From Bradyrhizobium diazoefficiens (GTDB lineage Bacteria; Pseudomonadota; Alphaproteobacteria; Rhizobiales; Xanthobacteraceae), in the NCBI RefSeq assembly GCF_016616425.1, contig NZ_CP067101.1, positions 1,178,001-1,242,000 of the forward strand: DNA of 64,000 nucleotides, in the 5' to 3' direction. Shown one piece after another: positions 1-64,000 of the stretch; position 1 is the stretch's first letter, and each line of letters opens with the position of its first letter. A program made the position numbers and the translations under genes. The notes beneath the pieces were generated by a model. It ran no database searches and was not told where the DNA came from. It worked only from the letters and a program-made list of their open reading frames with translations.

Positions 1-130
1 CGCCGGTCGCGCCCAATCCGGCGCATCCGCCAAGCGCGAGGGCGCCGCCTGTCGACACAAGGCCGCCCAGCAGTGCACGGCGCGAAAGAGAATGATGAGA
101 GTCGCGTTTCAGAAGACGTCGGACGATCAC
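1..130 (-). CDS. N-terminus of an exported (Tat/lipoprotein-type) protein, partial
   Basis: The minus-strand frame beginning at a GTG (128-130) encodes a basic N-region, an SRRALLGG twin-arginine-like motif, a hydrophobic stretch and a lipobox-like LGGC, then runs off the left edge of the window. An in-frame stop lies about 40 bases upstream and GTG is the only start seen after it. This pattern fits a Tat-exported, possibly lipid-anchored protein. The mature domain is outside the window, so no function can be given. The call rests on the signal alone, and an alternative is an ordinary Sec-dependent membrane anchor. Confidence 0.5.
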   Translation of the reverse strand, partial: MIVRRLLKRDSHHSLSRRALLGGLVSTGGALALGGCAGLGATG

Positions 131-338
131 ACGAAACCTTTGGGAACTTTGCCCACCGTAGTGCCGCCCCGCCTAGCTCCCTGAATGACAATGGGGGCGA
201 GAAGACGGCAGCGATCGATCCGAACGAGGTTTCCGAGCCGAGCCGGCGGTCAACAGATCAGCGGCGGGCGCTGCAAGTCCCCGAGGGGCGGCGGCGAGAC
301 AGCATGCTTCCAGGACCTGGGCCGGACCGATACCTTGA

Positions 339-449
339 CGTGCGTCGCGCGCGCTGACGGCGGAATCCATTCTGCACACGTCGGAATGGATCTGGCTCTA
401 CGGAAAGCTCGGTTACACCGGCGATTACGAATTCATCTATTTCGAGTGA
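339..449 (+). pseudogene. C-terminal remnant of an unidentified protein
   Basis: After an in-frame stop at 336-338 the frame encodes about 36 residues ending TGDYEFIYFE at the TGA of 447-449, fourteen bases before the ATG of the dehydrogenase remnant at 463. The composition (Trp, Tyr and acidic residues) and the tight spacing look like the tail of a real gene once upstream of the dehydrogenase. No good start codon lies in this frame and the rest of the gene is missing. I do not recognise the family. Confidence 0.35.
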
Positions 450-462
450 ACGGGCGCTCCTC

Positions 463-610
463 ATGGACATCAAGACTGCCAAGGCGGCCTGCCGGCAAGG
501 TGAGCTACCGCGGCATCGTGACCCACGAGTTCGCGCTCGATGACGTCAGCGACGCACTGGACCTGATGCGCAGCGGCACATCGGGGCGAATCCTGCTGAA
601 CATCAGCTGA
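463..610 (+). pseudogene. zinc alcohol dehydrogenase reduced to its N- and C-terminal ends
   Basis: The ATG at 463 opens a frame starting MDIKTAKAA, the usual beginning of a medium-chain zinc alcohol dehydrogenase. From about 499 a different frame encodes KVSYRGIVTHEFALDD followed by an ALDLMRSGTSGRILLNI-type end, the typical C-terminus of that family, with a stop at 608-610. The catalytic and NAD-binding middle, normally about 320 residues, is absent and the two ends lie in different frames. I infer an internal deletion that fused codon 10 or so to the last 38 codons. The product cannot be an active enzyme. Confidence 0.6.
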
Positions 611-649
611 GTGCGGCGGCGAGGTCGCACGGCCGGCCGCAAGTCTGCT

Positions 650-1874
650 CTAGGCTGCGGCGCAGACGCCGGCGGCACGCCGATGCTGGCGCTGCAGCAG
701 CCAGGCTGCGATTGCCATGTTCACGATATTCCAGGCAATGCCGTTGACCAGCGCCGAAGCGTAGGAGCCGGTCCAGTCGCGCGCCGGCCATCCAGCCACC
801 GAGCGCCATGCCGGCGAGCGTGACCGAGATGGCGAGGCTGATGCGAAAGCCGGCTTCATGTGCCGGGAACAGCTCGCGAATGATCACTGCGTAACTCGGC
901 ACGATGCCGCCCTGCGCCAGGCCGAAAACGGCGGACACGACGTAAAGAGAGACCGGCCCGTTGAACGGCAGATAAAGTGCGAGAGCCATGGCCTGCATCG
1001 CCGAGCCCAGCAGCAAGGTTGGCAGGCCGCCGATGAAGTTCAGCACCCAACCGAAGATCAGACGGCTCGCCACACCAAAGCCGAGCATGACCGCAAGCAT
1101 CTCGGCGCCGCGCGCCGGGCCGTAGCCGAGGTCGCCGCAATAGGCGACCAAATGGACCTGCGGCATCGACATGGCGATGCAGCAGCACATCCCGGCCAGG
1201 GCCAGAAGGCCCTGGGTGACGGCCGGTGGCAGGCCGACGGCCTGCATCGTGTTGCCGCTGCTCGCCGCTTCGCGCGCAGCCGTGGGGGATGCCGGCCGTC
1301 GCCGCAGAACCAGACAGAGTGGCAACATCGTCGCCAGACAGAACAGGCCAATGCCGATATGGGTCTGTCGCCAGCCGTGCGCGGCGATGGCATGCTGGAC
1401 GATGGGTGGCCAGACCACGCCGGCAAGGGAGCTGCCGGCCGTCGCCAGGGAAATGGCGAGGCCGCGGTGCCTGTCGAACCACAGCGAGACGTCGGCCACC
1501 AGAGGCGCGAAGCTGGCTGCGCCGCCGAGGCCGATCGTGACACCGCAGACCATTGCGAACACCGGCAGGCTCGGAGCGAAGGCGGTGAGGACGTAGCCGA
1601 GGCTCATCAGGATCGTGCCGCCGGCGAGGGGCAGCATGATGCCGAAGCGGTCCGCCAAGCGGCCGACAATGATGCCGCCGATCATGAATCCGGTGATGGC
1701 GAGCGCATAGGGCAAGGTCGCTTCGGCGCGGGGCGCATTGAAATCGGCCTGCACCGCCGGCAACGCTACGACCAGCGACCACATCCCGACGCAGCCCAAT
1801 GTGCTGAGAATGATGCAGACGGTGAGGCGAATCCAGGAATATGAATTTTCGATCGACGGCTTTTGAGGCGACAC
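650..1874 (-). pseudogene. MFS transporter with a frameshift near the C-terminus
   Basis: The protein starting at 1874 (MSPQKPSIENSY) has the repeated hydrophobic helices of a 12-TM major facilitator and the conserved loop GRLADRFG between helices 2 and 3. The uninterrupted frame runs to 603, but its last 60 residues are Arg-rich and not membrane-like. The expected last helix (DWTGSYASALVNGIAWN and following) is present in another frame that ends at 650. The switch maps to about 780, after GGWMAGA. Either a real frameshift or a sequencing error explains this. Otherwise it would be a monocarboxylate-type exporter or importer of about 405 residues. It is divergent from the LysR gene at 2017, which probably controlled it. 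Confidence 0.7.
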
Positions 1875-2016
1875 TGCGGCAGGTTTCCTCGGGCTGCGCT
1901 AGGATCGGCCCTGGGGTATCGCTCGCCTTCACCCGTGACAAAGCAGGATTTCTCTTTTGTCGAGCGAGCGAAACTCATGCATCCTCGCGGTCTTCCCGCG
2001 TCGCCCGGAGCCGGCC

Positions 2017-2640
2017 ATGACGTATCTGCTGCCGCCACTCAATGCCCTGCGCGCCTTCGAAGCCGCCGCCCGTCATCTTAGTTTCAAGCAGGCCGCCCAC
2101 GAGCTGCATGTCACGGCCGGTGCAGTCGGCCAGCAAGTGCGCCTGCTGGAGGAGCGGCTGGGGGTGCAGCTGTTCGAGCGGCGGACACGGCAGGTCATTT
2201 TGACCTCGGCCGGCGAAACCTATCTGGCGCAGGTCCGTCAGGCATTTCGTTGTCTTGCCGAGGCCACCGCCGAGCTCAAGCCTGAGGGCGTCACGAGCCT
2301 GCTGCATATCGGGCTTCACGCGAGTTTTGCCGTCGATCGGTTGCGGGCGCGCTTGGCGCAATTCCGCCGCGTCCAGCCACAGCTCGCCATTCGCATCAGC
2401 CAACCGGCGGGGCTGCATGAGCTACTCGAGGGCAAGGTCGATGTCGTGATCGCGGACCGGGTGCAGCGCTGTCCAGGCTACAGATGCGAGCCTCTGGAGC
2501 GCGGCTTCCTGATCGGTCCGCTCGGCACCGCCGATTGTCCGGAGATCGAAACCCTGCGCTCCTGCCTGCTTGGCGGTGTCGAGCCTCTGGCCAAACCCAA
2601 GGCGCCGTCGTCGCCGGCATGGCCGAGCCGCGCGCCATGA
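2017..2640 (+). pseudogene. LysR-family regulator of the GcvA type, truncated
   Basis: From the ATG at 2017 the protein opens with a typical LysR helix-turn-helix (PPLNALRAFEAAARHLSF, then AAHELHVTAGAVGQQVRLLE and FERRTR), followed by the first half of a substrate-binding domain (LLHIGLHASFAVDRL and DVVIADR). The frame stops after 207 residues, against about 295 for the family, and the last 20 residues are low-complexity. An alternative frame to 2705 gives GAVVAGMAEPRAM, which could be decayed C-terminal sequence. I read it as a truncated regulator of the neighbouring MFS gene. Because the DNA-binding part is intact, some binding activity could remain. Confidence 0.7.
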
Positions 2641-2738
2641 CGGCTTTGCGCGCCGGCCGTAACCGCCGGTTAACCATGGATATTTACGGTGTCGCAAGCC
2701 TCTGAGTTATGTCTGTCAGTTGATTTCGAGTCGAGCCC

Positions 2739-4916
2739 ATGGCGTTCGGTAGCCGCGCAACTCCGCGAAGCATCGCCCCGACGGAGCCTGCGGCTTCGTG
2801 GGAAGCGCCGCGGGCTGCGCGGACGAAGCCTGACGGTGCCGCGCCGGCGCTGATCAAGGGATCGCTGACCGTCCCCGGAGCGCTGTCTTTCCTGCGCCAG
2901 AACGGCCGGCGCATTCTGACGCTGGCGCTGGCGCTGTTCGCCCTGGGCATCGTCGCTCTGATGGTTCTGCCGGTCCGGTATGTCGCGACGGCCCTAGTCG
3001 TCCTCGACCCCCGGGAGCTGCGCGTGACCTCGGATCAGGAAGTCCTGCCGGGCATCGGCCAGGACGCCGCGGCGCTGCAGAGCCAGATCGAGATCGCCAA
3101 ATCGGACGGCTTTCTCCGCCCCCTGATCGAGCAGCTCAAGATCGCTGATGACGATGATATCGCGGGCGGTCATACCGACATGACGCGCCTGCTCGAAAAA
3201 TTCCGCAGCCGTCTCGAGATCACGCGGCGCGGACTCACCTACGTCATTGCGATTTCCTTTACCTCGAACCGCCCCGAGCGGGCCGCCTACTACGCCAACG
3301 CGATCGCCGCGGCGTTCGTCGCCAGCCAGGGCCGCGTCCGCACCGAGGCCACAGACGAGGCCGCCGACTGGCTCAAGGACCGGCTGAAGACGTTGAACGA
3401 GCGCCTGCGCGCATCGGAAGACGCGGTCGCCGCCTTCAGGCTCGAGCACAAGATCCTCAATGCCGGCAAGGATTCAACCACCCAGCAATTGCGGGTGACC
3501 GATCTGAATCAGCAGGTCTCCGCCGCCCGTCTTCGCACCGAGGAGGCCAAGGCGCGCTACGAGCAGGTGCAGCGCGATCTCAAGGCCAATGTCGAAGGAC
3601 CGGTGAAGCAGGACCTCCTGAGCATGCTGCGCGCGCAGCGCTCGACGCTGAATGATCAGATCGCGCAGAAGAAGGCGGTGTACGGCGACCGCCATCCCGA
3701 TCTCGCGATCTCGTACAGTCAGCTGGCTGATATCAACCGCCAGATCGAGATCGAGCGGAAGAAGAACATCGACACGGCCAAGTCCGAATATGAAGCGCAG
3801 CTGGAGCAGCAGAAGGCGCTGGAAAAGCAGCTCAAGGCGGTCGAGACGCAGATGCTGGTCGACGGCCAGGCGCTGGTGAAGCTGCAGGAGCTGCAGCGCG
3901 ACGCCGATGCCAACCGGAACATCTACGAGCAGTTCCTGTCGAGGTTCAAGACAACCAACGAGCAGCGTCAGCTGCAAAACTCCCAGACCAAGATCGCTTC
4001 GGCCGCCATCCCGCCGCTGCGCTCGACGCGTCCGCCACTCGCCCTGCTGCTGGCGGCGCTGGCGATCGGCTCGCTCCTGACATCGACCGCCGCAATCGCG
4101 GCGATGACGAGCATGTCCGACCAGCCTGCGCCTGCGGGGGCTCCCATGCATACAGCGGTGGGGGACCCGCAAGGTCGGCAAGTCCAGCCGCAAGTCCAAT
4201 CGCAAGTCCAGCCGCAAGTCCGGTCTCCGGCCGCTGCCGTGGGCCAGCCCGAGGCGATGCCGCGGCTTCCTGTCTGGGCCCGCATCCCCGATCTGGCGTC
4301 GGGGACCAACACCAACACCGTCTGGCAAAGACCGGTTGCAACCTCAGCCGAGCTCGATCTCGGTGCCCATCTGCGGCCGCTGCTCGAGCGGATCGATCGC
4401 GTGCCGGTGCGCGGCTGCAAGGTCGCCCTCGTGTTGTCGGTCGGCAAGAGCGCCGGCGGCAATACCGTTGCGCGCTCCCTGAATCGCGCCGCCGTGAATC
4501 GGGGCATGATGAGCGTATTGATCCGGCTGCAGCCGGAATTCGCAGGCCACCAGCCTCCGGTGACCGAATGGAATGACGGCTCGACCACGGCGGGACTTCA
4601 GTCGATCGACGAGCTCCTGAGCGCCGGCCGAAAGGCCGATGCGAGTCCCGAGGACGATATTCGTTCGGAGTTCGACCTGATCATCGTTCATGCCGGCAAT
4701 CTCGCCTTGCAGCCCGACGCCATCGCGCTGGCGGCGCACGCGGACCTCATCGTGCTGGTGGCGCGCGCCGGCGAGCTCGGTTCGGCGGCGATGCGCAGGG
4801 TGACCGCGGCGCTGTCGAGGTATGACGCCGTGCCGACAGGGCTCGTCGTCAATCATGTGCCTGCGGGCTCGCAAGCGCCGCGCCCCGAGGGTGGCGCATT
4901 GGGCCTTGCGGTTTGA
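2739..4916 (+). CDS. polysaccharide chain-length/export protein (Wzz-BY-kinase-like, degenerate ATPase)
   Basis: This 725-residue protein has a first membrane helix at about residues 60-85 (ILTLALALFALGIVALMVLP), a Wzz-type periplasmic region with long coiled coils (about 200-410), a second helix near 430-450, and a cytoplasmic domain from about 555 shaped like the BY-kinases that drive exopolysaccharide polymerisation. The nucleotide loop reads GKSAGGNTVARSLN, where AGGNT occupies the place of the usual GxGKT/S, so the Walker lysine is replaced by Asn. A Walker-B-like FDLIIVHAG follows. It is therefore probably a structural co-polymerase rather than an active kinase. A short QVQ/PQVQSQVQ repeat precedes the domain. 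It is the first gene of an operon with the GH5 and Wzy-like genes. Confidence 0.85.
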   Translation: MAFGSRATPRSIAPTEPAASWEAPRAARTKPDGAAPALIKGSLTVPGALSFLRQNGRRILTLALALFALGIVALMVLPVRYVATALVVLDPRELRVTSDQEVLPGIGQDAAALQSQIEIAKSDGFLRPLIEQLKIADDDDIAGGHTDMTRLLEKFRSRLEITRRGLTYVIAISFTSNRPERAAYYANAIAAAFVASQGRVRTEATDEAADWLKDRLKTLNERLRASEDAVAAFRLEHKILNAGKDSTTQQLRVTDLNQQVSAARLRTEEAKARYEQVQRDLKANVEGPVKQDLLSMLRAQRSTLNDQIAQKKAVYGDRHPDLAISYSQLADINRQIEIERKKNIDTAKSEYEAQLEQQKALEKQLKAVETQMLVDGQALVKLQELQRDADANRNIYEQFLSRFKTTNEQRQLQNSQTKIASAAIPPLRSTRPPLALLLAALAIGSLLTSTAAIAAMTSMSDQPAPAGAPMHTAVGDPQGRQVQPQVQSQVQPQVRSPAAAVGQPEAMPRLPVWARIPDLASGTNTNTVWQRPVATSAELDLGAHLRPLLERIDRVPVRGCKVALVLSVGKSAGGNTVARSLNRAAVNRGMMSVLIRLQPEFAGHQPPVTEWNDGSTTAGLQSIDELLSAGRKADASPEDDIRSEFDLIIVHAGNLALQPDAIALAAHADLIVLVARAGELGSAAMRRVTAALSRYDAVPTGLVVNHVPAGSQAPRPEGGALGLAV

Positions 4917-4918
4917 CC

Positions 4919-6049
4919 ATGATTGCGCCGCGCCGTCGTCTGCTGGCCGCGGCAATGATCTTGTCGATCGCATTCGGCCCGCCGGTCTTCGCCAGCGATT
5001 GTGTGCCCTTGCCGCACACGGTCGCGCTGGACCGGCTTACCGCACTGTCTCGCGGGTTCAATGCCGACGGCTGGATCAACGGTGCGCCTCCAGGCCGCGC
5101 CTTGCTGCAGCAATTGCGCAGGGCGGGAATGAGCCACGTCCGGTTGCCGGTGCCGGCAGAGCGCGTGATGGCTCGTTTCGCATCGAAGGCCGAACGCGAC
5201 GCGACGCTGCGCGTGCTCGACAATGCGCTGAAGCAGCTCACCTCGCTCGGCTATTCCACGTCCGTCGATCTTCATCCCGGCGAGCGCTTCAACCGCCTGC
5301 ACAAGGAGGATCCGGACGCAGCGCTGCGCGAGATGCAGGGGGCCTGGAGCGGTCTTGCGGAGGTCATTCGATTCTATCCTGCAAATCGCGTCTTCGCCGA
5401 GCTGCTCAACGAGCCCGATATCGACGCCGACAAATGGCAAGCGGAGGTCGAGGCGCTCGCCGCCTTCGTTCGCCGACTGCTTCCCGAAACCACCCTCGTG
5501 GTCGGCCCGGTCAATTGGCAGCGCGCGGACTCGCTGCCGCGATTCCGTCCGCTGGAGGATCCGGACATCGTCTATGCCATCCACTTCTATGATCCGATGG
5601 TGTTCACCCATCAGGCCCACTGGGATGCACAGGATCCGCTGCATGACATCGTGGATCTGCCTTACCCGATCAAGGCGGGCGATCCCGCCGTTCAGGCGCT
5701 GCGCCAGGATTTGCAGGTGAGGGGTGCGACCAGGGCGCTCGGCATGCTCGACATTGCGATTGCCGCCGCCAAGGACAAGCCGGACGCCGATCGCTGGCTC
5801 GCGCCTGCGCTCGCGTGGCAGCAGCAGTTCGCACGGCCGATCATCATCAACGAATTCGGCGTGCTGAAAGCCGGCGCGCCCAGACAGAGCCGGCTGCGCT
5901 GGCTGGCCGAAGTCACCGCCTATGCCCGCGATCATTGCTGGGGCTGGGCGCATTGGGAGCTGGCGCAGGGTTTTGGTCTCGTCGACAGCAACACGGGCAG
6001 GCCCGATCCCGGCGTGATGCGGGCGCTGCTCGGCGCGACCCGGCGCTGA
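4919..6049 (+). CDS. secreted glycoside hydrolase family 5 (cellulase-like)
   Basis: This 376-residue protein has a signal peptide ending near PPVFAS. The fold signature of GH5 is present: LLNEPD with the acid/base Glu near residue 165, HFYDPMVFTH, and IINEFG with the nucleophile Glu near residue 312. Both catalytic glutamates are retained. An ATG at 4919 lies two bases after the stop of the preceding gene, and a TTG at 4913 is a less likely alternative. Its place between a polysaccharide co-polymerase and a Wzy-like protein suggests it trims or releases the exported beta-glycan rather than degrading plant cellulose. That role is inferred from context. Confidence 0.85.
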   Translation: MIAPRRRLLAAAMILSIAFGPPVFASDCVPLPHTVALDRLTALSRGFNADGWINGAPPGRALLQQLRRAGMSHVRLPVPAERVMARFASKAERDATLRVLDNALKQLTSLGYSTSVDLHPGERFNRLHKEDPDAALREMQGAWSGLAEVIRFYPANRVFAELLNEPDIDADKWQAEVEALAAFVRRLLPETTLVVGPVNWQRADSLPRFRPLEDPDIVYAIHFYDPMVFTHQAHWDAQDPLHDIVDLPYPIKAGDPAVQALRQDLQVRGATRALGMLDIAIAAAKDKPDADRWLAPALAWQQQFARPIIINEFGVLKAGAPRQSRLRWLAEVTAYARDHCWGWAHWELAQGFGLVDSNTGRPDPGVMRALLGATRR

Positions 6050-6124
6050 CCTCCGATCGTATCGTTAACGAATCCTTGCACATCGCCCCGCTATTGTGGG
6101 CCGCGCGATGCCAGAGGATGATTG

Positions 6125-7693
6125 ATGAGCGCCGGGGACTTCACCCAGCTTCAGACCGTGCAAGCCGAGCCATCGCTGACGGCCTGGCGCGAGCTGGTGC
6201 CGACCCTCTGCATCGCCATTGCAGCGATCGGCTTTGCGCCGGTCCTGCACCTGGCCAATCCGGCCCTCGCCATTGCCGTCGAGGTCCTCGTCGGCATCGC
6301 CATCGTCCTGGCGGTCCCGACCTATGCGCCCGCCATCGCGATCTTCGTCCTGTTCTTCCAGAACCTGTTCGTCTCGATCCTGTCGCCGCTGATTCCGCTG
6401 CCCTCCGATCTCGACTTCATCAAGGGCTACAATTTCCTCGTCTGCTCCGTCATGTGGCTGGCGACGTTCGGCCTCTACGTGCTGGGCCGGAGGGATCAAT
6501 CGGCCGAGGTGAACCGGATCATGCGCTGGGGGGTCGTCACGCTGGCCGTGGTGTCGCTGTATTTCGCGATCGGCTTCGGCCAGAACGGACAGGCGGCCGC
6601 GGTCTACTTGCGCAACATCGTGCTTCCACTGTTCCTGTTTCAATTGTCGCTGTTGACGGCGGCGACCTATGAGGTGCGCATCACGCCGTTCCTGGTGACG
6701 CTCGCAGTCATCCTCATGCTGTGCGGCTATGTCGAGCTCGCATTCCGGGATTTCTGGCTGGCCATCACCAACGGCTATACGTTCTGGGGGTTCGACGAGC
6801 TCAAGGCGACCCATTCGGGCGTCTGGGAAGCCGAGATGCGGGCCACCGGAAACGTGCCGGTCGACCTCAAGGATCGTTTCAGCTTCGACTTCCTGAACAC
6901 GCCTCTGCTCGAAGGCTTCGGCCTTTCGAAGATGCTGCGCATCCACGGCCCGAACATGCACCCGATCAGCTTCGCCTACGGGATCGGCTTTCTCGCCCTG
7001 TTCCTGTTCTCGGTGGGGCGTCCGCTGCTGGCCCTCGCGGCGTTGCCCCTGCTGGTGTTCTGCAGCGTGAAGGGGGCGCTCATCGTGGTGATCTTCGTGG
7101 CTGCGGCCTGGATCGGCACCCGGCTGCTCGGCGCGGTGCTGACGCTGTTGCTCGGCTTCCTGGGACTGATCGCCTTTGCGATCGTTGCGATCCGTGTCGG
7201 CTTGCAGATCGGCGACTATCACGTCATCGGCCTGATGGGCGGCCTGAACGGATTCCTGGAGAAGCCACTCGGCCGCGGTCTCGGCGTCGGCGGCAACCTG
7301 TCGGAAAGTTATTTTTCGATCGACTGGAGCGCCGCGCAGGCGGCCGGGACGATCGACGGCGCGGTCGAGAGCGCGGTCGGCGTGCTCTTGTACCAGATGG
7401 GCATCGGGGCCTTCGTTCCGCTTGCCTTCTATTTCGCGATGGCCCTCAAGGCCTGGCGCCTGTATGCGTCATCAGGATATCTGACGCAGGGTCTCGCAGG
7501 CTTCGGCGTCATGGTCGTGCTGCTCAACGGATTGTTTCAGGAAGAGGCCTTGTTCGCGCCGCTCGCGCTGGGGCTCATGCTCTCGCTCACCGGCCTCGTC
7601 ATCGGCAGTCATGTCAGAATGCAGGCCGTTGCCCGCGAGGAAGCGGAAGTCGAGCCGCTCACGCGCTACCAGCCCGTCATCGCAAGCAAATAG
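6125..7693 (+). CDS. multi-pass membrane protein, Wzy/O-antigen-ligase-like polymerase
   Basis: The protein of about 522 residues has at least ten hydrophobic helices and one large extracytoplasmic loop around residues 205-280 that contains charged and aromatic residues, the layout of Wzy polymerases and O-antigen ligases. The motif region ending RGLGVGGNLSESYFS resembles the RGIG-type segment seen near the end of the long loop in that superfamily. It starts at ATG 6125, 75 bases after the GH5 gene, so it is probably in the same operon. Assignment to polymerase or ligase cannot be settled by eye. No glycosyltransferases are seen nearby, so the backbone must be made by genes elsewhere. Confidence 0.7.
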   Translation: MSAGDFTQLQTVQAEPSLTAWRELVPTLCIAIAAIGFAPVLHLANPALAIAVEVLVGIAIVLAVPTYAPAIAIFVLFFQNLFVSILSPLIPLPSDLDFIKGYNFLVCSVMWLATFGLYVLGRRDQSAEVNRIMRWGVVTLAVVSLYFAIGFGQNGQAAAVYLRNIVLPLFLFQLSLLTAATYEVRITPFLVTLAVILMLCGYVELAFRDFWLAITNGYTFWGFDELKATHSGVWEAEMRATGNVPVDLKDRFSFDFLNTPLLEGFGLSKMLRIHGPNMHPISFAYGIGFLALFLFSVGRPLLALAALPLLVFCSVKGALIVVIFVAAAWIGTRLLGAVLTLLLGFLGLIAFAIVAIRVGLQIGDYHVIGLMGGLNGFLEKPLGRGLGVGGNLSESYFSIDWSAAQAAGTIDGAVESAVGVLLYQMGIGAFVPLAFYFAMALKAWRLYASSGYLTQGLAGFGVMVVLLNGLFQEEALFAPLALGLMLSLTGLVIGSHVRMQAVAREEAEVEPLTRYQPVIASK

Positions 7694-7738
7694 CAGCGCT
7701 GCTCGGCGCTGCGCGAGGCGAGAGCGGCCGCTCGTGCG

Positions 7739-8137
7739 TCAGCTGCGCTCGACTGATTGGATCAGGTCCCAGCGGTTGCCACAGAGATCCTCGAAGACCG
7801 CCACCAGGCCATAGGCCTCATGCCGCGGCGTTTCGACGAAATGCACGCCGGCGGCGATCATGCGCGCATGATCGCGCTCGAAATCATCCGTTTCCAGAAA
7901 CAGGAAGACGCGCCCGCCGGTCTGGTCGCCGATGCGCGCCATCTGCGCCGGGCCGTCCGCCCGCGCGAGGAGCAGGCCAGAACCGGGATGGCCTCGCGGC
8001 TGCACGACCACCCAGCGCTTGCCGCCACCGAGCGGCGTATCCTCGCAAAGCTCGAAATCCAGAGCGCGCGTGAAGAAGGCAATCGCTTCATCATAATCAG
8101 CGACCATGAGGCTGACGAGGGACAGATGCTGATTCAT
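7739..8137 (-). CDS. VOC family (glyoxalase/bleomycin-resistance-like) protein
   Basis: This 132-residue single-module protein begins with LSLVSLMVADYDEAIAFFT and shows the paired beta-alpha-beta-beta-beta pattern of the vicinal oxygen chelate fold. The C-terminal unit is HEAYGLVAVFEDLCGNRWDLI, where the Glu in FEDLCGNRWDL is a likely metal ligand. Such small VOC proteins act as dimers on many substrates, so no reaction can be named. The gene is convergent with the Wzy-like gene and is probably monocistronic. Confidence 0.8.
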   Translation of the reverse strand: MNQHLSLVSLMVADYDEAIAFFTRALDFELCEDTPLGGGKRWVVVQPRGHPGSGLLLARADGPAQMARIGDQTGGRVFLFLETDDFERDHARMIAAGVHFVETPRHEAYGLVAVFEDLCGNRWDLIQSVERS

Positions 8138-8354
8138 CGGGCAACCCCGCGAATGGCGGCAAGCTCGCCGTCAGGAAGGCAAGATAGCACGACATCGGCT
8201 CATGGTCGCGCGACCGCTAGAGGTTGCGCGCCAGCCGGCGGTGCTCGGCGATCCGCCCGAGGTCCTGCCCGGCGCTGTCTTGACGCTGCGCCGCAGGAAC
8301 TTCCATTTTTTCCCGGCGTTGAATAGACGGCCCGATGAGCGGGCGGCGCGCGCG

Positions 8355-8573
8355 ATGAAGAACTTTTCCAACGTTGAATTCTCCCCCGAGGTGATCGAGC
8401 TCATGACCATCGCCCTGGAAGCTGCGGTTGCCACTCTGCCGGAGCCCGTGCACGCATCGCACGTCAACGCGCTCGCCGAATCCATCCTGCGCACGGCCGC
8501 TGCCGGCGAACGTGACGCCGCGAACCTGCAGAGGATCGCCCTGATGGAGCTGCAACTGGCGCCGCGCAGTTGA
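8355..8573 (+). CDS. small conserved hypothetical protein (72 aa)
   Basis: From ATG 8355 the frame encodes MKNFSNVEFSPEVIELMTIA and continues to a stop at 8571-8573. It has no signal peptide or membrane helix and is predicted mainly helical, with several Ala and Glu residues. A longer frame extends upstream to 8202, but that part is Arg/Pro-rich and not protein-like. The stop overlaps the next start (TGATG), so the two genes are probably co-translated. Small proteins of this shape occur in Bradyrhizobium genomes, but I know no function. Confidence 0.6.
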   Translation: MKNFSNVEFSPEVIELMTIALEAAVATLPEPVHASHVNALAESILRTAAAGERDAANLQRIALMELQLAPRS

Positions 8574-9043
8574 TGAAGCCGACCATGAAGACAACAGCTT
8601 CTGCCGTCATTGTGTTGTCTGCAATGCTGTCCGTTGCCCGGGCAGACAGCTGGACGACATACCGGATTCCGGAATCGGGAACCTCGGTCGAGATTCCCCA
8701 ATCGATCTTTACCGAGCCTGCCGGGAAACCCGACGGATGGGGTCAGCAATTCCGCAACTCCGATGGCAGCGCTGATCTCACCGTGCAGGCGATTGCAAAC
8801 CGGCAAGGTCTTTCGCCCGCCGAATTCCTGGCCAGAAAGAAACCGCCACCCGGGATCGTCTATAAGCGAGTGACGCCCAGCTTCTTCGTGGTCTCCAGCG
8901 TCAAGCGTGGCAAAATCTGGTATGACCGCTGCAATTTCGCACGGGGCTACGTGCACTGCGTGCTGATCAACTATCCCGCGGCGGAGAAGCGCCAATGGGA
9001 TCGTATCGTCACGCGGATCAGTCAGAGCCTTAGTGGCGGCTGA
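8573..9043 (+). CDS. secreted hypothetical protein
   Basis: The protein of about 156 residues has a clear signal peptide (MKTTASAVIVLSAMLSVARA, cleavage before DSW). The mature part is a small beta-rich domain with two cysteines (YDRCNFARGYVHCVLINYP) that could form a disulfide in the periplasm. ATG 8573 overlaps the preceding stop by one base, and ATG 8585 is an equally plausible start just before the signal sequence. I do not recognise a named family. It is followed by a terminator that belongs to the opposing gene. Confidence 0.65.
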   Translation: MKPTMKTTASAVIVLSAMLSVARADSWTTYRIPESGTSVEIPQSIFTEPAGKPDGWGQQFRNSDGSADLTVQAIANRQGLSPAEFLARKKPPPGIVYKRVTPSFFVVSSVKRGKIWYDRCNFARGYVHCVLINYPAAEKRQWDRIVTRISQSLSGG

Positions 9044-9066
9044 ACCGGTCGCAAGGCAAATGGCCC

Positions 9067-9095
9067 AAAAAAGCTGCCCGAGCAACTCGGGCAGC
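9067..9095 (-). terminator. rho-independent terminator for the Ser/Gly-rich gene at 9108
   Basis: Perfect 10-bp arms GCTGCCCGAG and CTCGGGCAGC surround a 3-base loop. Read on the minus strand, six Ts follow directly (positions 9072-9067). It lies 13 bases past the stop of the minus-strand gene. The plus side has no T run. Confidence 0.9.
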
Positions 9096-9107
9096 GGGTC
9101 GTAAGGG

Positions 9108-9536
9108 CTATCGCGCAGTCGTCGACGTGGTCGACATGGTAGGCTTCGAGCCCGGGACATGCGACATCGACTTGGTCGTTGAACCCACTTCTTCGCCAGC
9201 CTTGACCTTGGTGCGCGTATGCGAACGGCTGAACGTGCCGCCCTCATGGGCCTGTGCCCGGGCGTTGGAATTCCTTACGGGACCATTGCCTTTGTTCATG
9301 CTGACGCCGGTCTGCGCCTTGCCGTTGACGGCCGCGGCGCTTCCGCCGGCCGCGATCGACGAGCCCGTGCGGCCTGTCGCCGAGGTGGACGTGCCGCCCG
9401 TGCCGACCGTCGAGGCAGATGTGCCGCCGGCTGCCGCCGAGCCGCCGCTTCCGCCAGTGATACTGGTCTGTGCAAGAACTGGTGAAGCGGCGGCAAGCAA
9501 AACTGCGACCGCCGAGGTCGTGAGTAACGTTCTCAT
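9108..9536 (-). CDS. exported Ser/Gly/Ala/Thr-rich small protein, paralogue 1
   Basis: This 142-residue protein has a signal peptide (MRTLLTTSAVAVLLAAASPVLA, cleavage before QTS) followed by a low-complexity Gly/Ser/Thr/Ala mature part with STVGTGGTSTS-like units and a basic C-terminal third (SHTRTKVKAGEEVG). No catalytic domain or cysteine is visible. Its signal peptide and GTGG units match the gene at 9968, so the two are probably duplicates. Being unstructured and exported, it might coat the cell or sit in the periplasm, but that is only inference. Confidence 0.7.
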   Translation of the reverse strand: MRTLLTTSAVAVLLAAASPVLAQTSITGGSGGSAAAGGTSASTVGTGGTSTSATGRTGSSIAAGGSAAAVNGKAQTGVSMNKGNGPVRNSNARAQAHEGGTFSRSHTRTKVKAGEEVGSTTKSMSHVPGSKPTMSTTSTTAR

Positions 9537-9554
9537 GTTTCAATCCTCTATGGA

Positions 9555-9908
9555 TCAGGGTGACGAGGTCGAGATCGTGCAGCCGTTGACGGTGATGGTG
9601 CTGGCGCTGGTGGAGCCCGGCCCACCGGCCGTCGACGACGAGCTCGAAACGTTGCCGCCTCCCGCCTGCACATGCACCGATGATCCGCCGGCCGAGCTCG
9701 AGCTCGAAAGCGAACCGCTCGACGAGGTGGACCCGGTGGTGCCCGAACCCGATGAGCCGAGTGCGGTAATGCTGCCGTCGGCATGCTTTTCGACCGTGAC
9801 CTTGCAGGTCTCGCCCGATGCCGTCTTGCCGGTTTTTTCCATGGTGGCCGCCTGAGCAGCGCTACCCATCAAGGCCAACGCCGCGATCGCTATGATTGAT
9901 CTGTTCAT
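9555..9908 (-). CDS. exported Ser/Gly-rich small protein, paralogue 2
   Basis: From ATG 9908 the 117-residue protein has a signal peptide (MNRSIIAIAALALMGSAAQA) and a short ordered part with two cysteines (GETCKVTVEKHADGS and VNGCTIS) flanking long Ser/Gly runs. The upstream 12 codons of the open frame are not signal-like and are left out. It is the middle gene of three same-strand genes of similar composition, with only 18 bases between it and the next. Function is unknown. Confidence 0.65.
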   Translation of the reverse strand: MNRSIIAIAALALMGSAAQAATMEKTGKTASGETCKVTVEKHADGSITALGSSGSGTTGSTSSSGSLSSSSSAGGSSVHVQAGGGNVSSSSSTAGGPGSTSASTITVNGCTISTSSP

Positions 9909-9967
9909 GCGAGTTCTCCTCGAGCAAGGACGGAGGAGCGGCATCGCTGCCGCTCCAAGTCAAGGCA

Positions 9968-10510
9968 TCAATCCTTGTCTTTCTTCCACTCGTCCTTGTG
10001 GTGGCCCTTGCCCTTCTCCATGCCCATCTCGCTGGCATGGCCGGCCGACGAGCCCGCCGCGCCAACGGTCGAGCCGCTCTTGCCGCCGCCGGCAGACGAG
10101 CCGCCGGTGCCGAGCGTCGATGCTGAGTTGGATCCCGAGCCGCTGCCCGCCGCAGAGCCGCCGGTGCCGACGCTGGACGAACTCTTGCCGCTGCCGGCCG
10201 AGGAGCCGCCGGTGCCGAGTGTCGAGGCCGAGCCGCTGCCCGAGCCGCTGCCGGCCGCTGAGCCGCCCGTACCTACAGTCGAGCTGCTGGTGCCGCCGCC
10301 CGCCGACGAGCCGCCGGTGCCGAGCGTTGACGCAGAACCCGATCCGCTGCCGCCGCCGGCCGCCGAGCCGCCGGTACCGATCGTCGAGTTGCTGGTGCCG
10401 CCGCCCGCCGAAGAACCGCCGGTGCCGATCGTGGAACTCGATTGTGCAACAGCAAGTGCGGTGCTGGCGAGCAGCGCTGCTACGGCCGCAGAAAGCTTCA
10501 AGATCCTCAT
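9968..10510 (-). CDS. exported Ser/Gly-rich repeat protein, paralogue 3
   Basis: From the ATG at 10510 (GGAGAAA about nine bases upstream; a first ATG at 10516 is too close) the protein of about 180 residues has a signal peptide ending ALAVAQ. Its mature part is about eight imperfect 14-19-residue units built on STxGTGGSSAGGG. It ends in a short charged tail (KGKGHHKDEWKKDKD). The regular repeat suggests expansion by slippage or unequal exchange. It is probably extracellular or periplasmic and disordered. No function is known to me. Confidence 0.7.
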   Translation of the reverse strand: MRILKLSAAVAALLASTALAVAQSSSTIGTGGSSAGGGTSNSTIGTGGSAAGGGSGSGSASTLGTGGSSAGGGTSSSTVGTGGSAAGSGSGSGSASTLGTGGSSAGSGKSSSSVGTGGSAAGSGSGSNSASTLGTGGSSAGGGKSGSTVGAAGSSAGHASEMGMEKGKGHHKDEWKKDKD

Positions 10511-10743
10511 GTCCATTTTCTCCAGGGTTTCCAAAAACTGATCGCCGAGTCAGGCACGGGTTAAATTGGTAAATGCGCAAACGTTCCTCATGTCGGACAT
10601 GTTGACGCGTTGATGCAGTTTGACGCGGAGTTCGACGCGGCGTGAACACAGCGGCGCAACGTTCTCATTCATCTGCTGTTCACCTGCGCCGAGCGCTCGC
10701 AATTGCGCGCGCCTTTTTGCCGCGATCGCGCGGCTTCGGCAGC

Positions 10744-11148
10744 TCAAAATGCACCGCCCATGATCTGAGGCCCATAGAGCCGAGGTGAGTTCGCCGCGTG
10801 GGCCGTACGAGTTGAACGGAGACCGGCTGCTTGCCGCGCGTTGCGTCGAAGCGGCGGCGTCACCGTTGGCTGTGGTTTCGCCGGCTCGGCCGTCGCCGAT
10901 GCGTTGCTCACAACATGGTCTGGAAGTTCGGCGGCGCGCACGGGCGGCGAGACCGTGGCGGCGATCTCGGTGGACGTGTCGAAGATGATTCTCTCGGGCA
11001 GGGTGCGAGCGGATTTGATGCGAATGACAGGCCGACCGACCTCAGAACCCCCAGAACGCTCGCCATGCGGCGGCAGAAAACGATCGAGTGTGAAGAGCAG
11101 CGCCGTGACGAATGCGCCTGCCAACACGAAGTATCGAACGATGGGCAT
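10744..11148 (-). CDS. membrane-anchored hypothetical protein
   Basis: This 134-residue protein begins with an uncleaved-looking hydrophobic helix (YFVLAGAFVTALLFTLDRF), followed by a Pro/Ala/Thr-rich extracytoplasmic region with no recognisable domain. Single-helix proteins with a low-complexity tail like this are common in Bradyrhizobium. It lies between the Ser/Gly-rich genes and the DUF1236 gene, on the same strand as both but separated by wide gaps. Confidence 0.6.
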   Translation of the reverse strand: MPIVRYFVLAGAFVTALLFTLDRFLPPHGERSGGSEVGRPVIRIKSARTLPERIIFDTSTEIAATVSPPVRAAELPDHVVSNASATAEPAKPQPTVTPPLRRNARQAAGLRSTRTAHAANSPRLYGPQIMGGAF

Positions 11149-11219
11149 CAGGCGCTACCGCGAAACGAAAATGGTGCGTGCGCGGCGAGCCGCTCCTCTG
11201 CGGCCGCCGCGCGGCGGGG

Positions 11220-11570
11220 TCAATCGACCTCCTGAACGACCACGCGGGTCTCGGGATCGACCAGCATCACGTGATTGCCGGAATAGACGTAGCGATACTT
11301 GGTGAGCGAGGGACCCCAATCGCTCGGAACCGCCGCGAGTTCGACGTCGCGCGGCACCGGTTCGCCGACCACGATCTTTTCGCGGGTTTCGACCGGGCGG
11401 ATTTTGTGCTCGGTGACGTAAGACCGGATCTTGGTGCGATATTCCGGCTCGATCTGCACGGCAGCGCCGTGCGCCGCACCGGTCGTCGTAGTGATCGTGG
11501 TTTGTGCCATCGCGCTCGTCGACACGAGCAGAGCGGCGGCCGAAATCAGCATGAACTTCTTCATCTTCAT
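11220..11570 (-). CDS. DUF1236 domain secreted protein
   Basis: This 116-residue protein has a signal peptide (MKMKKFMLISAAALLVSTSA, cleavage near AMAQ) and a C-terminal DUF1236-type domain (RTKIRSYVTEHKIRPVE, KIVVGEPVPRDVELAAVP and YRYVYSGNHVMLVDP). A GGGAG sequence about eight bases before the ATG at 11570 supports the start. The family is widespread and often multi-copy in Bradyrhizobium and other rhizobia. Its role, probably in the periplasm, is unknown. Confidence 0.8.
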   Translation of the reverse strand: MKMKKFMLISAAALLVSTSAMAQTTITTTTGAAHGAAVQIEPEYRTKIRSYVTEHKIRPVETREKIVVGEPVPRDVELAAVPSDWGPSLTKYRYVYSGNHVMLVDPETRVVVQEVD

Positions 11571-11704
11571 CGCATTTCTCCCTCGCCGCTGGATGCGGCG
11601 CTGCAGTGAACTCGCTACCGGCTCGACCGTTCCGAAAGGGCAAGGAACGTTTGCTGTTTTTTCCCGTTGCTTCGCCGGGAGCAGATCATCTGGAGGAGAG
11701 GAAA

Positions 11705-11785
11705 ATGCCCGTACTGATTCTTTGGGCCGTGCCGGCCATCCTGGTCGTCGGCGGCGGAATCTATTTCATTGGCCATATGCACTGA
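11705..11785 (+). CDS. 26-residue membrane micropeptide
   Basis: The ATG at 11705 follows an excellent ribosome-binding site (GGAGGAGAGGAAA). The 26-codon frame encodes one hydrophobic helix, MPVLILWAVPAILVVGGGIY followed by FIGHMH, and a stop at 11783-11785. A stem-loop begins 11 bases after the stop. The strong ribosome-binding site, the single-helix composition and the hairpin together support a real gene for a small membrane peptide. Function is unknown. Confidence 0.65.
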   Translation: MPVLILWAVPAILVVGGGIYFIGHMH

Positions 11786-11795
11786 ATGCAAAGGC

Positions 11796-11826
11796 CCCGG
11801 TTTCTCGGCAACGCGAGCAAACCGGG
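11796..11826 (+). terminator. possible terminator hairpin after the micropeptide
   Basis: CCCGGTTT and AAACCGGG form eight-base arms, and CTCG/CGAG can extend the stem inward with a small bulge. No T run follows, so termination is only likely, not certain. It lies 11 bases after the micropeptide stop. Confidence 0.45.
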
Positions 11827-11897
11827 ACGCTGTCACCTGTCACGTCGCGACGGGTTTTCGGTCGAAATGACAATCGTGCGAGCGCTGTCGTCTTTCC

Positions 11898-12920
11898 TCA
11901 CCGCCACCCGAGCGCTGGAGCGACATGTGTGAGAATCGCCTCGATCGCATGTGCGCAATAATCCACTCCGAGCTGGTTCGGAATCGTCAGCAACAACGTA
12001 TCCGCTTCCGCGATCGCCTCGTCCTGGCGCAGCTGCTCGATCAGCACATCCGGCTCGGCGGCATAACTCCGGCCGAAGATCGCCCGCGTGCGCGGGTCGA
12101 TGAAGCCGATCTGGTCTTCGCCTCCGCGCTCGCCGCCAAAATAGGCGCGGTCGCGATCGTCGATCAGCGCGAAGATGCTGCGGCTGACGGACACGCGCGG
12201 CTCGCGGGCGTGGCCGGCTTCTTTCCACGCCGCGCGATAGGCGCGGATTTGCGCGGCCTGCTGCACATGGAAGGCCTCGCCGGTCTCGTCGTTCTTGAGT
12301 GTCGAGCTCTGTAAATTCATGCCGAGCTTCGCCGCCCACACCGCCGTGGCGTTCGAGCCGGCGCCCCACCAGATCCGTTCGCGCAGGCCTTGCGCATGCG
12401 GCTCCAGGCGCAGCAGCCCCGGCGGGTTCGGAAACATCGGTTGCGGATTGGGCTCTGCAAAGCCTTCGCCGCGCAACAGGTCCAGAAAGACTTCCGCATG
12501 GCGCCGGCCCATGTCGGCATCGCTCTGGCCCTCGGCCGGGCGGTAGCCGAAATAGCGCCAGCCGTCGATCACCTGCTCGGGCGAGCCGCGGCTGATGCCG
12601 AGCTGAAGGCGGCCGCCGGCGATGAGGTCGGCGGAGCCGGCATCTTCCACCATGTAGAGCGGGTTCTCGTAACGCATGTCGATCACGGCGGTGCCGATCT
12701 CGATCGTGCTGGTTCTGGCGCCGACAGCCGCGAGCAGCGGAAAAGGCGAGGCAAGCTGGCGCGCGAAATGGTGCACGCGGTAATAGGCGCCGTCCGCGCC
12801 AAGCTGCTCGGCGGCAACGGCAAGCTCGATCGATTGCAGCAGCGTATCCGCGGCCGAGCGCGTCTGTGACTGCGGCGAAGGCGTCCAGTGCCCGAAGGAC
12901 AGGAATCCGATCTTTTTCAT
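11898..12920 (-). CDS. LLM-class flavin-dependent oxidoreductase (luciferase-like)
   Basis: This 340-residue TIM-barrel protein starts MKKIGFLSFGHWTPSPQ and carries the family landmarks GADGAYYRVHHFARQLASPF, IEIGTAVIDMRYENPLYM and AGGRLQLGISRGSPEQVIDG. These proteins use FMNH2 (or F420) with oxygen to oxidise or cleave diverse substrates, and the substrate here is unknown. The start at 12920 is chosen because the upstream part of the open frame is not conserved-looking. A second, unrelated member lies at 62046-63053. No partner flavin reductase is adjacent. Confidence 0.85.
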   Translation of the reverse strand: MKKIGFLSFGHWTPSPQSQTRSAADTLLQSIELAVAAEQLGADGAYYRVHHFARQLASPFPLLAAVGARTSTIEIGTAVIDMRYENPLYMVEDAGSADLIAGGRLQLGISRGSPEQVIDGWRYFGYRPAEGQSDADMGRRHAEVFLDLLRGEGFAEPNPQPMFPNPPGLLRLEPHAQGLRERIWWGAGSNATAVWAAKLGMNLQSSTLKNDETGEAFHVQQAAQIRAYRAAWKEAGHAREPRVSVSRSIFALIDDRDRAYFGGERGGEDQIGFIDPRTRAIFGRSYAAEPDVLIEQLRQDEAIAEADTLLLTIPNQLGVDYCAHAIEAILTHVAPALGWR

Positions 12921-13194
12921 GAGGGCAACATATGGATGATCGGAAGAATTTGCGATACGTCGGCCGCGGCAAAGTGGCGGCAAGGCGTGTGGCGGTAAGC
13001 GCCCCTTGGGGAAGCAGGCACGGGCTTGGGCTGCCTGTGGACCCGAATGCGATGTTGGGAGTAGGCGGCGCCGGATTTGCTGGGCGGAGCAGGCCGGATG
13101 CTGCCAACCAGGAGAGCTGTCCGGTGCTTCTGCGCCACGGCGCGCCACGAAGTCAGATCGTTCGACGTCGATCTGCCCTGCCCTGGAAGCGTCC

Positions 13195-13659
13195 TCAGAT
13201 TTCGCAACCGGTCAAATTCAATGCCTTGCGCAAGCCGCCAAACGCCTTCAGTCGACAGGGCTCGGGATCGCTCGCGGCCTTTGAACGCTGAAAATTGGCG
13301 GTCCGCTTGACGATGATTGTCCTTGGCTTCGGCTTGCGATGTCCGGCGGTCGTGATCTTCTTCGGATCGTGCCGATGATGGACGATCGGTTCCGGCGCGG
13401 ATGAATCGACATGGATGTCTTGCGGAGCAACGCGGTTGTCGACCGAAGCAGCCTGTGTCGGCATCGCGCCGCTCGCGGCGGCAATGTCGAGGCGATCAGC
13501 CTTCGCCAAGGCGTCGTGTGAAGCAGAAATGCCTGCGTCCTGTTCGGCAAGCGGCTGTACGATCGTGGCTGCGCGACGCGATGGCGCTCTCAGCTCCATT
13601 GCTGACAGCATTCCCACGCTCAACAGGATGAGGAGGCCCAACAACGCCATTCTCAGCAT
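13195..13659 (-). CDS. single-TM hypothetical protein with basic C-terminus
   Basis: From ATG 13659 the protein of about 154 residues has one N-terminal hydrophobic helix (MALLGLLILLSVGMLSAME), an Ala/Asp-rich linker and a basic tail (HRKPKPRTIIVKRTANFQRS). Two cysteines lie near the C-terminus. It has the look of an inner-membrane protein with a periplasmic tail, but no family is recognised. Its promoter region is shared with the divergent toxin-antitoxin remnant. Confidence 0.5.
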   Translation of the reverse strand: MLRMALLGLLILLSVGMLSAMELRAPSRRAATIVQPLAEQDAGISASHDALAKADRLDIAAASGAMPTQAASVDNRVAPQDIHVDSSAPEPIVHHRHDPKKITTAGHRKPKPRTIIVKRTANFQRSKAASDPEPCRLKAFGGLRKALNLTGCEI

Positions 13660-13716
13660 AATGTGCCTCTGACCCGAGTTCGTGCCGCTGAAAATTCTCC
13701 GCGCCAATAAGGCAAC

Positions 13717-13902
13717 TTGTCGGCGGCTGCCGGCCGACGGCGAATCATTTTGCCGACAGGGTTAACGCCGGTGCGCGGATTGCTTCGCCCTCAATACCGG
13801 CTCCGGGTGGACGACGTTCGAATATGCTACGATGTTTCCGGCACGACCGTCGAAATTCTGGCGATCATTGCCAAATCGGAGGCCGAGTCATGGCTCGCAT
13901 AG
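13717..13902 (+). pseudogene. truncated RelE/ParE-type toxin
   Basis: The frame ends with YRLRVDDVRICYDVSGTTVE and ILAIIAKSEAESWLA, the C-terminal beta-strands of RelE-family ribosome-dependent mRNA interferases. The first 40 or so residues of the fold are missing: only LTPVRGLLRPQ precedes, and a TTG at 13717 is the best available start. The family is normally 85-95 residues. The stop overlaps the downstream antitoxin start by 13 bases, the usual toxin-first arrangement. I infer a dead toxin. Confidence 0.6.
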
Positions 13903-14165
13903 TTCGGAAATCCGGAGTGAAAGAGGTTCCGCTTTCCGAGATCAAGGACGATTTGTCTCGCTACCTTCGTGAGGCCGAGACGCAGGAGATTGTCATCACG
14001 CGCCACGGCAAGCCGGCTGGCGTGCTGATTGGTTTCGAATTGGAGGATGACTGGTTCGATTACCGGTTGGAGCACGATCCTCGCTTCCTGCAGCGCGTCG
14101 AACAGGCGCGAAACAGTCTGCGCGCGGGGCGCGGTGTGAAGCTTGAAGATATTGATGGGGAGTAG
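13890..14165 (+). CDS. Phd/YefM-type antitoxin
   Basis: This 91-residue protein (MARIVRKSGVKEVPLSEIKD, then TQEIVITRHGKPAGVLIGFE) has the N-terminal Phd/YefM DNA-binding fold and an acidic C-terminal tail that would wrap a RelE-type toxin. It appears complete. The ATG at 13890 lies inside the end of the toxin remnant. With the toxin truncated it may survive as a solitary repressor or as an antidote to a related toxin elsewhere. Confidence 0.75.
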   Translation: MARIVRKSGVKEVPLSEIKDDLSRYLREAETQEIVITRHGKPAGVLIGFELEDDWFDYRLEHDPRFLQRVEQARNSLRAGRGVKLEDIDGE

Positions 14166-14437
14166 CGGCTCGGCCGCCTCTGTCCCACTTGCCCGATGAT
14201 GGCATCATGCGCCTGTGTTGCCCGACGGTGCAATAGGAGTTTCGTGAACTCAGAAAGGAGCGTCGATTTTTCGGAAAGATGCTCGAACAACAAGCCAAGG
14301 CGAGATGACGCTTCATCCCGATCTCGCCGCGCGTTAAGGCGTTGATTTTGCTGACCCCGGCTACTGTGCATGGGGTTGTTTTCGACATTTTTGTTTTGGG
14401 AGCCACGACGCGCGAGGCTGAGCCGGATCGCTTCCCG

Positions 14438-16459
<2,022 letters not shown>

Positions 16460-16767
16460 GGCGCCTACGCATAGGACCCCGCACCCGTGAATACAACCGA
16501 CAGACGCGTGAAACATTGAAGTTCCCGGTCCGTGTTCTCGGTCTTCGTCACGCGGAACCACGTTGCGCCGACGCTGCTCGCGGGACTTGCCTCGGCGCAT
16601 TGAGCGCCACAATCGTCACATGCCGCGGTCCTGGTCATGCCGCCGGCGTGTCGACGACGGCGCTCCACCCGCAGGAACCATCCGTCTCGGTGAACATTCT
16701 GATGGAGGGTTGCGGCGAGTCCGGCTCGCGTGCGCTTGCGATGTTCGCCTCTGGCGATGGGGGAGCC

Positions 16768-16932
16768 GTGAGTACGGTCATAGAGAACTTGCTGTCGCGG
16801 AAGCAGAAGCTCGTGGAACAGCTCGAAAAGGCGCCGTCGGTCGAGGATCGCGACAAAATCGAGCACCAGCTCGAGCAGATCAATACCGCGCTGGATTTTC
16901 TGGACAGGCCGGAATCCAAGGACGCGCGATAG
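16768..16932 (+). CDS. small helical hypothetical protein (54 aa)
   Basis: A GTG at 16768 with GGGGAG just upstream opens a 54-residue frame (VSTVIENLLSRKQKLVEQLE) that is a single long amphipathic, coiled-coil-like helical hairpin rich in Glu, Gln and Leu. A longer open frame to 16516 has no credible start or composition upstream. It has no membrane helix and is probably cytoplasmic. The function is unknown. It converges on the GntR gene, with six bases between them. Confidence 0.6.
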   Translation: MSTVIENLLSRKQKLVEQLEKAPSVEDRDKIEHQLEQINTALDFLDRPESKDAR

Positions 16933-16938
16933 TCGCAC

Positions 16939-17619
16939 TCAATCCACTTTGAGTGCCTCTATCTTCAAGGCCTTGGCATAGGCCAGGCCCGAATTAGTGA
17001 TATGCGCGGTCATCAATTCTTCGAAAGCGGCGAACTCGCCGCGCGCGAACAGATCGAGCAGCTTGCGATGCTCGTCGAACGACGTACGGGTCCGCACGTC
17101 GATCGGCGAGGTCAAATTGGTGCGGAGCGCGGCGACGCGGCTGGAAGCGAGCTGGTAGGATTCGGCGAGGTAGCGGTTGCCGCAATGGGTGAACAGCGCC
17201 TCGTGAAAGGCGGCATCGGCGCGGCCATAGGCGATGTTGTCCTTCGCCGCGACCGCCGGCTCCATCGCCGCGATCGCCTCGCTCATCGACGCGGCCGCAC
17301 TGTCGCGGTCATGGCGATAGGCGAGCTCGGCGGCCCTGGGCTCCAGCGCGATCCGGAAGGTGCAGAGCGCGGTGATGTCATCGGCGCTCGGCGTGAACAC
17401 GAAGCTGCCGACCTGCGGCCGGATCACGACGAGGCCCTGCGCCTGCAGCTGGCCCATCGCCTCGCGCACCGGCGTGCGGCTGACGCCGAAGGAATTCGCC
17501 ACCATCTCCTCGGAGATGACGGCCCCGAGCGCGAACTCACCTTCGATGATCGCCTGCCGCAGCCGCTGCATCACCCGCTGCGACAGCGATTTCGGCGTTT
17601 CGAGCTTGAGCGATCGCAT
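16939..17619 (-). CDS. GntR-family regulator, FadR/FCD subfamily
   Basis: This 226-residue protein has an N-terminal winged helix (SLSQRVMQRLRQAIIEGEF, VSRTPVREAMGQLQAQGLV) and an all-helical FCD ligand-binding domain with the metal-binding pattern (DAAFHEALFTHCGNRYL and a downstream ITNSGLAYA-type end). FCD regulators sense small carboxylates. It starts at 17619, nine bases from the stop of the FAD dehydrogenase gene it follows, so both are one transcript. The palindrome at 19110-19128 is its likely operator. Confidence 0.85.
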   Translation of the reverse strand: MRSLKLETPKSLSQRVMQRLRQAIIEGEFALGAVISEEMVANSFGVSRTPVREAMGQLQAQGLVVIRPQVGSFVFTPSADDITALCTFRIALEPRAAELAYRHDRDSAAASMSEAIAAMEPAVAAKDNIAYGRADAAFHEALFTHCGNRYLAESYQLASSRVAALRTNLTSPIDVRTRTSFDEHRKLLDLFARGEFAAFEELMTAHITNSGLAYAKALKIEALKVD

Positions 17620-17627
17620 TGCCTTTC

Positions 17628-19040
17628 TCAGATCACCTTGCCGGGATTGAGCAGATGATCGGGATCGAGCGCCGCTTTCAGCGTCCGCATCAGCGCGATC
17701 TCTGCATCGCTCCTGGCATGGCCCAGCCACTTCTTCTTCAGCGTGCCGATGCCGTGCTCGGCGGAGACGCTGCCGCCGAGCTCGCGGACGAGACCATAGA
17801 TGATGGTGTCCATCTCTTCCTTCGGCTGCTGCTCGACGGGAAGGCCGGTGACCCAGGAGACCAGATGCAGATTGCCATCGCCGATATGGCCGTAATAGAC
17901 GCTCTCGCAACCCTTGATGCCGCCTGCCAGCGCTGCCTTGCAGCGCGTGACGAACTCGTCCACCCGCGCCACTGCAAGGCCGATGTCATAGGAGATGTGC
18001 GGCCCCAGCACCTGGCCGAACTCGGAACAGATGTCGCGCACACGCCAGAAGCTCTGCGTCTGCGCCAGCGATTGCGCCACCGCAGCGTCGGCCAGCAGCC
18101 CACGCTCCATCAGCTCTTCGAGCCAGGCCTGGAAGCGCGGCGCATCGAGACTCTCGTCGGTGCCCTGCGCTTCCACCAGCACGTAGAGGCCGTGACCCGC
18201 GGCGACCGGCGGCTTTACGCCGGCGCGATTCGTGATCACGTCCCAATAGTCCGGCCACATCACCTCGAACGCCGACAGCAGCGGGCCGAGCCCGCTACGC
18301 GCCGCGTCGAGCAGTGGGATCACCGCGGCATAGTCCTTCAGCGCGCAGAGCGCAGCCATGGTCGAGCGCGGCTTCGGGAACAGCCGCAGCACCACGCGGG
18401 TGATGATGCCGAGCGTCCCTTCCGAGCCGATGAACAGGTGCTTCAGATCATAGCCCGCGTTGTTCTTCATCAGCTTGTTGAGGCCGGTGATGATGGTGCC
18501 GTCGGGCAGTACGACTTCGAGACCGAGCACCAGCTCGCGCGTCATGCCGTAGCGGATCACGCGGTTGCCGCCGGCATTGGTCGAGACGTTGCCGCCGATC
18601 GCACAGGAGCCGCGCGAGCCGAGGTCGAGCGGAAAGAAGAAACCAGCTTCGTCCGCGGCCTTCTGGATCGCCTCCAGCGGCGTACCTGCTTTCACCGTCA
18701 TCGTTGCGGAGGCGCGATCGATCTCCTCGATCCCGCTCATGCGCTCGAGCGAGATCGCGACCCAGCCGGCTTCGGGCGAAGCGCCGCGGCACAGCCCGGT
18801 CAGTCCGCCCTGCGGCACGAACGGCAGACGCGCCTGCCGGCAGGCCGCAATCGCATCGGCAACGCCTTGCGCATCCAGCGGACGGATCACCGCAAGCGGC
18901 GTCTGCGGGAGGCTCGCGCTCCAGTCGTTGCAATTGCGCGCCGGCACGTCGGTGCCGATCAACACGGCGGCTGCGCCGAGCTTGTCGCGCAAGGCGCCGA
19001 GCAATTGGTCCGGTCGCTCGGTGGGGGTCACCATGTCCAT
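17628..19040 (-). CDS. FAD-binding 2-hydroxyacid dehydrogenase (GlcD/D-lactate dehydrogenase-like)
   Basis: This protein of about 470 residues has a PCMH-type FAD-binding domain (VPQGGLTGLCRGASP, then LGSRGSCAIGGNVSTNAGGN and GSEGTLGIITRVVLRLFP) and a C-terminal FAD-linked oxidase domain with GHIGDGNLHL and SAEHGIGTLKKKW. Relatives oxidise D-lactate, glycolate or D-2-hydroxyglutarate and pass electrons to quinone or ETF. The ATG at 19040 follows AAGGAGG at ideal spacing. It is transcribed with the GntR gene and diverges from a DapA-like gene, so it probably oxidises a hydroxyacid linked to that aldolase/dehydratase step. Confidence 0.85.
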   Translation of the reverse strand: MDMVTPTERPDQLLGALRDKLGAAAVLIGTDVPARNCNDWSASLPQTPLAVIRPLDAQGVADAIAACRQARLPFVPQGGLTGLCRGASPEAGWVAISLERMSGIEEIDRASATMTVKAGTPLEAIQKAADEAGFFFPLDLGSRGSCAIGGNVSTNAGGNRVIRYGMTRELVLGLEVVLPDGTIITGLNKLMKNNAGYDLKHLFIGSEGTLGIITRVVLRLFPKPRSTMAALCALKDYAAVIPLLDAARSGLGPLLSAFEVMWPDYWDVITNRAGVKPPVAAGHGLYVLVEAQGTDESLDAPRFQAWLEELMERGLLADAAVAQSLAQTQSFWRVRDICSEFGQVLGPHISYDIGLAVARVDEFVTRCKAALAGGIKGCESVYYGHIGDGNLHLVSWVTGLPVEQQPKEEMDTIIYGLVRELGGSVSAEHGIGTLKKKWLGHARSDAEIALMRTLKAALDPDHLLNPGKVI

Positions 19041-19109
19041 GCGAGACCTCCTTGGGGGATCTGGCTGCGCCGCTTGCGCGCCATGACGGTGGAAAGGATT
19101 TGCACGCGT

Positions 19110-19128
19110 CTTGTATGTAAGGTACAAG
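19110..19128. promoter_or_regulatory. GntR (FCD) operator palindrome in the divergent promoter
   Basis: CTTGTA and TACAAG arms flank seven bases, in the 180-base gap between the divergent FAD dehydrogenase and DapA-like genes. FadR-type GntR regulators bind TNGTNNNACNA-like palindromes, and TTGTA/TACAA half-sites fit that type. It would let the adjacent GntR protein control both sides. Confidence 0.6.
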
Positions 19129-19221
19129 ATGAAAAGTAAAGCAAAAACAGGGCTCGGCGAGGCCTCCTCGGATCGTTCGGGATCAAAAGCCTGGTCCGAG
19201 GTCGAGACAAAGGGTGGTGTC

Positions 19222-20106
19222 ATGACGGAGGCAATTCGCGGGTTCTGGGTGGCATCAGCGACGCCGTTGGCGGCCAACGGCAGTGTGGACTCTGCCAAGC
19301 TCGCGGCTCACGCCAAGCAGCTCTTCGGCAACGGTGTTGACGGCGTCGTGCTGTTCGGCACCACCGGCGAGGGCACCTCCTTCAACGTGACCGAACGCGT
19401 CGCGACCATCGAAGCCGTGCTCAAGGCCGGCGTTGCGCCTGAGCGCATTGGCATCGGCGGCGGCTACCCCGCCATCACCGACAGCATTGCACTTTCGCGC
19501 GCCGTGCTCGGCCTCGGCCTGCGTCACGTGCTGTTGTTGCCGCCTTATTTCGATCGCAGCGTCACGCCTGAAGGCATCGAGGATGCCTTCGCCGCGATCA
19601 TCGACGGCGTCGCCGACGATCGGCTGCGCGCCTATCTCTATCACATCCCGCAGGTCTCGGGTGTCGCGATCCCGACCGGCGTCGCCGCCAGCTTACGCAA
19701 GCGCTATGGCAAGCAGGTCGCGGGTCTGAAAGACTCCAGCGGCGAGTTCAAGCAGTTCCAGGCATTCCGTGCCGCAGCTCCCGATCTCGCCATCACCGTC
19801 GGCAACGAGGCCGACATCGCCCGCGCCATCGCCGCCGGCGGCGCCGGCACTATTTGCGGCATGGCCAATGTCGTGCCCGGGCTGGTCAGGGGCATGATCG
19901 ACGGCAAGGATGTCGAGGCGCGAATGCAGGCTGCGATCGACGTCGTGCTGAAGACGCCGTCGTTCCTCGCGACCCTGAAGGCCATCCTGGCGGCGCAGAC
20001 CGGAGATCCCGCATGGTTGCGCGTGCGTCCGCCGCTTCGCGCATTGTCGGACGGCTCCGCGTTCAAGCGCAAGCTCGACGCGTTGATGGCTCCTGCCATC
20101 GCGTGA
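19222..20106 (+). CDS. dihydrodipicolinate synthase/N-acetylneuraminate lyase family protein
   Basis: This 294-residue TIM-barrel class I aldolase has GTTGEGTSF, YLYHIPQVSGV with the catalytic-type Tyr, and VAGLKDSSGEF with the Schiff-base Lys. True DapA is usually elsewhere in the genome with lysine genes; here the partner is a hydroxyacid dehydrogenase and a GntR regulator, so a catabolic aldolase or dehydratase acting on a 2-keto acid is more likely. The ATG at 19222 is chosen since the upstream region contains the operator. Exact substrate unknown. Confidence 0.85.
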   Translation: MTEAIRGFWVASATPLAANGSVDSAKLAAHAKQLFGNGVDGVVLFGTTGEGTSFNVTERVATIEAVLKAGVAPERIGIGGGYPAITDSIALSRAVLGLGLRHVLLLPPYFDRSVTPEGIEDAFAAIIDGVADDRLRAYLYHIPQVSGVAIPTGVAASLRKRYGKQVAGLKDSSGEFKQFQAFRAAAPDLAITVGNEADIARAIAAGGAGTICGMANVVPGLVRGMIDGKDVEARMQAAIDVVLKTPSFLATLKAILAAQTGDPAWLRVRPPLRALSDGSAFKRKLDALMAPAIA

Positions 20107-20204
20107 ATCCACACAACATCGTGCGACGCCGCCGCGAATTCGCGCGCTGCGTGTCGTGATCGCTCCGCCGGCAATCGGTGATTGCCGTTCGGTGCCGATC
20201 CGTT

Positions 20205-20220
20205 CTTAGAACGATTCAAC
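20205..20220. promoter_or_regulatory. possible iron-control (ICE/Irr) box
   Basis: CTTAGAA-CGA-TTCAAC resembles the Irr box TTTAGAA-NNN-TTCTAAA with mismatches at both outer bases and one inner base. It lies about 100 bases upstream of the TonB-dependent receptor, where iron control is expected in Rhizobiales. A second GCGATTCAAC follows at about 20224. The match is imperfect, so confidence is low. Confidence 0.3.
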
Positions 20221-20318
20221 ACTAGAGCGATTCAACTCCGCCTACGGTTCTCTTCGCGCACAGCGGCTGTTAGACGCGCGAGCTTCAATGCTGTGTCTGA
20301 CCTGGAAGCGAATCGAAC

Positions 20319-22643
20319 GTGCGTGCTCATCTGGATGGCCAGTGCATCAGCGGCCATCGTCATCGTGCCGGCAAGAGCCGTGCAGGCCTTCTCGTCGGAG
20401 CAGCGGTGCTGTTCGCCGAATGTCCTCTCAATACGACGGCCGCGCAGGCGCAATCGGCCTTGCCGCCGGTGACGGTGGAAGCGCCGACGCAGCGGTCGAA
20501 ACCGGCGCGCGCGACGGACCAGTCGCAACGCCGTGCGCAAGCGGCCGCGCGCCAGCGCAATCGCAATCCCGCACCAGCAGCGCCGACGCTCTCGGAGCGC
20601 GCCGCCGCGGAAGCCGCCGCGCAACAGGCCGCAAAGCTCGGCTACCGCGCGATGCCGAGCGCGACCACGCTGCGCAGCGGCGCCTCGCCGCTCAATACCT
20701 CGCAGGCGGTCAACGTCGTGCCCGAGCAGGTGTTGAAGGACCAGCTCCCGCGCAACATCGACGATGCGCTCGGCAATGTCTCCGGCATCACCCAGACCAA
20801 TACGCTGGCGGGCAGCCAGGACGCGGTGATCCGCCGCGGCTTCGGCGAGAATCGCGACGGCTCGATCATGCGCAACGGCATGCCGCTGGTGCAGGGACGC
20901 AGCCTCAATGCCGCGGTCGAAAGCGTCGAGGTGCTGAAGGGCCCCGCCTCGCTGCTCTACGGCATCATGGATCCCGGCGGCATCGTCAACACCATCAGCA
21001 AGCGTCCGGAACTCTATCAGCACGGCTCGGTCACGCTGCTCGGTTCCGCCTACAATTCGTCCAAGACCGGCGCCGATGGCTTGCTCGACGTCACCGGTCC
21101 GATTGGCGACCAGGGTCTTGCCTATCGCTTCATCGGCTACGGCGTCAGCGAGGATTACTGGCGCAATTTCGGTCGTCACCGCGAGATGCTGGTCGCGCCG
21201 TCGCTCGCCTGGTACGGCCAGGACACTACGGTCCAGCTCAACTACGAGCACCGCGAGTTCATCTATCCGTTCGATCGCGGCACGGCGTTCAACCCGGTCA
21301 CCAAGGCGCCCTTGGCGGTCCCCGCCACGCGCCGGTTAGATGAGCCCTTCAACAACACCTGGGGCACGTCCGACCTGATCCAGGCCTCGGCCGAGCACCG
21401 TCTCAACCAGGACTGGAAGCTCTACGCCGGCTACAGCTACAACACCGAGACCTTCAGCGCCAACCAGCTCCGCATCAAAGGCATCAACTTCACGACTGGC
21501 GCCGAGACGCGCAGCAATGACGGCACCCAGGGCTCGCTCAGCAATGTCAGCTACGGAACGTCCTATGTCTCGGGCGGCTTCTGGCTCGGCGACATGCGCA
21601 ACGAGGTGCTGTTCGGCGGCGATGGCCAGTATCGCACCATCTACCGCGATAATTTGATTCGGCAGAAGACGCCCGCCATCAACATCTACAACCCCGTCTA
21701 CGGGCTGATCGGACCGGGAACGACCGTCTCCAACAGCGACAGTGCCCAGACCGACAAGCTCGGCCAGTGGTCGCTGTTCTTCCAGGATACACTGCACCTG
21801 ACCGAGCGGTTCGCCCTGGTCGGCGGCGTGCGCTACATGGATTACGATCAGATCGCGGGGCGCGGAAAGCCTTTCATCACCAACACCAACGTAGCCGGAG
21901 ACAAGGTGCTGCCGCTCGGCGGCGCCATCTTCAATCTCACCGACCAGATCTCGCTCTATGCGAGCTACACGGAGTCGCTGAAGCCGAACTCGACGATCGC
22001 GCCGGTCGGCGCCGTGATCGATTCCCGTGTCGCGCCCGAGCAAGGCGTGTCTTACGAGACGGGCGTCAAGTTCGATTTCAACCAGCGCATTTCCGGCACG
22101 ATCGCACTCTACGACCTCGACAAGAGGAACGTGCAGACGACGAAGACCAACAGTGCGGGCGACGTCGAGATCCACACAGTGGGCCGCGCGCGCTCGCGTG
22201 GCGTCGAGGTCGACGTCACCGGCAGGCTCACCGATAGCTGGAGCATGATCGGAAGCTACGGCTACACCGATGCGCGGGTCACGGCGTCCGAGGATCCGAC
22301 ATTGTATGGCAAGAAGCTGCAGAACGTCGCCTTGAACACGGCCTCGCTCTATCTGGTCTACGATTTCGGCACCGCATTGCCGGGCCGGCTCCGGCTCGGC
22401 GGCGGCGCGCGCTATGCAGGCGACCGTTCCGGCGATTCCGTCAACACCTTCTTCCTGCCGTCCTATGTCGTCGCCGATATTTTTGCGACCTATGAGACCA
22501 AATACCAGAACACCCCGGTGATCTATCAGTTCAACGTCAAGAACCTGTTCGACACCGTCTACTATCCTTCCGCCGTCAACAATCTGAACGTCGCCATCGG
22601 CGATGCGCGGCGCGTCTCGCTGTCGGCGACGGTGAAGTTCTAG
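20319..22643 (+). CDS. TonB-dependent siderophore receptor
   Basis: This outer-membrane protein of about 774 residues has an N-terminal signal region (LLVGAAVLFAE, cleavage near TAAQA), a Pro/Ala-rich spacer, a plug domain from about residue 118 (LNTSQAVNVVPEQVLKDQL, IRRGFGENRDGSIMRNGMPL, VEVLKGPASLLYGIMDPGG) and a 22-strand barrel ending in Phe (VSLSATVKF). It fits the FhuA/FpvA-type siderophore receptors without an N-terminal signalling domain. The start at the GTG 20319 is a guess. The next gene, three bases downstream, is a PepSY protein commonly paired with such receptors for ferric-siderophore handling. Confidence 0.9.
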   Translation: MRAHLDGQCISGHRHRAGKSRAGLLVGAAVLFAECPLNTTAAQAQSALPPVTVEAPTQRSKPARATDQSQRRAQAAARQRNRNPAPAAPTLSERAAAEAAAQQAAKLGYRAMPSATTLRSGASPLNTSQAVNVVPEQVLKDQLPRNIDDALGNVSGITQTNTLAGSQDAVIRRGFGENRDGSIMRNGMPLVQGRSLNAAVESVEVLKGPASLLYGIMDPGGIVNTISKRPELYQHGSVTLLGSAYNSSKTGADGLLDVTGPIGDQGLAYRFIGYGVSEDYWRNFGRHREMLVAPSLAWYGQDTTVQLNYEHREFIYPFDRGTAFNPVTKAPLAVPATRRLDEPFNNTWGTSDLIQASAEHRLNQDWKLYAGYSYNTETFSANQLRIKGINFTTGAETRSNDGTQGSLSNVSYGTSYVSGGFWLGDMRNEVLFGGDGQYRTIYRDNLIRQKTPAINIYNPVYGLIGPGTTVSNSDSAQTDKLGQWSLFFQDTLHLTERFALVGGVRYMDYDQIAGRGKPFITNTNVAGDKVLPLGGAIFNLTDQISLYASYTESLKPNSTIAPVGAVIDSRVAPEQGVSYETGVKFDFNQRISGTIALYDLDKRNVQTTKTNSAGDVEIHTVGRARSRGVEVDVTGRLTDSWSMIGSYGYTDARVTASEDPTLYGKKLQNVALNTASLYLVYDFGTALPGRLRLGGGARYAGDRSGDSVNTFFLPSYVVADIFATYETKYQNTPVIYQFNVKNLFDTVYYPSAVNNLNVAIGDARRVSLSATVKF

Positions 22644-22645
22644 CG

Positions 22646-23824
22646 ATGAGGGCACTGCGGGGGCACACGATCAAGGCGATCCTGTTCCAGGTCCATTCCC
22701 TCGCGGGACTGGTCCTCGCGCTGCTGTCGTCCTTGATCGCGCTGACCGGCGCGATGATGAGTTTCGAGGACGAGATCGTCGATCATCTGAACGCCGGCAT
22801 CATGCAGGTCGTGCCGCGTCAGGCGCCGGTCTTGACGCCCGACGCCCTGGTTGCACGGTTGACGGCGGCGCAGGATCTCGGAAAAGTCTCCGCCGTCACG
22901 TTGTCGAACGATCCATCGGCCGCGGTTCACATCCGTTTCGGCCGCGACGAGCAGGGCGGCCGGCCGGCTTCGCTCTATGTCGATCCCTATGACGCGCGCG
23001 TGCTGGGTTCGCCGCGCGGCGAGGCGTTCTTCGCGACCGTGCGCAGGCTGCATCGCTGGCTGCTCATTCCCGGTGACGCCAAAGGCTGGGGTCGCCCGAT
23101 CATCGGCACCGTCGCGCTCGGCCTCATCGTCATGCTGGTGACGGGCCTCGTGCTGCGCTGGCCACGTCGTGCAGGCAGCGTCAAGACGTGGCTGAAGCCG
23201 AATCTCGGGCTCAGCGGCCGCGGACTGCACCGCTCGCTGCACACCGTCATCGGCACCTGGGTTTTGCCGATCTATCTGGCGATGACGCTCACCGGACTGT
23301 GGTTCTCCTTCGAATGGTACAGGAATGGAATCGTCTGGCTGTTGTCGCGTCCGCAGCTCGCGACAGCGAAGATGCAGGTGCCGCGTGCGGCCGGCCGTCC
23401 CGAGCCGGGCCAGCCAATCGGATTCGATCGGGCCTGGACGACGTTCCAGCGCGAGGAGGGTGGCCGCTTCTCCAGAGCCTTGCTGACGCTGCCCGCCAGC
23501 CCGGCCACAGTGATACGGATCCGGTCGTGGGGCACGGATTCCACGCTCGATGCCACGCGCGACGAATTTCGTATCGATGCTGTCACCGGCAGAGTGCTTT
23601 CCGCGGAACGCTATGCCGACAAGACGCTCGGCGATAAGATCATCGCGGCCATGTACGACATCCATCGTGGCGCAATTCTGGGCTGGCCAGGCAAGCTCGC
23701 CTTCATGATTGCCGCGATCCTGATGCCGCTGTTCGCAGTCACCGGTATCCTGCTCTATCTGTCACGCCGCAGGCTACGGCGCCCGGCGCTGCCGCCGCTC
23801 GGGCGGCTCGTTCCGGGCGAGTGA
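22646..23824 (+). CDS. PepSY-associated TM helix protein (siderophore reductase type)
   Basis: The 392-residue protein has four strong membrane helices: near 15-38 (SLAGLVLALLSSLIALTGAM), about 150-170, about 195-215 and about 345-370. Its extracytoplasmic regions carry PepSY-like units (VSAVTLSNDPSAAVHIRFGR, LYVDPYDARVLG, and FRIDAVTGRVLSAERYAD) and membrane-edge His residues. Such proteins paired with TonB-dependent receptors include FoxB/FpvG-like ferrisiderophore reductases. It starts 2 bases after the receptor stop, so both form one operon. Haem or ferric-siderophore reduction is inferred. Confidence 0.85.
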   Translation: MRALRGHTIKAILFQVHSLAGLVLALLSSLIALTGAMMSFEDEIVDHLNAGIMQVVPRQAPVLTPDALVARLTAAQDLGKVSAVTLSNDPSAAVHIRFGRDEQGGRPASLYVDPYDARVLGSPRGEAFFATVRRLHRWLLIPGDAKGWGRPIIGTVALGLIVMLVTGLVLRWPRRAGSVKTWLKPNLGLSGRGLHRSLHTVIGTWVLPIYLAMTLTGLWFSFEWYRNGIVWLLSRPQLATAKMQVPRAAGRPEPGQPIGFDRAWTTFQREEGGRFSRALLTLPASPATVIRIRSWGTDSTLDATRDEFRIDAVTGRVLSAERYADKTLGDKIIAAMYDIHRGAILGWPGKLAFMIAAILMPLFAVTGILLYLSRRRLRRPALPPLGRLVPGE

Positions 23825-23895
23825 GCCGCCGCGAAGGCTAGCCAACGCGCCTGCAATCATTCAAAGCTTCCGGCTCTATTCCCGAGGTCCACGCC

Positions 23896-25128
23896 ATGAA
23901 GCTCCCCACTCTTGCCCCCGCCGACATCCGCTGCGCGCTGCTGCTGCGCGAGGAGATCGCGCTGCTCGATCTCAGATACGAGGCCGGCTTCGCGACGGGG
24001 CATCCGTTGTTCGCCGCCAACCTGGCCGTGGACCGGATCGCAGTCGAGGCCGAGACGAGGCTGCCGCGCAAAAGTGTGGCGATCGTTCTTTATGATGACG
24101 ATGAGGGGCTGGTCGCGGCCGGTGCAGAGCGTCTCGCCGCGCTCGGCTATAGCAATATCAGCGCGCTCGCCGGCGGTCTGAAGGCCTGGCGCGCCGCGGG
24201 TTACGAGGTGTTCGAGGACGTCAATTCCTATTCCAAGGCTTTCGGCGAGTTGGTCGAGGCGCGGCGGCATACGCCGTCGTTCAGCGCCGATGAGTTGGCA
24301 AAGCTGATCGCCGACAAGGCCAACATCGCCATCCTCGACGTCCGCCGTTTCGACGAATATGCGACCATGAACATTCCGGGTTCGGTCAGCGTGCCCGGCG
24401 CAGAGCTGGTGCTGCGGGCAGGACAGGCCGCGCCCGATCCCGAGACCACCATCATCGTCAATTGCGCCGGCCGCACCCGCTCGATCATCGGTACCCAGTC
24501 GCTGATCAATGCCGGCGTGCCCAACAAGGTGCGGGCGCTGCGCAACGGCACCATCGGCTGGACGCTGGCGCAGCACACGCTCGACCACAGTTCCGACAGG
24601 CGCAGCGCGGTCGGGCCGTTCGAGGGCGGTCCGGCCAATGCCCGCGACGTCGCTTATCGCGCCGGGGTGCGCCATGTCGGTGCCAGCGAGATGGCTATGC
24701 TTGTCGCGCAGACCGACCGCACGCTCTACCGCTTCGACGTGCGCGATGCCGAGGACTATGCGGCCGGCCATCTTGCGGGCTTCCGCCACTATCCGGGTGG
24801 CCAGCTCGTCCAGGAAACCGACATCGCCGCGCCGGTGCGCGGCGCCCGCATCCTCCTGACCGACGACAAGGGTATCCGTGCCGACATGACGGCGTCCTGG
24901 CTGGCGCAGATGGGCTGGGAGGTCTATGTGCTGGAAGGAGGCTATGACGGCGCGCTCGAGCTCGGCCCGCCGCGCGTGCTGCCCAAGCCCGACCCGGCAC
25001 ACCGCTACCGCCGGCCCTACGAAGGCACCGATGTCGCGCAAGCCGCGATGCAGGCCTATCTCGACTGGGAATATGGGCTGGTCGAGCAGCTCCGCCGCGA
25101 TGGCACGCACGGATTCTATGTGATTTGA
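23896..25128 (+). CDS. triple-rhodanese-domain protein
   Basis: This 410-residue protein has three rhodanese folds: about residues 10-110 (AIVLYDDDEGLVAAGAERL), 130-225 (ILDVRRFDEYATMNIPGSV, then VNCAGRTRS) and 260-365 (RFDVRDAEDYAAGHLAGFRH). Only the middle repeat has the active-site Cys, in VNCAGRTRS; the first has Asp and the third has Asp/Lys at that loop. It may transfer sulfur through a single active centre with the outer domains structural. It lies 70 bases downstream of the PepSY gene and is probably separate. The biological sulfur acceptor is unknown. Confidence 0.85.
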   Translation: MKLPTLAPADIRCALLLREEIALLDLRYEAGFATGHPLFAANLAVDRIAVEAETRLPRKSVAIVLYDDDEGLVAAGAERLAALGYSNISALAGGLKAWRAAGYEVFEDVNSYSKAFGELVEARRHTPSFSADELAKLIADKANIAILDVRRFDEYATMNIPGSVSVPGAELVLRAGQAAPDPETTIIVNCAGRTRSIIGTQSLINAGVPNKVRALRNGTIGWTLAQHTLDHSSDRRSAVGPFEGGPANARDVAYRAGVRHVGASEMAMLVAQTDRTLYRFDVRDAEDYAAGHLAGFRHYPGGQLVQETDIAAPVRGARILLTDDKGIRADMTASWLAQMGWEVYVLEGGYDGALELGPPRVLPKPDPAHRYRRPYEGTDVAQAAMQAYLDWEYGLVEQLRRDGTHGFYVI

Positions 25129-25265
25129 CGCGAACGGCGCGGGCATGGCGGGTTGGCGAGCAGGCGCACCCGCCCGCCATCTTCTCCCCGTATCCGGCCC
25201 CTATTGTGCTGCGCATCGTCCGCGGTCTATGAGCTGCGGCAAAGCTGATCATCTATGGAGACACC

Positions 25266-26510
25266 ATGCCAGCCCCAGGCCAGAGCCCTGAGCGGAGCGC
25301 CAAGGCGCTGCTGCTCGAAGGCGTCAATGACAGTGCCGTGGACCTGTTCAGGAGCGCGGGCTTCACCAATGTCGAGCGGCTGACCAAGGCGCTGGGCGGC
25401 GAGGATCTGCGGCGGGCGCTCGAGGACGTGTCGCTGCTCGGCATCCGCTCCCGGACCCAGATCACCGATGAGGTGCTCGGGGCCGCCGACCAGCTGCTCG
25501 CGGTCGGCTGCTTCAGCGTCGGCACCAACCAGGTTGATCTCATGGCGGCGCGCAAGCGCGGCATTCCCGTGTTCAACGCGCCGTTCTCCAACACGCGCAG
25601 CGTCGCCGAGCTCGTGATCGGCGAGATCGTGATGCTGCTGCGGCGGATCTTCCCGCGCTCGGTCTCGGCCCATGCGGGCGGCTGGGACAAGTCGGCGACC
25701 GGCAGCCGCGAGGTGCGCGGCCGCACGCTCGGCATCGTCGGTTACGGCAATATCGGCTCGCAGCTCTCGACGCTCGCGGAAGCCATGGGCATGCGAGTGA
25801 TCTATTTCGACCGCACCGACAAGCTCCGCCACGGCAACACCGAGCCGGTCGAGAGACTGGAAGAGCTGCTGGCGCAGAGCGACGTGGTCAGCCTGCACGT
25901 ACCCGAGACCCCGGAGACATCAGGCATGATCGGCGAGAAGGAGCTGCGGGCGATGAAATCAGGCTCGTTCCTGATCAACAACAGCCGCGGCACCGTGGTC
26001 GATCTCGACGCTCTCGCTCGCGCCTTGCGCGACGGTCACCTTGCCGGCGCCGCCATCGACGTGTTCCCGGTCGAGCCGTCGTCGAACGCGGATCGCTTCA
26101 AGAGCCCGATGCAGGGCCTCGAGAATGTCATCCTCACGCCGCATATCGGCGGCTCGACCGAGGAAGCGCAGGAGCGCATCGGCGGCGAAGTCGCGCGCAA
26201 GCTCGTCGACTATTTCATCACCGGCTCGACGATGGGCGCGGTGAATTTCCCGGAAGTGCAGCTGCATCTGCGCCCCTCCGGCGCGCGCTTCAGCCATGTC
26301 CATCGCAACGTGCCCGGCATGCTGCGGCGGCTGAACGAGGTCTTCCTCGAGCGCGACATCAACATCGCCGCGCAATATCTGGAGACATCAGGGGATCTCG
26401 GTTACGTCGTGCTCGACGCCGATCTCGGCGGCCAGGATTCCGCGGCGCTGCTCCAGCAGATCCGCAGCCTCGACGGCACGGTCGGCGCGCGGCTGGTGTT
26501 CGAGCACTAG
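25266..26510 (+). CDS. serA: D-3-phosphoglycerate dehydrogenase
   Basis: This 414-residue protein matches the E. coli-type SerA length and plan. It has a substrate domain (ADQLLAVGCFSVGTNQVDLM, PFSNTRSVAELVIGEI), a Rossmann fold with GIVGYGNIGSQLS, and the catalytic set with Arg in NNSRGTVVD, Glu in VEPSSN and His in LTPHIGGSTEEAQ. A C-terminal ACT-like part (LNEVFLERDINIAAQYLETS) is a likely serine sensor. It catalyses the first step of serine synthesis. It is monocistronic and converges on the AAA gene. Confidence 0.92.
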   Translation: MPAPGQSPERSAKALLLEGVNDSAVDLFRSAGFTNVERLTKALGGEDLRRALEDVSLLGIRSRTQITDEVLGAADQLLAVGCFSVGTNQVDLMAARKRGIPVFNAPFSNTRSVAELVIGEIVMLLRRIFPRSVSAHAGGWDKSATGSREVRGRTLGIVGYGNIGSQLSTLAEAMGMRVIYFDRTDKLRHGNTEPVERLEELLAQSDVVSLHVPETPETSGMIGEKELRAMKSGSFLINNSRGTVVDLDALARALRDGHLAGAAIDVFPVEPSSNADRFKSPMQGLENVILTPHIGGSTEEAQERIGGEVARKLVDYFITGSTMGAVNFPEVQLHLRPSGARFSHVHRNVPGMLRRLNEVFLERDINIAAQYLETSGDLGYVVLDADLGGQDSAALLQQIRSLDGTVGARLVFEH

Positions 26511-26535
26511 CCTCGCGCCGTAAGGGTGAGTCCCA

Positions 26536-26556
26536 GCCCGCCTACGATGGGCGGGC
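26536..26556. terminator. possible bidirectional terminator hairpin between serA and the AAA gene
   Basis: GCCCGCC and GGCGGGC form 7-bp perfect arms around a 7-base loop, in the 47-base gap between two convergent genes. No T run is present on either side, so it is only a candidate. Confidence 0.35.
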
Positions 26557-26557
26557 G

Positions 26558-28276
26558 TCATCCCGCCGCCATGGCCTGTGCGCCCCCAAGCAGCCGCGCA
26601 TTCAGCCGGCCGCCGGAGAACAGCATGTCGTCGAGCGCCTCGTCGATATCGGCGGGGATCACTGAGCTGCCGCCATCGCGCGCAAGGCTGGCTTGTGCCA
26701 GCCGTCGCATCAACTCCTTGATGAACGCGCAACTCGTGCCTTCGCTGCGCCGGGCTGCTTCGGCTATGACCGCATCATCGAGCGGCAATCCCTTGCCGTA
26801 GAGGCGGACCAGTTTGCCGCGGCCGGTCTCATCTGGAAGCGGCACTTCGATCGCCTGATCGATGCGGCCCGGGCGGCCCGCAAGGGCGCCCTCAAGGTCT
26901 TCAGGCCGGTTTGTGGTCAGGACGAACAGGATGTCGGCATCTTCCTTCAATCCATCCATCTCGTTGAGCAATTTGTTCAGCATGGATTCCTCGCAAGGAC
27001 CCATGTCATCGCGGTCGCGGGCGATGAGATCGACATCCTCGATCACCACCATCGATGGCTGCAGCAGCCGTGCCAAGCTCATATAGGCGCCGAGAAGGCC
27101 AATTTGCTCGGCGGTGATGATCAGCGTCGTATGTCCAGGAAGATGCGTCGCGAGATAGCGAATCGTATGGGTCTTGCCGGTGCCGGGCGGACCGTACAAC
27201 AAGATGCCCTTGCGGGTCGACTGGCCCAGCCGGCGTAGCTGTTCGCGGGTGCCGACGAAAGTCAGCACGTTGCGATCGAGCAGTCGCAGGGTTTGCTCCG
27301 GCAGGATCACCTCGTCGCGCGCGACCGGCGGTAATCGATGCACGGTGATGCCGCGCGAGCGCCCGCGATAATCGGAATCGGCATCGAGCGACAGGATCTT
27401 GCCGCGATAGGTTCGCGCGGCTTGCACCGCCTCTTCCAGTGCGCCGAAGCATTGCTGGACGAGGGCCGCGCCTGCAGAGCCTGATAACACCAGGATCTCG
27501 ATGCGAATCCCCGGCTCGCGGCTGTACTCGCGATGTGCGCAGAGTAAGACCGCATAGCGATGACCATCCTGCTCGCATAGCCACAGTCCGTTATCCAGAC
27601 ACTTGACCGGGCTCTTTTCGCCGACGTCGACGTCGGAATATTGCAGCGGGGCAATCGCGAGCGCATAGCGGCCCTCTTTGAGAAGCCGCGAAATCGACAG
27701 CGTTTCATAGCGCTGCTCCTCGTTCAGCCCGAACAGCTCGATGGCCTCGCCGAACAGCCTGTCGATTGCTGCCTGGACATCGACCCGCATGTGGCCGGGA
27801 AACTGGCGGATCGTGGTGACGAGCTTGCTGTGCGGAACGCCATCGAAATGCCAGTTGAGAACGTCGCAAGCAAAGTCGAAATCTTCTTCTTGTTCGCTCG
27901 AAGACCCGTTCGCTGCACGCATGCATTCGCTGCAGAGCCAGACCGTGCGGTCGTCGATCCGAACGTCTGTTTGTCCCTCCGGCTTGCCGCAGAGTTCGCA
28001 AGGAGATCTGATCGCCTCAAGGGTGAGCTGCAGCCGGTGGCCGGCCAGGCCGATGGATTGTTGTGCGGATTTGAAAAGGGCTTCGGCGACGGATTGCGGG
28101 TAAGGCCCGCAAACCGCCTTGTCCTTCTGCTCGATCTGAGTGATCAGCGCGGTCGCCTCGCGCTCCGATTTGCCGAAAACCTGACGGAGCAGATCCATCA
28201 CGAACTGGTCCGGCGTATCGTCGTCATTATGAATTGCGATTTGGGTCGGCTGGTTGTCGCCACGCATACTATTCAT
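26558..28276 (-). CDS. ClpS-like / C4 zinc finger / AAA+ ATPase fusion protein
   Basis: The protein of 572 residues starts at ATG 28276 (GGAGGGTC upstream). Residues 11-88 align with ClpS (IHNDDDTPDQFVMDLLRQVF, AVCGPYPQSVAEALF, HRLQLTLE), the adaptor that hands N-degron substrates to ClpAP. Residues 93-118 form a ClpX-like zinc finger (CELC and CSEC). After a middle region comes a Cdc48/FtsH-type AAA+ module with Walker A GPPGTGKT (362-369), Walker B VVIEDVD (410-416), sensor TTN (454-456) and an RPGRID arginine region (468-473). Two ClpS pocket residues differ: Met40 is Asp23 and His66 is Glu49. A self-contained unfoldase carrying its own adaptor is inferred. No protease is adjacent. Confidence 0.85.
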   Translation of the reverse strand: MNSMRGDNQPTQIAIHNDDDTPDQFVMDLLRQVFGKSEREATALITQIEQKDKAVCGPYPQSVAEALFKSAQQSIGLAGHRLQLTLEAIRSPCELCGKPEGQTDVRIDDRTVWLCSECMRAANGSSSEQEEDFDFACDVLNWHFDGVPHSKLVTTIRQFPGHMRVDVQAAIDRLFGEAIELFGLNEEQRYETLSISRLLKEGRYALAIAPLQYSDVDVGEKSPVKCLDNGLWLCEQDGHRYAVLLCAHREYSREPGIRIEILVLSGSAGAALVQQCFGALEEAVQAARTYRGKILSLDADSDYRGRSRGITVHRLPPVARDEVILPEQTLRLLDRNVLTFVGTREQLRRLGQSTRKGILLYGPPGTGKTHTIRYLATHLPGHTTLIITAEQIGLLGAYMSLARLLQPSMVVIEDVDLIARDRDDMGPCEESMLNKLLNEMDGLKEDADILFVLTTNRPEDLEGALAGRPGRIDQAIEVPLPDETGRGKLVRLYGKGLPLDDAVIAEAARRSEGTSCAFIKELMRRLAQASLARDGGSSVIPADIDEALDDMLFSGGRLNARLLGGAQAMAAG

Positions 28277-28400
28277 CTCGAAAGACCCTCCGAGGCAATC
28301 TATGATTGAATAGAACGAATAGGGAACATAAAATTCAGGGGCCGTCAAGCGCGACGGCCGCCCAGATTGGTGATCGACAATCCGGTCGCCCGCGACTATA

Positions 28401-28418
28401 TATTTCGTATGCGAAATA
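28401..28418. promoter_or_regulatory. MarR-type operator overlapping the regulator's start codon
   Basis: TATTTCG and CGAAATA arms surround TATG, and the ATG at 28409 lies inside the centre. TTTCG/CGAAA palindromes are typical MarR-family sites. A TATATA-like -10 element sits just upstream at about 28397. Autorepression of the MarR/enoyl-CoA hydratase operon is expected. Confidence 0.6.
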
Positions 28419-28858
28419 AAACGGCCGACGCACGCCATCATCGGCTGGTCTATCTGCTGAGCGTCGCACAGCGCCGGTTGCAGCGCTGGATGGCCGCGCG
28501 ACCGGAAAACGAGGTGACGCCGGCGCAGGCGGGCCTGTTGTTCATTCTCGGCAGGCAGGACGGTGTGCTGATGGGCGAGGCGGGTGCAGCGCTCGACATG
28601 GGACCGGCCGGCATTTCCGGCCTCGTCGACCGCACGGAGGCCGCGAAATTGATCGAGCGGCGGGCCGATCGCGAGGACGGGCGCGCCTGGCGCATCTTTC
28701 TGACGCCGAGGGGACGCGCCGCGCTGGCGCGGGCGAAGGCCGGCGCGGCGGAGGTCAATGCGGCCCTGACGGAAGGATTTACAGCTGCGGAGATCGACAT
28801 CGTCGCGCGCTGGCTGACGAGCATTCAGGACAAGTTTCCAAGAGGAGCAGAGCAATGA
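28409..28858 (+). CDS. MarR-family transcriptional regulator
   Basis: This protein of about 149 residues has the MarR winged helix (EVTPAQAGLLFILGRQDG, LDMGPAGISGLVDRTEAAKL, RRADREDGRAWRIFLTPRG). ATG 28409 gives MRNKTADARHHR; a GTG at 28367 is a longer alternative. As the ATG lies within the operator, the message may be leaderless or the start slightly downstream. The stop overlaps the enoyl-CoA hydratase start (ATGA), so they are co-translated. Such pairs usually respond to an aromatic or acyl-CoA ligand; the ligand here is unknown. Confidence 0.85.
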   Translation: MRNKTADARHHRLVYLLSVAQRRLQRWMAARPENEVTPAQAGLLFILGRQDGVLMGEAGAALDMGPAGISGLVDRTEAAKLIERRADREDGRAWRIFLTPRGRAALARAKAGAAEVNAALTEGFTAAEIDIVARWLTSIQDKFPRGAEQ

Positions 28859-29625
28859 CCGAACACGTCCGGATCGACAACAACGGCGGAATTCTGACCG
28901 TTACGCTGGCGCGCCCCGACAAGAAGAACGCGCTGACGGATGCGATGTACGGCAAGCTCGCCGATACAATCGAATCTGCCGAGTTCGATCCGTCCGCGCG
29001 CGTGATCTTGATCCGCGGCGAGGGCGACATGTTCACTGCCGGCAACGACGTCGGCGAATTCGCCGCGGTCGCAGCCGGCAAGTCGGAAGGCAGCCGCAAC
29101 GTCGTCCGCTTCATCCAGTCGCTGGCGCGCTGCACGCGGCCGTTGGTCGCGGCGGTGCAGGGCCGCGCCGTCGGCGTCGGCACCACCATGCTGCTGCATT
29201 GCGACCTCGTCGTGCTCGCCGACAACGCGCAGCTGTCGACGCCTTTCGTCAGCCTTGCGCTGGTGCCGGAAGCCGCCTCCAGCCTGTTGATGCCGGCGCG
29301 GATCGGCTATGCCCGCGCCTACGAGATGTTCGCGCTGGGCGAGACCGTGCCGGCACAGGCCGCGCTGCAATGGGGCCTCGCCAACCGTGTGGTGCCGCTC
29401 GACGGGCTCGATGCCGAGGCGCTCGCGCTCGCGCAGCGCCTCGCCCGCCAGCCGGCCGGCGCCCTCACCGCCACCAAGCGCCTGATGCGCAACGGCGAAG
29501 CGCTGGTCGCGCAGATGCAGGCCGAAGGCGAGCAGTTCGCCCAGCGCCTGCGCACCGCCGAGGCACGCGAAGCGTTCACCGCCTTTGCCGAGCGCCGCCC
29601 GCCGGATTTCACCAGGGTCGCGTGA
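28855..29625 (+). CDS. enoyl-CoA hydratase/isomerase family protein
   Basis: This 256-residue crotonase-fold protein has the CoA-ester oxyanion motif AGNDVGEFAA and a second helix region with TTMLLHCDLVVLADNAQL and ALVPEAASSLLM, where the Glu is placed as in Delta3,Delta2-enoyl-CoA isomerases; the GG of classical hydratases is absent. Length is normal for the family. It is translationally coupled to the MarR gene upstream. Whether it hydrates or isomerises cannot be told by eye. Confidence 0.88.
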   Translation: MTEHVRIDNNGGILTVTLARPDKKNALTDAMYGKLADTIESAEFDPSARVILIRGEGDMFTAGNDVGEFAAVAAGKSEGSRNVVRFIQSLARCTRPLVAAVQGRAVGVGTTMLLHCDLVVLADNAQLSTPFVSLALVPEAASSLLMPARIGYARAYEMFALGETVPAQAALQWGLANRVVPLDGLDAEALALAQRLARQPAGALTATKRLMRNGEALVAQMQAEGEQFAQRLRTAEAREAFTAFAERRPPDFTRVA

Positions 29626-29747
29626 GGAAGAAGCGGCCAGCCGGGAGTGCAGCGGAAATACCCGGAGGTATTGATTAAAGTTTTAACCAAACATTGGCAC
29701 GTCGCGATGCAAGGTGACCTTCTTGTGAAGAGTAGGCCATTCGACCC

Positions 29748-31829
29748 ATGCCAATTTTTAAGAGATCGGTAAGCACGCTTCTCCTGGTCCTGATGGCCCT
29801 GCTCGCGGTGGGGGCACTGACCAGCACGGCGATCCAGATGGTCGGAGCCTTCGGCCGCTACAGCGACAGTCTGGAGACCGAACGGCTCGCGGCTGCCGAC
29901 AAGGCGATCTTCCATGGCGTGCTGTCCTTGCGAAACAACCGCGGCGATGCCCAGAGTGCGCTTCTCGGCGAGGACGATCCGCGCGCCAAGCTCGGTGCCG
30001 CCGAGAAGGCCGAGCAGGCCGGTTATGACGCTATCGTTGCGGCGCTCTCCACCGTCGAATTCGCTCGCCACGACGAGCTCGCGAGCACACTGAAGCAGCG
30101 CTGGAGCGAGGCCGCGCCGAAGTTCCAGCTGTTCTACGACGAGGCGAAACTGCCGCGCGGCGAACGCAAGATAGAGCGCACCGCGGCCTGGTACGATGCC
30201 GTCACCAAGGTGATCGAGACCGCCAATCTCGCGTCCACCGCGGTGTCGAACCGCGCCTGGATGAACGATCCCTTCATCGCCCGCATGATCCAGGCCCGCC
30301 GGCTCGCCTGGCAGGTGCGCGACCGCTACGGCGTCCAGTGCTCGACCTTGCGCCCGAACGTCAACACCTCCAAGCCGCTCGACGAGACCCAGAAGCAGAC
30401 CGTGGCCGGCTGGAACGGCATCGTCACGGCCGGCTGGACCGGCATGGCGGAGTTGCTGGCCGCGCCCGACGTGACCGCGGACCTGGTCAACACAGCGAAG
30501 GAGGCACGCGCCAAGACCGACGGCGTCCTCAAGCAGATCGGCAATCTCACCAAGAATTTCGACGGCAGCGGCCGTCCGGCGATGCCCGCTTCGGAATGGA
30601 ACGCGCTGTGCCAGTCGCCCTTTGCCTCCATCGTCGCGGTCGCGAACAAGGCCCTCGACCAGTCGATCGCGCGTGCCGAGACCGTCCAGCAAAAGGCACT
30701 CACCAACCTCATCGTGCAGTCGCTCGCGTTCCTGCTCGCGTTGGCCGTGACCGTGGCCGGCGTGTTCGTGGTGCGCAATCGCCTGGTCCGCCCGATTCGC
30801 GCCATTCTCGACGCCATCGCCCGCATCAGCGCGCGCGACTATGCGACGCCGGTGCCGCAATCCCGGCATCCCGACGAGTTCGGCACCATGGCCGCTGCAC
30901 TCGAAAGCCTGCGGGAGAGTGCGGCGACTGCGGAACGCCTGGGCCAGGAACGCGAATCGCAGCAGGCGCTCCAGCTTGCCCGCTCCGGCACCGTCGATTC
31001 CGCGTGCCGCAGCTTCGATGACGCCGTGCAGGCGGTCATCCAGAGTGTTGCTGCCTCGACGCGGGAGCTCGATGCAACCGCAACCGGCGTACGCTCGCTG
31101 GTCTCGCAATCGAGCAACCAGACCGCGGCGGTCTCGTCCGCCGCCGAGCAGGCCACCAACAATCTCGAGACCATCGCTGCGGCGACTGAAGAGCTCTCCG
31201 CATCCGTCGGCGAAATCTCCGCGCAGGTGCAGTCCAGCGCCCGCGAGGCCCGTGAAGCCGTGTCGCAGGCCGAGCAGACCAACGCGACGGTCGAGATCCT
31301 CGACCAGACCGCCAGCCGCATCGGCGAGGTCGTGAAGATGATCAACGCCATCGCCGGCCAGACCAACCTCCTTGCCTTGAACGCCACGATCGAAGCCGCG
31401 CGCGCGGGCGAGGCTGGCCGCGGCTTCGCCGTGGTCGCCGGCGAGGTCAAGAGCCTCGCGGCGCAGACGGCAACCGCGACGGAAGAGATCTCGCGCCAGG
31501 TCGAGGAGATCCAGGGCGCCACCGGCCAGGCCGTAACCGCCATCCGCGCGATCGGCGGCGCCATCAGCGGCATCGACGAGAAGATGACGGCGATTGCGGC
31601 CGCCGTCGAAGAGCAGCGCGCGGCGACCACCGAGATCTCCCGCAACTTCCAGCAGGCCGCGCAGGGCACCCGCGAGGTCACCGACACCATCGGTAGCGTT
31701 GCCAGGCTCAACCAGGAAACCGGCAACGCCGGCACGGTGTTGTCGGAATCCGTCAAGAAGATGTCGGCCGACGCCGACCGTCTCCGCGTCGCGGTCGAGG
31801 GCTTTTTGGGAGCCGTGAAGACCGCGTAG
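29748..31829 (+). CDS. methyl-accepting chemotaxis protein
   Basis: This 693-residue receptor has a first membrane helix (residues 8-30), a periplasmic sensor of about 290 residues, a second helix near 320-345 ([20 protein letters not shown]), a HAMP linker ([20 protein letters not shown]) and a cytoplasmic signalling coiled coil whose hairpin tip is [20 protein letters not shown]. No C-terminal NWETF-like pentapeptide is present. It signals to CheA/CheW and flagella. The sensor has two cysteines and no recognised ligand class, perhaps a helical-bundle type. It is flanked by unrelated genes, so the ligand is unknown. Confidence 0.92.
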
Positions 31830-31952
31830 CCTCGCCTCATTCCGACGTCGTGCGTTCGGCATTGCCGCCGGTCCCCGCGGCGGGTACATCTGTGCCGCCT
31901 CGCCCTTCGAGCGCAGCGACAGACGTAAGACATATCAGGGATGGAGAGTTCG

Positions 31953-32891
31953 ATGCCGGTCACCCCACACAAGGTCCAGCGCCCCCATCGCGGCGTGTTC
32001 CCGGTCGCGCCCACCATCTTCGACGAGCGCGGCGAGCTCGACCTCGAAGGCCAGCGCCGCTGCATCGATTTCATGATCGATGCCGGCTCGAATGGCATCT
32101 GCATTCTCGCCAATTTCTCCGAGCAGTTCGTACTCACCGATGCCGAGCGCGAAACCGTGATGCATGCGGCGCTGGAGCATGTCGCGGGCCGGGTTCCCGT
32201 GATCGTCACCACCACCCATTTCAGTTCGGCCGTCTGCGCCGCGCGCAGCAAGCAGGCCGAGGCGGCGGGCGCCGCCATGGTAATGGTGATGCCGCCCTAT
32301 CACGGCGCGACCTTCCGGGTGCCGGAGAAGGGCATCGTCGAATTCTTCAAGGTGCTCTCGGGCGCGATCGACATTCCCATCATGATCCAGGACGCGCCGG
32401 TGGCCGGCACGCCGCTGTCGGTCGAGCTGCTGGCGCGGCTGGCGCGCGACTTCTCGAACATCCGCTATTTCAAGATCGAGGTGCCCTTCGCCGCCGCAAA
32501 GCTCCGCGGCCTGATCGAGGCGGGCGGCAAGGACATCGAGGGTCCGTGGGACGGCGAGGAGGCGATCACGCTGCTGGCCGATCTCGATGCCGGCGCCACC
32601 GGTGCAATGACCGGCGGGGGCTATCCCGACGGCATCCGCCAGATCGTCGATCCCTATTTCGCCGGCCAGCGCGAGGCGGCGAAGGCCGCTTACGAGCGCT
32701 GGCTGCCGCTGATCAACTACGAGAACCGCCAATGCGGCCTGATCGCCTGCAAGGTGATGATGCAGGCCGGCGGCGTGATCAAATCGGATGCCGTGCGCCA
32801 CCCGCTGCAGCCGCTGCATCCGGCGACGCGCGCGGGGTTGCTGGAACTCGCCAAGGAGCGTGATGCGCTGGCGCTGCGGTGGGGCAAGTAG
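31953..32891 (+). CDS. DapA-superfamily dehydratase, probably L-2-keto-3-deoxyarabonate dehydratase-like
   Basis: This protein of about 312 residues belongs to the class I aldolase/dehydratase superfamily, with the motif series ILANFSEQFVLTDAERE, VIVTTTHFSSAVCAA, MVMVMPPYHGATFRVPE and YFKIEVP with the Schiff-base Lys. These segments are like L-KDA dehydratase of the non-phosphorylated L-arabinose pathway. A start at 31953 has GGAG about six bases upstream; the ATG at 31941 is an alternative. No other arabinose-pathway genes are next to it, so the assignment is by sequence resemblance only. Confidence 0.8.
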   Translation: MPVTPHKVQRPHRGVFPVAPTIFDERGELDLEGQRRCIDFMIDAGSNGICILANFSEQFVLTDAERETVMHAALEHVAGRVPVIVTTTHFSSAVCAARSKQAEAAGAAMVMVMPPYHGATFRVPEKGIVEFFKVLSGAIDIPIMIQDAPVAGTPLSVELLARLARDFSNIRYFKIEVPFAAAKLRGLIEAGGKDIEGPWDGEEAITLLADLDAGATGAMTGGGYPDGIRQIVDPYFAGQREAAKAAYERWLPLINYENRQCGLIACKVMMQAGGVIKSDAVRHPLQPLHPATRAGLLELAKERDALALRWGK

Positions 32892-33101
32892 CGCCACTCT
32901 CTCGGCCCTGACGGGCTCTGCCCATTTCGGCCGTGGGCGTCGAATTAACGCGATTCTGCCGGTTTCCCGCAGCCCGGCGATGACGTATTGTACGCAGGTC
33001 AACCAGGCCTGCGGAGCATCAGGACATCGCGTAGCAGCACTTCATTGTGCCGTTATCCCGAGCCAGGTTGGCGCGAGCCGACAAAACAGGGAGGCAGTGC
33101 C

Positions 33102-34502
33102 ATGACGATGAGGCCGGATCCGACCTTTCACGCATCGCCCAAGCTTGCGATGGAAGCACCTGCGGAGAACTTTGCCTACACGCTGCTGCTCAGTCCGGAT
33201 TTCTCGAAGCCGGATGCGCTCGCGGTCATCGACGTCAAGCCGGGATCGCCGACCTACAGCCAAATCGTCCACACCGTGACGATGCCCAACAAGGGCGACG
33301 AGTTTCATCACTTCGGCTGGAATGCCTGCTCCTCCGCCTTGTCGCCGCTCGCCGGACATGCCTTCATCGAGCGGCGCTATCTCATCATTCCCGGGCTGCG
33401 CTCGTCGCGGATCTACATCATCGATACCAGGCCAGATCCGACGAAAGCCAAGATCCACAAGATCATCGAGCCCGAGGAAGTCTTCAAGAAGACCGGCTAC
33501 TCGCGGCCGCATACCATCCATTGCGGGCCGGACGGCATTTATGTGAGCACGCTGGGGGGTGGCGGCAAGGACGGCACCAACGGTCCTCCCGGCGTGTTCA
33601 TCATGGATTGCGAGACGTTCGAGGTCCTGGGACGCTGGGAGATCGACCGCGGTCCGCAGACGCTGCACTATGATTTCTGGTGGAACCTGCCGCGCGACTA
33701 CATGGTGACGAGCGAATGGGCGCTGCCGCCGCAGTTCGAGAACGGGATCGTCCCGGAGGACCTGCTGTCGAACAAGTATGGCCATCGTCTCCACTTCTGG
33801 GACCTGCGCGCACGGCGCAACGTGCAGACCATCGATCTTGGCGCCAATCATCAGATGGCACTGGAGGTGCGGCCCGCGCACGATCCGGTTCGCGAATACG
33901 GCTTCGTTGGCGTCGTGGTCGACACCACGAATCTTGAAGCATCGATCTGGACATGGTGGCGCGAAGGCGGAAAATTCCATGCCGAGAAGACGGCGACGAT
34001 CCCGCCCGAGCCGGCGCCAAAGGAGCAGCTCCCGCCGCTGCTGCAGGGATTTGGCGCCGTGCCGCCGCTGGTGACCGACATCGATCTGTCGATGGATGAT
34101 CAGTTTCTCTATGTCTCGTGCTGGGGCACCGGCGAAATGCGACAGTACGACGTCAGCGATCCGCGCAAGCCGAAGCTTGCGGGCTCCGTCCATATCGGCG
34201 GCATCGCGCGCCGCACGCCGCATCCAAATGGCAAGGCCTTTGCGGCCGGTCCGCAGATGGTCGAGATCAGCCGCGACGGCAGGCGCGTGTACTGGACCAA
34301 CTCGCTCTACTCCACCTGGGATGATCAGTTCTATCCCGATGGGGTTCCGGGCGTGGAGGTCATGGCCAATGCTGGTGGCAACGGCGGCCTCGAGCTCGAC
34401 AAGGACTACTTCGTGAGCTTCCCCGACGGATATCGTGCGCACCAGATCAGGCTGGAGGGCGGCGATTGTTCGACGGACTCCTTTTGCTACCCATCGGTCT
34501 AG
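33102..34502 (+). CDS. SBP56-type selenium-binding/methanethiol oxidase family protein
   Basis: The protein of 466 residues has the SBP56 signatures FHHFGWNACSS, RPHTIHCGPDGIYVSTLGG, YDFWWNLPRDYMVTSEWA and YVSCWGTGEMRQYDVSDP. The bacterial and human family oxidises methanethiol using copper held by His residues, several of which are visible (HHFGW, HTIH, LHFWD). RBS GGGAGG precedes ATG 33102. Its end overlaps the start of a membrane protein by 37 bases. Bacterial methanethiol oxidase is normally exported, but no signal peptide is seen here, so the location is unclear. Confidence 0.88.
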   Translation: MTMRPDPTFHASPKLAMEAPAENFAYTLLLSPDFSKPDALAVIDVKPGSPTYSQIVHTVTMPNKGDEFHHFGWNACSSALSPLAGHAFIERRYLIIPGLRSSRIYIIDTRPDPTKAKIHKIIEPEEVFKKTGYSRPHTIHCGPDGIYVSTLGGGGKDGTNGPPGVFIMDCETFEVLGRWEIDRGPQTLHYDFWWNLPRDYMVTSEWALPPQFENGIVPEDLLSNKYGHRLHFWDLRARRNVQTIDLGANHQMALEVRPAHDPVREYGFVGVVVDTTNLEASIWTWWREGGKFHAEKTATIPPEPAPKEQLPPLLQGFGAVPPLVTDIDLSMDDQFLYVSCWGTGEMRQYDVSDPRKPKLAGSVHIGGIARRTPHPNGKAFAAGPQMVEISRDGRRVYWTNSLYSTWDDQFYPDGVPGVEVMANAGGNGGLELDKDYFVSFPDGYRAHQIRLEGGDCSTDSFCYPSV

Positions 34503-35179
34503 ATTGGGGGTACGCGAGCCCGGCGCTTGGCTGGCTCTGGCTCGCTCTTGTGGCGAGCGGTCTCTACCACGGGGTCAATCCGGGGATGGGATGGCCGCTC
34601 GCCGTTTCGGCCGGGCTCATGGACAAGAGCCCACGCGCGCTGTTCCGTGCGTTGTGGGCCCTGTCGGTCGGCCATCTCGTGGCAACGCTTCTCGTACTGC
34701 TGCCATTCGCGTTGCTGCTCGTGCTGGCCGACTGGCAGCGTCCAATTCAGATCAGTGCGAGTCTTCTCGTCATCGCCTTCGGCCTCTATCGGTTGATCGC
34801 ACGGCGCCATCCCCGCGCGCTGGCACGAATTCCACCGACGCAATTGGCGCTCTGGTCGTTTGCCGTCGCCCTCGCTCACGGCGCCGCCTTGATGCTCGTG
34901 CCGATCTACCTCGGGCTCTGTCAGGCCTTCGAGCTCGATGCCGGCCATCAGGCCGCCGGCGAGCTGATGCAGGCAAGTCTCGGGATGGCGGTGCTGGTAT
35001 CTCTGGTGCACGTTGCCGCCATGATCGGCGCGGGCGGGTGTCTGGCGTGGCTGGTCTACCGCTATCTGGGATTGAGGTTTGTCTCGCGAAGCTGGTTCAA
35101 TCTGGATGCCATCTGGGCGACCAGCCTCATCGTGGTTGGCGTTGTGGCGCTCACTTTCAATCTCTCGCGCTGGCAGTGA
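34466..35179 (+). CDS. membrane protein partner of the SBP56 gene
   Basis: This 237-residue protein has about six hydrophobic helices and starts inside the SBP56 gene (overlap 34466-34502), so translation is coupled. An early motif SGLYHGVNPGMGWPLAVSAG has the HxxxPG pattern reminiscent of metal-transporter helices of the NiCoT/UreH type (HAxDxDH), but the match is weak. Helices continue with SVGHLVATLLVLLPFALLLV and FAVALAHGAALMLVPIYL. I cannot name the family. A role in supplying metal or moving a substrate for the SBP56 protein is a fair guess from position. Confidence 0.65.
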   Translation: MFDGLLLLPIGLDWGYASPALGWLWLALVASGLYHGVNPGMGWPLAVSAGLMDKSPRALFRALWALSVGHLVATLLVLLPFALLLVLADWQRPIQISASLLVIAFGLYRLIARRHPRALARIPPTQLALWSFAVALAHGAALMLVPIYLGLCQAFELDAGHQAAGELMQASLGMAVLVSLVHVAAMIGAGGCLAWLVYRYLGLRFVSRSWFNLDAIWATSLIVVGVVALTFNLSRWQ

Positions 35180-35182
35180 AGT

Positions 35183-35881
35183 CTACCGCCTCAAGGCCCA
35201 CTCGCCGACGATGCGGAAGCGCGCCTTGGCCTCGTCCTGCCTGAACAGCGCGATGCGGTCGATCTCGATCGCATCGAGCTTCAATGCCGCAAACCGCGCC
35301 CGCAGCATCTCCAGAATCGGCCTGCGCCGCTCCGCATCCAGCCGGCCCGTCAGCGTCATATGGAAGCGGAAGTCCTCCATGACGTAGGGGTAGCCCCAGC
35401 GGTCGAGATGGCCGCGCTGTCGTTCGCTCAGCTTTTCGGGTCTGCGCCGCGCGCGATCCTCTGCCGACAGAGCGGCGCGGAAGGAATCAAGATCGCGGAC
35501 GCAATCGGCGGCGAGCTGCTGCAGCGCCTCGACCGGCTCGGCTGGAATGACGGCGATGAAGCCGCTGATGGAGTCGACCACCGGCCGGACGACGGGAAGC
35601 GGCCGTGGCTTTCCGGCGAATGCCGCGCAGGCGGCCATCAGCTCGGCTTCCGTCTTGCCAGGCGCGAGCGCCATCGGCGCCTTCAGCGTGGCATGAAAGC
35701 CGTATTTGCGCGGATCCGCGCTGACGTCGCGCCAGTCCGGCGCAACGCGCAATGCGTCGGCGGGAAAGGCCAGTTCGTTGCCGGTGCGGGCATCGTAGCC
35801 GAGCAGCCCGGCGCCGAAATGGGAAAGGGCGCTGTCGCTGCCTGCGGCAAAATAGATCGCGTAGCGGGGGAAAGCTGTCAT
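35183..35881 (-). CDS. DUF1045 phosphonate-metabolism 2H phosphoesterase-like protein
   Basis: The 232-residue protein carries the paired 2H phosphoesterase motifs: YGFHATLKAP and, further on, FRFHMTLTG. These HxT residues catalyse cyclic phosphodiester hydrolysis in other family members. DUF1045 proteins sit next to phn genes in many alphaproteobacteria. No PhnP is encoded in this window, so this protein is a candidate for opening 5-phosphoribosyl 1,2-cyclic phosphate, the product of C-P lyase. It is 18 bases downstream of the PhnM-like gene and in its operon. Confidence 0.8.
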   Translation of the reverse strand: MTAFPRYAIYFAAGSDSALSHFGAGLLGYDARTGNELAFPADALRVAPDWRDVSADPRKYGFHATLKAPMALAPGKTEAELMAACAAFAGKPRPLPVVRPVVDSISGFIAVIPAEPVEALQQLAADCVRDLDSFRAALSAEDRARRRPEKLSERQRGHLDRWGYPYVMEDFRFHMTLTGRLDAERRRPILEMLRARFAALKLDAIEIDRIALFRQDEAKARFRIVGEWALRR

Positions 35882-35899
35882 CGTCCGAGCATAGCCGGT

Positions 35900-37093
35900 T
35901 TAGGCCGTGACGACAGCTTCGCGCGGCGCCGCCACTGCTGCGAGCAGCCGCGTCGCATCGGTGAGGTGCACGAGCTTGCCGCCTGATATCACCGCGACGA
36001 GCCGCGGCCGCAGCTTCACGCTGGCGTCGACCAGCAGAATGTCGGCCCGGCGCCCCTCGGCGAGCACACCGCGATCGGCGAGGCCGGTCGCGCGCGCCGG
36101 GCCGGCGGAGACGAGATTCCAGGCTTCCGTCAGCGGCAGCACGCCATCGACGGCGAGGCGGAACGCGGCAAGAAGCTGCGCGGGATAATAATAGTCCGAC
36201 GCCAGCACCGAGCAGAGCCCCTTGGCGATCATGTCGGATGCCCTGGTCCAGCCGGTGTGGCTGCCGCCGCGCACGACGTTCGGCGCGCCGTAGACGATGG
36301 CATCGCCGTGGCTCGCCGCCGCCTGCGCCGTCTCCTCGTTGATCGGGAACTCCGCGATGTCAGCGCCGAGCTCGCGAAACACCTGGCGCATTGCCGGCGT
36401 CGCGTCATCATGCGAGAGCATCCGCACCTCGGCGGCACGGGCCGCGGCGGCCAGCCGCGCAACCGAAGCCGGCACCTCGTCGGCGCGCGAGACCACGCGT
36501 TCGACCAGCCGGTCGAACGCCTCGCTCGACAGCCCGGTGCGCTCCACCATGCGGTTGCGCTTGCGCGGCTTCGCCATGTCGGCGACCGTGCCGTCCATAT
36601 GGTCGTTGAAGGCGAACAGGTCGACACGGCCTTCGGCCAGCCACTGGGCGATCTCGGCCTCGGCGTCGAGATTGTAGGTCTCGTGCCGCAGATGGAAGCG
36701 GGTGTCGGCGGCGAATTGCGGACGCTGCCGCTCGATTGCCTCCATCAGGCCGCGCGCATTATCGCTGCTGCGCAGGCCCGGCTCCCACGAACAGGTCGTC
36801 GCGTGAAACACCGTGGTGATGCCGTTGCTGATCGCCTGGCGGTCGCTGTCGGCGAGCGCAACGTCGATCGGGAAGTCGACGCCGGCGCGCGGCATCATCT
36901 GCCGCTCGAAGGCATCGCCGTGCAAATCGACGATGCCGGGCAGGATCAGCAGATTGCGTGCATCGATCGCCAGCCGCGCCCGGCCGCGAGAGGCGTCGAT
37001 CCCGGCGATATCCTGTCCGGACACCGCCAACGACGTCTCGACGAGGTCGGTGCCGATCAGGGCCCGGCCGCCTTCCAGGAATATGTCTGTCAC
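35900..37093 (-). CDS. phnM: PhnM-like amidohydrolase (divergent second copy)
   Basis: This 397-residue amidohydrolase resembles PhnM, which removes pyrophosphate from alpha-D-ribose 1-methylphosphonate 5-triphosphate. It has the metal motif [10 protein letters not shown], a second site RFHLRHE, and later [24 protein letters not shown] and LASDYYYP. Some conserved pieces differ from the copy at 47072-48235: LHTDHLEAHY is [10 protein letters not shown] and LMDHTPGQRQF is [12 protein letters not shown]. It may serve a different phosphonate ester or work only when the Pho operon is on. It overlaps the acetyltransferase gene by four bases. Confidence 0.85.
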
Positions 37094-37749
37094 GCGATCG
37101 CGTTTCGCTTGCTGGCAGAAGGACTCGTCCGTGCTTCGTATGTCGAGAGGAAATCTTCAATCCCGAGCTTGCGGAAATCGGGCAGGGCTTCACGCAATTT
37201 GTCGTGATCCCAGTCCCACCAGGCGAGCTTCGCGAGCCGCCCGGCGACCTCTTCGGAGAACCGCCGCCGCACGATACGGGCCGGATTGCCGGCGACGATG
37301 GCGTAGGCCGGCACGTCCTTGGTGACGATGGCGCCGGCCGCGATCACCGCGCCGGTGCCGATGTTGCGGCCCGGCAGCACGATCGCACCGTGGCCAATCC
37401 AGACGTCGTGGCCGATATGGACGTGATGCCGGCGTCGCCAGTCGAAGAACCCGGCATCGTCGCTCTCGCCTTCGAAATAGGCGCTGGAGCGATAGGTGAA
37501 ATGCGCCTGGGTCGCGCGATGCATCGGATGGTTGCCGGGATTGATGCGCGTCATGGCCGCGATCGAGCAGAACTTTCCGATGGTGGTGTAGGTGATCTGC
37601 GAATCGTTCACGACATAGGAGTAATCGCCCATCGCGACTTCATGCAGGATGGTGCGCGCGCCGACCTCGGTATAGGCGCCGAGCCTGGCCTCATGCAGCT
37701 TGGCCGATGGATCGATGGTCGGCTGGACCGAAAGAAGTTTGGCGGCCAT
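37090..37749 (-). CDS. phosphonate-associated hexapeptide acetyltransferase
   Basis: The protein of about 219 residues is a left-handed beta-helix acetyltransferase ([73 protein letters not shown]), as in xenobiotic and DapH-type O/N-acetyltransferases. It uses acetyl-CoA; the acceptor may be an aminoalkylphosphonate, a job PhnO does elsewhere. The start at 37749 is preferred over 37815 because the Pho-like repeats at 37795-37823 would overlap the longer form. It is first gene of the operon with the PhnM-like and 2H genes. Confidence 0.78.
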
Positions 37750-37794
37750 GTTGCATCCGGAGCGCGAGGGCGGGCATTCCTCTTCGAGCGGCTT

Positions 37795-37823
37795 GATGAC
37801 AATGTCATGACGCAATGATGACG
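37795..37823 (-). promoter_or_regulatory. Pho-box-like triple direct repeat
   Basis: On the minus strand GTCAT occurs three times at an exact 11-base period (GTCATcattgc, GTCATgacatt, GTCATc). PhoB sites are TGTCA direct repeats with this period. It lies about 46 bases before the acetyltransferase start and in the gap upstream of phnC, so it fits phosphate control of one or both operons. Confidence 0.55.
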
Positions 37824-37921
37824 GGGATGGGCTGTGCAGGATCGCCGCACTGCAACGTCCTTGTCACACAAGTGTTAAGCGCCGGCGTTAGCGGTGGGCT
37901 GCAGTTACTCTGGAGCCCTGC

Positions 37922-38731
37922 ATGCTGGTGGTGGAAGGTCTGACGTGTCGCTTCGGCGCGAAAGCCGCGGTGGACGACGCCTCGTTTCAAATTTCCCCCG
38001 GCGGCTTCGTCGGTGTGATCGGACGATCCGGTGCCGGCAAGTCGACGCTGCTGCGGAGCATCAACCGCCTGGTGACGCCGACTGACGGTCGCATCCTGTT
38101 CGATGGCGTCGACATCACGGCCCTGCGCGGCAAGGAGCTGCGGCAATGGCGGGCGCGGTCGGCGATGATCTTCCAGCAGTTCAACCTGGTCGGCCGGCTC
38201 GATGTCCTCACCAACGTCCTGATGGGACGGCTTGCGACGATGCCGGCCTGGCGCTCCCTGTCGCAGCTCTGGCCCGAGCAGGACAAGGCGCTGGCGATGT
38301 CCGCGCTCGAACAGTTCGACATCGCATCGCTCGCGGCCCAGCGCGCCGACCAGCTGTCCGGCGGCCAGCAGCAGCGCGTCGCGATCGCGCGCGCCCTGGT
38401 GCAGCAGCCCGACATCATCCTCGCCGACGAGCCGATCGCATCGCTCGATCCGCGCAACACCAAGATCGTGATGGACGCGTTGCTGCGCATCAACAAGCAT
38501 TTCGGCATCACGGTCCTCTGTAACCTGCATTCGCTCGATCTCGCCCGCAGCTATTGCGACCGCCTGATCGGCATGGCGCAGGGGCGCGTCGTGTTCGACG
38601 GTGCGCCGGCCGCGCTGACTGACCACGTCGCGCGCGAGCTCTACGATCTCGAAGCCGCCGATGTCATGGGCGCCATGCCTGTCCCGGCGCCAGAGGGCGT
38701 CCCGGCGCTCGGAACGGCCGCGGCCGCCTGA
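37922..38731 (+). CDS. phnC: phosphonate ABC transporter ATP-binding protein
   Basis: The 269-residue ABC ATPase has Walker [10 protein letters not shown], signature [13 protein letters not shown] and Walker [14 protein letters not shown]. It begins phnC-phnD-phnE1-phnE2, the phosphonate importer. Its 106-base upstream gap contains the Pho-like repeat and a CTTGT-CAC-ACAAG palindrome at 37860-37872. The last 25 residues (after YDLEAADVM) are low-complexity. Confidence 0.93.
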
Positions 38732-38786
38732 GCGAACCGCCTGTTTGTTTTGCGTCAACTTAAGTTCAACTGATGAAGGGGCTATC

Positions 38787-39716
38787 ATGATCACTCGTAG
38801 ACTCGTTCTTGCCGGCGCTGCCGCGCTGACCCTTGCCGGATCCGCGTCCGCTGCAGACTGGAAGACGAAATATCCGGAGATTACCTTCGCGGTGATCCCG
38901 GCGGAGAACGGCTCCGGCGTCACAGAGCGCTTCGGCCCCTTCGTCAACTATCTGTCGAAGGAACTCGGCGTCAAGGTGACCCTCCGCGTCGCGAACGACT
39001 ACGCGGCCGTCATCGAGGGCCAGCGCGCCGGCAACATCCATATCGGCTACTACGGTCCCGCGTCGTTCTCGCGCGCGCGCCTCACCGGCGTGAAGACCGA
39101 CGCCTTCGTGATCGACGTCAACTCCGACGGCTCGAAGGGTTACTACTCGGTGTTCTATGTGCTGGCGAAGTCGCCGTACCAGAAGGTCGAGGATCTCAAG
39201 GGCAAGAATCTCGGCCTGGTCGATCCGAACTCGACCTCCGGCAACAACATGCCGCGCTTCAGGCTGAATCAGATGGGGATCGATCCCGACTCCTTCTTCT
39301 CCAAGGTTATCTTCACCGGCAGCCATGAGAACGCCGTGCTGGCGCTCGCCCAGGGAACGGTCGACGTCGCTGCCAATTGGTGGAACGCCGACGACGATTC
39401 CAACCTGACCCGCATGCTCAACAAGGGCATGGTGAAATCGGCCGACGGCGCCGTGATGAAGAAGGAAGATTTCCGTATCATCTCGAAATCCGACCTGATC
39501 ATCAACTCGCCCTACGCCTATCTCAGCGATCTGCCTGACGACATGAAGGCAGCGATCAAGAAGGCATTCCTCGAGGCGGCCGACAAGGATCCCGAGGCGT
39601 TCAAGAAGCTCTCCGACGGCAAGAACAAGCCGTGGGCGCCGATCACCAACGAAGACTACAACAAGACCATCGAGCTGATTAAGTTCGTCGATCATCTCCG
39701 CAAGAAGGCGTCCTGA
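38787..39716 (+). CDS. phnD: phosphonate ABC transporter substrate-binding protein
   Basis: This 309-residue periplasmic protein has a signal peptide (MITRRLVLAGAAALTLAG, cleavage near ASAADW) and the PhnD fold (ITFAVIPAENGSGVTERF, YGPASFSRARLTGVKTDAFV, GLVDPNSTSGNNMPRF). It delivers 2-aminoethylphosphonate or similar to PhnE. AAGGGG lies about eight bases before ATG 38787. A strong terminator follows, probably to lower permease expression relative to the binding protein. Confidence 0.93.
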   Translation: MITRRLVLAGAAALTLAGSASAADWKTKYPEITFAVIPAENGSGVTERFGPFVNYLSKELGVKVTLRVANDYAAVIEGQRAGNIHIGYYGPASFSRARLTGVKTDAFVIDVNSDGSKGYYSVFYVLAKSPYQKVEDLKGKNLGLVDPNSTSGNNMPRFRLNQMGIDPDSFFSKVIFTGSHENAVLALAQGTVDVAANWWNADDDSNLTRMLNKGMVKSADGAVMKKEDFRIISKSDLIINSPYAYLSDLPDDMKAAIKKAFLEAADKDPEAFKKLSDGKNKPWAPITNEDYNKTIELIKFVDHLRKKAS

Positions 39717-39737
39717 ACTCGTCGGGACGATGCACTG

Positions 39738-39767
39738 GAGCCGGGTCGATGGACCCGGCTCTTTTCT
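39738..39767 (+). terminator. intrinsic terminator/attenuator between phnD and phnE
   Basis: Perfect 10-bp arms GAGCCGGGTC and GACCCGGCTC flank a GATG loop, followed by CTTTTCTT. It lies 22 bases after phnD and 13 before phnE1, inside the operon, and should give partial termination. Confidence 0.9.
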
Positions 39768-39779
39768 TGATGGGGATGC

Positions 39780-40673
39780 GTGCCTTCGATGACAATTGCG
39801 GTTTCGATCCTTCCCGACCAGCAGCTCGCCGCATTGAACGCCGCCTATGCCAAGGCGGTCGCGCGCAAGCGCCTGCGGCTGCTGGCAGGCGTCGCCCTGT
39901 TCGTCGCAGCGCTGCTCGTGGCCTCGATCGGCGCCGAGGTGAATTTGCGCACCTTCTTCACCTATTTCGGCAATTTCGTCAGCTATTTCGATCGTATCCT
40001 CACCCTCGACAGCGGTCAGAGAGTCTGGAGCGATGTCGGTGAGTGGTTCTGGGGCTGGCACAAATGGCTGAAGCTGCTCGGCGAGACGCTGCTGATCAGT
40101 TATGTCGGCACGCTGACCGGTGCCGTCCTCGCCTTCCTGCTCAATTTCTTCGCGGCTGAAAACACCTCGCCCGCGCCCTGGCTGCGCTTCACGGTGCGGC
40201 GCCTGCTGGAATTCGCCCGCACTGTGCCCGGTATTGTCTTCGCGCTGATCTTCGTCATCGCCTTTGGCCTCGGACCGATGGCCGGCGTGCTTGCGATCGC
40301 GATCCACTCGACCGGCGCGCTCGGAAAACTGTTCTCGGAGATCGTGGAGAACGCCGACATGAAGCCGGTCGAAGGCATCCGTTCCACCGGTGCGAGCTGG
40401 CTGTCCTGCATGCGCTTCGCCGTGGTGCCGCAGGTGACTGCGGGTTACGCCAGCTATGCGCTGCTGCGCTTCGAGATCAACGTCCGCGAAGCTTCCGTGA
40501 TGGGCTTCGTCGGCGCGGGCGGCATCGGCCAGGAACTCATCGTCGCGATCCGCAAGTTCTATTATTCCGACGTCAGTGCGATCCTCGTGACGATCATCGT
40601 GACGGTTTTTCTGATCGACATCGCAACCGGCTGGATACGCGGGCGCCTGTTCGGCAAGGAGGGGCGTGCGTGA
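39780..40673 (+). CDS. phnE: phosphonate ABC transporter permease
   Basis: This 297-residue permease starts at GTG 39780 or at ATG 39789. It has an N-terminal helix near 35-55, then a binding-protein-dependent transport core (ETLLISYVGTLTGAVLAFLL, GMLAI-type helices, and EAA loop SCMRFAVVPQVTAGYASYAL). Its stop overlaps the second permease start by four bases (GTGA). The two PhnE proteins probably form a heterodimer with the PhnC ATPase. Confidence 0.92.
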   Translation: MPSMTIAVSILPDQQLAALNAAYAKAVARKRLRLLAGVALFVAALLVASIGAEVNLRTFFTYFGNFVSYFDRILTLDSGQRVWSDVGEWFWGWHKWLKLLGETLLISYVGTLTGAVLAFLLNFFAAENTSPAPWLRFTVRRLLEFARTVPGIVFALIFVIAFGLGPMAGVLAIAIHSTGALGKLFSEIVENADMKPVEGIRSTGASWLSCMRFAVVPQVTAGYASYALLRFEINVREASVMGFVGAGGIGQELIVAIRKFYYSDVSAILVTIIVTVFLIDIATGWIRGRLFGKEGRA

Positions 40674-41518
40674 CCAGACCTCCTGAAGTCGATACGGCGG
40701 AGATTCGCGCGCGTTATCCCGATGTATTCAACCGTCCGGCGTCGGCCCGTCTGGCGACGCCGGCGATGCTCCTCGCCGCGCTGGCGATCTTCCTGTTCGG
40801 CCTCGTCGATCTCGACTTCTCGCCGTCGCGCTTCATCTCGGGCCTGAGCCAGCTCGGCTGGATCAGCATGATGATGATCCCGCCCGATCCCGGCTCCTCG
40901 CTGCCGCTCTATCTGAAGGCGCTCGGCGAGACGCTGTCGATCGCACTGCTCGGCACGACCCTGGCCGCGCTGTTCGCGCTGCCTGTCAGCCTGCTTGCCG
41001 CACGCAACGTGGTGCCATCGAGCATCCTGCGCTTTCCGGTACGTCGTTTCCTGGATTCGATCCGCGGCGTCGACACGCTGATCTGGGCGTTGGTGTGGAT
41101 CAACGTGGTCGGGCTCGGCCCGTTCGCCGGCGTGCTCGCCATTGCGGTCTCGGATTTCGGCGGCTTCGGGAAACTGTTCTCGGAGGCGATCGAGGGCGCG
41201 GACCAGAAGCAGGTCGAGGGCATCCGCGCCTCCGGCGGCAGCGCGCTGCACGAGATCCGTTTTGGCCTGTTGCCGCAGGTGCTGCCCGTGATCGCGGGCC
41301 AGGTGCTCTATTTCATCGAATCCAATACGCGCTCGGCCACCATCATCGGCATTGTCGGCGCCGGCGGCATCGGCCTCCAGCTCGCCGAGCAGATCCGCGT
41401 GCTGGAATGGCAGAAGGTGTCGTTCCTGATCCTGATGATCCTGGTCGCGGTCGCCGCGATCGATTTCATCTCGGGCAAGCTGCGCTTTGCGATCATTGGA
41501 ATGCGTGCTGTCGCCTGA
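40670..41518 (+). CDS. phnE: phosphonate ABC transporter permease, second subunit
   Basis: This 282-residue permease has its own five-to-six-helix core (LGETLSIALLGTTLAALFAL, VWINVVGLGPFAGVLAIAV, EAA-type HEIRFGLLPQVLPVIAGQVL). It starts at GTG 40670 overlapping phnE1. Two tandem phnE genes are usual in rhizobia. It is followed by a repeat element, so the operon probably ends here. Confidence 0.92.
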   Translation: MTRPPEVDTAEIRARYPDVFNRPASARLATPAMLLAALAIFLFGLVDLDFSPSRFISGLSQLGWISMMMIPPDPGSSLPLYLKALGETLSIALLGTTLAALFALPVSLLAARNVVPSSILRFPVRRFLDSIRGVDTLIWALVWINVVGLGPFAGVLAIAVSDFGGFGKLFSEAIEGADQKQVEGIRASGGSALHEIRFGLLPQVLPVIAGQVLYFIESNTRSATIIGIVGAGGIGLQLAEQIRVLEWQKVSFLILMILVAVAAIDFISGKLRFAIIGMRAVA

Positions 41519-41529
41519 GCGACGGTGCC

Positions 41530-41619
41530 GTAGGGTGGGCAAAGCGCAGCGTGCCCACCACCTTTAGCGATCGAGAATCATCGTGGGTACGGCGCAAGTG
41601 CGGCTCTGCCCACGCTACG
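41530..41619. repeat. Bradyrhizobium-type palindromic intergenic repeat
   Basis: Two adjacent hairpins occur: GTGGGCA/TGCCCAC arms around a 10-base loop at 41535-41558, and CGTGGG/CCCACG arms near 41584-41614. The ends GTAGGGTGGGCA and TGCCCACGCTAC are roughly complementary, making one large palindrome. Repeats with GTAGGGTGGGCAAAGCG-like sequence are common between genes in Bradyrhizobium; it may also end the phnE transcript. Confidence 0.7.
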
Positions 41620-41645
41620 AGACCGGCTCTCGCGGTGAGCGCTCC

Positions 41646-42374
41646 CTACGACTCCACCAGAAACTCCACCCGCTCCGCGGCGAAGCGCGAATGCTTGGTC
41701 ATTAGCGGCCTGCCCTCGAGATCGTGATCGGTTGCATCCACCACCAGGATCGGGCGTCCCAGCGCGAGGTCGAGCCGGGCCGCGTCGGTCGCGTCCACGA
41801 TGCCGGCGGTGATCCGGGTCGCGCCGCGGCGATAATCGCACACGCCATAGTGTTCGAGCAGCTTTGTCATGGAGCGTGTCGCCGCGAACACGGCCCCGGC
41901 ACCGGGAAACAGCTCCGCCGACATCCAGGTGGTGGAGACGCAGATCGGCGTGCGATCGGCGAGGCGGATGGCCTCGATCCGCACCAGCGGCGCGCCGGCC
42001 TTCAAGCCCAGCTCGCGCGCCAGCTCGCGGGTTGCGAGATCGTCGGAGGCCTCGATCAACTGTCCGCGCGGCTCGCGGCCGCCGGCGCCGACGATCTCTG
42101 AGAAGCGGGTGCGCGAGCGCAGCGGATAGGCGAGCTTCTGCGCTTCGACATAGGTTCCACTGCCGCGCTCGGCGCGTACGAGACCGCGTTCGGCAAGCGC
42201 TGCCAGCGCGCGCCGCACGGTGTGGCGGTTCACGCGATAGGTTTCGGCGATCTCCATCTCGCCCGGCAATTTGTCGCCGGCCGCAAAGCGGCCGTCGGCA
42301 ATGCCACGCTCGATGCCGTCGGCAACGAGACGCCACAGCGCGACGCCGGAGGAGGCGGTGTCCTGCATGCTCAT
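41646..42374 (-). CDS. phnF: phosphonate regulator of the GntR/HutC family
   Basis: This 242-residue protein has a GntR winged helix (DKLPGEMEIAETYRVNRHTV, RRALAALAERGLVRAERGSG) and a UTRA ligand-binding domain (RTRFSEIVGAGGREPRGQLI, APLVRIEAIRLADRTPICVS). It matches PhnF in length and place. It is divergent from phnG, and the 30-base palindrome between them is the obvious operator. Repression is probably relieved by a phosphonate or C-P lyase intermediate. Confidence 0.9.
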   Translation of the reverse strand: MSMQDTASSGVALWRLVADGIERGIADGRFAAGDKLPGEMEIAETYRVNRHTVRRALAALAERGLVRAERGSGTYVEAQKLAYPLRSRTRFSEIVGAGGREPRGQLIEASDDLATRELARELGLKAGAPLVRIEAIRLADRTPICVSTTWMSAELFPGAGAVFAATRSMTKLLEHYGVCDYRRGATRITAGIVDATDAARLDLALGRPILVVDATDHDLEGRPLMTKHSRFAAERVEFLVES

Positions 42375-42437
42375 GTTGCTGGTCAGCCTAGCGCGAAAAT
42401 CACGGCTTTGTCACGAAACAGTCATGGCGTTTGCGTA

Positions 42438-42467
42438 TCAAGTTGTCTAGTATCATAGACAACTTGA
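42438..42467. promoter_or_regulatory. PhnF operator palindrome
   Basis: Perfect 12-base arms TCAAGTTGTCTA and TAGACAACTTGA flank a 6-base spacer GTATCA. It lies in the 115-base gap between phnF and phnG. TTGTCTA/TAGACAA half-sites resemble the TCTAGA-centred operator known for GntR PhnF. It should control both genes. Confidence 0.85.
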
Positions 42468-42489
42468 ATTCGGCAAGATCGGTGCATCG

Positions 42490-42945
42490 GTGACCCAGCA
42501 CGACAATCAGCAAGCCCAGCGCAAGGCCGCGATGGCGGTGCTGGCGCACGCGGAGGCGGGCGAGATCGCCGCTCGCCTCCGCAACTTTGCCCTCCCGACC
42601 CATCAGGATCTGCGCGCGCCCGAGCACGGCCTCGTCATGCTGCGCGGCCGGGTCGGCGGCGACGGCGCGCCCTTCAACCTCGGCGAAGCCACGGTATCGC
42701 GCGCCGCGGTCCGGCTGGGGAGCGGCGAAGTCGGCTTCGGCTACACGCTCGGACGCGACAGTGAGAAGGCGCGGCTGATCGCGCTGTGCGATGCACTGGT
42801 GCAATCCCGCGATTTCGGCGGCGTGGTGGAGCGGGACGTGATCGCGCCGTTGCGCGAGCAGCTGACGGCCAGGCGCGCGCAGGCGGCGGCCGAGACCGCC
42901 GCAACGAAGGTTGATTTCTACACCATGGTGCGCGGCGAGGGGTGA
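42490..42945 (+). CDS. phnG: C-P lyase complex subunit PhnG
   Basis: The 151-residue protein (GTG start at 42490) has the PhnG signature RAAVRLGSGEVGFGYTLGRD and FGGVVERDVIAPL. PhnG is the core homolog partner of PhnH, PhnI and PhnJ in the G2H2I2J2 complex and helps PhnI move the ribose triphosphate onto the phosphonate. The stop is four bases before phnH. Its promoter is the PhnF-controlled gap. Confidence 0.93.
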   Translation: MTQHDNQQAQRKAAMAVLAHAEAGEIAARLRNFALPTHQDLRAPEHGLVMLRGRVGGDGAPFNLGEATVSRAAVRLGSGEVGFGYTLGRDSEKARLIALCDALVQSRDFGGVVERDVIAPLREQLTARRAQAAAETAATKVDFYTMVRGEG

Positions 42946-42949
42946 GATC

Positions 42950-43558
42950 ATGACCACGATTGCGGAACTGCCGCCCGGTTTCGCCGACAAGGTCTTGTCG
43001 GCGCAATCGACCTTTCGCTCGGTGATGGACGCGATGGCGCGGCCCGGCTCGGTCCAGCGCATCGTGCCGATGGCGGGAACGGCTGGCCCGATGACGCGCG
43101 GCACCGCCGCGATCGCGCTGACGCTGTTCGACCACGACACGCCGCTCTGGCTGGATGCGCGGATGGCGGAAAGCCCGACCGTGGTGAAATGGCTGAAGTT
43201 CCACACCGGCGCACCGGTGGTGCAGGATTCCTCCATCGCGAGCTTCGCGCTGATCAGCGACGGCGCGGCGCTTCCGCCGCTCGAACGTTTTGCGCTCGGG
43301 ACCAGCGAATACCCGGATCGTTCGACCACGGTCATCCTTCAGGTCGATAGCCTCGATGCAGGGCGCAGCTTCGAGCTGCGCGGTCCGGGCATCGACGGCG
43401 CCGCCGCGCTCCAGGCTTCGATCAGGCCTGACGACCTGTTCGAGCGCCTGCAGTTCAACGAGGCGCTGTTTCCGCGCGGCATCGATGTGGTGCTGGTCGC
43501 CGATGACGCCGTGGTCGCGATCCCGCGCACCACGCGCGTCGTGAACAGGGAAAGCTGA
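42950..43558 (+). CDS. phnH: C-P lyase complex subunit PhnH
   Basis: This protein of about 202 residues has the PhnH features QSTFRSVMDAMARPGSVQRI, LFDHDTPLWLDARMAES and FKTG-type GTSEYPDRSTTVILQVDSL. PhnH dimerises at the centre of the C-P lyase core. A GAGGGGTGAG sequence just upstream of the ATG supports the start at 42950. Confidence 0.92.
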   Translation: MTTIAELPPGFADKVLSAQSTFRSVMDAMARPGSVQRIVPMAGTAGPMTRGTAAIALTLFDHDTPLWLDARMAESPTVVKWLKFHTGAPVVQDSSIASFALISDGAALPPLERFALGTSEYPDRSTTVILQVDSLDAGRSFELRGPGIDGAAALQASIRPDDLFERLQFNEALFPRGIDVVLVADDAVVAIPRTTRVVNRES

Positions 43559-43561
43559 AGC

Positions 43562-44665
43562 ATGTATGTCGCAGTCAAAGGCGGCGAACGCGCCATCGAG
43601 AACGCTCATCGCCTGCTCGCCAATGCGCGGCGCGGCGACCAGAGCGTTCCGGAGATCACGCTCGACCAGATCTCCGGGCAGCTCGGGCTTGCGGTCGACC
43701 GCGTCATGAGCGAAGGCTCGCTCTACGATCGCGAGCTCGCGGCGCTCGCGATCAAGCAGGCGCGCGGCGATCTGATCGAGGCGATCTTCCTGGTTCGCGC
43801 CTTCCGCGCCACGATGCCGCGCTTCGGTGCGAGCGAGCCGGTCGACACCGGCGCGATGCGTGTGCAGCGACGGGTGTCCTCGACGTTCAAGGACATCCCG
43901 GGCGGCCAGATCCTCGGGCCGACGTTCGACTATACCCACCGCCTGCTTGATCCCTCGCTCGCGGATGGCTTTGTGCCGGAGGCACCGGCAACGGCGGAAG
44001 CGTCCGAAGCGCCAACGCCGCGCGTGACGGACATTCTCGGTCGCGACGGGCTGATCGAATCCTCGCCGCAAGCGGAGGACGGCGCCAGCGTCGGCGATCT
44101 CACCCGCGAGCCGCTGAACTTCCCGGCGGACCGTGATCTGCGCCTGCAAAACCTTGCGCGCGGCGACGAAGGCTTCCTGCTGGCGATGGGCTATTCCACC
44201 CAGCGCGGCTATGGCCGCAACCATCCGTTCGCCGGCGAGATCCGGTTCGGCGAGGTCGAGGTGGAATTCTTCGCGGAAGATGCCGGCTTCGCCGTGCCGC
44301 TCGGCGCGATCGAACTGACCGAGTGCCAGATGGTCAACCAGTTCAAGGGCTCCGCAACCGAAGCGCCGTGCTTCACCCGCGGCTATGGCCTCGCCTTCGG
44401 TCAGAGCGAGCGCAAGACCATGTCGATGGCGCTGGTCGACCGTGCGCTGCGCGCCCGCGAGCTCGGCGAGGAGGCGATCGCCCCGGCGCAGGACGAGGAG
44501 TTCGTGATGTCGCATTCGGACAACGTCCAGGCGACCGGCTTCGTCGAGCATCTGAAGCTGCCGCATTATGTCGACTTCCAGTCCGAGCTCGGCCTGCTGC
44601 GCAAGCTGCGTCAGGAGTTCGCCGATGCCAATGCGCCTGATGCCATGAAGGAGGCCGCGGAATGA
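43562..44665 (+). CDS. phnI: C-P lyase core subunit PhnI
   Basis: The 367-residue protein opens MYVAVKGGERAIENAHRLLA, the hallmark of PhnI, and continues with QISGQLGLAVDRVMSEGSLY and CFTRGYGLAFGQSERKTMSM. PhnI is the nucleosidase that, with PhnG/H/L, makes alpha-D-ribose 1-methylphosphonate 5-triphosphate from ATP and the phosphonate. Its stop overlaps the phnJ start (ATGA). Confidence 0.94.
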   Translation: MYVAVKGGERAIENAHRLLANARRGDQSVPEITLDQISGQLGLAVDRVMSEGSLYDRELAALAIKQARGDLIEAIFLVRAFRATMPRFGASEPVDTGAMRVQRRVSSTFKDIPGGQILGPTFDYTHRLLDPSLADGFVPEAPATAEASEAPTPRVTDILGRDGLIESSPQAEDGASVGDLTREPLNFPADRDLRLQNLARGDEGFLLAMGYSTQRGYGRNHPFAGEIRFGEVEVEFFAEDAGFAVPLGAIELTECQMVNQFKGSATEAPCFTRGYGLAFGQSERKTMSMALVDRALRARELGEEAIAPAQDEEFVMSHSDNVQATGFVEHLKLPHYVDFQSELGLLRKLRQEFADANAPDAMKEAAE

Positions 44666-45558
44666 ACGCGCCGGCCTACAATTTCGCCTATCTCGACGAG
44701 CAGACCAAGCGCATGATCCGGCGCGCGATCCTGAAGGCGATCGCGATTCCCGGTTATCAGGTGCCATTCGCCAGCCGCGAGATGCCGATGCCCTATGGCT
44801 GGGGCACCGGCGGCGTGCAGGTCACCGCCGCGATCCTGGGGCCCCAGGACGTGCTGAAGGTGATCGACCAGGGTTCCGACGACACCACGAATGCGATCTC
44901 GATCCGCAAATTCTTCGCGAAGACCGCCGGCGTTGCCACCACGACGGCGACGATTGAAGCCACCGTGATCCAGACCCGTCACCGCATCCCGGAGGCGACG
45001 CTGCACGAGAAGCAGGTGCTGGTCTATCAAGTGCCGATCCCGGAGCCGCTGCGCTTCCTCGAGCCGCGCGAGACCGAGACGCGGCGCATGCACGCGCTCG
45101 CCGAATACGGCCTGATGCACGTGAAGCTCTACGAGGACATCGCCCGCTTCGGCCAGATCGCCACCGCCTATGCCTATCCGGTGAAGGTGAACGCGCGCTA
45201 CGTGATGGATCCCTCGCCGACGCCGAAATTCGACAATCCCAAGATGGACAATTGCCCGGCGTTGCAATTGTTCGGCGCCGGCCGCGAGAAGCGCATCTAC
45301 GCGATCCCGCCCTATACGAAAGTTGTGTCGCTCGATTTCGAGGATCATCCCTTCGAGCCCTACCGCTTCAACGCGCCTTGCGCGCTGTGCGCGGCCGAGA
45401 ATTCCTACCTCGACGAGATCGTGACCGACGACAAGGGCGGGCGCATGTTCGTCTGCTCCGACACCGATTATTGCGAGGGCCGTCAGGCCGCCGGCCATCA
45501 CGGCAGCCTCAGCGCCGCGCCGTACAAGGAGCAGGCGCAAGGAGGCACGAATGGCTGA
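44662..45558 (+). CDS. phnJ: C-P lyase (radical SAM) PhnJ
   Basis: The 298-residue protein is PhnJ, the radical SAM enzyme that breaks the carbon-phosphorus bond. The cluster-binding region CALCAAENSY and, further on, FVCSDTDYCEGRQ carries the family's unusual Cys set (four Cys, CxxC then about 21 residues to C and CxxxxxC). N-terminal ILKAIAIPGYQVPFASREMP is also conserved. It lies between phnI and phnK with overlaps on both sides. Confidence 0.95.
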   Translation: MNAPAYNFAYLDEQTKRMIRRAILKAIAIPGYQVPFASREMPMPYGWGTGGVQVTAAILGPQDVLKVIDQGSDDTTNAISIRKFFAKTAGVATTTATIEATVIQTRHRIPEATLHEKQVLVYQVPIPEPLRFLEPRETETRRMHALAEYGLMHVKLYEDIARFGQIATAYAYPVKVNARYVMDPSPTPKFDNPKMDNCPALQLFGAGREKRIYAIPPYTKVVSLDFEDHPFEPYRFNAPCALCAAENSYLDEIVTDDKGGRMFVCSDTDYCEGRQAAGHHGSLSAAPYKEQAQGGTNG

Positions 45559-46345
45559 TCACCCGCTCGAAAGTGACCAGCCGTTGCTGATCGCGGAATC
45601 TCTCAGCAAATCCTTCGGCCGCATCGCCGCGTGCCGCGACGTCTCCTTCGCGCTCTATCCCGGCGAGGTGCTGGCGATCGTCGGCGAGTCCGGGTCGGGC
45701 AAGTCGACGCTGCTTCAGCTGCTGTCGGGCCAGCTCGCAGCCAGCGGCGGACATGTGTCCTACCGGATGCGCGACGGTGTCGCCCGCGATCTCGCCACGC
45801 TCGGCGAAGCGGAACGGCGCTTCCTGTTCCGCACCGATTGGGGATTCGTGCATCAGGATCCGGCGCAGGGCCTGCGCATGGCGGTCTCGGCCGGCGCCAA
45901 TGTCGGCGAACGGCTGATGGCGGTGGGCTGGAACCACTATGGCCGCATCCGCGATACCGCGTCCGACTGGCTCGCCCGCGTCGAGATCGACGTCGCGCGC
46001 ATCGACGATGCACCGCGCACCTATTCCGGCGGCATGCGGCAGCGGCTCCAGATCGCGCGCAACCTCGTCACCGAGCCGCGGCTGGTGTTCATGGACGAGC
46101 CGACCGGCGGCCTCGACGTGTCCGTGCAGGCCCGCCTGCTCGACCTCCTGCGCAGCCTCGTCGCCGAATTGCATCTCGCCGTCATCATCGTCACTCACGA
46201 CCTCGCGGTGGCGCGCCTGTTGTCGCACCGCGTGATGGTGATGAAGGCCGGCCGGGTCATCGAGACCGGTCTCACCGACCAGGTGCTCGACGATCCGCGC
46301 GAGCCCTATACCCAGCTCCTCGTCTCCTCGATCTTGCCGCCATGA
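45551..46345 (+). CDS. phnK: C-P lyase ABC-type subunit PhnK
   Basis: This 264-residue ABC-ATPase-like protein has Walker A GESGSGKSTLL, signature YSGGMRQRLQIAR and Walker B LVFMDEPTGGLDV. PhnK binds PhnJ and is needed for C-P lyase in vivo although no membrane partner exists. The start overlaps phnJ by eight bases. Confidence 0.93.
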   Translation: MADHPLESDQPLLIAESLSKSFGRIAACRDVSFALYPGEVLAIVGESGSGKSTLLQLLSGQLAASGGHVSYRMRDGVARDLATLGEAERRFLFRTDWGFVHQDPAQGLRMAVSAGANVGERLMAVGWNHYGRIRDTASDWLARVEIDVARIDDAPRTYSGGMRQRLQIARNLVTEPRLVFMDEPTGGLDVSVQARLLDLLRSLVAELHLAVIIVTHDLAVARLLSHRVMVMKAGRVIETGLTDQVLDDPREPYTQLLVSSILPP

Positions 46346-46355
46346 ATCTTCCAAC

Positions 46356-47066
46356 ATGAGCTTTCCAATGACCGCCATGATCGACGTCGCCGATGCCAGG
46401 AAGACCTTTACGATGCACCTGCAGGGCGGCATCGAACTGCCCGTCGTCAGCGGCGTGACCTTCCAGGTCGATCCCGGCGAGTGCGTCGTGCTGTCGGGGC
46501 CGTCAGGCGCCGGCAAGTCGTCGATCCTGAAGATGATCTTCGGCAACTACCGCTGTGATGGCGGTCGCATCGGAATCCGCCACCGCGGCGCGCTGATCGA
46601 TCTCGCCAGCGCCGAGCCGCGGCAGGTGCTCAACGTCCGCCGTTCCACCATCGGCTATGTCAGCCAGTTCCTGCGGGCGGTGCCGCGGGTCGCCACGATC
46701 GACGTCGTCGCCGAGCCGCTGATCGTCAACGGCATGGCCCGCGCCGAGGCGCAAGCCCGCGCCGGCGAGTTGCTGCATCGTCTCAACATCCCGGAGCGGC
46801 TCTGGCAGCTTCCGCCCGCGACCTTCTCCGGCGGTGAGCAGCAGCGCGTCAACATTGCGCGTGGGTTCATCTCGGACCTGCCGATCCTGCTGCTCGACGA
46901 GCCCACCGCCTCACTCGATGCCGCCAACCGTGCCGTCGTGGTCGAGCTGATCGCCGAGAAAAAGCGCCAGGGCGTCGCCATGGTCGCCATTGTCCATGAC
47001 GACGAAATCCGCCATCTGATCGCCGACCGCATCGTCGACGTCACCAGCTTTGCCGTCGCGGCCTGA
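46356..47066 (+). CDS. phnL: C-P lyase ABC-type subunit PhnL
   Basis: This 236-residue ABC protein has Walker A GPSGAGKSS, signature FSGGEQQRVNIAR and Walker B ILLLDEPTASLDA. PhnL works with PhnGHI. The ATG at 46356 is ten bases past phnK. An internal ATG at 46369 is out of frame and not used. Confidence 0.93.
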   Translation: MSFPMTAMIDVADARKTFTMHLQGGIELPVVSGVTFQVDPGECVVLSGPSGAGKSSILKMIFGNYRCDGGRIGIRHRGALIDLASAEPRQVLNVRRSTIGYVSQFLRAVPRVATIDVVAEPLIVNGMARAEAQARAGELLHRLNIPERLWQLPPATFSGGEQQRVNIARGFISDLPILLLDEPTASLDAANRAVVVELIAEKKRQGVAMVAIVHDDEIRHLIADRIVDVTSFAVAA

Positions 47067-47071
47067 AGGAA

Positions 47072-48235
47072 ATGGACATGAACGCCAAGTCGAAGGACAC
47101 TGTGATCGCCAATGCCAGGATCGTGCTGGCAGACCGGGTGATCGAGCAGGGCTGGCTTGCTCTTGCCGACGGGCGGATCGCCGAGATCGGCGAGGGCAGG
47201 GCGCCTGCGAGTGCCGAGGATGCCGGCGGCGACCTGATCATGCCGGGCCTGATCGAGCTCCACACCGACCATCTCGAAGCCCATTACGTGCCGCGGCCAA
47301 AGGTGTTCTGGAATCCGGTCGCCGCCGTCGTCTCCTATGACGGCCAGCTCGCCACCTCAGGCATCACCACCGTGTTCGACTCGCTCCGGGTCTGGCGCGA
47401 GGACGGCGCCGAGGAGGTCGACGGCCGCGCCGGCGTGCTCGCCGCCGCGATCTCGACCGCGCGCGACGCCAGCCTGCTGCGCGCCGACCACTTCCTGCAT
47501 CTGCGCTGCGAAATCCCGATGCCGAGCGTGGTCGAGGAGGCCAGGGAGTTGATCGACCGGCCCGACGTCAAGCTGATGTCGCTGATGGATCACACCCCCG
47601 GCCAGCGCCAGTTCCGCGACGAGGTCAAGCTGCGTGACTATTATCGCGGCAAGGGTGGCGGCAAGACCGATGCCGAGCTCGACGCACTGTTCGCAAAACG
47701 CTTCGAGTATCAGAAGGCCTATGCCGCAACCAACATGCGCGAGATCGTGGCGCTGGCGCATCAGTACAGCATCCCGCTCGCCAGCCACGACGACACCACC
47801 GAGGAGAACGTCGCGGACGCCGTGCGCGATCGTGTTGCAGTGGCGGAATTCCCGACCACGCTGGAGGCCGCGCGCGGCCTGCACCAGGCCGGGATCGATA
47901 TCCTGATGGGCGCGCCCAACGTCGTGCGCGGCGGCTCGCATTCCGGCAACATCGCCGCGGTCGATCTCGCCCGCGAAGGCCTGCTCGACATCCTGTCGTC
48001 GGACTACATCCCGTCGAGCCTGCTGATGGGCGCGCTGCAATTGCCCGAGCACGTGCCGGCGATCAGCCTTCCTGCGGCGATCCGGACCGTGACGAAGGCG
48101 CCTGCTGATGCCGTCGGCCTCACCGACCGCGGCGAGGTCGCTATCGGCAAGCGCGCCGATCTGATCCGCGTGCACATTGCCGGCAGCGTTCCCGTTGTCC
48201 GCAGCGTCTGGCGCGAAGGAAGCCGCGTCGCATGA
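47072..48235 (+). CDS. phnM: alpha-D-ribose 1-methylphosphonate 5-triphosphate diphosphatase
   Basis: This 387-residue protein is the canonical PhnM: IMPGLIELHTDHLEAHYVPR, FLHLRCEIPMPSVVEEA, LMSLMDHTPGQRQF, IPLASHDDTTEENV and [14 protein letters not shown]. It removes pyrophosphate before PhnJ acts. A shorter start at 47078 (ATG) is possible; AAGGAAATG precedes. It overlaps phnN by four bases. A second, divergent copy lies at 35900-37093. Confidence 0.95.
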   Translation: MDMNAKSKDTVIANARIVLADRVIEQGWLALADGRIAEIGEGRAPASAEDAGGDLIMPGLIELHTDHLEAHYVPRPKVFWNPVAAVVSYDGQLATSGITTVFDSLRVWREDGAEEVDGRAGVLAAAISTARDASLLRADHFLHLRCEIPMPSVVEEARELIDRPDVKLMSLMDHTPGQRQFRDEVKLRDYYRGKGGGKTDAELDALFAKRFEYQKAYAATNMREIVALAHQYSIPLASHDDTTEENVADAVRDRVAVAEFPTTLEAARGLHQAGIDILMGAPNVVRGGSHSGNIAAVDLAREGLLDILSSDYIPSSLLMGALQLPEHVPAISLPAAIRTVTKAPADAVGLTDRGEVAIGKRADLIRVHIAGSVPVVRSVWREGSRVA

Positions 48236-48825
48236 GCGAGGCCGTAACCATGGCGGACGATCAGACCGGGATCGGACCCGGCCGGCTCGTGCTCATGGTC
48301 GGCCCCAGCGGCGCCGGCAAGGACACGCTGCTCCGATTGGCGCAGGCGGCCTGCGCTGACGATCGCGACATTGTCTTCCCGCGCCGCATCGTGACGCGCG
48401 AATCCTCCGCCGACGAGGATAACATCGCGGTGACATCAGACGAATTTCGCCGCGCGCGCGAGCAAGGCGATTTCGCCGTGCACTGGGATGCGCACGGGCA
48501 TTCCTACGCGCTGCCGCTCGACATCCACGACGATATCCGTGCCGGGCGCACGGTCGTCGCCAACGTCTCGCGCACGGTGATCGGCGCGCTACGACAAGCC
48601 TATGCCAACGTCGTGGTGGTCGCGGTCACGGCGCCACTGGACGTGTTGGCCGCGCGGCTTGCCGCGCGCGCACGGCACAGTGACGGCAACATCGTCGAAC
48701 GCCTCACCCGGAGCGTGGACGACGTGTCGGCGCATGCCGATGTCACCATCCTCAACGCCGGCAGCCCGGAGTATCACAGCCGCCAGCTCGTGCGCGTGAT
48801 CAGGAACGAGGATTGGCACGAATAG
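48232..48825 (+). CDS. phnN: ribose 1,5-bisphosphate phosphokinase
   Basis: This 197-residue protein has a guanylate-kinase-like fold with P-loop GPSGAGKDTLL and RRIVTRESSADEDNIAVTSD. PhnN phosphorylates ribose 1,5-bisphosphate to PRPP, the last salvage step of the C-P lyase route. The upstream cyclic-phosphate opening enzyme PhnP is absent in this operon. Confidence 0.92.
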   Translation: MSEAVTMADDQTGIGPGRLVLMVGPSGAGKDTLLRLAQAACADDRDIVFPRRIVTRESSADEDNIAVTSDEFRRAREQGDFAVHWDAHGHSYALPLDIHDDIRAGRTVVANVSRTVIGALRQAYANVVVVAVTAPLDVLAARLAARARHSDGNIVERLTRSVDDVSAHADVTILNAGSPEYHSRQLVRVIRNEDWHE

Positions 48826-48850
48826 CGGCCAGCACGACAGGGAGAACGGA

Positions 48851-49462
48851 ATGTCGGTGATCGAAACGGTCGAGCAGCTCGAGGCCATTTACGGCGTCAC
48901 CAATGACGCTTCGACCGTGAAAGTCGCCGACCATGTCACGCCCCTCTACCGCATCTACATCGAGAAGGCGCCGTTCGCGGCGCTCGCCACCATCGGGCCG
49001 GAGGGGATCGATTGCTCACCGCGTGGCGATCTGCCCGGCTTCGTCCGTGTCCATGATCCCAGGACGCTGATGCTGCCGGATCGCCGCGGCAACAACCGCG
49101 TCGATTCCCTGCGCAACATCGTGCGCGATCCCAGGGTGTCGCTGATGTTCCTGATTCCCGGCTCCGGCAATGCGGTCCGCGCCAACGGCCGCGCGCATCT
49201 TTCCATCGATCCGGACCTGCTGGCATCGTTCAAGGTCGAGGGCAAGGCGCCACGCAGCGTCATGGTGATGAATGTGGACGAGATCTACTTCCAGTGCGCC
49301 CGCGCCATCGTGCGCTCCGACCTCTGGAATCCCGACAAGCGCGTCGACCCGAAGAAGCTGCCGACGCCCGGCCAGATCCTCGCCGAGATGAGCGACAACA
49401 AAGTCGGCGGTGCGGAATACGACCGCGTCTGGCCTGAACGGGCCGCGGCGACGATGTGGTGA
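48851..49462 (+). CDS. FMN-dependent PPOX-type flavoprotein, MSMEG_1061 type
   Basis: This 203-residue split-barrel FMN protein has SPRGDLPGFVRVHDPRTLML, LPDRRGNNRVDSLRNIVRDP, IFLIPG-type VSLMFLIPGSGNAVRANG and a C-terminal VDEIYFQCARAIVRSDLW. It is of the pyridoxamine phosphate oxidase superfamily. It is 25 bases after phnN and probably co-transcribed, so it may be linked to phosphonate use, or may only be in reach of readthrough. Its substrate is not known. Confidence 0.82.
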   Translation: MSVIETVEQLEAIYGVTNDASTVKVADHVTPLYRIYIEKAPFAALATIGPEGIDCSPRGDLPGFVRVHDPRTLMLPDRRGNNRVDSLRNIVRDPRVSLMFLIPGSGNAVRANGRAHLSIDPDLLASFKVEGKAPRSVMVMNVDEIYFQCARAIVRSDLWNPDKRVDPKKLPTPGQILAEMSDNKVGGAEYDRVWPERAAATMW

Positions 49463-49464
49463 GC

Positions 49465-49530
49465 CCCGCTCTCTCGTCTCCCTCGCCCCGCTCTTGCGGG
49501 AAGAGGTGAAGGGCGAGCTCCGTTGCGAGC
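49465..49530. repeat. short palindromic repeat (CCGCTCTTGCGGG type)
   Basis: CCCGCTCTTGCGGGAAGAGG with flanking CTCCCTCGCC is a version of the same short hairpin repeat seen at 53110-53180 and 61763-61795. It lies between the FMN protein gene and the convergent SDR gene. Confidence 0.55.
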
Positions 49531-49539
49531 ATAGTTCCC

Positions 49540-50271
49540 CTAATTAAACGCCATCCCGCCGCTGAGCGCGATCGTCTGCCCTGTCATGTAGGCATTGTCG
49601 ACCAGCAGCATCACGGCCTTCGCCACTTCCTCGGCCGTGCCGAAGCGGCCGAGCGGGATGCGGCTGACGAGTTGGGGCTGGCCGCTCATCATGTCGGTCT
49701 CGATCAGCGATGGCGCCACCGCGTTGACGGTGATGCCCTCCTTCACGAGCCGTGCCGCATAGCCTCGCGTGAGCCCCTCCATGCCGGCCTTGGATGCATT
49801 GTAGTGCGGACCGATCGAGCCGGCGCCGCGTGCGGCGCCTGACGAGATATTGACGATGCGGCCCCATTTCCTTGCGCGCATCGACGGCAGCACCGCTTGC
49901 GTGCACAGGAATGCGGATTTCAGATTGACCAGGATGGTGCGGTCGAAATCGTCCTCGGTAAGATCGTCGATACCGCGCGTGATGGCGACACCGGCATTGT
50001 TGACGAGGATGTCGATCGGTCCGAGCCCGGTCGTGACGCGCTCGACCATTTCGGCCACGGCGTCGGCCAGCGAGACGTCGGCGGCGACGACGATGGCCCG
50101 GCCGCCCTGCTTGCCGATCTCGCCCGCCAATTGCTCGGCCCGTGCGATCTGCTCGCGGCAGTTGATCGCGACGGTCGCACCGGCCTCGGCCAGCACGCGG
50201 CAAACGGCAGCGCCAATGCCGCGCGAGCCGCCGGTCACCAGCGCCGTACGTCCTTTGAGACTGTCTGACAT
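49540..50271 (-). CDS. SDR-family 3-oxoacyl-ACP reductase-like protein
   Basis: This 243-residue short-chain dehydrogenase has NAD(P) motif TGGSRGIG, NNAG, the catalytic Ser in NISSGAARG and YNASKAGMEG. It ends with YMTGQTIALSGGMAFN. It is FabG-like, but with no fatty-acid genes nearby the substrate is uncertain. The start at 50271 is supported by family length. Confidence 0.87.
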   Translation of the reverse strand: MSDSLKGRTALVTGGSRGIGAAVCRVLAEAGATVAINCREQIARAEQLAGEIGKQGGRAIVVAADVSLADAVAEMVERVTTGLGPIDILVNNAGVAITRGIDDLTEDDFDRTILVNLKSAFLCTQAVLPSMRARKWGRIVNISSGAARGAGSIGPHYNASKAGMEGLTRGYAARLVKEGITVNAVAPSLIETDMMSGQPQLVSRIPLGRFGTAEEVAKAVMLLVDNAYMTGQTIALSGGMAFN

Positions 50272-50353
50272 GAGAGCTCCGGTTGATCCGACGACGGACC
50301 GCATCGTCGAGCGGCAGCCGCTCGCATTCAACTCACAAGGTCGCTACACCAAG

Positions 50354-50857
50354 TCAGCTCCGGCGCCGCGCCCTGGTGCGCGCTGCCTTCTTGGCGGCAG
50401 CGGAGCGGCCCTTGGCGCCCTTGGTATGGCTCGCCTTTCGTGCGGCGGCCGAGCGAGATGCCGCGGTTCGCCGGCTCGCAGCACGCTTGCCCTGTTTCGA
50501 CAGCGCGCTGCGCGACGCCGTCGAACGCGACTCCTTCTTCAGGACGTTCTTGACGGCGCGCGATACCTTCGGCCGGCGCTTCGGGGTGCGCTTGCCCTGG
50601 CCCGCCTCATAGGCATATTTGGCGCTGCGGCGCGTCGCCTTCTTGGTGCGTCCCTTGCGCGGCGGCGGCAGATCGACGCCGGCGCGGCGCGCCTCGGAAA
50701 GACCGATGGCAATGGCCTGCTTGGTCGAGCGTGCGCCGTGCTTGCCTTTGCGGATCTTGTCGATCTCGTCCTTGACGAACTCGCCGGCCTGCGTGCTCGC
50801 CGATTTGCCGGCGCGCTTGTCTCGTTTCGCTTTGCGGATCACTTCCTGTCTCGGCAT
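50354..50857 (-). CDS. histone-H1-like DNA-binding protein with DUF6496-like N-terminus
   Basis: From ATG 50857 this 167-residue protein has an ordered N-terminal half (GEFVKDEIDKIRKGKHGARS, TKQAIAIGLSEARRAGVDLP) typical of DUF6496-type small proteins, then a Lys/Arg/Ala/Ser-rich tail of about 90 residues like eukaryotic H1 and bacterial HctB/AlgP-like tails. It is probably nucleoid-associated. Repetition in the tail (AAARKA, KKAARTRARRRS) is typical and may vary between strains. Confidence 0.72.
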   Translation of the reverse strand: MPRQEVIRKAKRDKRAGKSASTQAGEFVKDEIDKIRKGKHGARSTKQAIAIGLSEARRAGVDLPPPRKGRTKKATRRSAKYAYEAGQGKRTPKRRPKVSRAVKNVLKKESRSTASRSALSKQGKRAASRRTAASRSAAARKASHTKGAKGRSAAAKKAARTRARRRS

Positions 50858-50924
50858 GGTCCAGTTCCCTTTCTGAATCGCAGGAATGTCTGACCGCAAC
50901 GCGCAACACAGAGGATTGATCCTA

Positions 50925-51707
50925 TCAGCCTTTCAACGCTGCAAGCAGCTCATCCGGCCGCTCGGCCATGATCATGTGCCCGGCGCCGGCCACCGTCACG
51001 GTTTTCGCGTGCGGGATCGCGGCCGCGAGCGCCTTGCCCGCCTTCGCCGGGGTCATCATGTCCCGCTCGCCGAGAATCAACGTGGTCGGGACCTTCACGC
51101 TCGCGGCAGCGGTGAGCGCATTCGCGTAGGCATTGCAGGCCGACAAATCCCTGAACAGCACGCCTGGTTCGCAATTCTTCAACACGGCCTGCGCGCCGCC
51201 ATGCATCCACAGGCCCGGCGCCAGGCTGCCGCCAAGCTCGGCGTTGAAGCCGAGGCCCCAGATCGCGACCATGTCGTTTGCATCCTGCGAGTTGGCCTCG
51301 GCGGCCTTGAGCAGGTCCGGGCCGACCGTCATGGTCGCCGCAGTGCCGATCAGGCTCAGCGCGGAGACCTTGTCCGGATGCCGCGCGGCGGTCTCCAGCG
51401 CGATCAGCGATCCCATGGAATGGCCGATCAGTTGCGCCGTCGCGGTTCCTGCCGCATCGAGCAGCGCCGCGGTCCAGTCGGCCATCGCGGCGATACTGCC
51501 AAGCGCAGGTCCGGCCGAGCGGCCGTGGCCGGGCATATCAGGCGCCAGCACGCCAAAACCGTGATGGGCGAACCAGCGTGTATGCAGCGCCCAGGTCGAA
51601 TGGTCGAAGCCGGCGCCGTGGATGAATACGACGGTGGGCAGCGACTTGTCGAAGTCGCGGCCGCCGGTTGCGACGAACACCTCAGTGCCGTTGACGGAGA
51701 GCTTCAT
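50925..51707 (-). CDS. alpha/beta hydrolase
   Basis: This 260-residue protein has the alpha/beta hydrolase fold with VVFIHGAGFDHSTWA (oxyanion), GHSMGSLIALE (nucleophile Ser), LGERDMMTP (Asp region) and GAGHMIMAERPDELL (His). Length fits esterases/meta-cleavage hydrolases. It lies three bases downstream of the metY gene, so co-transcription is possible, but no shared pathway is obvious. Confidence 0.88.
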   Translation of the reverse strand: MKLSVNGTEVFVATGGRDFDKSLPTVVFIHGAGFDHSTWALHTRWFAHHGFGVLAPDMPGHGRSAGPALGSIAAMADWTAALLDAAGTATAQLIGHSMGSLIALETAARHPDKVSALSLIGTAATMTVGPDLLKAAEANSQDANDMVAIWGLGFNAELGGSLAPGLWMHGGAQAVLKNCEPGVLFRDLSACNAYANALTAAASVKVPTTLILGERDMMTPAKAGKALAAAIPHAKTVTVAGAGHMIMAERPDELLAALKG

Positions 51708-51710
51708 GGC

Positions 51711-53006
51711 TTAAACCTTTTGCGAGATGCGCAGCGCCTGGGCGAGATCGTCGATGATGTCGCTTGCCGTCTCGATGCCGATCGACAGGCGCACCAGCTC
51801 CTCACCGATGCCGGCCGCCTTGAGCTGCCCGGCATCCATCTGCTGATGCGTGGTCGAGGCGGGGTGAATCACTAGCGTCTTGGCGTCGCCGACATTGGCG
51901 AGATGGCTGATCATGCGTAGCTGCTCGATGAATTTGCGACCGGCGGGCCGCCCGCCCTTGATGCCGAAGGAGATGATCGAGCCGGCGCCGCGCGGCAGCA
52001 ATTGCCTGGCGAGCTGATAGTCCGTGTGCGTTTCCAGCGACGGATGCAGCACCCAGTCGACGGCCTTGTTGGACGTCAGGGCTTCCAGCACCAGATGTGT
52101 GTTCTGCATATGCCGGTCCATGCGCACGCCCAGCGTTTCCACGCCCTGCAGGAGCTGAAACGCATTGGTCGGCGACAGGCAGGCGCCGAAATCGCGCAGG
52201 CCTTCGGTGCGCGCGCGCATGATGAAGGCCGCCGTGCCGAACTGCTCGTCGAAGACGATGCCGTGATAGCCGCCATAGGGCTCGGTCAGCACGCCGAACT
52301 TGCCGGAGCCGCGCCAGTCGAAGCGGCCGCCATCGACGATGGCGCCGCCGATCGCGATGCCGTGGCCGCCGATCCATTTGGTCGCCGAGTGCATCACGAT
52401 GTCGGCACCGAGCTCGATCGGCCGGCTGAGATAGGGCGTGGCAAAAGTGTTGTCGATCAGCAGCGGGATTTTTGCGTCATGGGCGATTTCTGCGACCTTC
52501 GGGATATCGAGCACTTCAAGCCCGGGATTGCCGATGGTCTCGCCGATCACCAGCTTCGTGTTCGGCTGGATCGCCGCGCGGAACGCCTCGAGGTCGCGCG
52601 GCTTGACGAAGCTGGTGGTGATGCCGAAGCGCGGCAGCGTGTGCGCCAGGAGGTTGATGGTGCCGCCATAGAGCGAGCTCGAGGCCACGATGTGGTCGCC
52701 GGCGCTCAGCAGCGTCGCGATCGCCAGATGCAGCGCGGCCATGCCGCTCGCCGTGCAGATCGCGCCGACCCCGCCTTCCAGCGCCGCGAGCCGCTCCTCC
52801 AGCACGCCGGTGGTCGGATTGGAGATGCGCGTATAGATGTGGCCGGCGCGTTCGAGATTGAACAGCGCCGCCGCGTGATCGGAATCCTGGAACACGTAGG
52901 ACGTGGTCTGGTAGATCGGCACCGCCCGGGCCCCGGTCACGGGATCCGGGTGCTGGCCCGCATGCAGGCTCAGGGTCTCGAAGGCAGGCGGTTTTGGCGC
53001 GGGCAT
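51711..53006 (-). CDS. metY: O-acetylhomoserine aminocarboxypropyltransferase (sulfhydrylase)
   Basis: The 431-residue PLP enzyme is MetY: FETLSLHAGQHPDPVTGARA, PIYQTTSYVFQDSDHAAALF, the PLP-Lys in HSATKWIGGHG, and the insertion and C-terminal typical of the O-acetylhomoserine branch (GVETLGVRMDRHMQNT, MISHLANVGDAKTLVIHPAS). It makes homocysteine from O-acetylhomoserine and sulfide. The start at 53006 is well placed. Confidence 0.92.
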   Translation of the reverse strand: MPAPKPPAFETLSLHAGQHPDPVTGARAVPIYQTTSYVFQDSDHAAALFNLERAGHIYTRISNPTTGVLEERLAALEGGVGAICTASGMAALHLAIATLLSAGDHIVASSSLYGGTINLLAHTLPRFGITTSFVKPRDLEAFRAAIQPNTKLVIGETIGNPGLEVLDIPKVAEIAHDAKIPLLIDNTFATPYLSRPIELGADIVMHSATKWIGGHGIAIGGAIVDGGRFDWRGSGKFGVLTEPYGGYHGIVFDEQFGTAAFIMRARTEGLRDFGACLSPTNAFQLLQGVETLGVRMDRHMQNTHLVLEALTSNKAVDWVLHPSLETHTDYQLARQLLPRGAGSIISFGIKGGRPAGRKFIEQLRMISHLANVGDAKTLVIHPASTTHQQMDAGQLKAAGIGEELVRLSIGIETASDIIDDLAQALRISQKV

Positions 53007-53109
53007 GCATGGCCTCGTTGGTCGATCAGTGGAGGCGGCCCTTGTGCCACAAAACGGCGTACCGCGTCAGCCCATTGACAGCGCTGCGACACGACCTGTG
53101 ACGCGAGCG

Positions 53110-53180
53110 CTGGCCGCACGGGCAGTGCGCTCCCTCCCCCCGCTTGCGGGACAGGGGTGGGGTGAGGGGGAGTCTCCGCA
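53110..53180. repeat. short palindromic repeat near the island boundary
   Basis: CCCCGCTTGCGGGACAGGGG within GCTCCCTCCCC...GTGAGGGGGAG is the same hairpin repeat class as at 49465 and 61763. The 53007-53488 gap holds this repeat, then the shift to lower GC at about 53240 and an orphan terminator at 53432; no gene with a good start is seen in it. Confidence 0.6.
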
Positions 53181-53431
53181 GGCAACGGTCGAATCGAGAA
53201 AAGGGCGGACGGTCGTTCGGATCGGCCCATTAAGCATCGATCGACGTGCCGAAACCAAAAAGATGGCTATACCGTCAAAAACTAGCGTACTACCTAAGCT
53301 TGCAGAAGGGGCGGAGATTCTACTTGCTCTTATGGGGCGGACGGTTTTGTAAACTCCTAGAGCAAACTATTCGATAGTTATGAGCCTGACGGAGCGAGTC
53401 TGTCAAAAATCTGGAATCTTGACCGATTAAG

Positions 53432-53461
53432 AAAGCCGAGACTTAAGTGTCTCGGCCTTTT
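53432..53461 (+). terminator. orphan intrinsic terminator
   Basis: GCCGAGAC and GTCTCGGC form perfect 8-bp arms around TTAAGT, with AAA before and CTTTTG after. It lies before the next gene's start, with no coding gene just upstream, so it probably ends a short RNA from 53250-53430 or is a relic of the island boundary. Confidence 0.8.
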
Positions 53462-53488
53462 GTTGAGGATTTGAAAGTGGCCGGGGAC

Positions 53489-54331
53489 ATGGAAAAGCTT
53501 CGAGAGATTTTCGCGTTCGTATGTTTCGCGATGGGGATTTGTTCGCTCATCCTGGCCGTGTATCAGCTATGGAATGAGAAGTTCATCTCGGCTGCAGGGC
53601 TAGGCGTCGCATTTGCGGTGTGCGGGATCGTTGTCTACCTCTCGCAGATCAAGACCTTCAAGGTCTGGCAAATCGAGGTCGAGCTTCGAGAGACGTTGGA
53701 TAGAGCCGAAGAGATTATCGGCAGGGTGCGGAAGCTGGCCGCAATTAGTGCTCGGGCGAGCTATTTGACCATCGCATGGGGTAACCGCCTCGGGACCCCT
53801 GCAGCTACTGAGAAGCAAGCAGTTCTCGACGACATTGACGCTCAGCTTGTCGAGCTGAAGGTGACGCCAGATGAGCGGGCGATCATCATCCGCCCGTGGC
53901 TAAAGATGATTAAGGCCGACTTCTTCTTCCTGTTCACGCGAGTGATTCGGGGGATCGCGCCGCTCAAAAATAAAGAGCTGGTTGCCGCTATACACGCCAC
54001 AACCACCCAAGAGGCGACTGATGCGTCACTTGCGCATTCGAACCTCATAACTCCATGGTCGAAGAAGACCAACGCCGATTTCAAGGCGATGGACCGTTTA
54101 GAGAACAAGAGCCTCTCGGCTGTGATCGAAGAGTGGATGCCCGAGAGAGGGGGATGGTTGTCCGATAAGGAACTGGCAGCGGTCGACGTGTTCAAAAAGG
54201 AGATATTGAAGCAGGCTAGCGAGAGCGAGAAGAAGGGCGGATATACTCGAGAAGCTGCCGAGTATTTCGACGCGCTGCAAAAACGTGAAGCTGAGAAAGC
54301 GCAAGAGATTTGGGACGCCTCAAAGAAGTGA
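53489..54331 (+). CDS. two-TM membrane protein with cytoplasmic coiled coil, unknown
   Basis: From ATG 53489 the protein of about 280 residues has two membrane helices near residues 8-30 (FVCFAMGICSLILAVYQLW) and 35-55 (AAGLGVAFAVCGIVVYL), then a cytoplasmic Glu/Lys/Arg-rich helical part (ELRETLDRAEEIIGRVRKLA to KREAEKAQEIWDASKK). A GTG at 53447 in this frame lies in the terminator and is rejected. Lower GC and AT-rich codons differ from flanking genes. I know no family. It is followed at once by the HEPN-like gene. Confidence 0.6.
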   Translation: MEKLREIFAFVCFAMGICSLILAVYQLWNEKFISAAGLGVAFAVCGIVVYLSQIKTFKVWQIEVELRETLDRAEEIIGRVRKLAAISARASYLTIAWGNRLGTPAATEKQAVLDDIDAQLVELKVTPDERAIIIRPWLKMIKADFFFLFTRVIRGIAPLKNKELVAAIHATTTQEATDASLAHSNLITPWSKKTNADFKAMDRLENKSLSAVIEEWMPERGGWLSDKELAAVDVFKKEILKQASESEKKGGYTREAAEYFDALQKREAEKAQEIWDASKK

Positions 54332-54338
54332 AGCTTGG

Positions 54339-54815
54339 ATGGGTGACTTCCTCGACATTCTCAACGAAGCAAGCACGTTCGAAACTCTCACGAAACTCGA
54401 GCATTTCCTGCATCGCGAGCCGCCGCCCTCGATGTCGGACCAAACACTGTCGTTCTTTGCTTATTCGTACGAGGTGACGTTCCGGGAGATGGCGGTCGCG
54501 CTCAAAGCACGGTGGCGGCATAACGGCTCCCTGCAAGCCCCGCTGTTTTACGTCGCCCGCCATTCAATCGAGCTTCACCTGAAATGGGCCATCGAGGAGT
54601 TCGTGAGCTACACCGGAGATCCTGGCAAGGACTGCGGACACAACCTGCTTGACCTCTCGAATGAATTGAAACGGCAGCAATTCGACCTGGCAGCGTTGCG
54701 TCGAGTTCGAAGGGCTGGTGAAGGCGCACGACCACATCACAAGCTACTGCGGCGCCTCGATGGACGTTCTAGCCGAATCTCGCAGCTGCTACCGAGGTCC
54801 ACATGGCGTGGGTGA
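54339..54815 (+). CDS. HEPN-like protein, possibly frameshifted at the 3' end
   Basis: From ATG 54339, residues 1-115 are ordered: an N-terminal helical part, then FYVARHSIELHLKWAIEEF and GHNLLDLSNELKRQQFDL, a HEPN-like pattern (RHxIELxLK and a following HNL). The last 40 residues in this frame are Arg-rich and unlike a protein. In another frame from about 54700, EFEGLVKAHDHITSYCGASM and DVLAESRSCYRGPHGVG give a normal composition and end near 54829, so a frameshift near 54695 is likely. HEPN proteins are often RNases or toxin/defence parts; the role here is unknown. Confidence 0.5.
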   Translation: MGDFLDILNEASTFETLTKLEHFLHREPPPSMSDQTLSFFAYSYEVTFREMAVALKARWRHNGSLQAPLFYVARHSIELHLKWAIEEFVSYTGDPGKDCGHNLLDLSNELKRQQFDLAALRRVRRAGEGARPHHKLLRRLDGRSSRISQLLPRSTWRG

Positions 54816-55330
54816 AGAGCAACCCAAATGAAATCCTGAAAGATTTCCCCAACATGCAGGATTATCTCCCTTACCTCGAAGAGCTGGGCAAAGAGAGCCC
54901 GCGGGGTAAGGTCCTGATCTCGACGGGATTCATGGAGCAAGTGCTCAAGGAGATTCTGTGCGCCTTTCTGGTTGAGGGGAAAGTTGCCGAAGAACTGTTC
55001 GAAGGCGGCAATGCGCCACTCGGAACGTTTTCCGCTCGCGCAAAGCTCGCCTTCACGCTAGGCCTAGTTTCCGAGAAGGAATTTCAGGATCTGGAGCTGA
55101 TCCGAAAGATTCGCAACGAGTTCGCCCATAACGTTAAAGCGTCGTTCGACGATCCGGCCATCGTCGCGCGGCGCAGGAGTCTTCAGCACAAGGTGCCTGA
55201 CCATCCAGACAGGCCCATGCGACCGGAGGAACAGTTCACAACGGCTTCAACAGGACTGTTGCTGAACATCATAAACCGACCAGCCCATGTGAGTAAGAAG
55301 CGTCGCTCCTACGGCAACTGGAATCGTTGA
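54803..55330 (+). CDS. MltR-like/HEPN-related protein
   Basis: This 175-residue protein resembles the MltR (mannitol repressor) domain: GKVLISTGFMEQVLKEILCA, APLGTFSARAKLAFTLGLVS and LELIRKIRNEFAHNVKASFD. The RNEFAHN motif is like RX4-6H of HEPN proteins. A mannitol operon is absent, so a regulatory or RNA-linked role independent of mannitol is more likely. It overlaps the end of the HEPN-like gene. Confidence 0.65.
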   Translation: MAWVKSNPNEILKDFPNMQDYLPYLEELGKESPRGKVLISTGFMEQVLKEILCAFLVEGKVAEELFEGGNAPLGTFSARAKLAFTLGLVSEKEFQDLELIRKIRNEFAHNVKASFDDPAIVARRRSLQHKVPDHPDRPMRPEEQFTTASTGLLLNIINRPAHVSKKRRSYGNWNR

Positions 55331-55385
55331 CTTGGCAGCTGACTCATCGCTGTGTGCATATCAGTCCTTACTCAATGGTTGGGCA

Positions 55386-55866
55386 ATGTCAGAAGAAGAG
55401 AAAATACGGGACGCCGAGCACCTGAAGGGGCTGACGGATATCGTCAAGAACAAGACTCTATTCTTGATCCCTTTCTTCAGTGCGTGTCTCGCGTTCCTGC
55501 TTGCAAAGACCGACTACATCAAAGAGGCAAATCTCGCCATTTGGGCGCTCCTGGCAGCCGTGATACATATCCGTTGTGTCGAGCTTGCTTTGGGCTGTCG
55601 AGAGCTGCCGGATGATCTTCACCTTCAACAAGATGGGCATTGATCCTTGGAAGAATAGAGAGAAAGATATAGCGGTATTCAAAGATGTGATGTTGTTAAT
55701 TCCGAAGATGATTGCCGCCGAAGAGTGGTGGTTCAAGAAGGTGATGCTTCTCATGTACCTGGGCGCGTTCTGCGTGCTCGAAGACGTATTCCTGGGCTAC
55801 TACAATCAGGCGCTGGCCCATTGGCTGGCGGTCAAAACGCTGGTTTTGTTCGGTTCAGGGCAATGA
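55386..55866 (+). pseudogene. membrane protein split by a frameshift
   Basis: A frame from ATG 55386 (MSEEEKIRDAEHLKGLTDIV) gives two membrane helices (TLFLIPFFSACLAFLLA, NLAIWALLAAVIHI) then degenerate-looking sequence to 55643. Another frame from about 55570 (SSLLWAVESCRMIFTFNKMG, then MLLMYLGAFCVLEDVFLGYY) continues naturally to 55866. The natural join lies near 55575, so one four-TM protein of about 155 residues was probably broken by a single-base shift. Family unknown. Confidence 0.5.
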
Positions 55867-55906
55867 GGGTACCAACTGAGTCGGTCCTGTGTGCGCATAA
55901 TCGGAC

Positions 55907-56176
55907 GTGACAAAGAAAAAATCTCGACGGGGTCGGGAGAAGGAAGAGCCGAACGCCATAGCTCGACCTAGAACAAAGGTCGAAGACCTTCATCCGGATT
56001 GGCGGGACATCATGCGCATCCTGTACAACGGCGGCGCATCGGATGCCGAGGTCAAGGTAGCCTTGGCAATTCCGCCAGCACGCGCAATCAGCAATGACCT
56101 TTGGGACGACCTGCAGGAGCGCTATCCTGACTTTTCGGAAGCCGTTCAAGAAGGACACTTGCTTGCTGAGGCGTGA
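55907..56176 (+). CDS. small basic protein, HTH-like (phage terminase small-subunit-like?)
   Basis: From GTG 55907 this 89-residue protein has a basic N-terminus (MTKKKSRRGREKEEPN) and a helical part (HPDWRDIMRILYNGGASDAE, VKVALAIPPARAISNDLW) with an HTH look, reminiscent of terminase small subunits or other phage DNA-binding proteins. The resemblance is weak. It is the last gene of the low-GC island and stops 25 bases before the IclR gene ends on the other strand. Confidence 0.45.
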   Translation: MTKKKSRRGREKEEPNAIARPRTKVEDLHPDWRDIMRILYNGGASDAEVKVALAIPPARAISNDLWDDLQERYPDFSEAVQEGHLLAEA

Positions 56177-56200
56177 TGGGTGAGAAAAGGTCGTGCTATC

Positions 56201-56995
56201 CTAATTATCACGTATGGCCTGCTCGATGATGCGTGCCTCCCGCAGCAGAATTTCCGCAACCTCCTGCTCGCGGCGGGGGCCGAGCCTCGTTCGAACGGCG
56301 GAGACCGTGATCGCCGCGGCCGGCTGCCCGTCCGGGCTTTTGATCCAGGTCGAGATCGACTTCGTGCCCTGCACGAGGCCGATCTCTCGCATGTTGTAGC
56401 CCCGCCGCCGCGCCGCAATGACCTGGCCCATCACGGCGGCGACGTCAGTCTGGTAGGCCTCGAACCTCTTTTCGTTGGCCGCGACGATCTTCCGCGCGTC
56501 CTGCGCCGGCATCGCGGCGAGGATCGCAACGCCTGCACTGGAGACGCCGAGCGGCCGGCGCGCACCGACTTCGATCGACAGCACCTGGATCGGATAGACG
56601 CCGATCCTGCGATCGACGCACAGCGTGTCGTTGCCGGTCCGCACCGTCAGGAACAGCGTGTCGCCGATCTCGCTGGAGGCGCGTTGCAGCGACGGATTGG
56701 CGGCGATCAGCAGCCGCGACGGCCGTGGCCGTGCGAGCGCCAGCTCCGGCACCTGGTTGCCGATCGCGTAAAGGCCGGTTCTGTCGTGCCGTTCGACGAT
56801 GCCTTCCTCGATCAGCACATGGATGATCCGATGGACGGTCGGGCGGGTGAGGCCGGTCGCCCGCACCACCTCTGCCAGCGGCACACCATCCTCACGCCCT
56901 GCAGCGAGAATCCGCAGCACCGCGAGCGCACGCCGAATCGCCTGCGCGCCCTGCCGTGGTGCCATCGCGTTGCGGGCCACTCTGGGTTTGTCCAT
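56201..56995 (-). CDS. IclR-family transcriptional regulator
   Basis: The protein of about 264 residues has an N-terminal winged helix (GAQAIRRALAVLRILAAGRE, TGLTRPTVHRIIHVLIEEGI) and a C-terminal IclR ligand domain (VGARRPLGVSSAGVAILAAM, IGLVQGTKSISTWIKSPDGQ). The start at 56995 lies within the palindrome at 56988-57006; ATG 56965 (MAPRQGAQAI) is a good alternative start. It is divergent from the catabolic operon at 57126 and most likely controls it. Confidence 0.88.
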   Translation of the reverse strand: MDKPRVARNAMAPRQGAQAIRRALAVLRILAAGREDGVPLAEVVRATGLTRPTVHRIIHVLIEEGIVERHDRTGLYAIGNQVPELALARPRPSRLLIAANPSLQRASSEIGDTLFLTVRTGNDTLCVDRRIGVYPIQVLSIEVGARRPLGVSSAGVAILAAMPAQDARKIVAANEKRFEAYQTDVAAVMGQVIAARRRGYNMREIGLVQGTKSISTWIKSPDGQPAAAITVSAVRTRLGPRREQEVAEILLREARIIEQAIRDN

Positions 56996-57006
56996 AATAT
57001 GGACAA
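56988..57006. promoter_or_regulatory. IclR operator palindrome
   Basis: TTGTCCATA and TATGGACAA are perfect 9-base arms around one A. IclR-type sites are often such palindromes near the divergent start. It overlaps the putative IclR start codon and lies about 120 bases upstream of the Bug gene. Confidence 0.75.
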
Positions 57007-57125
57007 GAACGCCACAATTCACTCGACAGGACAAGCGCGCATCAGAAGATTGTGCTTCGATCGAGGTACCGTGCGCCACGTCAGAGGTCCTTGAAGTGAA
57101 TTCCAGGCGCCGCCGGGAGGCTGAT

Positions 57126-58091
57126 ATGAGATTAATCTGGATTGCCATAGCCGCCGCAGCCGCGATGCTGGCGGGGCCCGCATCGGGCGAGCAATGGCCG
57201 GCGCGCAATGTCAAGCTGATCGTGCCCTATCCGGCCGGCGGCAATGTCGACAGCGCCGCGCGCATCGTCGCCGACAAGCTGCAGGAAAAGCTCGGCCAGG
57301 CCTTCATCATCGAGAACAAGGCCGGCGCCGGCGGCATGATCGCGGGCGAAGCTTTCGCGAAATCCGCGCCTGACGGCTACACGCTGTTCGTCGGCGCCAA
57401 CGGCCCGGTGCTGTTCGCGACCGAGATCAACAAGCGCGACGCTTACAACTGGAAGAAGGACTTCATGCCGATCTCGACGATCTCGATGACGCCGCTGGTG
57501 CTCGAGGTCCATCCGTCGGTGCAGGCGACCACCTTCAAGGAGTTCATCGACCTCGCCAAGCGCGAGCCCGGCAAGCTGACGATGGCCTCGCCCGGCCCCG
57601 GCACCACCAACCATCTGCTGAGCGAGCTGATGCAGTCGAACCTCGGCCTGCAATGGGTCACCGTGCACTATCGCGGCAACGCGCCGGCGATCAACGACCT
57701 GCTCGGCGGGCAGGTGCAGTTCGCGTTCGACCAGCTCACGGTCAGCCTCCAGCACATCAAGGCCGGCCTGTTCCGCGCGCTGGCCGTCACCAGCCCGCAC
57801 CGCCTGAAGTCGCTGCCCGACGTGCCGACCTTCGCCGAACTCGGCTACAAGGATTTCGACGGCCAGACCTTCACCGGCCTGTTCGCGCCCGCGGGCACGC
57901 CGGCGCCTGTCATCGACAAGCTGCATGCGACGCTGGCCGCGATCCTGAAGGATCCCGCCGTGGTCGACAAGTTCGAGAAGCTTGGCGGCGAAGCCGTCGC
58001 GATGACGCCGGACGAGTTCAGGGCTTATCTCGAGCGCGAGGATGCCAAGTGGATCCCGGTGGTGCGCAAGGCCAACATCGCGGCCCACTGA
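57126..58091 (+). CDS. Bug-family tripartite tricarboxylate transporter substrate-binding protein
   Basis: The protein of 321 residues has a signal peptide (MRLIWIAIAAAAAMLAGPAS) and the Bug pattern VKLIVPYPAGGNVDSAARIV, AGAGGMIAGEAFAKSAPDGY, TMASPGPGTTNHLLSELM and GLFAPAGTPAPVIDKLHATL. Such proteins bind small carboxylates or aromatic acids, often without a nearby transporter. First gene of the IclR-linked operon. Confidence 0.9.
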   Translation: MRLIWIAIAAAAAMLAGPASGEQWPARNVKLIVPYPAGGNVDSAARIVADKLQEKLGQAFIIENKAGAGGMIAGEAFAKSAPDGYTLFVGANGPVLFATEINKRDAYNWKKDFMPISTISMTPLVLEVHPSVQATTFKEFIDLAKREPGKLTMASPGPGTTNHLLSELMQSNLGLQWVTVHYRGNAPAINDLLGGQVQFAFDQLTVSLQHIKAGLFRALAVTSPHRLKSLPDVPTFAELGYKDFDGQTFTGLFAPAGTPAPVIDKLHATLAAILKDPAVVDKFEKLGGEAVAMTPDEFRAYLEREDAKWIPVVRKANIAAH

Positions 58092-58094
58092 GCC

Positions 58095-58712
58095 ATGCGG
58101 ATCGATCCCACCGAGCTCGGCGCCGAGCGCATCTACCGGCTGATGACCGGCATCGTGGTGCCGCGCCCGATCGCCTGGGTGACCAGCCTGTCGCGAAGCG
58201 GCGTGCTCAACCTCGCCCCGTTCAGCGCCTTCACCTTCGTCTCGCAGAAACCGCCGATGCTCGCCATCAGCGTCGGCCGCAAGGGCGCCGACTACAAAGA
58301 TACCGCGCACAACATCCTCGATACCGAGGAGTACGTCATCCATATCGCCGATACCCCGCTGATGCCGGCGGTGCACGACAGCTCGGTCGAGCATCCCCCT
58401 GAAATCAGCGAGGTCGAGCATCTCGGCCTGGAAACGCTCGCCAGCGAGCGCATCAAGGTGCCGCGGCTCGCCGCGGCGCCGGTCGCGATGGAATGCCGCT
58501 TCCGCCAGTGCCTCGAATTCGGCGAGGCCAGGAGCCGGCTCATCGTCGGCGAGGTCATCATGTTCCACCTGCGCGACGGCCTCGTGAGCGACGGCAAGGT
58601 CGAGACCTCCGCGCTCGACCCGATCGCCCGCATCGGCGGTCCCCGCTATGCCCGGCTCGGCGAGATCGTGACGCTGAAGACCGTCTTTCAGACTCCCAAA
58701 TCGACCGATTGA
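58095..58712 (+). CDS. flavin reductase-like FMN-binding protein
   Basis: The 205-residue protein has a flavin reductase/PPOX-like barrel: YRLMTGIVVPRPIAWVTSLS, LNLAPFSAFTFVSQKPPMLA and RSRLIVGEVIMFHLRDG. It could reduce FMN for a flavin monooxygenase or act on its own. It lies three bases after the Bug gene. No oxygenase partner is in the operon. Confidence 0.85.
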   Translation: MRIDPTELGAERIYRLMTGIVVPRPIAWVTSLSRSGVLNLAPFSAFTFVSQKPPMLAISVGRKGADYKDTAHNILDTEEYVIHIADTPLMPAVHDSSVEHPPEISEVEHLGLETLASERIKVPRLAAAPVAMECRFRQCLEFGEARSRLIVGEVIMFHLRDGLVSDGKVETSALDPIARIGGPRYARLGEIVTLKTVFQTPKSTD

Positions 58713-58768
58713 GCGCGCTAGGGCGCAGACCAGCGGCGCCGACACCGCAAAACCATTGGAGAATGATG

Positions 58769-59629
58769 ATGCGACTTGTGACCTATCTGGTGGACGGAGA
58801 GCCGCGCTATGGCACGGCGGTCGAAGGCGGTGTCGTCGACCTGACCCGACGGATCGGCCGCGACTTCTCCGACGTGAAGGCGCTGATCGCAGCCAACGCG
58901 CTCGCCGATGCGCAGGAAGCGGCGGCCGGCGCGAAGCCTGACTATGCGCTGGAAAAACTCGTCCTGCTGCCGCCGGTGCTGGCGCCGGAAAAGCTCTGGT
59001 GCATCGGCGTCAACTACGCCGAGCGCAATGCCGAATACAGGGACAATTCGGACCTGCCAAAATATCCGAGCCTGTTCGTGCGCAGCATGTCGTCAATGAC
59101 CGGCTCCGGCCAGCCGCTGGAGAAGCCCAAAGTTTCCGACCAGCTCGACTACGAGGGCGAACTCGTCATCGTGATCGGCCAGGGCGGCCGTCATATCCCG
59201 CGCGAAAAGGCGTGGTCGCACATCTTCGGCATGACGCTGTGCAACGAGGGTACGATCCGCGACTGGCTGCGTCACGGCAAGTTCAATGTCACGCAAGGCA
59301 AGAATTTCGATCGTTCCGGCAGCATCGGCCCGTGGATCGTCACCGCGGACGAACTCGACCCGCGCGGTCCGCACGACATCGTCACCCGCGTCAACGGCGA
59401 GGTGCGGCAGCAGGACACCACCGAGCGGCTGATGTTCCCGTTCGACTTCCTGATCTCCTATCTCTCCACCTTTGCGACACTGAAGCCCGGCGACATGATC
59501 GTGACGGGCACGCCGACCGGCGCCGGCGCCCGCTTCGATCCGCCGCGTTGGCTGAAGGTGGGCGACGTCGTCGAGGTCGGGTCGAGCCGCATCGGCGTGC
59601 TGCGCAACACCGTGGCCGCGGAGCAATAG
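58769..59629 (+). CDS. fumarylacetoacetate hydrolase family protein
   Basis: The protein of about 286 residues is of the FAH family, with LWCIGVNYAERNAEY, FVRSMSSMTGSGQPLEKPKV, DYEGELVIVIG and TGTPTGAGARFDPPRWLKVG. The metal-binding Glu/Glu/Asp set is visible (EGE, and a later D). Bacterial FAHs of this size hydrolyse acylpyruvates or decarboxylate in the homoprotocatechuate and related pathways. Three ATGs (58763, 58766, 58769) are in frame; the last is best spaced from GGAGA. Confidence 0.88.
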   Translation: MRLVTYLVDGEPRYGTAVEGGVVDLTRRIGRDFSDVKALIAANALADAQEAAAGAKPDYALEKLVLLPPVLAPEKLWCIGVNYAERNAEYRDNSDLPKYPSLFVRSMSSMTGSGQPLEKPKVSDQLDYEGELVIVIGQGGRHIPREKAWSHIFGMTLCNEGTIRDWLRHGKFNVTQGKNFDRSGSIGPWIVTADELDPRGPHDIVTRVNGEVRQQDTTERLMFPFDFLISYLSTFATLKPGDMIVTGTPTGAGARFDPPRWLKVGDVVEVGSSRIGVLRNTVAAEQ

Positions 59630-59632
59630 ATC

Positions 59633-60436
59633 ATGCTGGATGCCGCCACGATCGAACGCCTTGCCGCGCGCCTCGACGAGGCCGAGCGTACCAAGGCGCT
59701 GATCCCGATGTTCTCGAAGGAGTATCCGGACTTCAGCATCGAGGACGCCTACGCGGTCCAGCGCGCCTGGACCAGGCTTCAGCTTGACCGCGGCCGCATC
59801 ATCAAGGGCCACAAGATCGGCCTGACCTCGAAGGCGATGCAGAACGCGGTCGGCATCGCCGAGCCCGATTACGGCGTGCTGTTCGCCGACATGTTCTATG
59901 CCGATGCGACGCCGATTCCGTTCGATCGTTTCCACGCGCCGCGCATCGAAGTCGAGCTCGCCTTCGTGCTGAAGGCGCCGCTGCGCGGGCCGGACTGCAC
60001 CATCTTCGATGTGCTCAACGCCACCGACTACGTCACGCCGGCACTGGAGATTTTGGAGACGCGCATGCATCGCGTCGATCCCGAGACCGGCAAGATGCGC
60101 AAAGTCGTGGACACGATCTCGGACAACGCGGCGAATGCCGCGTTGGTGCTCGGCGGCCGGCCGTTCCGCCCCCTCGATGCGGATCTGCGCTGGATCGGCG
60201 CGCTGCTGTTCCGCAACGGCGAGGTTGAAGAGACCGGGCTTGCGGCCGGCGTGCTCAATCACCCCGCGAGCGGCATCGCCTGGCTTGCCAACCGCCTCGC
60301 CCCGCATGACGAGCATCTCGCCGTCGGCGAGGTGGTGCTGGCGGGATCGTTCACGCGTCCGGTCGACATCCGCCGCGGCGACACGTTTCATGCCGATTAC
60401 GGCGCGTTCGGCTCGGTGTCGTGCCAATTCGTCTGA
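59633..60436 (+). CDS. hpaH: 2-oxohept-3-ene-1,7-dioate hydratase-like (HpaH)
   Basis: This 267-residue protein has the same length as HpaH and the motifs [35 protein letters not shown] and [15 protein letters not shown]. It hydrates a 2-hydroxydienoic acid in a meta-cleavage pathway such as homoprotocatechuate degradation. It follows the FAH gene by three bases. The homoprotocatechuate dioxygenase itself is not in this window. Confidence 0.87.
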
Positions 60437-60460
60437 ACCAGTAATATGAGGGAGCGCACC

Positions 60461-60853
60461 ATGAACGGTCACACGCGGCGCAGGAGCATCCATATCGGCG
60501 GCTTCAAGCATGCCAACCCGATCCCGAACGCCTGCCGCATCGGCAATCTCGTAATGTCGGGTGTCATCCTCGGCCGCGATGCGGCCGGCGTCATGCCGGA
60601 GGGGCTCGACGCGCAATGCGCCAACATGTTCGCGCATATGAAGGCGACGGTGGAAGCGGCCGGCGGCACCACCGACGACATCATCAAGATGACGGTGTGG
60701 CTCAAGGACCGCGCGCAGCGCGGCCCCGTCAATTTCGAGTGGCTGAAGATGTTTCCGGACGAGCATTCGCGCCCGGCGCGCCACGCGCTGCCGATGGACA
60801 ACATGGACGGCGGCGCGCTGGTGCAGTGCGACTTCACCGCCGTGATCGACTGA
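60461..60853 (+). CDS. RidA family protein
   Basis: This protein of about 130 residues has the RidA/YjgF fold (NACRIGNLVMSGVILGRDAA, ATVEAAGGTTDDIIKMTVWL, PARHALPMDNMDGGALVQCD). GAGGGAG upstream supports ATG 60461 over 60446. RidA members hydrolyse enamines/imines or have catabolic roles (e.g. tautomerase or deaminase) when placed in aromatic operons. The substrate here is unknown. Confidence 0.85.
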   Translation: MNGHTRRRSIHIGGFKHANPIPNACRIGNLVMSGVILGRDAAGVMPEGLDAQCANMFAHMKATVEAAGGTTDDIIKMTVWLKDRAQRGPVNFEWLKMFPDEHSRPARHALPMDNMDGGALVQCDFTAVID

Positions 60854-60864
60854 AGGAGCCTCGC

Positions 60865-61740
60865 ATGCCGACCTATCAGCCGTTCGATCCCAATCCGCGC
60901 CGCCCGGTCAAGGCGCCGCCGCCAAAGACCGTCGACAGCCAGTTTCACGTGCTCGGGCCCGTCGAGAGATATCCGGAACGCCCCGGTGCGGCCTATCGGA
61001 TGCCGAGCGCAACCTGGGAAGCGGCGCTGCGCATGCACAAGGCGCTCGGCATCGAGCGCGGCATCATCGTGCAGACCACGACCTACGGCGCCGACCACGC
61101 CGTCGTGCTCGACGGCCTCGCTGCGATGGGCCCGAACTATCGCGGCTGCGCCAATGCGCTGGTGTTCGCGGAGGCGAGCGACTCCTATCTTGCCAAGCTG
61201 CATGATGCCGGCGTGCGCGGCGCACGCTTCAGCTTCCGGCAGGAGCTCGGCGCCGTGCTGTCGGACGCCGATTTCGCCCGCGCCATCGCCCGCATTCGCG
61301 AGCTCGGCTGGTATGTCAAGATCCAGCCCGAGAAGGACGGCATCGTCTCCAGCGTCGCCAAGTACGAAAATCTCGACGTCCCTGTGCTGATCGATCACAT
61401 GGCGCGCCCGGACCCCGAGGCCGGCAGGAACGATCCGAACCTGCGCAAGATGCTCGAGCTGCTCGCCAGGGGCAATTTCTGGGTCATGCTCTCTCTTGGC
61501 GAGAAGACCTCGAAGGCGGGCGCTCCTTATGAAGACGTAATCCCGATCGCGCGCGCCTATATCGAGGCGGCCGTCGACCGCTGCGTCTGGGCCAGCGACT
61601 GGCCGCACCCGGTCTCCGTCAAGCAGCCGCCGAACGACGCCGATCTGCTCGAGCTGATGTACCGCTACGCGCCGGATCAGGCGGAGCTGGAGAAGATATT
61701 GGTGCACAATCCGGCAAAGCTGTTCGGGTTTGCAGACTGA
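60865..61740 (+). CDS. amidohydrolase, 2-pyrone-4,6-dicarboxylate hydrolase-like
   Basis: The 291-residue protein is of the amidohydrolase-2/PDC hydrolase type: TVDSQFHVLGPVERYPERPG, GIVQTT-like IIVQTTTYGADHAVVLDGLA, PVLIDHMARPDP and WASDWPHPV. The metal pattern QFH (instead of HxH), DH and SDWPHP is as in the LigI-like subgroup. LigI opens PDC in the protocatechuate 4,5-cleavage route. Last gene of the operon, 11 bases after ridA. Confidence 0.87.
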   Translation: MPTYQPFDPNPRRPVKAPPPKTVDSQFHVLGPVERYPERPGAAYRMPSATWEAALRMHKALGIERGIIVQTTTYGADHAVVLDGLAAMGPNYRGCANALVFAEASDSYLAKLHDAGVRGARFSFRQELGAVLSDADFARAIARIRELGWYVKIQPEKDGIVSSVAKYENLDVPVLIDHMARPDPEAGRNDPNLRKMLELLARGNFWVMLSLGEKTSKAGAPYEDVIPIARAYIEAAVDRCVWASDWPHPVSVKQPPNDADLLELMYRYAPDQAELEKILVHNPAKLFGFAD

Positions 61741-61762
61741 AGCACGCGAGGCTCACCGCGAA

Positions 61763-62025
61763 TGCGGTGCGCTCCCTCTCCCGCTTGCGGGAGGGGCTAT
61801 CGCATTTGAGGCGGCCTCCCCGCGGCACATCCTTCGAGACGCCCGCCGTTGGCGGGCCCTCAGGATGAGGGCGGAGTGCGCGGCTGCAGTTTCGAAGCGC
61901 ACCGATGCAAGTTCAGCCTCATCCTGAGGAGACCGCGAAGCGGTCGTCTCGAAGGACGGGGCGTGCGCTCAGGTCGCGCAAATTGCAAATGCGATAGCCC
62001 TGCGCTTGCGGGAGAGGGCGCAGTT
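61763..62025. repeat. nested palindromic repeat element (MITE-like)
   Basis: Perfect 15-base inverted ends (GGGCTATCGCATTTG at 61794-61808 and its complement at 61986-62000) enclose 207 bp. Inside are two inverted copies (61827-61872 and 61914-61958) of a CCTTCGAGACG...CTCAGGATGAGG hairpin. Parts of a CTCCCGCTTGCGGGAG repeat lie outside both ends. It fills the gap between the amidohydrolase and the convergent oxidoreductase. Confidence 0.75.
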
Positions 62026-62045
62026 CGGCCGGAGCGCGATTCCGC

Positions 62046-63053
62046 TCACATCGCCGCCTGCTTCCCCAAGCTCTCGCGCACTTCGGCGGCGATCTCGAAT
62101 GAACGCAGCCGCGCCGTGTGGTCGTAGATCTGTCCCGTCGTCATCAATTCGTTCGCGCCGGTCTCGGCAATCAGCGCCTTCAGCCTCGCTTCGACCAGAT
62201 CGGGCGTGCCGACCGCGGAGCAGGACAGCGCCTGTCCGACGCCGACCTTCTCCGCCGGCGACCATAGCGCGTCCATGTCGTCCACCGGCGGCGGCAGCGG
62301 GCCGGGCGTGCCGCGGCGCAGGTTGATGAATTGCTGCTGCAGTGAGGAAAACATCCGCCGTGCCTCCTCATCGCTGTCGGCAGCGAACACGTTGACGCCG
62401 ACCATCGCATAGGGCTTGTCGAGCTGCGCTGACGGCTCGAAGCGCGCGCGATATTCGCGCAGCGCCGGCATCATCATCTGCGGCGCGAAATGCGAGGCGA
62501 AGGCGAACGGCAGGCCGAGCATGGCGGCGAGCTGCGCGCCAAAGGTGCTCGATCCCAGGATCCAGAGCGGCACCTTGGTCCCCATGCCGGGCACGGCGCG
62601 GATCGGCTGGTTCGGCTGCACATCGCCGAGCAGCGCCTGCAATTCCAGCACGTCATGCGGAAAGTTCTCGGCAGCCGTGGCAAGATCGCGCCGCAGCGCC
62701 CGCGCAGTGAACTGGTCGGTGCCCGGCGCCCGCCCGAGCCCGAGATCGATCCGCCCGGGATAAAGCGATTCCAGCGTGCCGAACTGCTCGGCGATGATGA
62801 GCGGCGAATGGTTCGGCAGCATGATCCCACCGGAGCCGACGCGGATCGTCCTGGTGCCGGCCGCGATGTGGCCGATCACCACCGAGGTCGCTGCACTCGC
62901 GATACCGGTCATGTTGTGATGCTCGGCCAGCCAGAACCGCTTGTAGCTCCAGGCTTCCGCATGCCGGGCGAGATCGAGCGAGTTGCGGAACGCCTGTGCG
63001 GCGTCGCCACCTTGGCGGATGGGCGCAAGGTCGAGGATGGAGAACGGGATCAT
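62046..63053 (-). CDS. LLM-class flavin-dependent oxidoreductase (MsnO8-like)
   Basis: This 335-residue luciferase-like TIM barrel has [60 protein letters not shown] and [20 protein letters not shown]. It belongs to the same large family as 11898-12920 but a different subgroup (alkane-1-monooxygenase-like). It is probably FMN-dependent; substrate unknown. It begins at ATG 63053. Confidence 0.9.
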
Positions 63054-63218
63054 GGGCGCCGTCCGAGTGGGGTGCGGGATGCACTGCGGCACCCTATGTA
63101 GGAAGCAGCTTGCAGGATAGGTAGAGCACTTGCGAAAGCCATCCTGTTCGTCATCAAACAACTTGTTTTGCTCCGCTCGACCGATCCGACGAGCTGCGCG
63201 ACAGGATTGGATGCACCG

Positions 63219-63692
63219 ATGAACCGCTCAAATGCCTTATCTGCTCAGAACATCGCATTTTTCATCGCTCTTCTCGCCACGGCGCTGGCGTTGGGAGGCG
63301 CACTGGCGCATGCGCTGGAGTTGCCCAACAAGATCGGCATGTCGCGTGAGAATTACTTCGTCGTGCAGCGTGCCTATGATGGCTGGAATCGGCTGGCGTA
63401 TCTGCTTGCCGTCGAGCTTGCCGGCATGCTGTCCGTGATCTGGCTATATCGCGCCGAGCCCCGTGTGCTGTGGTCGGCGCTGGCGGCGCTCGTCTGTCTC
63501 TTCGCTGCCCAGGCGATCTTCTGGATTTGGACGTTTCCGGCCAATCAGGCGACCTCCAACTGGACGATCCAACCGGACAATTGGGAGCGTTTGCGCCATG
63601 AATGGGAATACTCACATTTCTTCGGCGCGCTGTTCCAGACACTTGCCATGACGGCCTTGATCATCGCCGTGCTGCGCCGAGGCGGAACTTGA
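63219..63692 (+). CDS. four-TM membrane protein, unknown
   Basis: From ATG 63219 the protein of about 157 residues has about four hydrophobic helices ([78 protein letters not shown]) and a conserved-looking periplasmic segment ([20 protein letters not shown]). The layout is like DUF1772-type small membrane proteins. Function unknown. It diverges from the oxidoreductase gene. Confidence 0.7.
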
Positions 63693-63790
63693 AACAAACG
63701 CCGGGCCGCATCTTCAAGCACGTCAGGCGTCATCAGGGCCGATGGCCGCTCTCCTTGCCGCAGTTAGCGATGGAGCGTATCCTCGCGCAA

Positions 63791-64000
63791 TGACTGTCAG
63801 CGCTCCCGATCTGAAAGCATTCCTGCTCGCGACGCCGTTCTTCGGTGGTCTTTCGGACCCAAGCCTCGACTTCCTGACGTCGATGCTGGTCGAGCGCCGC
63901 TTTGATGCCAACGCGATCGTCGTGGCGGAAGGCGAGCCGGGACGCTCGATGTTCATCGTCAGATCCGGCCGGCTGGCGGTGAGCAAACGGGCGGATTCGG
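63791..64000 (+). CDS. cyclic nucleotide-binding domain protein, partial
   Basis: From ATG 63791 the frame encodes MTVSAPDLKAFLLATPFFGG then LSDPSLDFLTSMLVERR and GEPGRSMFIVRSGRLAVSK, the start of a CAP/CNB domain that continues past the window edge. It could be a Crp/Fnr-type regulator or a CNB domain in a larger protein such as a patatin-like phospholipase or channel. Confidence 0.75.

Follow-up and report, generated by a model that had tools for sequence, protein, structure and literature searches.

A ClpS-related module joined to a zinc-finger-like segment and a putatively Bcs1/YjoB-like AAA ATPase in a protein family found nearly only in Bradyrhizobium

The window analysed here, a stretch of 64,000 nucleotides from a genome assembled as a single contig of 7.14 Mb, encodes in one uninterrupted frame a ClpS module, a likely zinc finger, a putatively Bcs1-like middle domain and an AAA module. 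This architecture defines a conserved family that is nearly restricted to Bradyrhizobium. We tentatively favour, at somewhat short of an even chance, a soluble AAA chaperone of the Bcs1/YjoB type with a built-in and re-tuned receptor for clients or N-termini. The protein is probably not a ClpA adaptor, and coupling to a protease is not obvious.

The gene (26558..28276, minus strand, as are all features below) comprises 572 codons and a stop. It starts with an ATG at 28276, and a likely ribosome-binding site read from the sequence, GGAGGG (28286..28291), lies nine bases 5' of it. The single ClpS-finger-AAA frame reported in a preliminary description of this DNA was borne out, coordinates and module borders included. 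The ClpS module (residues 11-88, 28013..28246) is recognized at residues 11-84 by the Pfam profile PF02617, with 52.2 bits for a cut-off of 23. Solved ClpS chains, representing nine distinct sequences and including E. coli YljA/ClpS, align without gaps to residues 12-87 or 13-87 (E 1.4e-9 to 2.1e-7; four of the nine alignments were inspected), the first of them being presumably Caulobacter ClpS. The assignment to ClpS, which the preliminary description had put forward as one of the points on which it could be refuted, held. Residues 93-118 (27923..28000) carry two CxxC pairs, C93, C96, C115 and C118, which likely form a zinc finger; each cysteine is kept in 63-64 of 73 aligned sequences, the region being absent altogether in four. 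The four cysteines of the finger previously called ClpX-like are present, but its membership of the ClpX family was not upheld: zf-C4_ClpX (PF06689) scores 17.8 bits at residues 93-123, below the cut-off of 27, and for this reason the zinc-finger call rests on the cysteines. A beta-rich middle domain follows (residues 132-318, 27323..27883), missing from the earlier list of modules and lying within the structural match to YjoB and Bcs1 described below. Over residues 126-335, no Pfam family exceeded its cut-off with the four sequences tried, and a profile of 11 sequences gave no sequence match in the PDB. The AAA module (residues 319-555, 26612..27322) is supported by sequence and structure matches and by the Pfam AAA profile, which scores 74.4 bits at residues 358-480 (cut-off 21.2).

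The same architecture, whose search in other genomes had been proposed, was retrieved there. The gene is strongly matched (E 5.2e-92 or better) in 17 of 36 genomes of the same genus, its own included; in three of them the match starts late, at residue 126 (G016 and G021) or 50 (G025). The other families of the order (24 genomes) gave matches at the level of ClpS only, and a sample of the family gave matches in 8 of 198 genomes and 2 of 47 genera. In a sample of the phylum, for which no more than seven candidates were scored in each genome, a middle-domain query retrieved 7 of 398 genomes, its own included and all from Bradyrhizobium. Extending the query to the AAA module added two further genomes of the 398 at 1e-27, aligned over the AAA only with 37-38% identity. 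Nearly all close relatives with names are Bradyrhizobium. A scan of species genomes found 121 relatives; of the best 80, 71 are titled Bradyrhizobium and two Mesorhizobium, one bears the title “Frankia sp. RB7”, and the remaining six are other metagenome-assembled genomes. Some of the 80 duplicate records of the genome samples (e.g. L086 and G133). The alignment used throughout consists of the window and 72 of these 80 loci (73 rows, 69 with ClpS); L057, L063, L075, L094, L097 and L115 were left out for a match in two frames, L082 for an in-frame stop and L129 for a contig end. The “Frankia sp. RB7” locus (L065) and that of a “Ramlibacter” metagenome-assembled genome (L112) hold Bradyrhizobium-like versions and are possibly mislabelled or mis-binned.

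ClpS occurs, among the matches listed, in 372 of the 398 genomes of the phylum sample, and further ClpS-AAA fusions may exist there, frame length alone being no proof of fusion. A frame of about 570 residues in the Bradyrhizobium genome G022 (L024, 686-2395, minus strand) was considered as such a fusion and rejected, as it encodes a beta-lactamase-fold protein (PF00144) with DUF3471, a C-terminal ClpS and no AAA. This ClpS keeps the canonical His, and the genus thereby has another ClpS fusion, distinct from that of the window. A well-described family covering the ClpS-finger-AAA architecture would have contradicted the preliminary description; no published description was found among titles and abstract openings, with subscription journals thinly covered. 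In the portions consulted, two comparative-genomics papers (PMC1779556 and PMC7159879) deal with ClpS as an operon neighbour or with ClpS/L12 insertions in other systems, and not with a ClpS-AAA fusion.

Median dN/dS, for sequence pairs with a core dS of 0.1-1 among the 73 rows, is 0.14 for the AAA module, 0.23 for the middle domain, 0.28 for ClpS, 0.40 for the finger and 0.70 for the linker. Purifying selection thus acts on the ClpS module, although it is less constrained than the motor, and these values indicate that it is not a chance frame. Four copies lacking ClpS and finger (L084-L087) are nested within a ClpS-bearing clade in a tree without support values, a grouping such as one loss would give. 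The ClpS-less copies (L020/L026 in G021, L027 in G133, whose record seems identical to L086, and L084, L085 and L087) represent a natural loss of the domain with the motor kept; those of G021 and G133 are still adjoined by some of the gene families that flank the window gene.

The residues equivalent to the N-terminus-binding pocket of ClpS are N17, D18, D19, T21, D23, E49 and L82. According to the part of PMC12493166 available to us, the amino group is contacted in Caulobacter ClpS by Asn47, Asp49 and His79, with a Met as gatekeeper. The window protein keeps the first two as N17 and D19, and has E49 at the His position. Among the 69 ClpS-bearing sequences this position holds Glu in 55, Asp in six and His in none, His being kept in L129, cut by a contig end and outside the alignment. 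The first amino-group position is Asn in 35 and Asp in 29 of 68 sequences, and the gatekeeper, equivalent to E. coli M40, is never Met (0/69). The equivalents of E. coli D35 and T38 are kept in 66/68 and 67/69, respectively. The module may read N-termini with a specificity other than that of canonical ClpS.

The foremost alternative is that the module no longer reads N-termini and serves as a docking or assembly element, for a fixed partner or for packing of the ring through the face once turned to ClpA. We regard it as rather unlikely, while recognizing the observations that argue for it: the equivalents of both H66 and M40 are replaced in all 69 sequences and the rim is variable, the former ClpA-side positions have become a family signature (C-G-P-Y-P, with Leu at K84), conservation at the twelve pocket positions does not significantly exceed that elsewhere in the module (permutation p 0.19), and a clade devoid of ClpS persists. 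It is opposed by the near invariance of the D35 and T38 equivalents, and by Leptospira ClpS1, which according to the part of PMC12493166 seen carries Asp in place of the His and Val at the Lys84 position, binds ClpA at 0.44 uM and is a functional adaptor.

The motor displays the classical features of AAA proteins. Walker A was confirmed as GPPGTGKT at residues 362-369 (27170..27193), where it had been placed, and Walker B reads MVVIED at residues 409-414 (27035..27052), Glu-Asp replacing Asp-Glu. K368, E413-D414, the sensor N456 and the arginine fingers R468 and R471 are found in 73/73 sequences, as is a constant distance between the two Walker motifs. In sequence searches the AAA part matches Cdc48 and AFG2 best, and both share its conserved RPGR arginines. 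These proteins differ from it in their two matched AAA modules per chain and in the presence of pore loop 1; they also carry another N-domain. Relative to Cdc48 D2, the window protein misses eight residues in a single gap at residues 388-398 (27083..27115), and relative to D1 eight residues in three gaps; the gapped stretch is taken to be pore loop 1. In the predicted model, a helix (residues 389-404) directly follows the strand 383-387, and neither alignment nor model offers the aromatic-hydrophobic pore loop 1 of threading unfoldases.

The best Foldseek matches of the model are YjoB and Bcs1, both across the middle domain and the AAA module and with low TM-scores. YjoB of Bacillus subtilis (PDB 7w42 and 7w46), a single-AAA protein with a chaperone role, is the first of them: 343-350 residues are aligned with about 19-21% identity, from model residue 134-135 onwards, and the ClpS module and finger have no counterpart in this match. 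Bcs1/BCS1L, the mitochondrial translocase of the folded Rieske protein, likewise has a beta-sheet middle domain followed by an AAA module, and three of its entries give alignments of 326, 330 and 339 residues. Bcs1 carries a membrane helix at its N-terminus, forms heptamers (PMC12219900, PMC11143374) and works by a non-threading mechanism (PMC11143374), as far as the parts of these papers available to us describe it, whereas the window protein has ClpS and the finger instead. No N-terminal membrane helix of the Bcs1 kind was detected in it, the highest hydropathy mean over 19 residues being 1.42. AAA rings take up the lists of structural matches, and the absence of other families from them is uninformative. 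The Bcs1/YjoB fold class is supported by the predicted model only.

Because of the shorter pore-loop segment and of the YjoB/Bcs1 matches, a Bcs1-like, non-threading machine fits better than the “Cdc48-type unfoldase” of the preliminary description, a label which found no support despite the sequence ranks of Cdc48 and AFG2. The low Foldseek TM-scores and the position of AFG2 as top VIA row lower our confidence in this Bcs1/YjoB reading. The self-contained N-degron unfoldase proposed earlier, threading its substrates to a protease, appears improbable. It would account for the union of ClpS and AAA in one chain, for the Cdc48 and AFG2 matches with AFG2 as top VIA row, and for the weakly ClpX-like finger, but it conflicts with the shortened pore loop 1 segment, with the YjoB/Bcs1 match over middle domain and AAA, and with the six annotated neighbouring genes of the window (23.9-32.9 kb), none of which encodes a protease.

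This lack of an adjacent protease gene had been noticed earlier and was confirmed. The genes upstream encode a MarR regulator, transcribed divergently, and an enoyl-CoA hydratase; those downstream are convergent and encode a D-2-hydroxyacid dehydrogenase and a rhodanese protein. A constant operon partner was sought among the neighbours of 19 loci and rejected, none being shared by all (annotation beyond the window covered ten representatives). HlyD/MFS genes (EmrA/EmrB-like) immediately precede the gene in five related loci, and a convergent gene for a tannase-like alpha/beta hydrolase, with a weak additional Peptidase_S9 match (24.7 bits, cut-off 22.6), adjoins in six; other clades differ. 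Elsewhere in the window, the stretch 53400-55500 looks like an acquired islet, with a GC content of 0.537 at 54-56 kb compared to about 0.65; its open reading frames include those of an MtlR-like protein and of two proteins without assigned family, one of them outside the search.

Relations to phage and defence systems were also considered. Among phages, 150 records match, none covering more than 80% of the query, and PHROGs returned AAA matches and one ClpS-like family. PADLOC matched AAA models, the best being IetA (67.5 bits), an anti-phage ATPase with a partner protease gene beside it. Identity with IetA was rejected, as the NCBIfam equivalog scores 61.7 bits for a cut-off of 510 and the six window neighbours include no protease.

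ClpS is a free adaptor that delivers proteins to ClpAP. The same genome has such a canonical pair, a ClpS at 4.519 Mb adjoining ClpA at 4.517 Mb, together with another free ClpS and an L/F-transferase, in agreement with the earlier view of the fusion as separate from the ClpS/ClpA pair. The second free ClpS (G000:C1:2714483-2714719, L002) is without the CG motif of the first and adjoins a GNAT acetyltransferase frame. The window protein shares the ClpS fold, gap-free to the Caulobacter and E. coli proteins, and differs from free ClpS in the replacement of the amino-group His and of the ClpA-contact lysine and in its fusion to its own ATPase. Lys84 lies within the chaperone-binding site of E. 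coli ClpS in the part of PMC12493166 consulted; its equivalent is Leu in the window protein and Leu, Met or Ile in 69/69 sequences. At the position of E. coli Glu79, which we assume to be a ClpA-contact site, Glu is kept in 1/69. A role as ClpA adaptor is unlikely yet possible, since Leptospira ClpS1 binds ClpA despite like changes. A fused regulator of canonical ClpAPS, where the fusion and free ClpS would compete for N-degrons or for ClpA, is very improbable: ClpA, two free ClpS and the L/F-transferase do provide a pathway to regulate and Leptospira ClpS1 does bind ClpA without the lysine (PMC12493166, seen in part), but the K84 and E79 equivalents are lost in 69 and 68 of the 69 sequences and the gene does not adjoin clpA.

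A ClpS-less sister family was found on rhizobial plasmids. The 25 best plasmid matches, all from rhizobia and including a Paraburkholderia nodule isolate, span residues 110-135 to 540-551 with 39-50% identity; lower-ranked ones, among the best 60 of 689 records, are FtsH and other AAA proteins. Seven aligned sister proteins, annotated as “ATP-binding protein” or “AAA family ATPase”, are 52-59% identical to the window protein in the AAA module and 29-32% in the middle domain. All seven have the Glu-Asp Walker B, and six the same short pore segment, which is three residues longer in the other. A ClpS-finger query returned nothing in eight sister plasmid stretches. Twelve stretches were picked by hand from the listings, eight with 6 kb and four with 8 kb on each side. 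Genes annotated as nif/fix are present in seven (L135, L136, L138, L139, L140, L143 and L145) and absent from the other five (L137, L141, L142, L144 and L146). In Paraburkholderia sprentiae the sister gene, annotated as two overlapping pieces, lies between nifHDK and nifENX, and in Rhizobium lentis a single hypothetical gene separates it from the divergently oriented nifH. Proteases are annotated at a distance, of the pitrilysin family in L137 and L144 and a carboxypeptidase in L146. On two Rhizobium plasmids, the sister AAA gene is preceded, at a distance of about 3 kb, by four genes annotated as TIR, hypothetical or DUF1273, caspase family and TIR (L138 822-3191 and L139 935-3304).

NifA/RpoN motifs upstream of the plasmid copies were rejected as evidence, TGT-N10-ACA occurring in 4/8 (three of them close relatives) and a -24/-12 element in 1/8; a word search of the text of a paper on the Mesorhizobium NifA-RpoN regulon (PMC3538637) found no mention of AAA or ATPase. 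A link of the ClpS form to nitrogen fixation was likewise rejected in the window's branch of Bradyrhizobium, where nifH exceeds its cut-off in 11 of the 17 genomes that carry the gene and in 10 of the 19 that lack it (Fisher p 0.52); for this reason the symbiosis link is not transferred to the window gene. A plasmid-type paralog in Bradyrhizobium was also discarded: 18 of 36 genomes match the plasmid-type protein at E 1e-40 or better, 17 of them through the ClpS-AAA gene or its ClpS-less form and the last (G011) through a short piece of AAA within a frame of 155 residues.

In the Bcs1/YjoB-type chaperone that we tentatively favour, the ClpS-derived module and the finger precede the middle domain, at the place of the membrane helix of Bcs1, and the subunits would assemble into a ring. 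The ClpS module would capture a client, probably by its N-terminus and with a specificity unlike that of canonical ClpS. By analogy with Bcs1, ATP turnover would then reshape the ring and move, remodel or release a client that is folded, wholly or in part, with no threading involved. A narrower version, in which an N-recognin seated on a non-threading Bcs1-type ring reads N-termini to assemble, disassemble or localise a folded client and not to destroy it, is doubtful; if it is true, an N-degron reader would here be employed without proteolysis, in a family with a ClpS-less rhizobial sister often near nitrogenase genes.

These results correct the database names “ClpS” or “FtsH” given to a ClpS-AAA ATPase and point to a rhizobial AAA family for which we found no description in the literature searched, some members of which lie beside nitrogenase genes. 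A ClpS carried by a Bcs1/YjoB-type ATPase would uncouple the recognition of protein ends from degradation and would provide a test system contained in one gene.
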